A stretch of 64,000 bases of DNA, from contig NC_087385.1 in assembly GCF_963675165.1 (NCBI RefSeq), forward strand, positions 2,170,501-2,234,500, read 5' to 3'. A program made the position numbers and the translations under genes. The notes below the pieces were generated by a model, which had not been told where the DNA came from, searched no databases, and was given only the letters and a program-made list of their open reading frames with translations. Each line of letters begins with the position of its first letter. Positions within the stretch are counted from its first letter, which is position 1. Shown piece by piece: positions 1-64,000 of the stretch. The stretch is from Halichondria panicea. Its lineage: Eukaryota; Porifera; Demospongiae; Suberitida; Halichondriidae.

Positions 1-239
1 AATTATGAGTCATCGAAGTTATTTTGAGTGCTACACGTTCATAGTTGCTTGTGTACGAGTCAAGTTTTCTGTTCATCAATTATCTACACAAAAGAATGAT
101 AACAGTAGCTCAATACTCAGTATTAAGCATGAACACTTACACCTTTGCGCTCTCTTCATTCTGAGTTCATGTCAGTACACTTATTTCCTGTGCTCACCTT
201 CATTGTTGCAAAAAACTGGGTTCGATATCATGACACCTC
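1..239. other. 3' flank, no gene seen
   Basis: Non-coding sequence beyond the stop codon of the minus-strand Reeler/EGF gene. No gene or RNA was recognised; it probably holds that gene's 3' UTR. Confidence 0.5.
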
Positions 240-3200
240 CTACCACTGGTGATCCTGCCACATCATAAGTTCTCTTCTTTTGACGCAGTTTGCACCACAA
301 TATACTAATAGTAGCATTAATGTTGTCAGAAACAATATTAGAAAAAAAGCACCAATAGCTATAGCAACCACACCACCAATCGTAGCTTTGGTACATGATA
401 TTCCAAAAACCAAATTGCACAAATCTTGAGTAACATCAATAGAATTTAGTCCTGAACCACTGGTTAGTCTGCAGTCAACACCACTGAAACCATCTGGACA
501 TACGCAATGTGTTGTATAACCAATTCCTTCGACACAAGTGCCATCATTTTGGCATCGATAAGTGGGTGCTTTATCACAAAAATTATCGTCCGTTTGGCAC
601 CGATCCCCATTGTAACCATCAGCACATGAGTAAGAAAATTGGATGCCAATTTCTTCAATGCATGTACCACCATTAAAGCAGGAATCTGGCTCACAGAAAT
701 CAATATCAATCTCACAAACATCACCAGTGAATCCATCCATGCAGTCGCAGCTAGTCTCAGTTCCAAAGCCCTCAATACAGCTTCCATTGTTCGTACAGTT
801 AACACTCAATTCTGTACCACAAAAGTTGTCATCATTATCACAATGATTTCCACTAAAACCGAAGGAGCAGTTACAAAAGGTTGTTAGTCCAAATCCTTCG
901 ATGCATATCCCATTATTAAAGCAGGAGGTAGCTTCGCAAAAATTTAAATCAGTTTCACAACGGCCACCCAAAAAACCAGCAAGGCAAGAACAGCTAAACG
1001 TTGGGCCGAATTCCTCTACACAGGTTCCATTGTTCTCACAACTATTACCAGCACAGGCAAAGAAAGCTCTGTCGTCCTGATCGCAAATGTTCCCAGAATA
1101 ACCGTCCGAACAAATGCAACTGATTCTTGATCCTTCTCCCTCGATACAAGTGCCTTTATTTGCACAAGTCTTTGGCTGACAGTAATCAAGGTCAATGTCA
1201 CATCTCAGACAACTGAAGCCCTCACTACACTCACACATAATAGGCTCACCATTGGTTTCAGAACAGTTTCCATTAAAGCTGCAGCTATTCTCAAGACAAA
1301 TTTCTGTTTCACACTGAATTCCACGATAGGTGCCAGCACAGTTACAGGAAATATGGATACCAATACCTTCAACACATGCTCCACCATTGCGACAAGAGTC
1401 CTGGTCACAAAATGGGAGATCTAGCTCACAATTTTGTCCGGAAAATCCGTCAACACATTCACAAGTTGTCATTGTTCCCACACCTTCTACACAAACACCA
1501 CTGTTCACACAAGTTGAATCAGTACAAAACTCGAGGTCAGTCTGACAAGCATCTCCTGTGAAACCAGTAGCACATTCACAAGAGAAAGCTCCACTTCCAA
1601 GGCCAGCATCGATACAAGTACCATTATTCATGCAAGGTACATCGTTACATGGGAACAAAGGTATACCACAGTTAAGACCTGTGTAGTCTGGAGTACAATC
1701 ACAAGTGTAGGCTCCATTAAGTAGGTTGTTACAGGTTGCATTACTTAAGCAAGGGGCCTCATCACATTCATTGATATCAACAGCACACGTATATCCTGTG
1801 AAACCTGTCAAACAAGTACAGGAAAATGTTATGTTTCCATCGATACACGCACTGCTACCAAAGTCACTGCAGGGACCAAATGGAGCAGGACCAAATGAGC
1901 AATAATCTATATCGTTCTCGCAAAGGTAACCAGACCAGCCTGGGTAACAATCACATGTGAAGCTGTTGATGTCATCTATACACACTCCATTTTGACAACT
2001 GGGACTAGCACTCTCACATTTATTAATATCAGTTTCACAAAAGTCACCAATGAATCCATCGATACAATCGTAAGAGAAAATACCAAATCCATCGATACAC
2101 GTGCCATTGTTACAGACTCCTTGGTTTAAGGTACACTGATCTATTTCAATCTCACAATTCTCACCAGTGAAGTCAATTGTGCAGTTGCACGTGTAGTTTG
2201 TAGTGCCAATGTTCTCACAGGTGGCATTGTTAAGGCAACGGTTTAGAGCACATGGGTCGAATAATGTCTCACAAAATTGACCTGTGTATGCTGGATGACG
2301 ACAGTCACATGTGAAATTGAGTTCTCCACTTGTGTTTATTGCTCTGCAAATTCCTCCATTGAAGCAGGTGACATCTTGACATTGATCTGTTGGAATTGTA
2401 TAAAGTGTACATGGAATTGTTTACATACATACCTGGCGTCCTAGTGATTGTAACAAACAAAGAAGTATCAATATCCATGGGTACCTCCATACTGTCTGCT
2501 AGACTCCCAAATACCACTGCATTCAGATTTAGACTGAAAATGGCCAAATTGTCACTGAACAGTTGAACAGGAATTGTATCACGAAGAAAGATCTGTTCTT
2601 GAATTACGATGAAATTGTTTTGTCTGTCTAAATTTGCAAGTGATGAAGCCTGATAATTCTTTTCTCTAGAACCGCTGTCATATCTAAATATACTCTGAAT
2701 TGGTCCTGACAATGTTAGAAATATGCCAAAAACGAAATCAAAAGCTGTTTCATTCACTATCACTGTGTAATTCAATACTCCTCTACCAACTACAACATCA
2801 GCCTAGTGTAGATGATGCTGGCCCTGTAATTAATTATTAATGAATGCAGTAATATAGTTATTTTGTATCTCACATTGTTGGCAAGTTGCTGTTGTATGAT
2901 CTCCATAGGAACCAAAGGAGCACACGTCCGTGCAGTGAGTTGTCAATAAGTATTCCGGTGGTTCACAGGCTGAAGTTTAGCAGTGAACAGATGTAAACAA
3001 TTATAATTATATCACTTACGATGTTCATTTATTTCAGGAGTTCTCAAATCAGCCCAAAAGATTTGCATTGACTGTACCACTGTGTATCTAATACCAAGGT
3101 TGATAATTATTGTTAACACACACTTTCAAGAACGTTTGTTTGTCTTACACAAAGTATACTGGACCCGAGCCTTTTGGGGGAGCTGTCCATTCAAATGTAA

Positions 3201-3784
3201 CGTTCATCTTACTGCTCCCATTCACATGGGTAACTGCACTGCCTAGGGGGTACTGCGAAGGGGGTGGTGCAAACAATTATTCATTGTTTACGTGGCCGTA
3301 ACAAACTATAATAATTCATCTCGATAATTCATACCTGAGCTTAATCGCAATTTTGAAAACCATACTCGTTGGTATTTGAAGAATTAAAAATACCGGTAAC
3401 ATTGTCAGGAAACCTGATATTTCTTGCCTGAATTAGGAAGCCTCTGAAACCCACAAAATTTGAATTGTTGGCTTGTAGTATCACTGTGTACATGTTGTGA
3501 AAAAGTAGTTCATCTACATTTAGGTATACACGATGGTATACTCTTCTTACTGTAAATTGTATACCTGTGTAAGTGACCCCAGGCACATATTGATACACAC
3601 TGCTTGGAGCAAGAAATTCTTCGATTGCTAGCTCATATGGGTTTGTTTCCGCTGGTTGTGATGAAGCTCCATCATGGTTTGGCTGTAAGGTAGAACAGGC
3701 CTCTGGTGGAGCTCCTGATGAATAGCCATCACTTTGTTGCATTAGTGCAGCAATTAGACTGAGTATAATAATGAGTCGACGCAT
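240..3784 (-). CDS. Reeler domain + 16 EGF repeats, type I membrane protein (frame broken)
   Basis: Probable cell-surface adhesion or receptor protein. Exons on the minus strand: 3784-3335, 3252-3149, 3087-3020, 2969-2874, about 2802-2433 and 2386-240. Exon 1 starts with a signal peptide (MRRLIIILSLIAAL) and a Reeler domain (motif FRGFLIQAR); exon 2 completes it with VTFEWTAPPKGSGPVYF. Exon 4 is Cys-rich, and exon 5 encodes a roughly 125-residue extracellular module I do not recognise. The last exon of 2147 bp encodes 16 EGF-like repeats, one transmembrane helix and a short basic tail. The start at 3784 is chosen because it begins the signal peptide. Two oddities: an in-frame TAA at 3341-3343 just before a good donor, and a one-base phase error at the start of exon 5. 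Either the allele is a pseudogene or there are consensus errors. The domain calls are secure; the exact junctions near the breaks are not. Confidence 0.75.
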
Positions 3785-5260
3785 CTTTTCAGAAACTGTC
3801 AGTTTAATATAGGGTGTAATTATGGCCCAAGATAACACAATCACATAATTATGCTGCATGTGTGGTATGCAGTGGACATAAACAATGTTTTCCCTTGTGG
3901 AATAGCTGATGATTTCCCTTGTGGAATGTCTGATGATTTAACATGCAGTGAACTGTTATTGGTGTTTGTAAACAAATCAGGCAATAATCTTAATGTTCAA
4001 GGAATATGCAGTCATTTCCCATGTGTTTTTCATGTTCTCAAGTGTATATATACAGTAGGTACGTTGTATTACTGTGAGTTAATAGAATGTACACTAGTAA
4101 ATAATTCATGTGTTTACTGTACTGTTAGCTAGTGTATAATTTGTGAAAAATTTGCAAGTCAGCCAATCAGCAGAACATTTGACTTTGTGCTAACTTTTTG
4201 TGTTCTAGCAGGAATCATGGTGTCATATAACTACCGGTGTAGAAGCGATATGGGGCTCCGCTCATTTTTGGGCCCCCAGCCCTAAAACGCTAGCGATTTG
4301 GATGTTATATAGGGGGGTCCTATTGCACTAGTGCCCTTGGTCCCCCATAGTGATTTAGGGCCCCCCTACAGCAGTCTATTCTGAGCAGTGGAGTCAAGCC
4401 AGCACAACAGTAATAGGAGGTTGAGTTGAGAATCAAGTTATGTAGATCTAAATTTCGATCTATAATTTGTGATGCTATATAACAACAGTATAGGGCAGCA
4501 GCCATAAGTGCAAAATACCTGCGCGTTACAGTGTTAGCACAAAGCACCATTGTACACAGGACATGCATTCATACTGAACATAAGACGTTGGCTATAATTA
4601 TAGCTACTGCATGACAATACAGGTTAGAGCATCAGCCACAGCCCACTTTGTGTAATTGTTATCAAGAAATTTTTTTGGTAGAGTTGAAAATAAACTATAA
4701 AGAAAGAGCAAGAAATTTTGCTAAATAGACTAGACAATAGCACTTGCAAGTCATGGTGTTATCAAACATTCAGCAAGAGAGCTTGGTGAATGGTAGGAGC
4801 TGCTTACCTATATGGCCATAGACTGTGAGTAAGCAGAGCAAGATCTAGTCAGCAAGGAACATCTAGATTTAATCAGAGCCTAGGGCTGAGATTAATACTA
4901 TCTACACTGTAAGTTTTAAGTGGGGGCCCCAAATCTACACGGTATAGATTTAGCTTTTGCGAACTGATCACTACTCGCTATGTTTGCTGCTCGCAAAACA
5001 TTCTAGTAGTGTCAGTACTGTTGATACATGTAAATGTAGTTTGCAGTACTGTGAAGTATAAACACCTCAGTCACTGACAGACAAAAATCTGGAACTGCAC
5101 ACATTTTTAATATATTAGGTAGTGCTATAGTGTCCATTAGTTCTGAAGTACATTTACAATTGCATACATGTTCTAAATTATGTGAGCAATCACCCAGAGG
5201 CATCACCAAAATAACAAGAGGGTATATAAGTAAATGGGGAGAAATGAATTAACTTAGAGT
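3785..5260. other. Gene-poor spacer
   Basis: No supported gene. Around 4240-4370 there is a local GC-rich patch with G and C runs inside AT-rich sequence, resembling an old repeat. The rest is AT-rich spacer holding the promoter of the Reeler/EGF gene at its left edge and the 3' end of the transporter gene at its right. Confidence 0.5.
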
Positions 5261-6976
5261 TTAATCTCTGAGTTCCTCGTAATCTTGTCTTCTCGGCCTG
5301 TTCTGTGCTGCCTCTTCATTATGTTCATGAAATGATTCCTCATCTCTCCTGCGATACTTGTACTGATTCACAGCTATTGCAAATGAAACAAATCCGATCA
5401 AAGCAACGGTAATGCACACAAGATAAAAGCCAAACCCACAACTGATCACTGGTGGATATTTTCCCAAGTAACTGTCTTTCCATATGCGATCCATTCTGAA
5501 AGGAATGGAAAGGACAATACCTAGAATACGATTTGAGCCAACTAGTGCATAGAAAGCCCCCACTAGAACTCCCTTCATTGTGTGTGGACCTTGTGCCGAT
5601 ATAAACTCAAGACTGGTGGCCAATAATAGGAAGTAACATCCGTTTATGACCCCTGGAAATAGTAATACTGTCCAATGCATATTCAAGGTGGTTTTATTGT
5701 GTTCAACCTCGTGCAAAAACATACACTTTGGTTGCGGTTCTTTGTGAGTATACAAATTAAGGTGACCGGCGAAGTCAATTGTAAGCATGCTCACAACTGC
5801 TAAGATATAGAGAGGCACCAGTATGAGAAGGCGGTGAACAATCTTTGGTCGTCTGTTTCGCAGTACGGAGTACATTAGCCAAATGTAGATGGGGAGTATG
5901 AATACTGTAAGTACATCTGAAAAAAACTCTGGGCTTAGTCGGTCACAAGTGGTGTTCACATTACTAAATGATATTGAAAATCCGGTGTGTGTTGAGAAAT
6001 TATTGAAGAAGGAAGTCATTGGTAAGTCAAGGATAAAAACAGGTCCTAGAGCAAATAGTATTAGAAGTACACTCTTAAAAGATTTCACATCTTCAACATC
6101 TGAAGTTTTGAATGGTCCGCCATATCGTTCTTTTGCGTAATCAAGTCTTGAAAACTTAAAATGAGTGGAAAAAGTTGGGACAGGAAGTAATGGGTGACTA
6201 TTCTTGCGTGCAAAATTTAGAATCTTTATTATCATTTTGTAAGGGTTGTACTGTACACCGTCATGATTAAATTGACGCCTTGTACAGCAACTTACCAGGA
6301 GCAAAATGAGGAGGAGCGTTAGAAAACATATTGGTAAAGACTGAATGAAGAACTTAAATATGTGTGTAATTTCTTCATCGATGCAAGTGTCAACAACATA
6401 GATCACCTTAGTCGAAACTTCGCCCACCTTAACGGCCCACACCAGCCAATGCACAAATATGCCAAGACTTTCACTAGGTTTATCGATCAGCTGATCCAGT
6501 CCAAACTGAATGATATTACTGTTGAGAATTGAAACCCCGACAACGAATATTAGCGAGGAACATATGTTCAGTATCATGGTCGCAATTGCTAGCATGACAC
6601 CATTTTCAGGTTTTGTTGAATCTCCAACAAATTGAATGATTGAAGCAATTGATGATGCCAGCATGGATACAGTCGCAAGTATTAGACCACTGATCAATGT
6701 TTTGTATCTGCCCAAACACACATCACCTACGATCACACCTAGTGGATATGCAACAAGCAGCAAACTAAGGATTGTGCCCTCCAAAATCGCCTTCCAATCC
6801 ACAAAATCCGGCGGTACTTTTAAGATGGTCGGTAACGCTTCAAGAGCTGTGAAGTAGATAGATGTTACAAGTGTCACCCACAATAGTATTTGCACCACTG
6901 GTTTGGTGAAGATGAACATGGGCCTCCTAAAAGAGCACATGCGAATAGTCATCATCTGTCTAGTTTGTCGTAACAT
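5261..6976 (-). CDS. POT/SLC15-like proton-oligopeptide transporter family protein
   Basis: A single exon encoding 571 residues with about 12 hydrophobic segments, predicted in the plasma or endolysosomal membrane. Family marks I can see: GDVCLGRYKTLISG after the second helix (POT loop signature D-x-x-LGRYxT), the stretch NIIQFGLDQL (POT N-x-x-x-xG-x-DQ), and EFISAQGPHTMKGVLVGAFY in the C-terminal half (POT EF-x-x-x-Q-x-P-x-x-MK). The usual ExxER motif in helix 1, which couples protons, is not present; the equivalent region reads VTSIYFTALEAL. Substrate preference and proton coupling therefore cannot be assumed. A charged tail ends in RRQDYEELRD. The methionine at 6976 gives the longest frame. 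It lies on the same strand as the GABA-B-like and Reeler/EGF genes but is far from both. Confidence 0.82.
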   Translation of the reverse strand: MLRQTRQMMTIRMCSFRRPMFIFTKPVVQILLWVTLVTSIYFTALEALPTILKVPPDFVDWKAILEGTILSLLLVAYPLGVIVGDVCLGRYKTLISGLILATVSMLASSIASIIQFVGDSTKPENGVMLAIATMILNICSSLIFVVGVSILNSNIIQFGLDQLIDKPSESLGIFVHWLVWAVKVGEVSTKVIYVVDTCIDEEITHIFKFFIQSLPICFLTLLLILLLVSCCTRRQFNHDGVQYNPYKMIIKILNFARKNSHPLLPVPTFSTHFKFSRLDYAKERYGGPFKTSDVEDVKSFKSVLLILFALGPVFILDLPMTSFFNNFSTHTGFSISFSNVNTTCDRLSPEFFSDVLTVFILPIYIWLMYSVLRNRRPKIVHRLLILVPLYILAVVSMLTIDFAGHLNLYTHKEPQPKCMFLHEVEHNKTTLNMHWTVLLFPGVINGCYFLLLATSLEFISAQGPHTMKGVLVGAFYALVGSNRILGIVLSIPFRMDRIWKDSYLGKYPPVISCGFGFYLVCITVALIGFVSFAIAVNQYKYRRRDEESFHEHNEEAAQNRPRRQDYEELRD

Positions 6977-8572
6977 AGTGGACTAGCTTGTTGTAGACTG
7001 CATGCATACTAGACTGAGGCTGTGATACAGCAAAAAGTGTTTCTAAGCTTTCAATGTTGTAACTGCGTGTGTGTGATTCGAATAACGTACTTGTATCGAT
7101 AACATTAATCTGATACAATGCGCTGTTTTACTTTCAGAATAAACAAAGTACCCGCGCATGTGTCAGCAGCTGTATGTATGATGTAGGAACTAGGTACACA
7201 ATGATGTAGCTAGATCTACCAATAACTGGGCAGTCCTTTGGGAGTCCGCTTAGGGTAATTTGTTCTAAACGTGGGAAATTAATTAAATTATTAGAAATCA
7301 AGTAAGTGTAATGAATTCGCTCATGCATGACTTGTGACTTGCATGGGCAAAATCTTAGTGAGATACCTGTACAACAATCGATTTAAATCGACTGAAATCA
7401 TTCACTAGCTATTATGTAGTCAATGGTGTATAGCAGACTACCGTATAGTGCTAGAAATAGATTTATTAATTTTGTTCATTATTTTTAAGATTACAAAACT
7501 TTATGCGATAATTATTACCCGAGGCGCGCGTGGGCGGCCACGGGTATAGTAGTCCGTTGGTCTGTTTGTTTGTTTGTAATGTGTGAGTCTACTCACCTGC
7601 ATGCCATGGCACTGCGTTTACAGCATGGATAGCCTTCATACAACAAGTTATTAATTTTAATAGTGGCAGAATTTCATGTTAAACCTTCGTTGTCAAATAA
7701 AAACGAGCAAAAGCTAAGAAGCTTGTGACTGGGTCTGCTTACCTGGATGCTCTAGCACTGCGTTTACAGCATGGGTAGCCTCCACACAACAAGTCAGTAC
7801 TTCTAATAGTGGCAGCTTTCGGTGTTAAAGCTTCGTTGTCTAATAAAAGCGAGCAAAATGTAGCTTGAACAGAACTTGCACATGCGTTACTTATAACTGA
7901 AGTGATCCTGTACCAGGTCCAGAAACAATGGAACAGGGTCACTAAAGTAGAAAGCTGTATATACCAGGAACAATATTGGAACAGGGTCACTAAACCAGAA
8001 AGCTTGCTTTAGCTGACTGGGATCCATGCAGGACCTGGAGCCATACTTCTCTGAGACTCCATGCTTCTTTGCTGTGATCCTAATCCACAGTGCATATATT
8101 TATAGTACTACTACCTGTTCTCAAATGTTTCAGCATGCCTCCAGTCTGGTTTAGTTTTATTGCTCCTGAGTTGCTGTGCAAGTCATGCATGATGATGATA
8201 ACAACATCACTATATGCACTGCATTATATCAGTCTTCTGGTTTCTTTATAATCATGTCACCAGCCGAGGGTTTGCACTTTAGTGCTCTAGTTTCTTTATG
8301 CTTTCCTCCATTAAACGCCGCAATTTCAATGGGATTGTATAGGCCTCGATGAAAAGCCAATTTCGATACAAATTAATGCGACGTAGCCGCTTGCATAAGT
8401 AGCATTAGTTGGTCTCACGCATTAATTTCTAGCACAGTATGGTATACATGAACAGTTTTATCATCGATGTGTATACACTTCGGTCTGTTATACATAATTA
8501 ATAAGTACTGAAATTATGCAGCAAAAAAGTTTCAGCTTAATAAGTCAGACTACTGAGTACAGTTCAGTGTTT
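6977..8572. other. Spacer with local duplications
   Basis: No supported gene. It contains a ~120 bp direct duplication (7595-7714 and 7741-7860), a second short duplication at about 7915-8004, and a GC-rich scrap at 7510-7545. The 3' UTR of the GABA-B-like receptor should lie at the right edge. Confidence 0.5.
7595..7860. repeat. ~120 bp direct duplication, 146 bp offset
   Basis: Two copies begin with the shared word CACTGCGTTTACAGCATGG (7610 and 7756) and stay alignable through AATAGTGGCAG and CTTCGTTGTC to GAGCAAAA. They differ by scattered substitutions, so the duplication is not recent. No coding frame is preserved. Confidence 0.75.
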
Positions 8573-11500
8573 TCATGGTGTAGCAATACTGTCCCCATTC
8601 CTCTTCATCACGTCATCTCCCTGTACGTTTATAATGAGTAATCATGACTATAGTTAAGAAATTGAATGCAGTTCACCTGTTCAAAATGAGCAAGCTGTTT
8701 TTGTAACTGGGCAATCTTTGCTTGGATGTCTTGAACGGTTACTGGTTCCAGTAAGTCTTGCGAGGTGTTGTGAGTTACTGTGAAGTGGCTGGTATTTGGT
8801 TGTGAATCATGCTCAGTGAAGACATTACTGCCGTCAGGATCTTTGTACAGCAGTATTGCCTATAATTATATGTGTAAAGTATGCGTTTAAAATACACTTT
8901 ACTATACTTTAATTTATTAGAATAAAACATACCTTTGGAATGAAGGTTAGACCCAGGAAGAGAGTTGCTCCAGCGAAGATGGCCAGCCCATACAGGGTGA
9001 CGTACACATCACGATGGCTCCTGAGAGCAAACTCTGTCACTATCAGCATTGTGATAATCACCGTGTTGATGTAAATAATAGTGTACAGTTCCTTCGTATC
9101 ATTCAACCCCTTAACTTTCACTTTCCGTGTCGTGAAGGCCATGAAAATAGCTCCAAGTTGTAGCAGAGCTTTGTAACCAAAAGAAATTGCAATCCAGACT
9201 GTAGCTGCTGTGCTGGCACACACAAAAATGAACACTCTTTCGTTCCTTCCATTCTGCATGCATAAATATACGATATCATTAAACATGTGCCCCTAGGCCC
9301 TATATAGGCTATAGAAATTGCCCTAGCTATTCATACTAATTATGCACTTACATGTTGACGATCATCATTGACAAGAGTGGCATTTGCTGTGATTCTTGAC
9401 CCTGGAATGGCCGTTCCCACTGTCATGACAATCATCTCTAAGCCAACAATAACAGCCACAATAATCACCAGCATCCAGTCTTTGATCACCTGTACATTAG
9501 CATGCATTCTGACAGAGTAATATCCTTTGTATTGATGTGTACATGCAAAAGAAAAGATAAATGGGTAATTTTATTAAAGTGTACCATTTTATTAGGAGTT
9601 GGGTTGCTGAAGATGTAGTAAATCCTCCATTGTTTGGCCAGAATGACGGCAAAGCAGAGAGTGTTGCCAACAGAGAACAGCCAAAATCGAAACTGAAAGA
9701 ACGTGTATGATCAATGTTCTATCATATTGACTGTTGCTCACATTGCACAGTATGGTCTCTTCCAGTTGTTGTGAGCGCTCTTGTGCTGATGTACCATAGA
9801 AAAATAAAGCTAGGTAGAGCAATGTTGCCCCGGCAATTAGCAGGAAGTTCAAGTTTGGACTTCCAAGTTTGACAACACTGAAAATAGGTTATGTTGTATA
9901 TAGGATTGAATTTACTTCTTTATTATCTTTCACTTACCGTTTCTTTCTAAAGAGTGTGTTAAAAATGAGTGCCACTACAACGAATGCTAGGCCGATAATT
10001 CCCAGTAGGGAGTATATGATCGTTATCGCTAAGTGAGTGTGGTCTATGACATCCTGTGGGCTACCATCGTATGGTACAACTCCATCTATAAACGACAGAC
10101 AGAATAGTACTCTATAATCACTTTTCTGAAGGCAGAGTGTGTATGGCGTGAGGTCACAAACAGTATAATTATCTCTAGTTCACATCTAAATTGTACAACC
10201 CAGAGTATACAAATAGAATCTGAAAGTTTCACTCACTTGGTTTTGATGTGCGTGCACAAGTAAACGCACTGTTTTCATAACTACCACTTTTCTAAACTAG
10301 CTATAGGTATATAATTATTCAGTGTAGACTTTGGGAATGCAAATCACATGTCTGGTATTGCTTGCCTGGCCATATGCTGTTGTAGCTTTCGTTGAGACTG
10401 AATACAACAGAGCCATTGCTAACATATTGAACAATTCCAAATGCATAGTTGTCCTCGTTGGTCACCCTAGCAACAGCCGGTCTTGTAACCTTGTAACCAT
10501 CTATTATCGTCAATCAGAATTTACTTATAAATTATAATATTTTTGATGTTCATAACACACCTCCATGTTGCATGACTCTATGTTGCTTAAGTCTCATTAC
10601 ATTCTCAGGTCTAGCACCATCTGGCTTGAATCTAATGGGTCCCTGTGTGAAAAAAGCATTTAGCCATAATAACATTATAGCTAATTGACCTACCGTTATT
10701 CCAGTTATTTTAACTTCATGGAATGCTTTTTCCATGTAGCAGCCCATCCTTCTGTTTGTGTGGTTGAAGTTATACAAACGAACAAGTTCCCCAGGGTATT
10801 TGTTGTCGTCACAATCGCTGATGATGGTACCATTTTGCGCCCATCTGTCCACTAAGTCCAGTCCGTAAGCAACTACCCACATTGCATCATAAGCATTCCC
10901 AAAGAAATTGAGTGATGTATAATTTGAATAGCGTTCCTCCTTCATCAGATTTTGATATTTGGTTAAGAATTCTGCAGGTGTCTATAAAAAGGGGAATGCA
11001 ATATTATTAATTGAGTGTTCCCCGTGCAGTATTAGAACTGGTGCTCCATGAATGTTAATTTACTCAATAAATTATCATCAATGCTCTATAGCTAGCTGTC
11101 TTCTTACCATTCCTGAGTATGAAACTGCTGAAGAGTTTTCCATTAAAGCGTACGACTCAGGGGTTATTGCATACGTTTTGTTTAGAGCCATCATAACTTG
11201 TTCTCTGGTGCAAGAGCTGTTGACGTGTTTGTAGGCTGTATCCCACCACTCAGTCATGTATCGACCGTGCATTATGAGCACTATCTCCTGGTCCAGCAGT
11301 CTCTGACCATACTTTCGATAGGCCTATAGTGCAGTTCATGCAAAGATACAATCAAGCAAAGCTATCGGGATTTATTATTCTTTCAGTTTGGGAGAATTCT
11401 CTGGCGCTATGAGCGCTATGAAGCCAGTACACACATGCATAACTAACCTCACAAAGGATATGGTAAGCATGAACTTCAAAGGTATTGATCATGATGATTC

Positions 11501-13007
11501 GGTAGTCTTCTTCCTGTTGTGACAAAACAAACAACAAGTTCACAGTCTATATCAACTGTTTGTGTGTGTGTGTAGGGCTTACCCAATCTAGAAGTTGTTT
11601 GTAATCAATTTTCTCCATAGAAGGAGTTATCATTGCACCTTTTCCAAGCTTCCATCCTTGTTCTCGAAATATTATCTCTATTCCATTGGCAGCCTATGCA
11701 TTGCAATTACGGATGAAGTACCTTACAGTTAAGAAATTAGTTATGCAGTGGGGAAAAACTGTTTTAGGTGCGTGATAACATGTGTGATCAAAGTCACAAA
11801 AATGATTATGTGGTTTGTGAGTGATTTAAAACATGCTCTAAATTTTGTCGGGAGCTCCTTAGGAGCAGCCAACTATGGCAGTTGTAGTACAAACCACGTT
11901 ACGGTACGAGTATGTCATACTACGTCACTATTGGACCGCATTTTAAGTGTGTGCGGTACAAGTATGTCATACTACGTCACTATCGGACCGCATTTTAAGT
12001 GTGTGCGGTACAAGTATGTCATACTATACGTCACTATCGGACCGCATTTTAAGTGGGTGCGTAGGTGTAGAGTGGTTAATTAGATATCCTCCAGCCCACA
12101 TTTAATTTATTCATGGCTAACAGTTTACACAGCTACAAGCTACTGTTAGTGACCTAGATGTAGAATGGAATGTGCGTGGGATTGCATAGTACAGCTAAAC
12201 TAATGACATTTTGTTTGTCTTGGTTTTGTTGATAGATAGTTTTAGTTGATACTCACAGAGTTGAATGGGCTTTCGTCTTGAGTGATGATGCCTAATTGCT
12301 TCCAGTTGAAGTGTTGTAATATTGTTGCAATGGTAGGTGGTACGTAAACATAGCAGGGCAGAGTCCGAAAGAATGTTTTGAATCTCTCTCGATTATTTAA
12401 AGTGGGAGAACTTGATGCAAAAGAGATCTGAGTGTAATAAGTTAACTATTAGCTATTGAAACAGAATACAATAATTAGCGTACATGAGGCACATTCCAGT
12501 GATGGCTGATCTCAGCCACAGGAATGGTGGCAGAGGAGCACCCACAGCACATTGACGTGATGTAGGTGGGCTCGGTCTCACTGTCAAAGTGTTGCAAGAA
12601 ACTTTCCAGTGCAGAAATGCTTTTACACTGCATTATTTATAATACATTGTTTATAATTATATTATAATGCATTATTTATAATACATGCATTATATATAAT
12701 ACAGATACAGACATACCTTTGTAAAGAAAAAATACCCATGCAGCCAGCGTACCTTTGAATCCAGAACTTGTGTGTACTTGAGGTTGTAATCTGGGAGCAA
12801 CCTAGAGTCATTGTTGATCTGTTCTAGAGCAAAGTCGATAATTGGGATACCGCCAGAAGAAGTGGAGCCTCCAGTTAGTGCAGTGATGAAAGAAAAGTGC
12901 AGGTCTTTTTTTCTTTCATCTGCACATTGAACTTTATAGCCATTGTGCAGAATAACTATAAAAGCAGTTAATACTGCAATCTGTTTAATGACTTGATTAT
13001 TCATCAT
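8573..13007 (-). CDS. Metabotropic GABA-B-type receptor (class C GPCR)
   Basis: Plasma-membrane G-protein-coupled receptor of the GABA-B family. Sixteen exons add up to 2586 nt (861 residues), in frame: 13007-12717, 12627-12484, 12427-12257, 11693-11583, 11513-11448, 11323-11108, 10981-10694, 10642-10561, 10500-10366, 10085-9938, 9877-9742, 9692-9585, 9489-9352, 9253-8933, 8859-8677, 8620-8573. A signal peptide is followed by a periplasmic-binding-like ligand domain (CCGCSSATIPVAEISHHWNV is the typical first-lobe stretch), then seven transmembrane helices. The third intracellular side has FTTRKVKVKGLNDTKE, typical of GABA-B. A C-terminal heptad stretch (IQAKIAQLQKQLAHFEQ) suggests coiled-coil heterodimerisation, as in known GABA-B receptors. 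No Cys-rich domain is seen between the ligand and membrane parts, which fits GABA-B rather than mGluR. Most introns are 49-110 bp; one is GC-AG. The ligand is not proven, because sponge receptors of this class are diverse. Confidence 0.9.
10366..10500 (-). other. Exon with GC (not GT) splice donor
   Basis: This exon of the GABA-B-like receptor ends in CCAG followed by GCAAGC (donor dinucleotide at 10364-10365, minus strand). Using it joins SIWP to DGVVPYDG in phase and keeps the whole gene in frame. No in-frame GT donor gives the same result: reading on without splicing meets a stop at 10319. Confidence 0.75.
11905..12065. repeat. 52-bp tandem repeat, 3 copies
   Basis: Units spaced exactly 52 bp (TATGTCATAC at 11911, 11963, 12015) carry GTCACTATCGGACCGCATTT. 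It sits inside an intron of the GABA-B-like receptor. The copies are nearly identical, so the array is young. Confidence 0.85.
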
Positions 13008-13708
13008 TGCAGCAGTTAGTTTCACTTTTGTCCTTTTGTCACAGAAAAAACTGGCAGCCCTATTTATAGTCCGTGAATGTAGGTGCATTGATCATGCATG
13101 GTTGTTTACTTTGATAGTACATACAACAGATGCTTTGAGTTCATGTTTTGTTTTAAGAGTATAACTTTGCACTTCAAAAGAAAACAAACAGGGTGCAAAT
13201 TTGTAAACTTTCAATTTCAAGCAACTTTGCCGGATTTCAAGGTTTAGTCCCAAAAAACTTAGTACAGGTTTATTATGATCGTTTATGTTCTATTCTTTGC
13301 TGTGTGTGATCCAACTATAGTAACTCCTCTCGATCTATTCACCAGCGATGATCAAAAGTACCATGCATGGCTATCTTTAGAGGTGATAAAAATATGCTGT
13401 GTACAGTTACGTTATTTTTTGTCTGTTACATGCAAATGCAAAACAGATTACTGGTTATACTCCCACTTTACTAAATAAACTTTGTGTGACATTTATGTTA
13501 TGATGGTTGCGCAGTGCAGGGTACCTCAGCAAACAACGTCATCGACCAAATATATAGTTCATTCATAAGAACTCTTGACCACAATAACTCCCCTGAATTG
13601 TATACACAACTGCCCACGCAGTTACACTAGATCTACAACGTGAATAAAAATGATCATTAATAATTGCTTCACTGTCAAGTTAATTGGGGCCATACATTTA
13701 ATTTAGCA
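13008..13708. other. Spacer between receptor 5' end and INTS8 3' end
   Basis: Both flanking genes are on the minus strand. The stretch should contain the promoter of the receptor and the 3' UTR of INTS8. Nothing else recognisable was seen. Confidence 0.5.
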
Positions 13709-16700
13709 TCATAATAATTGTGTCATTTCAGTTAAGAAAGTTCTTAGAAATGTTCGTCTCCTGACATGAGCTGCTCTCTTGAGAACCTCACTGCTGTTGT
13801 TGGTGTTCAACTCAGGCTGACCAGCCACTTGCATCTGAAGGGGGTTTATTAGCAGTGTACAAAACATTAATGAGTGGGAAGATGGCCCTCAGACTAACAG
13901 CTGAACAAATAATTTTGCTGAGGAAAATACGCTGGCTCAATATAATTATTTATACACCTGGTTCAATCACACAAATTAACTCACAGCAATTTTCTGCTTG
14001 TGTTTGTCGCCCTTTGACGTGAGAGTGTCTATGAGAGAAGTTAAGGCACATCTTCACAGATCACACAAACACTCAGTCACACAACAGTACCCATTCAATG
14101 GCATTAAACTAGTGCATAAAAGACAATCTATGTACAGTGTACAATTTGATGTTTAAGCTTCAAACTCTTGAAAGGGGAGGTCCGATCAGGCGGGGCCCTC
14201 ACCAGGAGCTGGGGGGGTATTTATTAGCAACAAACTTTTAAGGTGCCAATCTGTCATTACAACACACAAGTGAGAATCTGGATACCTCAGACACGTAACA
14301 CAAATCCAAGTTGTAATATTAACCGTGAGACAATGAGGATACAGATGAGATATTCGATGATGGTCATGTCCCAGAGGTGTGTGAACAGTCCCTCAGTCAT
14401 GGCTCCCACGTTGCTCCTCACGATACCGAATGCACCCTCGTAATCCACCGGCTCTAACAGCTGACACACTATCAGGGAGTGTGTGTGATAACGCAGCCTC
14501 GTGCAACAAGCCCTTAGTCGCTGATGGACGATGGGAGACCAGATGGCCTCAGGCACTTCCGTCGTGAAGTGGTTACTGGCCATGGAGCCGACAGACAAGA
14601 AGCCATATAGGGCTGCACCGTAGTCTTGCTTTGCTGTGGAGAGAAAGTGGGTGTAGAAAATATGTATAGTTTTTGGTGTATACAGGGGGAAAGCAAAACA
14701 ATGTAAGACTGCATGTGTACAATGTGCACCCACTCATGCAGGTAAGACTGCATTTCACTTTCTGTTATCGCCATTGTCTGCCTTACAATCAAAGGACAGT
14801 CTTATACAGTTAGCTAAATCTCACCGCAGTAGAGGTGGGCCTGCATGAGTAGCCAGGAGGTGTTGTTAGGCTGTAGCCGTAGTGACCGCCTGATGGTGGT
14901 GCTCAGGGAGCGGTATACTTGCTGTACATCAATACTGCCAGGACTGAAGGGGTCAAAGGTTAGTTATAATGGGGGAGCATTATGGATACTCTGCCCATAG
15001 TTATAGATCTTATGAGTTTAATTCTAATCTCAGATGCCAATGTCTTTGACTATTAATTATTGATTGATGAATTGGTGAATTAATAGCGAAGTTGCAAAGT
15101 TAACTATCAAAACGTACATCGGGTAACATTAACTCACAAATTGCAACTTCGTTATTAATTCACCAATTCATCAATCAATAATTATTATTGGATTAAGTAA
15201 CTCACGTTCCAATGGCAGTCGGCCAGTGACTCTTGTACTCACTGAGGACTTCAAACTCAGGTTTCTACGCAGGAGGCAAAATAACACATTGATAACTAAT
15301 CAGCCTCAACATTCAGGAATCAAGTACGTACAAACTACACATGTATGTAGACTTCAAATTCCATCACACTCAATCACACCCAAACACTCCAACTGTACTT
15401 ACCTCTAGGAGGTTCCAGACTCTTACCAGGGCTGCCAGTAGCAGAGACAGGCTAGTGGTATCCTGAGGGGGAGATTGAGCTACAGGTCAGTACAGTGAAG
15501 CATACATGTGTATGTACACAGCTTAGATACTAGACTTAGGGGACAAACTATACGAGCACTTGAAGTGACACTCGTAAGTTTGAGGAATTGCATTTCTGAA
15601 TGATCGAGGCAGCTGTTCTCGGTGTTACTGTTTGCCTTACCATAAGGTTCTCTACGAAGACGTCCAAGTTGGCCCTGAGTTTGGACTGTCTCTCACTCGT
15701 CTCTGCCTTACCCTCCCCCGCATGAAGAGGGGGGCAGAACACCGTCAGCACTGAATGTGTGTACGTGTATGATAAGGGCACAGGCTACATGTATGTGTGT
15801 GCGTGTAAAAGGGAGGGTATGTAAAGGCACAACCTGTGTATGCCACAGTACAACAAACCTTGTCACTGTACAAAAAGTGTACAATGTTGTATGCCAGTGT
15901 ACAAACAACGTGACTGTCAATGTACAACAACAAGGACATGTATAAGCTATTTAGTATGAAAATGCTGAGAACCACACATTCAAGTAAGCTAACTTGCTGG
16001 GTGCAACAATCGTATATTTCACACAGTCAAACATAATGTACATGTACAGGTGGGACCCTACCAGTGTATGTGTTATACCTGCGTCAAAGAGGTCTCTGAT
16101 GGGCTTCCTCAACTCCCGTCCCTCCTTCACACAGTGGACACAGTTGGCCAGGCGAGGGGCAATCTGATGGGGGGAGGTGCATAAGAGTAAATGGCAAAAA
16201 TAGGTATCTGTCATCCTATTGCATGTACATACAAGACTTTTCTACACGTAGACTGTATGTACCTACATTCAATGTGTAAACTGAAAACAGCATAACAACC
16301 ATTCTGCACATTGTACTCCACCCACTTACTACACCCGGCTCCAGCTGTGTCTCCCTGGAGAAGAGAAATGAGTAGTGTTGGGTGTTCAGTAGCAGAGCAT
16401 TGGTCAGGTGTGACGTCACACTGTCACATGACTCTATAGTATTGGAAAAATAAAGCTACACACAGACTCAGTGATTGTAACGAGCTATAAATGTACACAT
16501 CCACTGATGGTAGTAACTCACTGTGTCTTCCATCCAAACAGTAAGCCTTTGACTTAGCAATCAGTGGAGCCAGCTCTCCGGACTGTAACCTAGGACAACC
16601 AGAGCAGATAGTTAATCATCAAATTCTGAAACAATGCTAACAGGTTCATAGCTGGAAAATGCTTCACCTCTTCTCCACATTGTCTGGCGTGAGGATGGTG

Positions 16701-19700
16701 TGAGTGTCCAGTAGTTCCAGAGTGAGTATCTCCTCCCTCAGCCACTCCTCCAGACCTTGACGGACGGGGGAACTGAGGGGTGTGGTCTTGGGGGAGAGCA
16801 GCTTCAGAGCACATGAGAAAATCTCAATAGACGATGAGTAACTCTGCAAAGGAGACAAGGAGTTCTTACAGCTAGTTTCTGGGCTACATAAGATCCTCTG
16901 ATGTATAATTATTTTCTTTTGTTAACACACTCACGTCAAGATGTTTCTACTTTGGTATCAAGGTTTAGCCAAAAACATTAATATGTGGCTTGGGAAATCA
17001 AATTGGTCAAGATCACAAAAATATTTACTGTGTATAAAGCACCACTACACAGTGGTTATCAATGCAAATGTATAGAAAGCTAGGGGAAATGGTAAAGCTT
17101 GAAATAGCCTATACCCATAATATGGTCTTGGGTATCGTATATCTTCTAATTGATCAGTTTTTCTGGGCAATTTTTTAATAGCGGACACTCTGGTACTTTA
17201 ACAAAAATTTATCCGGACAATACCGAAGCAACGTAGCTTTATAAGTCCAGCAAGGAGTGCTGCAATCGATAGTTTTTTGAGGATTAGCTAGTTTTAGATA
17301 GCTAGTCCAACTATTCAGTCGCACACTGTTCTATTAAACTTAGCTAGCTCGCACGCAGCTGCATGCCTGTTCTAATTATTCTGAATTATACCCAGACAAC
17401 TAACTTCCGAAAAAATTATTTTTTGCTGTCCGATAAAAATAATAATTAGAACATTATACAGTATATCCAGTCATACCTTAGCTTGTTTGAGAGTCTTCCC
17501 CCTGTGAACAAGGATGTTGTACTTTGTGAAGGTGAGAGGGTCGGTCATAGACTCCACGGGAACAAAGCCTTGAGACACGCCCACCCACTGTCAGGCAAAC
17601 AAACGCATGGTACAACTTACTGTTTAGGATCACATGATACAAGTATTAATGCAGACAAGATGCAACCCATCGTATAACGGGAAAATTTGGTGAGACATTT
17701 AAACGTTTAATTTGGTGTCTCGGGCGTGGCTACTCTGGTCAATGATGTTAGATCCACAGCTTAGATTTAATATTGGCAGTTAAATTTGGCAATCTTTGCC
17801 AAATCTTCCCGTTATACGGTATGTACATATGTAGGTGAGAGTACACATGCATTGTACCCGTTCTTATTTACAAAAACCGTCTTTGCAAACAACAATGTAA
17901 TGGCTAAGGACAAGGGAATGCACAAACTGTAATTGAATTCATCTGTGGTACTTAAGAGTCTCATGATATTCACTAAGTGCAAGGAAAGGCATGATTGGGC
18001 AGGATTTTAGACATATGACCTAAATTATTACCGGTCTAGGCTAAAGTCACCTTTATAGCGATGGCCCTATGTTGGTTGGTGGGTGTGGCTTTAAACAGTC
18101 TCTCCACAGCTGTCAGAGTGGCCTCGGCTGTGACCTCACGACACATTGCAGAGTCCAGGGTCTGTAGGGGTGAGCTGCTGTCCATGGCAACCAGCTCCGG
18201 CACAACTGTCTCTGACACAAGGCCACGATAGACAGACTGCTCCTGATAGGCAGAAAGAAATTTACTCAACAAACGTAAAGACAAAGTTATTCATAAGTTA
18301 AAGTAGGTCTTATAATAATCATGTGATGTTTAAAAAAAGCACAACAGGCAAAGTAGAAAGCAAGAAGAAAGTTTGAAGAGATGGGAAATAATAATACAGT
18401 TCCAGCTAATAATAAGCCAACTACAGTGTTTACATATCCAGACTTCTACAACCAAGTCAATGAGGTAACTACAGCGCTTATGCTTCCAGCTATTATTGAC
18501 CACCACAAGGTTGAGCTGTTGCCAGCTATTATTCACCACCAGGACCAAGATAATGAGCTAACAAACAAAAAGGAGTTGTATGCAGTTGCAAAGGCCAAAG
18601 CCCAACGAAACCAATCAAAATCGATGCTCTTTCGGGACTACAACATTCGATCAGAGTTGAAGCTTATTAAACTGTTGATACATGTAAATAAACTGTTGAG
18701 AGAGTGCACCATATATGCAATCGACCATATGCTTATATTTCGACATACAAGTTCAAAAAGTGTTCCAGTGCTTTCAATGTCTATGAAAGAGTTGGTTTCT
18801 CTCCTCAGGAGCATTCGCTCAGGCTGGGGTCCTCCACTGGAACTGGTCACAAGGATGCTCAATTCCAAGTTCTGGGTGATGGAGGCAGACGTCTGGGCTG
18901 ACCTGCTCATCGTCTGCTGCTGGGCCAACCCCACCACTATCTACTGCGAGAAATGCAGCAAAGATGTGGAATCAACTACCACCTCTTGCAACCATGTTGT
19001 GTGTCCTGTTTGCGTTGTGGGGAAGGGAATAGGTCCAATAAGCTGTCCTGAATGTGGGCAAAGATTGACTGCCTTGCTTTTCACGTCAGCATTGACATCC
19101 ACACCGGAAAAAATAACAAGTAGGTTCTTAAGGCATTTAAGTGTTGTTTTGTGCACTAGTGGTTATACAAACTTTTTCCTATCAACACAGGGAAGCGTAG
19201 TTTTTGCGAGTCAACAACAGCTGCCACTAAGAAAGCATGTACAAGCAAAGCATGTACAAGCTCAGGTTAGTTCAATTCTACAGCCTGACAACATAACTTT
19301 ACATACGTATTACTAATTAATTGTAGGCAAGGCAAAAAGTACAAGACCAAGACACAAAGCTGCCACACAAATATCTCAAACCAGCCCCTTCACAACATCA
19401 AACCTTCAAGGGCTATTTGAGACACTCTTCCCTGCTCGTACTAGCTGGTTCAACCTGGGTCTTGCTCTAGACATGTCGTGTGAAACACTCAAGGACATAC
19501 GCATCAAACAGAGGGAAGACTCGGGTGACTGCCTCAGAGAGATGCTAATTATCAGGCTAGAGGAAGAGTTAAGCAAAGAGGAGATTGTGGCAGCTCTCGA
19601 TACAGCTACAGTTGGACGATATTCTCTAGCACGGGAGGCGGAGAAAACTCTTTGAACTGAACTACTTTAATACTGCACATAATTATAAGCCACATGCACG

Positions 19701-22700
19701 CACATGATACCACATTGCACTAATGTTACATGTACATCTACAAAATTCAAGTTGGTCGTCTTGCTATCAGTGTATAAGAACTTTTTAGTGGAGACAAACT
19801 GGGACATTAATTAATCACCTTGTGTGATGCGATTTCTTTCACAGCAGACTTGAGTAGTCTCTCCCAGTCACGCCCACCTTTAGCTCCGCCCACACACAGG
19901 GTACGAACAAACGACTTGAGTCTGCATCGCTCCTCTGGACTCAAGTTCGTAGACAACAGCTGCTCACAAAGCTGCAGAGATGGAAGGGACAGATACTAGA
20001 GCACTCGAAATCTACGACAAGCATAATAGTGTCACTGTAACCACGTATATGTAATTTCAGTAAATGTAAAGTACTAGCTAGGCTGTACTTGTAGTTTTTG
20101 TACACATAGTCTTATTAGCTACGCAAATAGCATTTGAAAAATCACATTGCTAGACTCGTGCATTCAATGCTCGGAACCAAAACAAAATTTTCTTCTCTGT
20201 AACCTTTAAAAATAACATTAAATCTATACTCTCCATGTAATCACATTCTAATCACAAAACACACACCACACCACCACTCACACTGAGCACACAGTCCAGG
20301 AAACACACACCACACCACCACTCACACTGAGCACACAGTCCAGGAAACACACACCACACCACCACTCACACTGAGCATACAGTCCAGGAAACACACACCA
20401 CACCACCACTCACACTGAGCACACAGTCCAGGAAACACACACCACACCACCACTCACACTGAGCATACAGTCCAGGAAACACACACCACACCACCACTCA
20501 CACTGAGCACACAGTCCAGGAAACACACACCACACCACCACTCACACTGAGCACACAGTCCAGGAAACACACACCACACCACCACTCACACTGAGCACAC
20601 AGTCCAGGAAACACACACCACACCACCACTCACACTGAGCACACAGTCCAGGAAACACACACCACACCACCACTCACACTGAGCACACAGTCCAGGAAAC
20701 ACACACCACACCACCACTCACACTGAGCACACAGTCCAAGAAGGCCTCTCTCTCTCTACACAGCTGCCAGAACCTCGGCAGTGGGGACTTGTTCTCCATC
20801 ACCTCCCTCAGGCCATTGTATGCAGTCAGACCCTCCTCCATGGTGACCACATCCACCCCCTCGCGCCTCATCTTCTTACTGGGTGGCTCCTCTATTGATC
20901 GCTCTGTGGCAGCTGTCAACGCTCGCCTCTCAAGGCAGAGTCTGTAACCAAGGGGAAGCCCCTTACTCTGGAAGTCCCTAGTCAGGATATCACGAGTGTC
21001 CTGAAGAATACAAAATAAGTACATGCACACATAAAAATGTTGGCAACATAAATCATTCCTCACGAGCTCTAGCTTACAAAATACTACCTAAGACTATACA
21101 TGTACAATGAAAGCAACATGCATAATTATACACGTATGGTGGAATACTGTACACGTGAGTTTCGTACCGACCAACCGGACATTTTTACTGCCTCCAGTTC
21201 TGCTGCTAAATTCTCCACTATCACCCCCTCGCTAGCCTCGCAGGCATTGAGGAAGCCCCTGACCTCGTCCCTGTTAACAAACAGTGCACTGTGGGTGGTG
21301 GCTATGGAAGAGAGAAGATTGTGACATTGAACAAACAGCTCGCTAGCTCTGGGGAGGTCTCCCTGAGTGAAGTAGTAGCAACCAAGAGTGTAGCTGATCT
21401 GGAGGGTGGCAAGAGACATTGATCAATTATGTACGAGACTTTGAAGCTTATGTTTGAAATCCACTATTATTCTACACACACTCTTGTTCTAAGGTTTAAT
21501 CTAGGCATTTATTACAGAACCTAGCAAGCTACGGAGAACACGGACACCCTATGTATATTTATAAAAAGAAGAACTCACCTCACAGAGCACATGATCCTGT
21601 GGTCTGTTCCACTCATTCTGCCCCCCAGAGTCTGGGGGTTCCAAGTGCTCGACAGGCCCCTTGACAGTAGACAGGGACACACCCACTTTAGGAAGCTTGA
21701 AGAGATCGGGAACAGTGGCTGAGGAGAGGATCCCATTGAGTAAATCTAGTGCTTTGGAAACCAGTGGCTTCGTCTGTGAGTGTGTATGCGTGTGTGGAAG
21801 ACAAGTACTGGTCACATACACTCAAACGTTGTTGTTTTGATCCAACAGCTTAATTGCAGAGCCTGAGGTATTGTGTCAGTGCCTTTCACTACACACCACC
21901 GGGCGCCGGTATAATACACTGTAGCACGTACATTAAAACTCACAGTTGAATCGATTTGCTCCAGACTGTTGCTATTAGCCTCAGGGGCTGGTGTGCTAGA
22001 TCGAGAGGGTAGATTGGGCAGGTGCTTGTGACGGTAAATGAACCTGAGCACCCATTGGCTGTGGATCACATGAGCCATGAGTGTGTCCGACTCCTTGCTG
22101 AAAAGTGGGCCCTCCTGGACGTATGCATTACAGAGCTGCGACACTAGGCTGCACTGAATCAAGGTAGGGAGTCTGGGGCGGGGACAAGAGTGACAGTGTT
22201 AGAAACAAAGCACATGACAACATCTGAGGACAAGCAAACGTGCAGAGCAGTATGAGCCTCTTCACTTTGCAAAAGAGATTTTAATGGACCCAGAATGTGT
22301 AGGTCTTCAAAGATCTTCGTAGTTAAAAAAGGTATACTCTACGAAATGTTAAATAGCACAATTTATAGCATGTCATAAAGGATCATTACGTTAAATTCAC
22401 GCTCTTCCAGTCTCAATACACAGCATATTGTTTCATCGTGCACCTTTTCTCGATGACCTCCAGGTTCCAGTGAAGTAGGGAGCCGAGAAGCAGTGCACAG
22501 TTGACCAGAGCCACTCTCCGCTCTTCTTGTACAGCGCCGTCACCGGTTGCTCGTGGCAACTGGCCGGGGAGGCACTCGGCTTTCTCTAGGAATGTCCCTA
22601 TCAACTGGTAGGCTGTGGGCTCAGCTACAAGGAGCAAGCAAAGCAATGTCTGCTATGTGCATACATTGCAGAATTGTGTTACAACATTCAATTTTTCAGT

Positions 22701-22912
22701 CCTAGAATCTGCTATACTTAAAGTCTAGATAATACAGCTAGCTTATTTCACTACAAACATTCACAGGTGAAGTACACACCATCAGGGTTCTTGGAGAGAG
22801 TTTCAAGGTGTTTCCTGAACTTGTCGGGACAGAGAATCAGCTCAAACCAGGAGAGTGGAAGGTCTTTGGCTTTGGCTACATGGATCTTTAAGTGAGGGAC
22901 CTCAGCAGTCAT
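13709..22912 (-). CDS. INTS8: Integrator complex subunit 8
   Basis: Nuclear Integrator subunit; in known complexes INTS8 helps recruit PP2A to paused RNA polymerase II for early termination and snRNA 3' processing. Twenty exons sum to 2898 nt (965 residues; human about 995): 22912-22780, 22624-22444, 22172-21944, 21773-21579, 21398-21168, 21000-20722, 19971-19819, 18242-18051, 17587-17477, 16843-16668, 16589-16522, 16433-16330, 16163-16079, 15702-15641, 15462-15403, 15264-15206, 14943-14825, 14633-14343, 14028-13985, 13834-13709. The N-terminus WFELILCPDKFRKHLE, the TPR-like ISYTLGCYYFTQGD, RLQPNNTSWLLMQAHLYC, LWDMTIIEYL and the tail GQPELNTNNSSEVLKRAA match human INTS8 in order. The acceptor at 15702 has a weak pyrimidine tract. 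One intron hosts a plus-strand gene and another a donor-derived minisatellite. It is head-to-head with PSMB5. Confidence 0.95.
15050..15190. repeat. Long inverted repeat (hairpin) in INTS8 intron
   Basis: The left arm (about 15054-15100) and right arm (about 15137-15186) are near-perfect reverse complements, sharing GATGAATTGGTGAATTAATA and GAAGTTGCAA, with a ~37 bp loop. Either a foldback MITE remnant or a structured intronic RNA; no coding content. Confidence 0.85.
17669..17821. mobile_element. Foldback MITE-like element in INTS8 intron
   Basis: About 153 bp bounded by inverted termini CGTATAACGGGAAAATTTGG (left) and, read in reverse complement, CCGTATAACGGGAAGATTTG (right). It is non-coding and too short for a transposase. 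The termini resemble, but are not identical to, the CGTATAGCGGGTAATTTTCG family at 32-50 kb. Confidence 0.7.
18381..19655 (+). CDS. Zinc-finger + death-domain protein nested in an INTS8 intron
   Basis: Plus-strand gene lying wholly inside the INTS8 intron 18243-19818. Three exons, 18381-19119, 19191-19265 and 19327-19655, give about 380 residues in frame. Residues about 190-230 hold a RING-like Cys cluster (YCEKCSKDVES, then CNHVVCPVC and CPEC): the spacing C-x2-C, C-x-H-x2-C-x2-C and C-x2-C suggests a zinc-binding RING or FYVE-type fold. The last exon has a death-fold signature: WFNLGLALDMS, then LREMLIIRLEEEL, IVAALDTATVG and LAREAEKTL, matching the six-helix W-x-x-LG ... L-x-x-AL pattern. 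By analogy it could link ubiquitin signalling to an apoptotic or innate adaptor; that role is inference. No signal peptide or transmembrane segment is seen. Methionine 18381 is the first in frame. Confidence 0.78.
20246..20734. repeat. 44-bp minisatellite derived from an INTS8 exon end and splice donor
   Basis: Eleven occurrences of CACTGAGCAC/T at exact 44-bp steps from 20281 to 20721. The copy at 20721 is the true exon end of INTS8; the other ten lie in the intron just downstream. Read on the minus strand each unit contains GGACTGTGTGCTCAGT followed by GTGAGT, an ideal 5' splice site. Copies at 20369 and 20457 share one C-to-T change. Confidence 0.95.
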
Positions 22913-23094
22913 GACAGAGAAGAAATAGAGCTAGCAAAAAGGCAATCAGAGACAGGATTTTGATTTTAAGATTACTTTTGGCCACGTGGAGTTTGTCCAG
23001 TAATTAGAGTGCAATAAGGGGATTTCCCGTGTCCATGTGAGGAACATTCAGCAAAATCAAGTCCACTAGTTTCTACTCTTCTCTGCTGCTTGTC
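22913..23094. promoter_or_regulatory. Divergent promoter INTS8 / PSMB5
   Basis: Only 182 bp separate the two start codons. It must contain both 5' UTRs and both promoters. No TATA box is obvious at a sensible distance from either gene. Confidence 0.75.
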
Positions 23095-25533
23095 ATGGCT
23101 ACACTAGTTGATAGATACTCCTCCATGTCCGTCAAGTCTTGCCTGTCCCGTGGAGACGATAGGCAAGGCATTGGGCTGCTCTCTGATCCCATGGTGGACT
23201 TGCCATTACTGGACAGGGGACAGAGGTCCTTTGCTGTTCCTCCCGGGATTGAAGTATGTCTTCAGCTGCCCTGCTTTGTGTTTGGTTTGTACGCACTGTT
23301 TTAATAAATTGTCTTGTAGAGATGAACAAGTAGATCTAGGTGACAGCCTTTTAGCCTCGTCCCACTCATGCCTAGCGCCTACGTACATGTACTTGACTTA
23401 CCCAGGTGCTAGGCAGTAGTTGCTGAGATAGAGTTGGTTGGAGAGTGTGGGCATGTAATGTGTCAAATGTGTGGTGTGTTTGATAGAGAGGCTAATTCCC
23501 ATTTACAACTAAACAATCACATAACGTACACACTCCACACACATACGTCACTTGTCCACACACACACACACACACACACAGCCAGTGGAGTTCCTTCGGC
23601 CGTTCTCCACAGGGGGTGACTCCAATGTCAAGATCCAGTTTGCTCACGGGACCACCACTCTGGCTTTCAAGTTCCAACACGGAGTCATTGTTGCCGTGGA
23701 CTCCAGAGCCACTGCTGGCTCCTGGATAGGTAAACCAGTGTAATGGCTAAATTACTAGATGATAAGATGATAAGATCTACACAAGTAGTTGCGTGTTAAT
23801 CGAGTACAACAAGTAATATTGTAATGTTCTATGTACTGTGCATTTTATAGCTGGTGTGAGCGTTTCTTTGACATTTCTGTATAATAATAGAGTTTTAAGT
23901 TAGAATTTTAATTTCTTTTGCATACCTGTTAGTGTACCTACATGTATGTACACGCCTAAACCTTCATCTCGCCCACCCCCAGCGTCTCAGACTGTGAAGA
24001 AAGTGATAGAGATCAACCCTTACCTGCTGGGCACCATGGCTGGAGGAGCCGCTGACTGCTCCTACTGGGAGAGGCAGCTTGCCTTTGAGTGCAGGTGAGA
24101 GGTCGTTATCATATCATTGTGTTCTGTTCCGTTGGTGGTGAGTGTAATCACCGTAGAAACTAGATTATTAGCGCTTACTCGACTATAAGCGTATCCTGCA
24201 ACATTGCTTTCTTGTGACTACCATTAAGGGTATAACTCTTACTATAAACTTCTGCTATTGCTACATTGTTGTTTCTTAGATCCCTGCAAACTAATTTGAA
24301 CCTACCGTACCATTCTATGGAAAAATAAATTTGGGGTGCATGTTCAGGGCTGCATTGAGGGGAGGGGGGGTAATTCTCCCCCCCCCTCCCCCTAGGATAT
24401 GGCAGATTCATTTGTACTGATAATTCTATGTGAGATAAAATTGCACCAGAATCGATCTAAGGCCCTCAAATATCCAATTTTTCTGAGGGAGCATGCCCCC
24501 AAGTTTGGCTTGGACTAAAGCATACGCTGTGAGGTACTTCACCCCCTTGACCCAAAATCCTGGATGCAGCCCTGATGTTGCATGTTTTTTAAAAGTATTG
24601 TCAGAGTGCTCTGATGATCATGTACCTGTTCTTGCTCTGCCCAGGCTGTACGAGCTTAGGAACAAGGAGAGGATCTCAGTGGCAGCTGCCTCTAAAGTCC
24701 TTGCCAACATGATCTACTACTACAAGGGAATGGGCCTCTCCATGGGAACAATGATTTGTGGATGGGACAAGAAGGTATAATAATATCAAAGATGCCTGTT
24801 GATTTCGCTTTTCACGATTAGGTAGCCCTACATACGTACATGGAGGTACATGTAGGTACAATAAACTAAAAGACCACATCGTTTTTTTCACCCAATTTTT
24901 CGCTCTGTTGCAAATGTGAATGCCTGCATGGTTTTGTCAACTCTGCTGTCATTAAAGTCACCTTTCTTGCCCCCAGGGCCCCGGCCTGTACTATGTGGAC
25001 ACTGATGGTAGTCGCCTGACTCACCACATTTTCAGTGTGGGCTCTGGTTCCACCTACGCCTACGGTGTGATGGACAGTGGCTACCACTGGGACATGGAGA
25101 TAGAGGAGGCCAGAGAACTGGGAAAGAGAGCTATCTATCACGCCACTCATAGGGACGCTTACAGTGGAGGAGTTGTCAACTGTAAGTAATTAGTTTGGTC
25201 AACATTTCAGCTGGTTCTTAACACAAAATGTGATGGAGTTCCTCCCCTAGTTGTACTATTTTCTAGAATGAACAATTTGTCCTGTCATAATTATACATGT
25301 ATCATGTATAATATCGATACTATAACTCAATGTCAATTTGCATTATTTACCGTAGTTGTGGTTTCTGTTGTGTCAGTGTATTATTGGTTGCTACACGAGT
25401 TTATTGCCAACGCTCTCCTCCTACAGTGTACCACATGTGTGCGACTGGCTGGGAGAAGGTGTCATCCACCAATGTGGCTGAGTTGCACTATCAATACAAA
25501 GACGAGAAGATGGCACAGACAGCCGCTGCATAG
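23095..25533 (+). CDS. PSMB5: Proteasome subunit beta type-5
   Basis: Chymotrypsin-like catalytic beta subunit of the 20S proteasome, cytosolic and nuclear. Six exons, 23095-23253, 23582-23729, 23983-24094, 24645-24774, 24977-25181 and 25427-25533, encode 286 residues. The precursor is cleaved after FAHG so that Thr77 becomes the mature catalytic Thr1 ([11 protein letters not shown]). In mature numbering Asp17, Lys33 and Met45 (LLGTMAGG) are all present; Met45 shapes the S1 pocket typical of beta-5. [15 protein letters not shown] and [14 protein letters not shown] are nearly identical to human. The first intron's acceptor is preceded by a pure CA repeat rather than a normal pyrimidine tract. 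It shares a divergent promoter with INTS8. Confidence 0.98.
23556..23581. repeat. CA microsatellite abutting PSMB5 intron 1 acceptor
   Basis: A run of CA dinucleotides (about 12) ends directly at the AG of the splice acceptor, taking the place of the polypyrimidine tract. Confidence 0.85.
24335..24580. repeat. Inverted-repeat element in PSMB5 intron 3
   Basis: Ends share GCATGTTCAGGGCTGCAT and, in opposite orientation, ATGCAGCCCTGATGTTGCATG. The inside holds adjoining G and C runs (24360-24392). It looks like a MITE-type insertion; non-coding. Confidence 0.6.
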
Positions 25534-25759
25534 ACAATGACATGATAGCTATTTGCTTGTGTACATGTATGCCCATGCTTTATTGTTATCATGCTATTTC
25601 ATTAATTTGTTGCACGTTATAAAATTAGTGTGACTTGCATTGTACAATTGTTGGGGTGGTAAAGATCATCAACTAAAAAACAAGTATTAAGCTAAGTCTA
25701 TACCAGTTCCAGTGTCTATATATAATTATACTCTCAAAATTGTATCATGCAAACACAAA
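25534..25759. other. PSMB5 3' flank
   Basis: AT-rich sequence after the PSMB5 stop. It probably holds the 3' UTR and polyadenylation site; no gene is seen. Confidence 0.4.
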
Positions 25760-27230
25760 TTTATAACTGCCCATTACATCTCTTGTAGACTTCTTTTCAA
25801 CAATTGTGTCTTCCTCTCTTGGTGCCTCAGCTGAACTCTGAACGGCAGATAAGTAGCAGGATACTGTGACAGTGCATGGAGGATTCCTTTGCATTAAAGA
25901 CAGCTCCTTGTTGTTTGCGAGGGATAAGCGGGAGTGATCTCGAAGAGGAAAGAGGCTTGCAGAAATCATCACTAAAATCACTTTCTTCGTCTTCAGTAAT
26001 TGTTTTCAAAGTAGTGTGGTTCTTAACAGACATCACAAGGAAATAGGAAGCTGTTTCGGGCTCCAAAGGACCCAACTCCAGACATTCGGATTTGGTGGAT
26101 CTGCCACAGGCAATTAATAAGGGGTTGACATGTATGTCGACTCTAATTTGGACTTGAACACATTACTTTTTTGTAGGCAGGGAGGAGTGAGAGTGGTATC
26201 AAGGTGGGAAGGGGCTTGGAGAACTCTTCCGCTTTCTTCATCCTCAATTATTGTATTCAGAGTAGTGTGTTTCTTAACAGACCTCACTTACAAATAGGAA
26301 GCACTTTTGAGCTCAACATAACTCATGCAGTTCCGGACACTTGGATTTTGTGGATTGGCCATGGCCAGACACATGGAATGAGAAGGGGTTAACAATGGAT
26401 GTCGACTTTTGGACTTGAAAACAGTACCCTATTGTTGGCGGTGGATCAGTGAAAGTAGTCTTAGAGTGGGAAGAGGCTTGGAGAACTCTTCGCTGAGGTC
26501 GCTTTCTTCATTCTCAATCATTGTCTTCAACGTAGTGTGCTTTTTAACAGACGTCGCAAGCTGTTCTGGGCTCCAAATAAACCAGTTCCGGAAAATTGAG
26601 TTTGGTAGATTAGGCATGGCTAAACACATGAAATGAGAAGGGATCAACAATGGATGTCGACTCTTTGGGCTTGAATACAGTATGCGACGAAAGAGTAAGA
26701 GTAGTCTTAGAGAGGAAAGAGGCTTAGAGAAATCATCACTAAAATCACTTTCTTCCTCTTCAGTAATTGTTGATGTCACAAGGAAGTAGGAAACTGTTTC
26801 GAGCTCCAAAGGACTCAACTCAGGATATTCGAAATTGGTGGATTGGCCACGGGTATAGTTACATGGAATGAGAAGGGATTGACAATGGATGTCGACTCTT
26901 TACGACTGAACACAGTACTTTTTGTAGGCGGGGAAGGAGTGAGAGTGATATCAAGGTGGGAAGGGGCTTGGAGAACTCTTCACTGAAGTCGCTTTCTTCA
27001 TCCTCAAAAAAATTGGGTTTAGTGAATGAGAAGGAGTTTACAATGGATGTCGACTCTCTGGGCTTGAATGCAGTACCCTTTTGTAGGAGTGAGAGTGGTC
27101 TCAGAGTGGGAAGAGGCTTGGAGCTCTTCACTGAAGTCGCTTTCTGCATCCTCAATAATTGGAAACAAAGATATGCTTTGCTTGGATGATTTAACAAGGA
27201 ACCAATGGAGTAGTGGGTGCAATGACATCA
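25760..27230 (-). repeat. Six degenerate ~250-bp tandem units with an acidic peptide motif
   Basis: Read on the minus strand, six blocks encode variants of EDEESDFSEEFSKPLPTLR, centred near 25980, 26240, 26505, 26750, 26990 and 27140 (spacing about 260, 265, 245, 240, 150). Between them the words VFKPKES, SRHPLLIPSH and LELETVSYFLV recur. Within blocks the acidic frame is kept in five copies, but frameshifts and stops separate them and one copy (26240) is shifted. This could be a gene built of repeated exons, the relic of one, or a satellite whose frame is accidental. I do not recognise the motif. Confidence 0.6.
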
Positions 27231-27496
27231 TCTTTAGTCAGGTTTTACAGCTTGATTTTCAAGTTTGGAGCCCCTGTATACAAAGTATATTAGTGCACTG
27301 GAATGCATGTGTACAGTGAAACAGAGCAATTAATCCCGTATCACATCCAGACTCTAGTAATCGCACGGCAGCTTGTTCTAATAACTACCGCGGCTGAAAA
27401 TATTATTGAAACTCATCATAAACAATTAGTTTCTTACATGTACCACACTATGAATTATAATTTACTAATGGACCTATAAAAATCTGACTGGCTTAC

Positions 27497-28005
27497 CTCA
27501 GTTCTCTTCGAGGTATCTTGAGCAGAAATTAGGGATTCACAGTCAGGGTTTGTCACTCTAAGAATTAAAATCATGGCAACAAAACCCCTAAACTACGCTT
27601 TTATTAATTCAAAACTTACATAGGAACACAGATACAGCCCTCCAGTGGGTCCACACAGGTCTCCAGAGCCCACCGTCTATTGGCGAATGAGTACCAACCT
27701 CCACATCTCTGACCAGTGTTAACAACACCATACCGGACTGTATACGTATCACCATCAATTTAACGAGTTAACAGCTCTAGTGACTGGTCAAGTTGCGGCC
27801 TACTCAGAGGCAGTAGTCCAGAGACTCTTATATAGGGATTCACTGGAAAAAGGGAATGCACACAAACAGTAAGTGATGTGTTTAATAATTATATAGATGT
27901 AGTTTCTACAAGATTAATTCTGCTGCATAATTATTGTTTATAAGCTTATTAGCAAGTTTTACCTGTTGCCTGCGATGGCTCAATCTTGTCAAGTAGCTGG
28001 TACAT
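27497..28005 (-). pseudogene. Exons of a Cys-containing protein interrupted by TAA
   Basis: Three exons with good sites and consistent phase, 28005-27963, 27842-27620 and 27557-27497, begin MYQLLDKIEPSQAT and VNPYIRVSGLLPLSRP and continue to GQRCGGWYSFANRRWALETC and PLEGCICVP. A TAA at 27760-27762 interrupts the frame between LELLTR and IDGDTYTVRYG. A downstream exon could not be placed in phase. The protein family is not recognised; the Cys spacing suggests a small extracellular module. The repeats at 25.76-27.23 kb lie downstream on the same strand and might once have been part of the same gene. Nonsense mutation, consensus error or wrong model are all possible. Confidence 0.45.
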
Positions 28006-29167
28006 TCACAATCCAATCCCAGCAGTGACAACTAGCCGCAAGTATAATTATGTTTCTCTCAAGTTCCCTCAAGGAGTCCATGATCAAACAGAGATCAAGA
28101 TCTTTAACTTCAATTAAACCACTCTATTATCTATGATTAAACTGAGTAAAATAGTTGAATAAACAGTAGAATGACAGTTTTGTCTCTTTCAGAGCAACTG
28201 GAAAACTGTTGAACAGATATCAGTTTTATGCTTGGATGTTGTTAACTTATGTGTTCATAATAGCTATAAACTAGCTAGCTATTAAACTTCTCAACACAAA
28301 GACTTCTTACCATGCAATCAGTATACAGTTAAGTTGTCACGCGCATGATTGCCAAATGTGAATGGTATAGATCATTCCCACTGCAAGAAATTTGCAGCCC
28401 AATCAGATTGCTGCGTTCAAGTGGGAAACCTTACAGCTCAATTTAGCTGACAAGGCGAGCTGGGACACTATTTCTCTGGAGAATGCAGAAACAGCTCCTG
28501 CTGGATATCTAGGCTACTAGAAAAGAAGCATAGTCTATCTTAGCATCTATGAATGACGCTTGAACAGTATGTATTAATTAATTAAAAGGACTTGTCTTTG
28601 TTTTAAGTTTTGTTGTGCTACCAATAAGATTAGATCATTAGTTTGGACAAAACCTGTGTTATGTATGCCTTCTTTGGTCTTCGAAAAGCTTCTCAGAAGC
28701 CTTGGGGTAGTCTTATAGCTGGCTGTACCTCTCCTTGTGCTAGATGTCTAACTATTATGAAAAAGTTTATTTCTGCCTGTACTAAATCTTATATTACAGG
28801 CTAGAGTATTCTTCTACTTTCTCTAAGAGTCTGAGGTCTTTCTTGAATTCCAAAACAACTATAGCTAGATCCAGTCAGCTAGAATAGCCATCCAGTTAAT
28901 TGATTTCTTTATATCGCACCCCTGAGCCATGCGGTTGTCAGCCACTTAAAGATTAAACAATATTCATACTCTGTCTCAAGTACCAGTGAAACAAAACTGC
29001 TACGTGTACTGATACCCAACCCAGAGCGCAGCGTTGGTTGGACTCCGCCCAACTAGATCCAAGGTAAAAAAAATTTTATGTCACTGATCTACATTACACA
29101 TCTAAATCTACATTGCATGCAGTGTCTAATCCATTCTCCACTTGGCTACTTTGCTATATCTAGATCT
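28006..29167. other. Spacer, no gene seen
   Basis: AT-rich spacer with no exon I could support on either strand. A short imperfect palindrome around 29012-29050 (AACCCAGAGCGCAGCGTTGG) was noticed. Confidence 0.45.
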
Positions 29168-30151
29168 TCAGTATATAGATCTACTAGTAGTAACTAGATC
29201 TTCCATTCCACTTTCATCTCTTGCTCTCTCTTCTGTCTGATCATGTTGGTTAAGTGGCAATGGAGTGCTTTGCTCTTCAAAAGCATCTTCATTGTTTTGG
29301 TGGACTTGAGTGTATTCAGCCTCTGAGTTTCTGCTATCTGTCGTCCATAGTCCAGGTCGCTGGTAAAACGGCCAAAGTGCCAAAATGCAGGCCATTGCAA
29401 TGAATGAAATAAGACTACCACTGAATGCTTTAGTATCAACACTGAGAGTAATCAATTTGTCAAAAAAAAGTCGACCGATGTAAAAACAGTACAAAGATAT
29501 CATGTACACAGCAGCTATTCCTATTGTAGGACTTGCACTTCCCCATGATCCAGCATGAGCTACAACAAAGCCGATAGCAAAAATTCCAAATATGTCATAC
29601 AACACACCAGTCTCACCAACATTTACTGTGCCAGCAGTAACCAATATCCACCCAACAGTCCACAGTAGTACTGGCAGAATGACTAACTTTCTAGCAAGTC
29701 CTTGAAACAAGCGGTTATGGGGTATTTGATAAACTTCTTCGGGTTGAAAATCCTTGTATAAAGTGGAAACTATCAAGTCAATACACAAGCAGTGAGCACA
29801 AATACCACCACCAATCCAGCTGAAGATTACTGAAGCTACTGAAAATGGTTGAACGACTAGAGCATAACCAAGAGACAAAAGTACAGGTACGGTTACAAAA
29901 GCTGAGATGGATCCGAACACAGAACTGGCTTTTCTTGATAAACCAGCATAAAACAGCTTTAGTGAGAATAACATAAGTCCACATAACACAAATAAGATTC
30001 TAGGTATGAGGTCTAGTTTAATATAGGCATCTGGCATAGTGTAGGAGACCTCTCCAACGATAAGTCCGATCAAATACAGCAACCATCCAAGCAGAAACAC
30101 AAACATGATGGACACTGTAAATCTTCTCTCAAATCCATAAAAGTAACTCAT
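29168..30151 (-). CDS. Multi-pass membrane protein of unknown family
   Basis: Single-exon gene of 327 residues with about eight hydrophobic helices and a hydrophilic, acidic C-terminal tail (about 60 residues with NNEDAFEEQSTPLPLNQ). The start at 30151 (MSYFYGFERRFTV) is preferred because it directly precedes the first helix; an upstream in-frame methionine exists at 30337 but would add a poorly structured leader. No transporter or receptor motif is recognisable. The stop codon of RECQL4 is only 199 bp upstream on the same strand, so its promoter must be short or overlap the RECQL4 3' UTR. Possibly lineage-specific. Confidence 0.72.
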   Translation of the reverse strand: MSYFYGFERRFTVSIMFVFLLGWLLYLIGLIVGEVSYTMPDAYIKLDLIPRILFVLCGLMLFSLKLFYAGLSRKASSVFGSISAFVTVPVLLSLGYALVVQPFSVASVIFSWIGGGICAHCLCIDLIVSTLYKDFQPEEVYQIPHNRLFQGLARKLVILPVLLWTVGWILVTAGTVNVGETGVLYDIFGIFAIGFVVAHAGSWGSASPTIGIAAVYMISLYCFYIGRLFFDKLITLSVDTKAFSGSLISFIAMACILALWPFYQRPGLWTTDSRNSEAEYTQVHQNNEDAFEEQSTPLPLNQHDQTEERARDESGMEDLVTTSRSIY

Positions 30152-30349
30152 CTTCTTTGGCAGTAGGGTAGGTGACTCTACGGTCCAGTTGAATGATGCT
30201 GCCAGAGCTTGTTGCAGAAGTAGATACGCCCCCCTCTGGAGTACGGATTTTTGCGCATGCGCTGTAACATTTAAAGACTTCACAAACAAAATAATATTCA
30301 TGCACTCCTGACACATAATTATATACAGAACATTCATACATTTCAGCTA

Positions 30350-33300
30350 TCATCTGAATTTCAACACTTCTTTTGTAGCCAGTTGACACAGTAGATTAAA
30401 GTCTACGTCCATATGCCTTCTCCAAAACCTCTTTTGACCTCCCCACACCACCGCTTCGAACAATGGACTAGCAATGCCATGAAAGATCCTTGCAATAGCT
30501 CTACCAGTGAACTGCTGATCGCTGTGAATTGATATTAGAGAGTGTATATCATCACACACCCTACGCTCGCGTTCAGGAGTGAGGGTACTGTGAGAGTGCA
30601 GTACAGATATGTTCATTTCCTGAAGGTGTGCTGAATTGAGGCCGCTTTCACTAAAATATCGCTTGATCATCTTATTCAAAGTGTCCAATCTGATAGCAGT
30701 TTCTTGCTCGTTTTCGAAACACTCTTCGTGAGTTTGACCCGTAACAGAGTGCAACACAGCGTGGAAGAGATGCAGTTTCTCAACGTCTCTTTCTTCTTGC
30801 ATCTTAACTTTTGTATAGAGAAAATCGCACACTAAGTCTTTCTCATCTGGCCTTAAATCACCGGGAGCTCGAAGGTGAAAGGAAAGGTTTCCAAACTCGA
30901 CAAGAACGGTGCTAGCTTTAGTGTTGGGTCCTCCCGTACCACGATCATTGTGAGAGAGGCCACTAAGTTCAGAGCGGACAATGGATGTTTCCCAGCCCAT
31001 GGAGTCAGCCACCTCAACCAATGAGAACTCGATACTGCTGCTCTGCGTCAAGTCCGTCCCTGTAGGGGGGGGAGGGTGCATGGCATGGGTAGGAATAATG
31101 AGTCTAAGCTTTCCAACGAAAGTAATGCTTTTGAGAAATTCTTTATTACATTGGAAATATTATCTTAATAAGAATGAGAAATGTGTGTGATGTATCATGT
31201 ATACAGCAAAGATACATGCAGGAAAAATTTAATACTTACGGTACTATATTTTCGCGGATTTTATTTTAGAGGATAGAGGTTCAAATGACCACACCCCTAC
31301 AGTAGCAATACAGAGGAGGTACAACGCGAGTCATAGTCATGAACCCCACATTCCTTATTATATCCGGGTCAAAGTTCAATAGCACACACTCATGGCAATT
31401 TCAGGAATCCCTCCTGGAGATTCTGAAGCTAAAACGATGGTTGATTAAGGGTTGATTAAGCTAATAGCTATAATCTAGTCTGTGCACGAAAGTATAAATG
31501 CCCAGTACTTGTATTTGGCAGGTAACACGCAATTGAACTTTGACCTGGACATAAGGAATGTGGGCCTTGAACACTATCTGCGACTCACGGACGTTGTACA
31601 TATCTCCTCTGGTTTCAATACCGCAAGTAAACTATTTTCAAGGCACTATATTTTCGAGGTTTAAGGTCGATCTGCGAAAACCGCGAAAATATAGTGCCTC
31701 AAAAATAACCAGCTACATGTATACGGGTATCATGTATGCACGTCCCAGCTCACCTCTCTCCCCGAGTCTTGCAGTGGCAGCGGCCACAGCTGGCACTTTA
31801 CTAGCCAGTGCCCTCAGTTGCCTAGCACCGTTGTAGCAATTGAGTTTGCAGGTATCGTTAAGAGGATTCATGACTTCAAGCCAGTCCTCTAGCTCCAGGT
31901 AACACAACAGTGTGGAGACACACTCCTCCTTCACATCCAGGCTCGTAACCATAGCGTCAATAGGGAATGCCACCTATAGACAGAGAATGGAAAGAGTAAA
32001 TAAAATCCATCCTTTCCTTTTACTATAGTCGGTAAATGAGACACGGTGCGGAGATGATGGAGCATACAGACTTACGTATCACAATGCTGCTCAGCTCTTC
32101 ACAAAGGCTAATGTGTTAATGGATATACTGTACTGTAATATACGTATATAGCGGGTAATTTTTTTCAGAGGGAAAAAAATCTCTGAGCACGAATATTTTA
32201 CCCACGAACAAAACGATCATTGATCACCTTTACCTGCAGTGCACACGCAGCCACAAAAATATAATCCACACGAACTGACTAAATTGCTCAACCACGAATG
32301 TGTTGACCCCCGAAAATTACCCGCTATACGATAGTCTCTATAGTAAGTGCTACGCAAGTACTGTTACCTCGTGTCCATTGCACCATCGAGGTCGGGATAT
32401 CTTGGGAGGAGAGGCACATTCTGACTGACTGGGCAATGAACCTTCATCACTGTTTGGAAGAAAATATCCTGATTTTACAAACAATTTAGTAGACTCTTAA
32501 TTGCTTAATAAGCTATAAATTATCATGGCCACAGGGTGGAGGAAACAGGTGCACAGAAGTTACATCATAGAACGCGCAAGAGCTACAGTCTTATACCATA
32601 TCTAATTATAGCTGCTTATTAATACAGCAAACTACTGGCTGCTCAACTCTCGAGCCTCCCACCCCTCCCCCCCCCAGTCAGGAGGGTTCCTTTTTAGTCA
32701 GATCGCTAAGGTATAATTATTACAAGCACAGCTAATATAGTACACACCTTTTCCTCTTAACCTGCTCACACTGACAGGAAGGGAAAACTCTGCCTACCAG
32801 CTGTTTGATGCAGTAGCGCTCTACTGTATTACTGTAGGCATGACGACGAAGCTCAGACAGATCACCACCCTAAATATTAGGAGGAAAAATATATAATTAT
32901 AACTTGAAGCAGATATACTACTGTCCCCACTAATTCGCATTCTAAATATTTGTCCAGCTCTGTAGAACCTATTGCGCACTAATAAATAGCAATATTTCCA
33001 CCATACGAAAATAACCTTAATAATTATGGTACCATTTTCAGAATCAACTGCTGGGGGATTGCAGTAAGCGATTGCAGTAAGAAGATTTACAGATCTCCCG
33101 ATACACATGCATGTACATGAACCGTAGAAAGTACAATACAGCAGCATACTCTTTGTCAAGGGGGTAATAAAATAAGTATATAGGCTGAACAAGACACCAC
33201 CACCATGCACTCACCATCTTATCAATAAAGACGTGACAATAAGCAGGGAGTCCATCGCGACCAGCTCTCCCGATCTCCTGCACAAAAGACTCGAAGCTCT

Positions 33301-36300
33301 TGGGCAAGTTGTAGTGAATGATCGCTCGGACATCTGACTTGTTTAGACCCATTCCAAAAGCAACCGTTGCCACGACAATTCGAAGCCGTCCAGACATGAA
33401 ATCCGATTGTACTTTTCTCCGACGAGACGCCTGCAACCCAGCATGGTAGCACTCAGCACTCCAGTTAATCTTTTGCCGTTTACTGCCTTTCTTTGAACTT
33501 GTAAGATTTTTTCTTTTTCGACTTTTTGGAATAGGTACAGTTTCTTCTTCAACATCACGTTCCATCCCAGTCTCAGAACTTGGAACGGCAGTGAGACATG
33601 TTCTGAGCAGCTGTGCCACTCTCTCCGTCTCCTGTTGACGGGTGCAGTAGATGATGATCGACTCACAGAACTTGAATGTGGAGTTTTGGAGTAGCTCAAC
33701 TAAAGCCTGTATGAGGAACAATACTGTAACAGTAGAAATTGTAATAGTGGTTGCTGTATTAAAATGCCTCCTATACAAAGACAACTCACACAATAAAGTA
33801 CACCTCTCCAACAGAGATTTTCTGTTGTATCACGTGCAGCAGGTTATTTTTGGGGCACTAAATTTTCGCAGATTGCTCGAACTAAAAATTTCACGGAAGA
33901 GGTCCAAATGACCACACCCTTATAATAGAGGTCTTTTTCGAGGGATAAAATGTTAAAAGTTTGCAACAAAAATTTAGTGCCTCAAAAATAACGCTCTATC
34001 AGTAGTAACCGTTTTGAACGTGAAACTATACATGTATTATTCTGTTCACCTGTGCTTATTATTCTGTTCACCTGATCTCTGTCCTGGTCACATGACACTG
34101 ATACATGAAGATTGTCCGGGAGGGTGGGTCCACGAATGATATTCTCCTGTACTATGCCGAGGTTTGTTGCCACGGACACAGCTGTCTGATGAGTGGCAGT
34201 GGCAGTGAGGGCCAGAATACAGTACACACCCAGTTGCTCTCTGAGCACCTGCAGGAGGAGTACAGCATTACAATAGTATAGTGTAGAAGCATTCAGTGTC
34301 ACTCAGACAACACAATACTAACAGCACAAACATAATCATCATTAAAATATTACTCTCAAGCAAATTTTTATTTGGTAGAACTTAAACATCAAATTTTGTA
34401 CAGCGCATGTAGCATTTATTTTACACACATCTTCACCTTGTATATTCTGAGGTAGGAGGGTCTGAAATTGTGGCTCCACTCAGACACACAGTGAGCCTCA
34501 TCAATACAAGCAAAAGCCACTGGAGGTAGCTGGCTCAGGGACAGTCCCCCACCCCATGACTTGCTCCATAGAGCCCCGCCCACCAGGGCCTCAGGGGACA
34601 GTAGTAGCACATTGAGTCTACCCTCTACAGCATCTTTAAGAACCTGGGAGAATGGGAGGATCAATAAAACAAAGAAAATTGCTACATATATATTTTTTAT
34701 GGAGGTGCTCAAATAAAATCACACACATTTTGTATGCGACTGTACATACCGTCAGGAGTGTATGAATACACTCCTGATACCGTATAGAGGGTAATTTTCG
34801 TGGGACAAAATATTCGTGGTTTTAGCCCGCGAATGAAGCGACCTTGCCTACTTTACCTGCAGTGCAAGCAGCAACCACGAAAATAATATCCACGAAATGA
34901 CTAAATACTGCTCAACCACGAATATTTTGTCCCCCGAAAATTACCCGCTATACGGTACATGCATGCTTTAATGACTCTTTCAGCGAGTTTTACATGCAGC
35001 TTTTGCAAACTTGACATTTCCAATTTTTTTTCGTGAGCACTAAGAACAAAATCAACTTGTTATGCACAGTTATAATTTCATGCAGTGTACGTAAAGCTAC
35101 ATGGTACAATTCGAAGAAAGTGATGTATGAACCTTAATATATAAATGTGTATTATATCCCGTTGCTACGTTGTTGCCAAGTGCAATATGAAGCATATTGC
35201 ACTGCTGAAAGTCATATTGCACTGACCGCAAAGTCATATTGCACTGACCGCAAAACGCCCCTCTGGCAATTAGACAGACAATTAAATTAAAATTAAATTA
35301 ATACGCATGAGAAATAACAAGTATCAAAGTATGTCCAGCCATGCAGGAATGAATGTTCAGCACTGCTGGAGTTTCTTCTTGCAACCGTGCAGGTTTTAAA
35401 ATTGTCCAAGATTTATTTTGTGGAAGATTCTGTGTTCCTAGATCGACCTAGTCCTCGACATCGTGATGCATGTCAATTCTGCTTCACCGTAGCACTCATA
35501 AGAAGTGGCTCTTTTTGCTGGGGGCATGAGCTGTTTTGCAGCAGTGTAGAAGCGAGCTTTCTTGGCTTGGTTATGAGGCCGAGCGTAGACCAGCAGCTAG
35601 TATTCACTGAGTAGTGGGGTGGGGCTGTTTCTTTGCAGCAGTAAGTGGGGCGGGGCTGTTTTGCAGCACCAGAAGTGGGGTGGGGCTGTTTTGCAGATTT
35701 CAGTTAAAACTCCAACAATTTTGTGTCAAGCCATTCGTCGGTCATGCCAATCTTATACGCTGCAGATACTGGCGTCTAGAAGAGAGAAGAGATGGAGCTG
35801 TGTCTAGAGTTGTCTCTGTCTTTTTTTGTGCTGTTTATATTGTGTTACTAGGACAGTGTTATGTTGCTATGCCCTCGGGATATAAACTAGTTATAACACG
35901 TGCACTCGGGCTGCATGGCATATATTGCACTCAGCCCTCGTGCTTCAGTGCAATATATTCCATACATCCCTCGTGCCCGTGTTATAACTATAACATATTT
36001 TTTAGGGGACTACCCCAAGACCCCCTTGCAGGCGCACTTTAATATGTGTGCACATGCGTATCAGCTCCCCTTCTACTATCCATGCTCTCTAAGTGATAAC
36101 TCTCTTCCCACGCCACTGCTGTCACTGCTGTCAATAATTATGTTCACATTTCAAATTGCTAGTTATTTTTCTGTGCGATATGAGATAGACCAAGTACACA
36201 CCTCAGCTCTGGTACATCATTCTCCATCTCACATCTGTGGAGTATAGGCCTTATTACTGCAACCCTGTATAGCTATAGTTGTTGTGTTAGTACACTGGCC

Positions 36301-37977
36301 AATTTGATTTGATACTGCAAATTAGTAAAAATGCATGTAGTCCATGTTTACATTGTGGGTTTACATTGTGGTTTACCCATTTGTGTGTGTGTGTTGCAAG
36401 GTGCTTAAAACTGTTGGTCTATACAGAGATAAAGGAATAGAGGGATTGGCAACGGAAGTAACTCATGTGATCATTTCACATTGGTGTGTACAAACCTATC
36501 CTTGATGGGAAATATTTCCCAGCACAACGCCCGCGAAATGAAGTAATATCACTTTTACTTAGCTAAATAGTCTCTTGACACCTTATTATTGCGTATAATA
36601 AGGCTACACGTGTCCTGTGCTTTATTTAAAGTGAGGTCTAAGCGTGCAAGAATTGACTGTGCTGCTCTAGAGCTGGTCTGTGCCCCTTTTAAGAAGCACT
36701 GCCGTAGCCATATGCTATTTTGCCTACAGATCTGGCTGCATATTATTATAGCAGGTTATTTTCGTATGGTGGAAATTTTCGTATTGCACGAAAATTAAAA
36801 CTACAAAATTATTCTACCGCAATAGATTCAACGTTACTATCCTGTAAATACGAATGGGTAGTCTGTACGAAAATTTGCACCAACGAAAATTACCCGCTAT
36901 ACAGTAGCTATAAATGGAGGCTACAAAAGATGAAAAAAGTCGATGACGTAGTGCATCACGGATATTAACATTTTTTAGACCGTTGCCAATCCCAGTCTAT
37001 ATATAAGAGTATAATTGTAAGAGAAGAGTGTCGAACTACCGATACCTCTACACAAAAACTGTGCACAAAGTAACATGACTCGCACGTGATGAAGTATTGT
37101 AATCTCCTAGTAAATGTTAACCGTGACGTTTTAGGGTGTGGTAATTCAACAATGACATCTGATACTAGCTAGTCGTTCGTATTCAACGTTCAGAGCTGTT
37201 CACTGCACACTGATAGGAGACGATTTCTTCACAAAAATCATTTAAATAGAGACAATAGTCAGGTTGATTTTCTCCACTTGCATTCTTTACTCATGCATTG
37301 TACAAATTCTGTGCATTGCGTAATGTTTGCGCAAACATCATCAATTGCGAGTTGCTCCTCTAAAAGCATTTTGTTGCATACATTTTGTGGGTTGACACTT
37401 ACCGAAAACACTCCCAGGCCACGCCTTCAATCTTTGCACGTTATAGCAGATCATTTTAAAATTTTCGTGTAGCCCATGAAAACAATGAAATTAAGCCCCT
37501 CGCGCTATACAGTATTTATTTGACTAGCATATTATTATGGTTGCAAATGGAATGTTCCCTTTGATCTTAAATGTACAAACAGCTAGGATACATTATTACA
37601 AACTACATAGCTCCTCCACCTTTTCCCTCTGTGGTCTTGTTTGGCTGGTGTGCAGACAGCCTCCCTTGAGTCCATCAGGGAAGTGCTGCACCTGGTCCTC
37701 CATGAGGGACACCAGGGGAGAGATGATCAGAGCCAGACAGCTGCTCGCCTGACAGTATAGGTAGGCTGGCAGCTGGTAACACAGAGACTTGCCAGAACCA
37801 GTCGAGTTGATTAGGAGGGTAGACACTCCTGTGACAAAGTAACAACTCCTATCAATAATTAAGATGTAAAAGCCATTCTCTCATGTCTGTAAGAACTAAG
37901 TAAGAAGGTATTTGTAGACGCTGTAGCAAAAACAACTTTCTACCCATGCGTGTGCAGCGTGCATGGGTAGAGTGATT

Positions 37978-38027
<50 letters not shown>

Positions 38028-41000
38028 TGTGCGTGTGTGTGTGGACACAAAATGAGCTGTTTGAGCGAACTAGACACTTCCATAGACTGCTTTAACTGCT
38101 AATGAGACAGTTGAAAAATTATAGGCTACTTGCTAGGCGATCTTATAGATCGAGTCACGAATATTCCCGTAATAACTATGTTTATAAATAAGGTCTTTAC
38201 AAGTAAATGTATCCGTTTTGCCGCTGTGCGCGTGCAATGAAGCTCAATGCATGAGGTGATGCATCTTTTTTATAATGACCTTATGTACTTTCAGGAACAC
38301 CAGGTCAACAACAAGTAAGATGTGGCCTATGAATGTGTTGATGAAGTATATGCTATGGAGGCTTTGAGGCACGGCAGTATTACAGAGGGTAGCATGCCTA
38401 TAAGGTAACCATAATAATTGGTGGGACATTTGTACATGTGAAGGTGCATCACACACGCACGTGCCCACCTGACAACACTCTCATGACCGCCTCCTCTTGA
38501 CCAGATCTGAATGAATTGTAGCCAAACTTCCTCAGAACGGAGTACACAGACTTGGGAGTGGCTATAGGGCAGTAAAATAATGGCTGAAATTGTTATTACA
38601 CTCTGTATACAACTCAAAAATTAGGCTCACAACAGAGAAAAAAGAGATGTGGAATACAACACATAATAATTATTGTACAGTCAGGGTACCGATTCTAAAA
38701 TGTTTTTAACTACACATAATGCATGTAATTACAAAAGTGTACGTACAATACATGTATAATGTATACACATGTACATTCTACTAGCTCACCTGTGATCTTT
38801 CCATCCTCTGTGGTGAACAGTGGTTCCACTGAGCGTGAACAGGGGGTGGTCCGGCTATAAGAGGGGGGCGGAGGAATGAAACTACTCTCCGTCGTATTGC
38901 CTCCATCACCATCATCATCTAACTGTGAGGTTGTGGGTGTTTTAGACCGTTCTTCTTTCGCCGCTGCAAACTTGACTCCACAAGCCATTTTTGCAGCATC
39001 TTCCACCGACGGAAATGGACTCTCTTTGGCCAGCTGTTCAAACATAGCACTGTTTATCTCTTCATCACCGGCAGCCATTTTATCCGAGAAACCGACGTCC
39101 TCCCCGTCAAATTTGCCGAGGTTTTTTGATCCGACGTTAGAATCACAATTCTTCGCCCAGTGTCCAGGATTCCCACATTTGTAGCACACACTCCTCCCAC
39201 CTTTCCCCAGACCACTCCCACCCCCACCTCCACCGCCACCGCCACTGCCACCTCCCCCTGCTCGGCTCTTTTGCATCTTCTTCCAAGCAATTCTCTTGTG
39301 AGCGGAGCCTGTCAATCCTTTTTTGTTGCGAGAGAACCTCTTCACTTTGATGTTGATACGAACAAAATTCTCGCTTACAGCAGTAGATAGGCCGGTCTTA
39401 ACGGAACTATTCTTCTTGAGTGTGGGTGTGCTAGTGTCTTTGGTGCCAGTACACTCTGAACTGTCATCAATTGATGGGCTTGGAATGTTCTTACTCTGTG
39501 AATCTTCAGCTTCAGCTGTTTCCATACGCTCAATTTCAGCGACTTCAGCTTCGGAAAATTCTGAATCAAAAAACTCAAAATCTTTAGGAGGATCTGGAGT
39601 AGTAGCTAGTGACCCTGTCTGACTTCGACTCTCGTTAAGTTTCTGACAAGCAATCTCCTTTTCAGTTTTGGATTGATTAATGGTATTCATGGTAGGATCA
39701 CCAGTAACATTGGTTACAGGAGGAGATGGGAAGCGTTGCTTGGCAGCGTTTTTCACAGATGGTTGCTTTTTCTCATGACGTAAGAAGCTACTAGAATTTA
39801 ATTTGCTAACAGTACTTGCGTTGTCTCGATTAAATGTCCATTGTTTGGGTTTGCTAACTTTACGTTCAGTTTTTACAGAATGGCTGGTTGTCTTGGTAAT
39901 GCCATGGTGATGCGACTCTAACCTGCCCAGAACAGAGCGGCTTACTGTAGAGGAGAGTGTATTCTGAATGGCAATCGTCTTTTTAACATTAGACTCCAGC
40001 TCAGAAGTGCATTGATCGGTAGCAGTGCCTCCGAGTGACGAATGAGTATGAGTATCAGCCGTACTACTGCTATTAATTGGTGAAGACCCTGCTTTCATTA
40101 TCGATGAAGATCCAGCTTGGATGTCAGTAGAGGGCCCAGGTTTGTTAGAATAAGTCGAGTGAGTTGGTTCGAGTAACCTAGCCTCAGAAAGCTCATCCCA
40201 CTTCTGGACACTAATGACAGGGTCATCCTCGTCATTGCTGTCACTGTAGCCACTCCCTCCGTCACCACTCCACGTTCCAAAGTCATCGTCAATACTGATT
40301 GATTGCCCATAGTGATTCAAGTGAGGAGAAGCTGGTAACTCCCAATCCTCCAAAAATTCTGCCATGCTGTGTTCCTTAAATGTTTTTGGTGAGTCTAGCT
40401 CTTTCAATTGTACATTTTGTGCTTCTTCACGACTAATGCTAGCATCGTCTTTCTTGGAATCTGATATCTCAATTTCTGGTTTACATCTTCCAAGCCACTG
40501 TGACGAGATTCGTGAGGTGTGTTTCTGTCTACTAGCCCTGTTTCCAGTTTTCTGAGTCAACAGTATGTTCTGACACTCCCCAGACACAAGGGACCGATGT
40601 GCTTCTTTAGAGGTGGACTTAAAGACAGTTCTATGGGTCATATTCAATTCTAGTGAGAGCGACTTTAGTTCGTTTTCCAGCTCAGAACATTTACGGGTGT
40701 CCAGAGGTTCCTGTATATAATATAAATGATGAATGCACTTAAACATCGATTTCCTTACCATGATAATGTCTTTTTCATCTTTGTTTGCGACACCATTTTT
40801 TGAAGAGACATCCTTTCCCGTACTCTCATCCCCCACACCTCCACTGGTCGCAGGATCACCGTTGTTATTGGTAACAGTCACATATCCCTTCCCCTTGGTC
40901 CAGCGTCTCAATTTCCACACTGGCTTCCTCTGCTCACCGCTAGGTGCATTTTCATCCTCCTTCACTTTGACGGGCTTGTTCAGGGTTCGACCAAACACCT

Positions 41001-41533
41001 CTTCATCACCAGTGGGCACGGGAAATGAGGGCGGAGCTACTTCATTTAATGCGCCATCAATGTGTGAGGGGTGGGATTTCAAGTGGCGATACTGTCGATA
41101 AGCATCTGCAACAAATACAATTGTCCACGTAAGTACTGTGAAATATGCATGCATTTTGGCTAGCAAGGAATGCAATGATCCCTCACCTTGAATTTCTGCA
41201 GGGCTGTTCTCGATGTCAGTCTATAAAAGGTATAGCGTTAACTTAGATTACTCGTAAGAGCATACATTACACACCTACATACACCCTAATCAGTTCGCCA
41301 AAAATTCTAAAAGCTCAAAATACATTTCAAAGACCACTCCTCAAGTTGCCTCACCTTTGACGGTTTCCGACTGTGTTTTCTTTCAAACATGGACTCCCAA
41401 CCCTTGAGCTCCTTCTTCAAAGATTGCAACATCCTCCTAGAGAAGTGTGGACCATTAGTACATATAGATCTACACTCCATTGTGCTTTGTACTGATTAGC
41501 TATGTGTTACCTTTCTCCATTAGTAGACTCCAT
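30350..41533 (-). CDS. RECQL4: ATP-dependent DNA helicase Q4 (Sld2-RecQ fusion)
   Basis: Nuclear (in vertebrates also mitochondrial) helicase needed for replication initiation and repair. Fourteen exons: 41533-41511, 41436-41355, 41220-41187, 41105-40759, 40710-38790, 38561-38469, 37828-37620, 34643-34437, 34248-34072, 33706-33215, 32869-32748, 32449-32368, 31973-31754, 31059-30350; 4719 nt, 1572 residues (human 1208). The N-terminus [20 protein letters not shown] with [13 protein letters not shown] is the Sld2-like region. A CCHC zinc knuckle ([14 protein letters not shown]) precedes the helicase. Walker A is [14 protein letters not shown], motif II IDEAHC, motif [12 protein letters not shown]. 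The C-terminus with [14 protein letters not shown] and FWRRHM matches human RECQL4 to the end. The extra length is mainly a low-complexity Ser/Thr-rich linker in the large exon. A 48-bp intron and a ~3 kb intron just after Walker A stand out. Head-to-head with NUDCD1. Confidence 0.96.
31241..31712. mobile_element. Palindromic MITE-like copies (TATATTTTCG family) in RECQL4 intron
   Basis: Two overlapping copies. One begins at 31241 with CGGTACTATATTTTCGCGG. The second is a compact foldback at about 31620-31712 with inner words GGCACTATATTTTCG and CGAAAATATAGTGCC, and outer TCAAAAATAACC. The same family occurs at 33842-33994. Confidence 0.65.
32141..32333. mobile_element. Foldback MITE (GCGGGTAATTTTCG family), copy 1
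   Basis: About 190 bp with inverted ends TATAGCGGGTAATTT and AAAATTACCCGCTATA in a RECQL4 intron. The interior carries CCACGAA words typical of the other copies. Confidence 0.75.
33842..33994. mobile_element. Foldback MITE (GGCACTAAATTTTCG family) in RECQL4 intron
   Basis: About 153 bp; ends GGTTATTTTTGGGGCAC and GTGCCTCAAAAATAAC are inverted copies; inner arms AAATTTTCG and complement. It shares the interior phrase AAATGACCACACCC with the copy starting at 31241. Confidence 0.75.
34778..34957. mobile_element. Foldback MITE (GCGGGTAATTTTCG family), copy 2
   Basis: 180 bp, ends TACCGTATAGAGGGTAATTT and AAATTACCCGCTATACGGTA. Arms continue through TTTTGTCCCCCGAAAATT. It lies in the 3 kb RECQL4 intron. 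Confidence 0.85.
35889..35991. repeat. Imperfect palindrome in RECQL4 intron
   Basis: AGTTATAACACG near the left end pairs with CGTGTTATAACT near the right end; inside, GTGCACTCGGG and TATTGCACT words are mirrored. A separate foldback sequence, non-coding. Confidence 0.6.
36747..36906. mobile_element. Foldback MITE (GCGGGTAATTTTCG family), copy 3 (diverged)
   Basis: About 160 bp with ends TATAGCAGGTTATTTTCG and CGAAAATTACCCGCTATA. A shorter relic of similar ends lies at 37443-37513. Confidence 0.65.
37979..38042. repeat. GT microsatellite in RECQL4 intron
   Basis: About 60 bp of GT with a few GC interruptions near its right end. Confidence 0.95.
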
Positions 41534-41665
41534 ATCATTTCACAGTTAAGTACGTTCAGCTAAAGCCCTTTGAATTCTCAGGTCCAAAGGAGAAAGGGGG
41601 ACCAGCCACGCCTCTTCTTCTCTTCTGACCACCACGTGGAGTAACTTTTTGCCAGCTAAAAGAAC
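41534..41665. promoter_or_regulatory. Divergent promoter RECQL4 / NUDCD1
   Basis: Just 132 bp between the two start codons, the tightest of the four head-to-head pairs here. Includes a short palindrome-like CCACGTGG at about 41631-41638, a possible E-box (inference). Confidence 0.75.
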
Positions 41666-44600
41666 ATGGCTTTCAAGCCAAATAGAGATCTCCTGAATGT
41701 GAACTTTGAAGGCTACAAGTTGTCCCTATCTCCCATTACATGCTTGAGCTGTGCCATCCAAGGAGAGGTGCATGCAGCCACTCTAAAGGAGGGTGCCTTC
41801 TCCTACCATCATGTGAGAGCATTCTCCCTGCATAACCACCTCACTCCTGATCCATACGATGAGAGCAGTGTCTACTGGTGCAACAAAGATGGGAGCATAC
41901 AGAGGGGAACCTATGCGGTGAGATCGCACACATGATGTACTGACTGAAGTATCGTGATATATAAAACAAGCCATTTAGTTTCATTGCCCGTGCGCTCTTA
42001 ATTCCAGCCTACCGTGCCTTCGAATTTTATTGCTGACTGTACAAGATTTTGTCACGTAACTATAGTACCATACCATGATTGATGTAATCGCATGTTGTCC
42101 TATTATTCACTGTGATTACTGCAGTGATTAATCGCATATCAGTAATTGCACGTCGTCATTAACGACGTGCAATTACTGCCTTGACGACCGCACATTCGAA
42201 TAACGGCCACGGCTAATTTTTTCACTGAAACTGCAGCTAAAAATGTCCTTAAAACTGCATCACACACGATTATAGTATGGCTACTCGTGCAATAAGGGAT
42301 TAATAGCACTCATAACAAGCACTGGCAAGGTTAATAGCACTCGGCTACACCTCGTGCAATTAGTATCCTTGCCATCTTATTACTCGTGCTATTAATCCCA
42401 TATTGCACTCTTAGCCATACTATTAATTACAGCGCCACGTCAGCATCAGCATAACTTTTGAGGCCCTAAAAGAAGCGCCTACCGTTGCTGTAATTATTTT
42501 TTCTGGCGCTTATAAACTTGTTTGAGACACCAAGACCATGCATAATCCTGCATCTTTCACTTCCTTCACACTACGGCAGTTGTCTGACCCATAGCTACAG
42601 TCAATGAATGTTGTTCACGAGTCACTCAGCTCTCAACGGTGCAGCTAGCTAGCAGTGAAACTGAGCTAGACCACGCCCATTTTCTCTAAAATGTGTATAC
42701 TAGCTGTAGAACATAAGCGCTACCATAATTTTGGCGCCAGTTGGACTGAACGCAATTTTTGTGTTCTAAAAGATGCGCCACTCAGAAAGTGGAATTAATT
42801 GTTCCTCACCTCAAATATGATACTGAACTGAACCATTGATTACGTTTCTGAATTTCCGCAGTATACTCCAATTCATTATTTAGGAGACAAGTATAACTCA
42901 ATTTAAGTGTTCCAATAACCAACCCTAAAATAATGGGCCATCGCTTTACCTACATGTGGATACACCCTCGACCCCTACAGGGGACCACCAGTGCTGAACT
43001 GACAGTGAAGCTGGTATACAGTGGAGATAGTGTTCCCGATATCTGCAACAACCTGTCTCTTGTACTTGTGAGTCCACAGCTGGCGCTGCACTCGTCTGGA
43101 CGAGAGATGAGTCTACTGCACACTGGCAGGAGAGAGGAAGGACGCAAGGTACATGTACAGTGGTACTACTAGTTGGATATCGCGTATCATTCTACTAAAA
43201 TGTCGTGCATTCCTATAAAAACCCGTTGGTAACATTGTCATTGCGGCATCCTAAAGTAGTAATCATCCTAACACCAGATTGTCGTTGTAACTGAGATCAA
43301 ATTTTCTACGTTGCAAATAATTAATTATATATACTTATTGAAAGAGATCATCTTTGTACAGAAGTTGCATGCATACCTTTCCCCACTACATTATAATAAT
43401 TATCTTCTACAGTGGGAGCTGATCAAGACCTACACACTTTCCGAGAGCTCTTCTGTTTCGATCACACGAGCGACCATCACTGATGACTCATCAATACAAC
43501 TGCTCATTACCGAGCTGCAGATTCCGTCCTCAACTACAGCTAGTGATGAAAGGGTTAAGGATAATATTGTAAAGTGCACATGGTACAAGATAAAGTTCAA
43601 ATCCTCCATCGAGACCATCCAACATTCAGCAGCTATAGTACGAGACTCACTCGAATCCATCACAGAAATCACATCCTTTCACTCTAAATCTCTTCCACTC
43701 TACACAGCGTTTCAATCCCACCCCACACACAGCACACAATACCTCCTCTTCATGAGTGAAACCACACCCACTCTGCCCTCGAAAACCACACCAAAGGATT
43801 GCGACATCCACCCTTCAGCGAGCCCACCCCCCGCCGAAGACGCAAACGTTGACACACAATCTCACTTTGGACTCGGTTACAGCACTGACAAGTACGAGTG
43901 GTCTCAAACAGACTCTGAAGTGGTAGTGAGGTTTGAAGTACCTAAGGGAGTGACAAAGAGAGAGATTTACTGCGTAATATCTCGGCAGGAGCTTGTTGTC
44001 GGGTTGACGGATGGTACCACGTTCTTGAGGGGGGAGCTCCATGACATCATTGATACTGAGGGAAGCACTTGGACAATCGAGAATGGCACGTGAGTTTGGA
44101 TATTACCCATGTACGCTTTGGAGTTTCGTAAACTGAATGATTATAAGTGGCCCTGCCTTGTTCATTACATAACCTCTAATCAGAACTAAAAATGTTCATG
44201 GTTAAATGTAAATTAAATAGCTTTGTTGATGAGCCAAGTGAGAATTGGGTGTATACGGTGCTACCATAACCTGAGTCAATTTCAAGCAGCGTTATGATTT
44301 TGTGACAAGCCGAAGCTTAGCGATATACATTACTGCCTCTTTTCTCTAAATAAATTTGTGTCGGCCCCTAATGCCGTTAATCTGAGCTTGAAAGATCAAG
44401 AATGCATTTAGTTTTGCATTTCTTAATGTATGCTGTTTTTATTAAGCACATGTACTAATGTTTGTATCCACATGCAGGTTGGAGGTGACACTGGACAAGA
44501 GTCAGTGTGGGGTTCAATGGCCACGCCTCAAGAGAGGAGAAGAAGGTGTGGTCACCAGGCCAGAGGTCAACAGTGAAAGCTCAGGAAAGGTACAGCATTG

Positions 44601-45489
44601 TATGTACATGTAGTACGTACTATAGAAACATTTCACCTACCGTCCAAAAATTAGAGAATCTTTTGCTGTACGTACAGTTGTACTGCTAATACAACTCTTG
44701 CCCTCAGGGCTACCGTGTACATGCATTTGTTTATCGTTGTGTATGTCTGTTACCACCCTGCAGACGTCTGCCCCACCAGAGGCCAAGAGACCACGTCCCC
44801 TTGTGTCATGTGAGCAAGAGGAATGTGACACAGCTGATGAGGAAGCTACACTCTACCTCGTATCACAGGACGGAGCTCTCGTGAACAAAGTGAGTTGTAA
44901 TTAATATAATTATAAATTGTACACGACTCTTCAACGCACAGTTGTGCGTGCTTTCCTATGTAACTGCTACATGTAAGAACTGCTTACATGTATCTTGCTT
45001 TGCAGCAAAGAAATTTGGTACATATATATTTTGTGAATCATTGTTATTGTTTGTGTCTCTCCTCCTCAGGCCTCACTGTCAGGACGCCAGCTAGTCTTCA
45101 CCGCCCCCTCGCAACCAGACCACGCCCACTACTTCATCACCCGTCACGATGTGGATGCCATTGTCTGGATTCCATCGTCCACGACATTGGAAGAGCCGTC
45201 ATGGACACACGTGAACACATTCAACGCTCTTGGCTACGTGCAAGCTTCCAAGGAAAACAGAAAATTCACAACTTCTCCTCCTAACCTGAAGTTTGCTGTG
45301 ATTACTGACTGTACCAGACACATCTTTGTGTACATCCAACCAGAGGAGGGCGTGATGGGTAACAAGGCACGGGAGTTTGTGTATACCCTGAGTGAAAAGA
45401 TGGATATACTCGGACTGACTGCTTCGAATAGTGGCCTCGTGTTCGTGCTCACTCCTAGGACGCTGTTTGCACTCAAACTGCCTTTATGA
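41666..45489 (+). CDS. NUDCD1: NudC domain-containing protein 1
   Basis: Probable HSP90 co-chaperone-type protein with a CS domain; in humans (583 residues) it partners COPI or DHX15-type clients. Six exons, 41666-41917, 42981-43148, 43413-44089, 44478-44589, 44764-44889 and 45070-45489, total 1755 nt (584 residues). The start MAFKPNRDLLNVNFEGYKLS aligns with the human FEGYKLSLEP region. The CS domain covers about residues 295-385 (YEWSQTDSEVVVRFEVPKGV ... STWTIENG). The C-terminal beta-propeller-like half has HDVDAIVWIP and HVNTFNALGYVQASKENRKF, nearly identical to human. Length and architecture are complete. Intron 1 (1063 bp) contains a foldback element. Confidence 0.96.
42271..42423. mobile_element. 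Foldback MITE-like element in NUDCD1 intron 1
   Basis: About 150 bp; left arm ATAGTATGGCTACTCGTGCA with GGATTAATAGCAC, right arm GTGCTATTAATCCCATATTG with TTAGCCATACTAT. A non-coding palindrome distinct from the GCGGGTAATTTTCG family. Confidence 0.75.
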
Positions 45490-45702
45490 TTTCATACGCA
45501 GCTAATAGTTGGTGTATGACTGTATAACCTTTATAATTATAATTATACAAATCATTTCATTTTGTGTAAACATGTATTTTGAATATAAATAGTTCTGAAA
45601 AATTAATTTTATGTGCAGATAGAAAAATGAGCACTCTGGCATTCACGTGAATTCATATATGGACATATTAAAAAGAGAGGGTTAGATCATTATCATGAGT
45701 GT

Positions 45703-47479
45703 CTAGAGGATTTCCTCTGTTATTTTTTCTGCTACCGATACAATTCCTTTTCTGCCCTGCAAACAAGAAGAGATAGTGTTGAAATGTGCACGTTCTAGAA
45801 TATATAGTGCGAGTACATGTACCAAGGGCTTGCTTTGACTCAATAAGGGACACTGCATTATAAAAATATGAACTGTGCCTCCATGGCCAAATTTACTTTC
45901 CTATATCAACCTCTCTACAATAGACAAATGAGGATTAAATTTGTTACGTGTCCTTTAATCGGAGGTTCTCACACTTCATAATTATGATAGCTATTAATTG
46001 TGAAGTAAGAACCTCCGATTAAACATGTAGTATAGCCGATTTTTAAACACTCGACAATTATTATGCTCAGCTATAATTTTAGGATCAAATTAACGTCAGA
46101 GTAAACCTCAACCATATAACTAAGGGAAGGGCTTAATGAACAGGAAATGCCTCCAGGCTATAAATAATAAGTGTGTGCTCACATTGTCCACTGTGCTCTT
46201 GTACTGGCTCAACCATATGCTCTCCAGAAGTCCACCAATAACTGGGATGGTTATGTTGACATTAGCGCTCTGCTTCAATACAGTCCTACAGTGAGAAAAT
46301 AGAGAGCACAAGTATAAATGTCAGGATTTATGGCCAGGGGGAGACTTCTACTCCTAGAGGAAGTTAAGAAATTACAGGGTTTGAGATTGGTTCTGATGCA
46401 ATTTCAGCTGACACATGAAGCTATTTGGAAGTAGAAAACAATGTAGAAAGGAATTGAAAATTGCCTATAATTATGTCAACTGCAGGTACACGTATCATCA
46501 CTCTTTTAACATAGCCTGGCCTGGTTTCTAACATTGCCCTCCCTCTATGCATCCCTGAAAGTGTCTCTATTGAAGAAAACTGTATATTAAGGCGCACTAC
46601 CACCAAGGAAACCACAATCGGTATTTCAATCAGTGCGTTGGGAGGCTTCAGACGTCTACGGCATACAGAACACCTGTGAATAACTACAGCAGACAAACTC
46701 ACAATCGGTGACTCACTTATTGCGATCCTCTGGACACACTGAGTACACAAGTGTCTCATCCATGGTGAAGAAATTCTGTTTAGAGATCTAGAAGCAAGAG
46801 AGCACATTGTCAAAATACGAAAAAACTGATTGTCAATTTCTTACATTTCTTGCTCGTATAGTGAGAGTTTGTCGGCCCACATCGCACACCGACTGCTCAC
46901 TGACCGTCACTTCTGGATCAGTACCAGTCATCTGTAGGGGGGAGGGGTCATGGTCTGCCTTAGCTCTAATTTCTTACACCGCAACAACATTCTCTAAGAG
47001 CTACATACGTACTAGACCTAACTTTTGCATGTAAAAACTGTTAGAATTATTAGAATTATGAGTATACACCGCATGCAAATCCTGTCACCTACCCATTGGA
47101 CTGGTACAGAACTAACAACCCCCCTATCCTTAGATACACACGCACATTACCCTAGTAATGAAAGAGGGTATATTCCACCGAGTACAGAACAGTCTACGAC
47201 TGAGGATACGTGTGCCAACTGCCTCTCCCGGGGCAGCTGTCACGCTACGCTCCAGTGTGTCTAGAGAGTGCACGCTGGATGAGTAGGGATTGGGATACTT
47301 GCGATAGGCTGCCTCCACCATACGCTCCCAAGGAAAACTGAAAGGGTGGGATAAAAATGAATATAGAATCTAGATATAGATTTAGCAGTAAACTTTACTG
47401 GACCTGAGACAACATACTTGAAGACGTGCACATTGGACCATTCGGTTTGATCCTCTTGCTCATCGCTCTTGCTAGCCAT
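45703..47479 (-). CDS. PRELI/MSF1 domain protein, PRELID3 (slowmo)-like
   Basis: Mitochondrial intermembrane-space phospholipid transfer protein by family (Ups/PRELI with TRIAP1 partner; PRELID3 moves phosphatidylserine). Six exons, 47479-47418, 47337-47151, 46931-46845, 46787-46717, 46285-46183 and 45756-45703, sum to 564 nt (187 residues; PRELID3B about 194). The sequence HVFNFPWERMVEAAYRKYPN followed by LDTLERSV and SRRLFCTRWNIPS is the PRELI signature; EKTVL-like KTVLKQSANVNITI and ESIWLSQYKSTV complete the domain. It fits PRELID3 better than PRELID1 in the FPWE and KTVLxQ segments, but orthology is not proven. It shares a promoter with the small plus-strand gene. Confidence 0.88.
45953..46023. 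repeat. Short strong hairpin in PRELID3-like intron
   Basis: TTTAATCGGAGGTTCT with ACACTTCA on the left and TGAAGTAAGAACCTCCGATT on the right are inverted, loop about 22 bp. Possibly a short foldback insertion or a structured RNA. Confidence 0.8.
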
Positions 47480-47689
47480 TCTTGTATCCTGAAACTGGTA
47501 AAGGGTAGTAATTCAATAAACAATTTTTGTCTGGGAACTGCCAACTGATAAAGGGTCTCATATATGACTCCAATAAACAATTTTTGTCTGGGGAACTGAA
47601 AACTGGTAAAGGGTCATAACTCAAATAAAATTAATGGGCTTTAAGATAGAAGGACCTAGAAGAACTAGAAGAAGGTGAACCCAGCGGAG
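47480..47689. promoter_or_regulatory. Divergent promoter PRELID3-like / small membrane gene
   Basis: 210 bp between start codons. Contains a tandem duplication of CAATAAACAATTTTTGTCTG (near 47512 and 47571). Confidence 0.7.
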
Positions 47690-48021
47690 ATGCTCCCTCT
47701 TTTATCAAGACTACGTGATGTAAGGTTCTCAATGAAATCTGTAGCAGTTGGATGGTAAGTCTACACCACTCTGGTTGAGTAGGCTTTATAGCCAATATAG
47801 GTGTCAGCTCGAGTACATATAATTTAATTCATTGTCCTTGTTCGTCTATTATTTCATCTCTCACTCCATGCAGGGTGGTGGTGATTGTAGCAGGTGTGAG
47901 CTCGTTCATCTGGTGCAAACGTGACATCGATCGTCGGAGATTGGAGGAGCTGAAAGCAGATCAGAGGGAGAGACGAAGCAGACGACCACTCACAATAGGC
48001 AATGCTGGAAGACATTCTTAG
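47690..48021 (+). CDS. 70-residue single-pass membrane protein, possibly mitochondrial
   Basis: Two exons, 47690-47754 and 47874-48021, with donor GTAAGT and acceptor CATGCAG; 213 nt. The protein has a basic, amphipathic N-terminus (MLPLLSRLRDVRFSMKSVAV), one hydrophobic helix (VVVIVAGVSSFIW) and a charged tail (CKRDIDRRRLEELKADQRER). The layout resembles small mitochondrial inner-membrane assembly factors, and its divergent partner is a mitochondrial lipid-transfer family gene; that location is inference. I could not assign a family. Confidence 0.72.
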
Positions 48022-48170
48022 CTCATGCATTCACTTCATTTGTCGAGCACATTTGCACCATGGTATATTAAATTGATAGTGATCACTGTGGGACCAATGA
48101 TATTGATGTACGTATCTAAACTAGATCAGCTATTATCAGCATAATGAACTTGATACTATAGCTGAAGCCA

Positions 48171-48903
48171 CTCTGCGCACTTAAGGCCCGGGTCCAGATT
48201 TCAATACCAAAATTTACACTATGTTCATACTCTGCGCACTTAAGGCCCGGGTCCAGATTTCAATACCAAAATTTACACTATATTCGTACTGCTGTATTAT
48301 TTGCAATATACAGTGTATGCTGCATCAAAATGATCCAAAATGAAGCTCAATGTTTTCTTTTTCCAAAAAACTAATTAGCTTAATTCAATTATGCTAATTA
48401 ATCCCATAAATGGTGATGACGTCATGCCACTTTCAGAAAGAGAAGTGCAAATACGGCGTTGAAGATGCCAAGATCAAGCTTCAAAAACAAGGCTAGATGA
48501 ACATCTCATAGCTAGGTACTAGTATCCTTGATGGGAAGAGTAGGAGTTATTGTATTCTTGAGATACACAAAATAGCCTACCTCTAGGGTGGCTGTCAGAG
48601 CTAAAGAAGCTAGCATAGCTAAGAAAGTTTTGGACATTTTTACTTCCCATCAAGGAAATATAATCATAACAACATACTCTATCTTTTGAGGGCCTAGACA
48701 GCTACTCTTACCTTGTTTAAGTCCGCCGTATTTGTTGCCAAAGATAATCTATAATAGTTCTAGCAGCTAGCTAAGCAAATACATTGACCTTATGACGTCC
48801 ATGCAATGAAAACATTAATAAACATTATGAATCTCATTAACACTACATGATCTACATAAAATGTTGGCAATGAGTGCCTGACCCAGGCCTTAACTGCGCA
48901 GAG
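48171..48903. mobile_element. ~733 bp foldback element
   Basis: Left end CTCTGCGCACTTAAGGCCCG and right end, read in reverse complement, CTCTGCGCAGTTAAGGCCTG. The left end is tandemly duplicated (59-bp step, 48171 and 48230). Inner mirrored words: CAAATACGGCG/CGCCGTATTTG, TCCTTGATGGGAAG/CTTCCCATCAAGGA, and GACGTCAT/ATGACGTC. There is no transposase frame, so a non-autonomous DNA element. Confidence 0.8.
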
Positions 48904-49050
48904 CAGTGAAGGTTCCCATGCAAGCTAGCTATAGTACACACATGCATGCAGACTTTCATTGCATGGCGACCGCATGGGATGTATATAAACTTCCCCTATC
49001 TATTTTGAGCATTCACGGCCTGCATGTATCGTTTGTACGCCAATGCATCT

Positions 49051-49073
49051 TAACCCTAACCCTAACCCTAACC
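49051..49073. repeat. Interstitial telomere-type repeat (TAACCC)
   Basis: Three full TAACCC units plus a partial one, that is TTAGGG on the minus strand, the canonical animal telomere unit. Far from any telomere signature otherwise. Confidence 0.95.
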
Positions 49074-49237
49074 AGAACAGGAAATTATAATTATCAACAA
49101 TGTTTGTTACAGCTAAAATAAGCACAGAACAATATTAAAAAGAAGCTGACAGTATAATTGGTTCTTTAACATTAAAACATAAGCATGTGCGAAAAGCAGT
49201 CACTTTTGAGTGGAAGTATACAAATTTGAACTAATAA

Positions 49238-54170
<4,933 letters not shown>

Positions 54171-54227
54171 TCTATGTGAAAGAGATGCACATGAATCATG
54201 GAATTGCAGGGCAAAAGGACCAATAAA

Positions 54228-54299
54228 AGGTCCTGCCAAGACTCGAACTTGAATCTTTGGATTCAAAGTCCAAGGTGCTAACCATTACACCACAGGACC
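54228..54299 (-). tRNA. tRNA-Gln (anticodon UUG)
   Basis: 72-nt tRNA on the minus strand. The 5' end GGTCCTGTGGTGTAATGGTT carries the A box, the anticodon arm reads GGACTTTGAATCC (TTG at 34-36), and the B box is GGTTC-like AAGTTCGAGTC. The acceptor stem GGTCCTG pairs with CAGGACC and T follows as discriminator. An oligo-T stop for polymerase III follows on the minus strand (54225-54228). It sits 58 bp upstream of the FRMD8 start codon on the same strand, so the two promoters must coexist. Identical in layout to animal tRNA-Gln(UUG). Confidence 0.95.
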
Positions 54300-55156
54300 A
54301 CAGGCAAGGTCATAGTCTACTACCATAGATTACATTAGACTCCAAGCCGTCACTGTTGCACGGCGAACAGTACCTGGTCAAACTCCGTGTAGAGACTCGT
54401 GCAACGTTTGCCACGATATTTGTGGCAACTCAAGTGGTTAGACCGCATGCGGTTACCACAAGATCATTGATCTAAAAACTCTGGTATCACATGCAGTATA
54501 CTGACGTCACGGAAACTGCAGCCACTTAGAATCTTTATCTGATATGCTCACTGTGCAACACGAGTCTTTACACGGAATTTGACCAGTCTACTGTTGGCCG
54601 TGCAACAGTGACGGCTTGTGAGTCTAAGATAACATTTCACCACAGGACCACATAGTACAGGCAAGGTCATATTACCATAGATTAACATTTCAACACAGGA
54701 CCACATGCACTACAGCATTAGCTAGCCAGGAGCCACACTATATCAAAATTAACTCACCTTCAAGAAATAACGGAGTAGCTGGGCATTCCAAGGTTACCAA
54801 GGAGTATAGTGCACCATGTATCAGTGTAAATCAAAATTAATAGTGATTAACTTTATTTTTCTCAGATTATACATGGGCGTGGTTTAGTATAGAGCTAGAG
54901 GTTGAAGGTCAACATCATCAATGTTCATGTTTGCTGATACAGCAAAATCAAGAGTAAATAGTCAAACACAAGAAGAATGAGTATCAATGTGCATTAAATA
55001 TCTGTGGAGGAAACTTATAAATTGAATGGAAACTCCCCATAAAAGACTAGCAGAGTGACAAAGCAAATGGATTGAATGATTGACATGACAGTCACAAAAT
55101 TTCAACCTATAGAGTACAGAAAATAGTGGTGGGGACTAAAATAAGAGCTGAACTGA
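54300..55156. other. Spacer between tRNA-Gln and TAF4 3' end
   Basis: Holds a 293-bp foldback element and duplicated tRNA-flank fragments (words CACAGGACCACA and GGCAAGGTCAT at about 54290-54312, 54640-54670 and 54694-54706). No gene seen. Confidence 0.6.
54335..54627. mobile_element. MITE next to tRNA-Gln
   Basis: 293 bp with inverted ends TTAGACTCCAAGCCGTCACT and, in reverse complement at the right, TTAGACTCACAAGCCGTCAC; arms run on to TGTTGCACGGC, then TGGTCAAACTCCGTGTA and its complement. Non-coding. Flanks on both sides carry copies of the tRNA 5' end region. Confidence 0.85.
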
Positions 55157-58100
55157 TCACTTCATTAAAGATTTGTAGAGAGTCAGTGACTTTCTAGTCT
55201 CTCTTTCTTGCTCCAGATAAAAGATGAGGTCTCGTGATGTCACATGTCTCTTAGGGGCTCGAGTCACAGTCTGCAAGGGGGGGGGAGGGGTAAATCGTAA
55301 GCTTTGCACAACAACTGAGCAACGTCGTGAAACTTACTCTCGGCAAAAAAGAAACGAACTGGTAATTCGGTTACAAAAGAGAAGGGCTCAGAGAATGCAT
55401 GTTATAATCACTCTTTGATCGTAACCCAGTGCAAGTCATCGCTGCCCTTCTACCAATAAGTACACAACTATAGTAAACAGTATGATCGAGTGTCTAAAAC
55501 CTCTAACAACTCTAATAGACATGGTTTTAGGGTAGTCACATGGATCAGCCGGACCTAAAGGACTGTCTGAGCACTCTTGATGTACTTTTGTTGCTCACGC
55601 TGGAATTCCAGCGGCTGACTTATTCTAGTCAGGTGATATTATAGGAGGCAATAAAGAACTGCACATGGCTCAATGCATTTGGATAATCATTAACGCATGC
55701 ATTACGCATGGTAAACGCTTCATACGTACGTACATAGACGCTGCTACAAAGCATAAAAAGCAAGCCAAGCAGGGGTCCTTGGGCACAGAGTTAGCACCAC
55801 AGGTAAAACACATACAAGCACCTTCTTCAGAGAGAGAGAGATGGCTGCACTCGACGCTTTGTACAATAAACAAATATGCGGGGGCGTAAGGTCAGGAATC
55901 GATTACATTCCATTGGCCTGGCACATTCCATTGTGAAACGACCTCAAGACAAGAATGCTCAGACCCCTTCTTAGGAGGGGGCTGATCCATGAGACTTAGT
56001 TTTAGGTTGAAAATCAACCAGAGCCAGAAAAACTACCTACATTTAAGAATCATGCAGTAGCAGGTAGAGACTCACTAGTGGTGCAAACAAAGAAGAAGTG
56101 GCTCCAGCCTGAGAGGATGATGGCAACACTCCACTGCTACTTGCTGCCCCCTCACTCTGGGGGGAGGGTCTCTTCCGTCGAGAACCAATAGCCTTCAGAG
56201 CAGTTTCATTGGCCGCCTGATCTCGCATGACTGCAGCCTTGTCTTCTTGGATCTGAGGAGAAAAGTGTTAATTATACAAAAAGTACAAAAGAGGCTACTG
56301 CAACGTTAATTTGTCAATAAGGAGACTCAGTTACTGCACGGTTGTAATCAGGTAAGTTTTCATAGCCCAGTGCAAATCATCACTGTCGCCTACAAGCTGC
56401 TTTAAAAGCAACCAGGTTGACAAAATACAAAGCTACGTAAACCCTAAAACAGACTCTAATGTACCAGTGTCGCAGAACATTGGGGCACATGTAGAATATT
56501 AACGGTTTTTGACTGTGTGATCAATCTGAATGTATACACCAAAAGGTGACCTGTACGTAATACACGCTATGTATGTTGTACAGTGGATACACACTCACCT
56601 GCCTGGCCACCTCTCTGATTTCAGCAGCTTTGACTGGGTCGGCACCTTTCGACCGACTCTTTGCAGCTTTGAGTGTCTGTTCATTCTCTCTTTCGGTCTT
56701 CCTGCTGTCTATCAGTCGGTCTATGGTCTCCAGCACCCTCAGTTGACCACGCACCTCAGACTGGACTCGGTACTGGGAGTTGTCCTGCAGGTGGGAGAAG
56801 GGTCGCCTCATTTACATTGGTAAGTTCATCAACGTACAAAGAGAGGCTATACTGCAAAGATAATCTGTCTATAGAGGACTCAGTTATACTGCACGGCTGT
56901 AATCAGGTAAGTGTCATAGCCCAGTGCAAATCATCACTGTCACCTACAAGCTGCTTCAGAAGCAATCACGTTGACAAAAAAGTACATGAAGCTACATTCA
57001 CTGCGAACCCTAGTACAGTCCCCCCCCTACAATACTAATTTCACTGTAAATTGCTTACGACCTTCAGGTTTTACCAAAGTTATGCTACATGTACCTACAG
57101 TATGTATAATTTATATGTAAACATCTACGTACATGTGTATATGCATTGAACACAAGGTTTACCTTGAGTACTTCTGTTCTGTGCTGACTGATTTGAGTGA
57201 CTTTTTCTAGGATGTCCCTGAGACGTGTCTCAGTGGCGTGGGATAGAAGAGACAGGTAGTCCTCTGACACTTCACCTACACCACTCTGTCGCGCTGAGAA
57301 TGCGGTGGGGAGGGGAGACTTTACATATAGTGTACATACTGTACAATCTTCAGACAATTGCACATCTACATGTATGGCCATAATTATTATTATACATGTA
57401 CACGGTAGGCGTCAAACAAATGCAATGCAGAAAAGTGGAGGTGCGACCAAATTGAGTAGACCAAGCAAGCAAGTGCCAAAGGCCTCATGTACATGTATAT
57501 TAACAGTAAAAGTATGTGATTAGCATAACACCGGATGAGTATTTGTACAGGTTTCAATGCCAAAGGATTTAATTGCAGAATATCAGCCTTTTTGCAGCAT
57601 GACGCGTGTGATATTAAATTCATGGATATAAATATTCGCAGTACATGTTTAATCAACAAAAACTACGAACATTTATATCCTCGAAATATACCCACTACGG
57701 TACATGATGAATGTACATAGTAGAACTTTACACTTTTAAAAGGCCAGACAGAGGGGCCACAGTGAATAAGCTCACCCATCATTGTTACTCTCCTCCTGAG
57801 CAGGTTGAGGTCGATGAATGCCTGGTCCTGTATTGAGCTCCTGGTGCCCTCTGTCTGGGGCAGGAACTGGGCAGACTCTTCCTACAAAGAGGACAAAAGA
57901 CCTAGTAATGGCAATGGTTACAGAGGATGTATTGAAAAGAACATATCTAATACAATGGGAAGGAAATTCTCATTATCAAAATCACAGTACATGTACATAC
58001 ATAATTTTTACCAAACACTATACGTACATGTACATAACCTAAATATGGAAAATGAACATCCACTCACTTGTAGGTTGACGCCCACTTCGTCCAGAATATC

Positions 58101-60378
58101 CATACCTTCGTCATCTTCTCTGTATACATTGTTGACAGGGTATAAAGAACAGTACACACGTACACGTACATGTAAAGAAACGTGGCATGAGAATAACAAG
58201 GCTCCATAATCAATATAATTATTGTACAGTACAATACTTACACTGTGTACACTATCACCACAATTACAAGTACCCAGATCCTAAAACCTCAGCATTACCT
58301 CACGTACAATGTACATACTATACATTAAACCGTATGTACAGCGATACACTCACTCATTTGCATCCACTGAGTGGTCCTTGCCTTTTCCCTTGCTTTTCTT
58401 GCCCTTGAAGGGAGACAAACCAGCCAGGGAGGTGGTTCCAGCATTTGACGTCACTAGCTTCAAACTGGAGAAACTGGTTTTTGAAGGAGGAGTTCGGCCG
58501 GAGACAGTTAATGGCACTTGTTGTTCCTTGACTAGACGCTCTTGAGCTCGAAGAATTTGTTCACTTGATACAGAGCTTGTAACCGTACTGGCCTTTTGTT
58601 TCGATTGCAATTGTTGCCTAAGCATTTGAAGTCTTTTGAAGTGATGTAAGTAAACCATTTTCTGTTGGTCCGGAGGTAACTTGGCTATCTGATCTTGAAC
58701 GTTTTTCGGTAACTGATTGCTCAGCTGTGTTATCAATGCAGGCTGTAACACTATACCTCCACCTGCGGAGATGGCTGCCCCCGCTTGATTAGTACTTGAT
58801 GAGCCACCAGACGTTGTAATAGTCGTGTTGGAATGTGCAGCTTGTGAATGTGAAGCAGACGGTTGAGAACTTGGAGTTGTACTTGTTGCAGGAAGACCGG
58901 CTCCAATGAGTATTGGCTTGGTGATCGTAGAGCCAGTAGGGAATTGAGTGACCGCGACACTTTGAGTTGTGCCTGCTGTCGTTGCTATGGACTGCGTTGT
59001 TGTCTGGGTGGGTGTGGAGGGGGTAGAGGTTGACTTCTCTCGCTCTTGACGCTGGAGAAGCTCCTTCATTATCACTTGCTGAAGGTGGAGTCGAGTCTTC
59101 AGGTGAGGAACACTTTTCTGCAGGGAGGGAAATCAGTATGAGCATTCAGATCTGTTAAAAACACGCAGTGAATCTTTGTCACTATAATAATTATAGTAAA
59201 TAGAACATGTACACATGCATTGATTACAGCTTATGCTGAAACAACAGTTCTTCAAAAGCTTACAGTAAAGTCAAATAGATATTTTAACCTGGGATTAATT
59301 TGTGCTCAGCCTACACTACAGGCACACACAAACAATATCATGAGGTGGCAATTGCAATACACGTACACTGTATATGTATAGTATACAGTGGATCTATATA
59401 TAACGGATGACAACCTGTACCTTGAGAAATGGTAGCAAGTTAGGCTGGTGTTGGGATTGAAGATCATTCTCAATCTGAATAGCAAAGTCGTCTTCAACCA
59501 CTTGCCCAGTCTACAAAGAGGCAACAAAGAACAGCATGAAGACATAATGAAGTAGAAAATTACAGCCACTCAATAATGGATAAACTTCACACAATCATTA
59601 TAATTATAAAGTAATCAGTAAAAGAGATCTATCAGGTACCCCAGACACAAAAGGGGGAGTACCGATCTTCATCTAAAGCCATACTATATGTACACCTGTG
59701 GCTTTAGTCAGGGGTGTTACACTATCACGCACACATGTATAGAGGGCGAACTACTACTATACTCAGACTTACCACCAAATTTTGAACAAGCTGCTGCACT
59801 CTGACCTTCACCTCGGGCCCTTTTTGTCCGGCAAGTGTTATCAAACTCGTTAGGAACTCCTGTAACTTTTGCTGTATCGCCAACATCTCTTTGGCGTTTG
59901 GCCCACCATTCTTTGCCAGTGCTGACAGGGCTAGAATGTTAGCTTTTCGATAAACTGCTGATTGCTCTTCTGGGGTTAAATTACTCGAGACAAGACCAGA
60001 AACATTCCCGCCAAATGTGCTAAACGTCGTTTGTGAGTCAGGGGTTACACTTGCTTTAGCTTGCAAACTTCTTGAAGTGGTTACTGATGTTAGTGAATTA
60101 CTGACAGTGGATGCTTCCCCCTCAGTTTTTAAGGGTCTTGTGAGGTCAATTACACCAACTGAAGGTCCATCGGTTCCATTCTGACCTGCAGGCTTAGTTT
60201 CACCAATATTCAAGGTCAAATCTTTGTTTGTTGGTTCTTGTTTCATGGTTATGATGGCTGCTTTAGAGGTACCATTTAATTCGTTTGTATCCACACTTGA
60301 TGATTTGTCATCTCCTTTAGAATTCACAATGGGCTTGATGTCCACCTTCTCTCCATTGTCAGAGCTATTATCTGCCAT
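55157..60378 (-). CDS. TAF4: Transcription initiation factor TFIID subunit 4
   Basis: Core TFIID subunit in the nucleus; its histone fold pairs with TAF12. Nine exons, 60378-59773, 59510-59421, 59117-58354, 58119-58068, 57881-57776, 57293-57163, 56784-56599, 56252-56076 and 55270-55157, sum to 2226 nt (741 residues). The TAFH/NHR1 domain spans about residues 145-235 (KVRVQQLVQNLV then TGQVVEDDFAIQIENDLQSQ and NLLPFLK). A Ser/Thr/Gln-rich linker follows. The conserved C-terminal domain starts near EDDEGMDILDEVGVNLQEES and includes DYLSLLSHATETRLRDILEK (human YVSHATQQRLQNLVEK), KAAKSRSKGADP and ALKAIGSRRKR, ending SRDLIFYLEQERETRKSL as human RDLIFCLENERE. Shorter than human TAF4 (about 1085), chiefly in the N-terminal low-complexity part. 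Confidence 0.95.
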
Positions 60379-60648
60379 ATCCCACCCATTACAACCCGAT
60401 TGAAACAGATAGATCTCTACACTCCCTAAATAGCTTGTCCACCATTTCTGTCAAAATTGGCGAGCAATTGGCTTTTATAATCAATGAATGGATATACGGA
60501 GAATTTCAAATTAAATCTGTACATTTTCGGTTACGTAAACTTTTGACCTTTCAGAGATTGCTGAGTCAGCTACTTTCTCGGCCTCTGCGGTGCTTAGAAA
60601 GACAAAAATGCATCTTTCTCTGTGTTTGTTACTCTAGATAATTTTAAA
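60379..60648. promoter_or_regulatory. Divergent promoter TAF4 / NELFCD
   Basis: 270 bp between the start codons of two RNA polymerase II transcription factors. Neither side shows a clear TATA box at the usual distance. Confidence 0.75.
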
Positions 60649-63600
60649 ATGGCTGAACCTCACACAGATGAAGTCTTTGAGTATGAAGATGTGAGTTATA
60701 AAATCAACAAAAGCATATAAAGTAGATATTCTAAATAATACACAGCACTTGTGATACACCTGCACACACCTGCACCATACCCAGGAGCAGCATCAAGCTG
60801 AAGACGAGGATGATGATGAATCGTTCAAGGAGTTCTTTGATGCTTTCTCAGAGAAGGATGCAATTCTTGAGCCAGGGATTAGCAAAACATTTGAGCAGTA
60901 CGTACTAGACTAGTACATGTACATAAATAATGCACTTGTGTTCAAACATTAAAGCAGCAGTTAGGGTAGCATTAAGGTCCAATAATGGGCACTGCTAGTA
61001 TATAGATTGTAGGTTCGGTTCATACATGAATCATAGTTGTGAATATTACTAATTTAGGGTATCAATATTGCGTATTATTTTAGGTTCCTGAACTATATTA
61101 TTGCTGCTGTGTGGACTTTACATACAACATACAATATTAGTTCCTGTGGATATTATGGTACAACACCAAGTCACAGTGTACATGTACTTTATGCACCATT
61201 CCATTAGATTCCTGGACAATGATGGCGATGAGGAGAAGGGGATTCGCGCTCTGGCTGGTAGCTACGTGGGACTCCCGAATGTGGTGAACGTGATGATAGA
61301 GTGGATGCACTCAGCCGGGTTTAGGAAGAGAGAGATTCATGGAATAGTGGAGGAGCACTTGAAGACACTCATTATGAAACATTTTGACCCCAAGAAAGCT
61401 GACATGATATTCACTGAAGAGGGTTCTGTGAGTTTGTATGCATGTGGTGTATGTTAGAAAAACTCCTCTCGTGTTACTAGTTTCAATGCACAAGTATATA
61501 ATGTAGAGCTCATGTAGTATAGTAGCCTTAGGAAGGAGCATTTTACCAACAAGCCCTAAACAGTTGTCATGATCACTCAGTATCGTACTCTCTTGTGTGA
61601 TGCTCTTGTGTGATGTTTCGGAGATATAGATCTATAGGTATGCATTGTCGTTTCATGCCAGTACATGTTGTACTCATTAGCATGAATGCATTGTACAGGA
61701 ATGTGCCCACACTGGTTGGTAACCACCTTTGAGGCCTACATGTAGCTATAAAAGCGGCTAATTTGTGTGTGAAATTGATATTGAGGATTGAAAATAGCCA
61801 CCGCTTAGAAAATGTTGGGCACATGACTGATTGACATGTACTATGATTCCTTCTCCCCCTCCCACTCATAGACTCCGTCCTGGTTGGAGGAAATGATTCA
61901 ACACAGCTCATGGAGAGAGCTGTTCTATCAGCTAGCTGAACAATACCCTGATTGTCTCATGCTCAAATTTGCAATGAAGCTCATCTCAGATGCTGGTTTC
62001 CAGGGAGAGATAACAAGTGCTTCAACAGCCTTCCACCAACCAGATGCATTCTCAGGCCTGGTACGAAATGTGATTATGAAGATAGCAACTTGCAAGACAG
62101 GTGATGTTCACAAAGGAATGAGGGAATTCACCAATCTTGTTGTGCACAACCAGCAGACATACCTTTACTCACAAGTTGTGTTACATTCTCTCAACTCGAC
62201 TGATAGTATAAAAAATCTCCAATTATGGGTACGAGAGGAGCTGCAGAAAGACGCTCAAGGAAGAAATCGTGATGTGACAAATATGAGTCTGTATTTTCGA
62301 GGAGTGGGTAGCCATGAAAAGTTATTTGAAGCTATGGCGGCCATGTTATCTCGGAACGCTCTCAATCCTGCTGACATGTCCATCCTGTACAAGCACTACG
62401 CTGACCAGAGCAGTTCACCTCCCGTTCACTACCTGCATATTCCGCATCTCCTAGGTACAGTAGAACAAAACTTGTCAGTGAATTTGCTTTTTCATTATGC
62501 GTTGTGACAGGATAGTGCATGTTTGTATTGGTATAGCCACGGGTTTTTCCAAAGTGGATACACAACCATTATTTTCTATGGTCACATTGAACGTACCTGC
62601 ATGATCACATTGCTTCCCTGCAGAGCTTCTGATTCAGGCTTTTTTCAAGCCAGGCTCTTCTATCAACCCCGACCACAGGGACAAGTACATCTTCATCCTG
62701 GCCTACTCTGTGAGTGTGTACGAGCACCAGATGATTGGAAACCCTTGTCTAGATGACTTGGAAGCTACAAAGAAGGCGATTGAGACTGCTCATGTTATCT
62801 GCTCCAGAGCAAACGCTTCACACGCTGAGCTCCAGGTCAGAAAGTGCTACATATAGTGGATTGACTGATTTTGTAATCTTCTCAATGGTAGGTTTCATTG
62901 CATGTATTAAGTTATCCCTGTACCTTCATAGAAGTAGTCTCTTTCTCATGACACTCTTGTGTGTGTGTCTACTAGCCTCCATTGCCTTGTACTGGCCTCC
63001 CCGTGGTCATGTACAGTACGTACGTACCTATAGTACTAGAGAGGCTTAATTGGAGCAATATTATGTGCTAGTGACAGCTACTCTACTCAGACTTCAGCTA
63101 TTACATGCAAGTCAGAACTATTTTACTGCCACAGAGTTTTTCTCATTATGCTCTAAGCAAAATAATGGTGTATTCTGCAGGTGGAGGTCCCCACGCTGTT
63201 TGAATGTGTCAAGTATCCAGTGGTAGCCATGGGTGTGGTCCGGTGGGTGGAGCACACTCTACTGGACCCCATGTTCTTTGAAGAGGCGGCAGAGAGCTCA
63301 GCTTTGTTCCTAGTACTACTGGATGAGGTTAGCCTATATTTGTTGTTATAATGTACATGTATGTATGTGTACAATCATTGTCAGTGTGTCATACAGGAAG
63401 GAAAGGGGGGATATCTAGCAAAGCTCCAATTTCCCCCCTAACAGTTGCATTCAGGTACTAGTAGTATGACTAAATTAATGTCCATAGCCCGTAATTTTAC
63501 GTACTAACAGGGTATTGAAATAACCGTTTACCTTTTTTTTAGCAAAATGTTCTAGTTACTTTTCTTCCCCTCTACTTCAAAATCCTGTATGACACCCTGA

Positions 63601-63953
63601 ATTTGTACACATACATGTACACAGGAATACATTATGTACTCTTGATGTACAATATAAATTATGCACTAACAACAAATGTACAGGGTACAATGTAGAGCAT
63701 TAGCTGCATAGATCTGTAAGGAGCCTACATGTACAGACTCAGCTTGACGTTTTCCCAATACAAGATAGACAAATATTGTCACTTCAGCTACATGTACCAA
63801 TCACAATTGTACTTACATGTATTATTATGCTACTCTATGTGTGCCTGTCCTCTACAGGTTGCAGCTTGTCATCAACTACAGCATCCGTTCATTCTTGAGC
63901 TGCTCAAGAAACTGACAGAAGGCTCCTATCCGATGCTGGAAGTCAGCGTTCAG
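60649..63953 (+). CDS. NELFCD: Negative elongation factor C/D (3' end beyond window)
   Basis: NELF subunit that holds RNA polymerase II at promoter-proximal pauses. Seven exons seen, 60649-60690, 60785-60897, 61208-61427, 61872-62454, 62624-62835, 63181-63327 and 63858-63953 (471 codons), ending at a GTACAA donor; roughly the last fifth lies outside the window. An acidic N-terminus is followed by LKTLIMKHFDPKKADMIFTE, TPSWLEEMIQHSSWRELFYQ, LISDAGFQGEITSAST and ALNPADMSILYK, each with close human counterparts (LKSLLIKHFDPRKADSIFTE, LISDAGYQGEITSVST, ALNPADITVLFK). Head-to-head with TAF4. Confidence 0.96.
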
Positions 63954-64000
63954 GTACAATCAGTTACACTGTACAAATGCAAACAGAGTAAACCATACAA

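Follow-up and report, generated by a model that had tools for sequence, protein, structure and literature searches.

The INTS8 gene of the sponge Halichondria panicea contains a 44-bp minisatellite whose unit straddles an exon-intron boundary, so that the authentic 5' splice site of a conserved exon is followed by ten further copies of itself. The array lies in a window of 64,000 nucleotides, the whole stretch of DNA analysed here, and resembles the 'mirages' of amphioxus, for which the founding paper reportedly dates from 2002. Taken as a whole, the evidence very probably describes a splice-junction minisatellite of the mirage type in INTS8, which is spliced out from its first donor with a minor leak to the later ones. 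The minisatellite and its position in a conserved gene are real, its copy uniformity indicates a recent origin, and a tandem of eleven 44-bp copies this close to perfect cannot plausibly be ascribed to chance.

Using TRF on the window, the array was placed at 20257-20742 (period 44, 11.0 copies, 98% matches, 0% indels, score 951), with a copy number that comes from one assembly. A first-pass annotation of this DNA had already reported an array at 20246-20734; its presence is borne out, while both bounds were about ten bases off. TRF and dissection of the unit agree with its proposal that each copy joins the INTS8 exon end to a GTGAGT donor: the unit consists of CCTGGACTGTGTGCTCAGT from the exon end and GTGAGTGGTGGTGTGGTGTGTGTTT from the intron start. 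The first array copy is the INTS8 exon end itself, and this copy reads CTTGGACTG where the copies in the intron read CCTGGACTG. On the minus strand GTGAGT occurs eleven times, with the +1 G running from 20721 to 20281 at a constant spacing of 44 bases; the ten extra copies beyond the authentic donor, and a unit length that is not a multiple of three, had thus been correctly recognised. Positions -8 to +25 are identical in all eleven donor copies and GTGAGT is kept in every one of them, whereas position -9 is variable (G to A in two of the eleven) and the outermost copies of the array differ at their outer edges. Three of the features by which mirages are recognised are present, namely a boundary-spanning unit, a tandem of similar copies of minisatellite length and the retention of splice signals. 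A two-unit query against the 131-Mb genome, in a search that passes over simple repeats and highly frequent words, found no dispersed repeat; it recovered the INTS8 array itself plus a single 77% match, located in a CA-rich part of contig C2. The coordinates of the array, of its gene context and of the related arrays found elsewhere in the genome are given in Table 1.

Table 1. Features of the INTS8 array (positions in the window) and of related arrays elsewhere in the genome (contig coordinates); slashes within sequences in the text mark splice junctions.
Feature	Location	Strand	Unit and copies	Basis and remarks
44-bp minisatellite	20257..20742	-	per unit about 19-21 exon-end and 23-25 intron-start bases	TRF and unit dissection
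Ten extra donor copies	20276..20677	-		unit dissection
Extra donor +1 G, first five	20677, 20633, 20589, 20545, 20501	-		
Extra donor +1 G, last five	20457, 20413, 20369, 20325, 20281	-		
In-frame TGA on reading the exon into the array	20674..20676	-		unit dissection; open frame ends at 20674
INTS8 exon, sixth in the model, ending ...FLDCVLS at the first copy	20722..21000	-		exon model, INTS8 match
Exon-proximal (authentic) donor GTGAGT	20716..20721	-		phase-0 join to next exon; gap-free against human INTS8
INTS8 intron with the array, 750 bases (310 from last donor copy)	19972..20721	-		exon model
Next INTS8 exon, LCEQLLSTNLSPEERCRLKSFVRTLCVGG...	19819..19971	-		exon model, INTS8 match; frame closes
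167-base intron upstream of the array exon	21001..21167	-		exon model
L043, Rab GDI	G000:C13:4187545-4190668		58 bp x 12.4	Pfam 2e-28; PDB 2.7e-28 to exon end
L039, HSD17B10	C12:6524285-6527412		56 bp x 10.8	protein homology
L056, TGF-beta-receptor-family kinase	C11, around 492341		48 bp x 14.7	homology of longer joined model
L058, ADAR-like dsRBD protein	C11, around 869538		34 bp x 4.4	protein homology
L054, without clear relatives	C6, around 832845			open frame with acceptor and donor only
L069, without clear relatives	C16, around 5636274			open frame with acceptor and donor only
L052, cystatin-like exon (acceptor side)	G000:C15:165493-168620		30 bp x 9.2	Pfam 3.1e-10
L037 (acceptor side)	C4:3946354-3949482		29 bp x 5.5	no Pfam match

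The identity of the gene was established from ten exons, whose phase-matched joining yields an open frame of 626 residues in a partial model that leaves out the C-terminal exons. Its product matches human INTS8 chain 7cun_H (E 9.4e-11, residues 21-444) with runner-up solved structures only at E 0.4, INTS8 being the sole family matched; a Pfam search of the assembled exons gave no match, and two of the exons alone gave none in the first homology search, where the longer joined model was needed. The junction FLDCVLS/LCEQLLS, formed from the exon-proximal donor, aligns gap-free to human INTS8. Two INTS8 exons searched against the genome were found in a single place, and this search detected no second INTS8 copy without the array. 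Considering that the junction is gap-free and that the gene is found once, the conserved protein comes from the exon-proximal donor. The 1576-base gap that follows 19819 may hold an additional INTS8 exon absent from the model.

Several other features were observed in and around the gene. Two abutting plus-strand open frames lie at 18357-19655 of the window, inside the 1576-base INTS8 intron; the first has a sub-threshold Pfam match to a RING-type zinc finger, and together they may form a nested gene in antisense orientation to INTS8. An inverted repeat in an INTS8 intron (15051-15187), with A/T-rich 47-base arms that are 96% complementary and 43 bases apart, is perhaps the relic of a small transposon. 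Beside INTS8, at about 23500-25200, the plus strand holds four open pieces with Pfam matches to the proteasome subunit family PF00227 (best 5.6e-18), presumably of beta-type-5.

The first-pass annotation had further expected that every third donor copy would restore the INTS8 frame. This expectation fails, since the in-frame TGA terminates the products of donors 2-10, as well as that of intron retention, after 15 further codons, and donor 1 (+44) shifts the frame into a stop after 24 further codons, within the next exon. No single distal INTS8 donor yields a full-length protein.

Regarding the choice among the donors, the copies are equal by local sequence and position is what differs between them. 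The U1 pairing energy is the same at all eleven sites and the predicted accessibility is low at every one (0.002-0.011); this range does not single out the first copy and gives no support to RNA structure as the marker of the authentic donor. With copies identical from -8 to +25, of equal U1 duplex energy and of similar predicted accessibility, the array is the natural test of donor choice that it had been taken for. The U1 energy of the array-exon donor (-9.6) is the second strongest among the ten INTS8 exon ends scored (-5.3 to -10.8), and its exon side, AGT, produces a bulge in the predicted U1 duplex.

A rule for such a choice is available from vertebrate work. As reported in the available text of that study, minigenes with identical donors 52 bases apart, 365-base introns and exon definition used the upstream donor (PMC9225289). 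Its human database, in the same text, shows the upstream of two equal donors favoured under exon definition, more so in a hybrid class SL, which is read here as short upstream and long downstream intron, and the downstream site favoured under intron definition. The INTS8 array exon is flanked by 167 bases upstream and by 750 bases downstream, or 310 counted from the last copy. Given these flanks and the donor rule, the first donor is predicted, if vertebrate thresholds hold in this animal. As a counterpoint, each of the first five introns of INTS8 is short, at 155-271 bases, and if introns rather than exons are recognised the last copy would be favoured. We consider removal of the intron from the first donor to be most likely, with a leak to the later copies that would be harmful but is expected to be minor, slight and directed to unstable mRNAs.

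An improbable alternative is that the array works as a bank of donors, several of which would be used appreciably, so that mRNAs with premature stops would set the INTS8 level through nonsense-mediated decay and array length would act as a dial. The local equivalence of the eleven donors and the premature stop in every distal-donor product speak for such control, and the human ABCA7 repeat, in the available account, has measurable retention of one unit and splicing that depends on VNTR length, the length effect being skipping of the next exon. However, the same account puts unit retention at about 2% and independent of length, the amphioxus arrays are described in the available text as not disturbing splicing, and a like structure in the unrelated GDI, HSD17B10, receptor kinase and ADAR-like genes opposes a control specific to INTS8.

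These other genes were found by scanning the whole genome for three AGGTRAGT motifs within a set spacing. The scans returned 16 matches at 51-81 bases and 18 at 20-50 bases, which resolve into 12 distinct arrays. INTS8 is absent from the 12 because its site reads AGT/GTGAGT, and the scan therefore misses cases. Half of the arrays (six of 12) begin at a coding exon's donor, and in four of these the exon has protein homology (Table 1). In the remaining two, L054 and L069, the Pfam matches fall below the curated cut-offs. The receptor-kinase exon gave no match when it was searched alone against PDB, and the longer joined model was needed. A further two of the 12 adjoin an exon acceptor on the other strand and were excluded from the donor arrays; the exon of one has a Pfam match, and that of L037, which has no Pfam family, we take to be AAA-ATPase-like. 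At the other four (L038, L048, L055 and L061) no coding exon was seen at the donor, and these were likewise excluded.

In two of these cases the first donor again fits the conserved protein: joined from this donor to the next exon, Rab GDI matches 1d5t_A at 6.4e-40 and HSD17B10 matches 1e3w_A at 5.4e-64, both gap-free at the junction. In all seven donor arrays including INTS8, reading on through the exon end runs into a stop codon 1-156 bases beyond the donor, counted for L054 and L069 in the frame taken as coding. The arrays also differ in ways that bear on donor choice. Eight of the nine later GTRAGT sites of Rab GDI equal the original; including the first it has 10 donor sites for 12.4 units, which indicates that the donor was lost from some units. 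The receptor kinase has a changed exon side in five of its 14 later sites. In HSD17B10 the authentic donor is CAG/GTGTGT, with a U1 duplex of -9.1, and the 12 later copies are CAG/GTGAGT, with -13.6. Since the stronger donor was dominant in 86% of the competitions reported in the available text of PMC9225289, this figure would speak against use of the first donor in HSD17B10. Measured from the last and from the first copy, the introns are 204 and 775 bases in GDI, 139 and 892 in HSD17B10, and 182 and 874 in the kinase; the lengths differ from that of INTS8 (310), and two proximity rules predict these cases differently.

The intron starts of these arrays have a common composition. From +7 to +30 at the first copy, G makes up 50-75% of the bases in the seven arrays versus 4-25% in nine ordinary donors, all nine taken from one gene, INTS8. 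Our inference is that the array expansions were seeded at intron starts rich in G/GT. A tentative and rather doubtful generalisation is that splice-junction minisatellites form a recurrent genome-wide class, seeded at such intron starts and tolerated through positional commitment to the exon-nearest donor, even against stronger later copies.

Control scans with the reversed motif gave more matches than the motif itself, 31 versus 16 at 51-81 bases and 39 versus 18 at 20-50 bases. The 31 control matches fall in four places (five if two stretches of C17 about 8 kb apart are split) versus six motif arrays, and one of these places is the same array as L038. These counts do not demonstrate that the donor motif is more frequent in arrays than its reverse; the finding that stands is that a coding-exon donor marks the exact start of half of the donor-motif arrays, a fraction counted for the donor motif only. 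Two arrays from the control scan, at G000:C9:6906245-6906651 and C17:4724884-4733870, have spacings of about 57 and 78 bp, multiples of three, and are possibly coding repeats. A broader pattern, three GTRAGT 26-56 bases apart, was discarded as uninformative (4003 matches versus 5399 in its control), its listed matches coming, as judged by eye, all from a 40-bp satellite. This satellite (GTGAGTGGGTTCAATTCACTAGCAATAGTTTT...) contains GTGAGT and, among the matches listed, forms many arrays near one end of C1 (G000:C1 38540-153755).

An alternative for INTS8 and the other donor arrays is stepwise (recursive) splicing, in which the AG before each donor copy would serve as an acceptor and the intron would leave in pieces. 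We regard this as very improbable, even though the first site of the six other donor arrays is AG/GT, where splicing to the AG of a copy would rebuild the exon end, and human UBC, in the available text of PMC10809524, uses AGGT sites within a tandem array as donors and as acceptors. For INTS8 the model takes a 45-base piece (from CAG/ to AGT/) as an in-frame exon adding CEWWCGVCFLDCVLS. This piece is indeed open in frame, and its upstream pyrimidine fraction of 0.65 falls inside the 0.53-0.82 of nine true INTS8 acceptors. Nevertheless, the INTS8 site is CAG/T/GTGAGT, so one base would be added and the frame shifted, and the intron between two adjacent copies would be as small as about 43 bases.

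It is scarcely credible that the array is an artefact of assembly and that the true allele carries one or two units. Tandem arrays are prone to miscounting and a single assembly is at hand, but two units carry an internal variant, similar arrays exist at other loci, and the contig is 7 Mb long, with a TG run of 997 bases in the same window (51421-52417, nearly pure, 99% matches in TRF).

For the favoured reading, a mirage-type array removed from its first donor, we propose the following course. A 44-bp block covering the 3' end of the INTS8 exon together with the first, G/T-rich bases of the intron would have been duplicated in tandem and expanded to 11 copies by slippage or unequal exchange, probably seeded by the G-rich intron start. 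The array would sit inside what is normally removed as one 750-base intron. With a short upstream and a long downstream intron the exon would be recognised as a unit, and the upstream of the equal donors would mostly be chosen. Leakage to distal donors would produce premature-stop mRNAs that are degraded, and the array may cost little while its length drifts.

Studies of how a donor is chosen among locally identical sites usually rely on constructed minigenes. In the present case a conserved gene, located at a single place in its genome, presents eleven identical donors 44 bases apart, where a wrong single choice means 44n bases and a premature stop. The sister arrays act as variants of this arrangement, with mostly equal copies in GDI, partly decayed copies in the kinase and copies stronger than the authentic donor in HSD17B10. 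If the generalisation of positional commitment to the exon-nearest donor holds, the arrays provide a natural set of cases in which the effects of donor position and donor strength can be told apart, and array length would slightly tune output by way of premature stops. The arrays also suggest that such expansions originate where an intron begins with G-rich sequence.

Our literature search by titles and abstract openings, of partial coverage, found no sponge or similar case. The type of array is already known from the amphioxus mirages and human ABCA7, and what is added here is its recurrence at several genes in one genome. Two kinds of known repeat share single features with the INTS8 array, as far as the available texts describe them. 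Young human duplicates likewise carry variable tandem repeats at exon-intron boundaries, but these are linked to new introns, whereas in INTS8 an existing intron was lengthened (PMC2812944). In intron gain by AGGT tandem duplication (PMC4974935) a splice signal is also copied inside a gene, but the INTS8 array shows no new intron.

The dual-specific sites of human UBC and VCX3A are closer, being tandem units each with a splice site (PMC10809524). In the available text their AGGT is both donor and acceptor, and the UBC units are coding; INTS8, in contrast, has AGTGT, which is not seamless, its units reading CAGTGTGAGT with one base separating AG and GT. The VNTR of human ABCA7 intron 18 has donor-bearing 25-bp units, and the available text gives one-unit retention of 2 +/- 1%, out of frame (PMC5954066). 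Like the INTS8 array it has a donor in each unit, and one unit kept leads to a frameshift and a premature stop. Unlike the INTS8 array, it is there described as a 25-bp repeat of 12 to several hundred copies, polymorphic, disease-linked and with length-dependent skipping of the next exon.

The amphioxus mirages, described for Adh3, the globins BflGb6 and BflGb9, PGBD5 and troponin C, are tandem copies over an exon-intron boundary, for which, in the available text, RT-PCR suggested normal splicing and the length was called unstable (PMC3087553, PMC3902484). In agreement with that description, the INTS8 array consists of minisatellite-like, boundary-spanning copies with splice signals; it differs in its ten extra donors that are identical around the site and in being one of seven donor exons with arrays in one genome. 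These observations suggest that arrays of the amphioxus type also occur outside that lineage.
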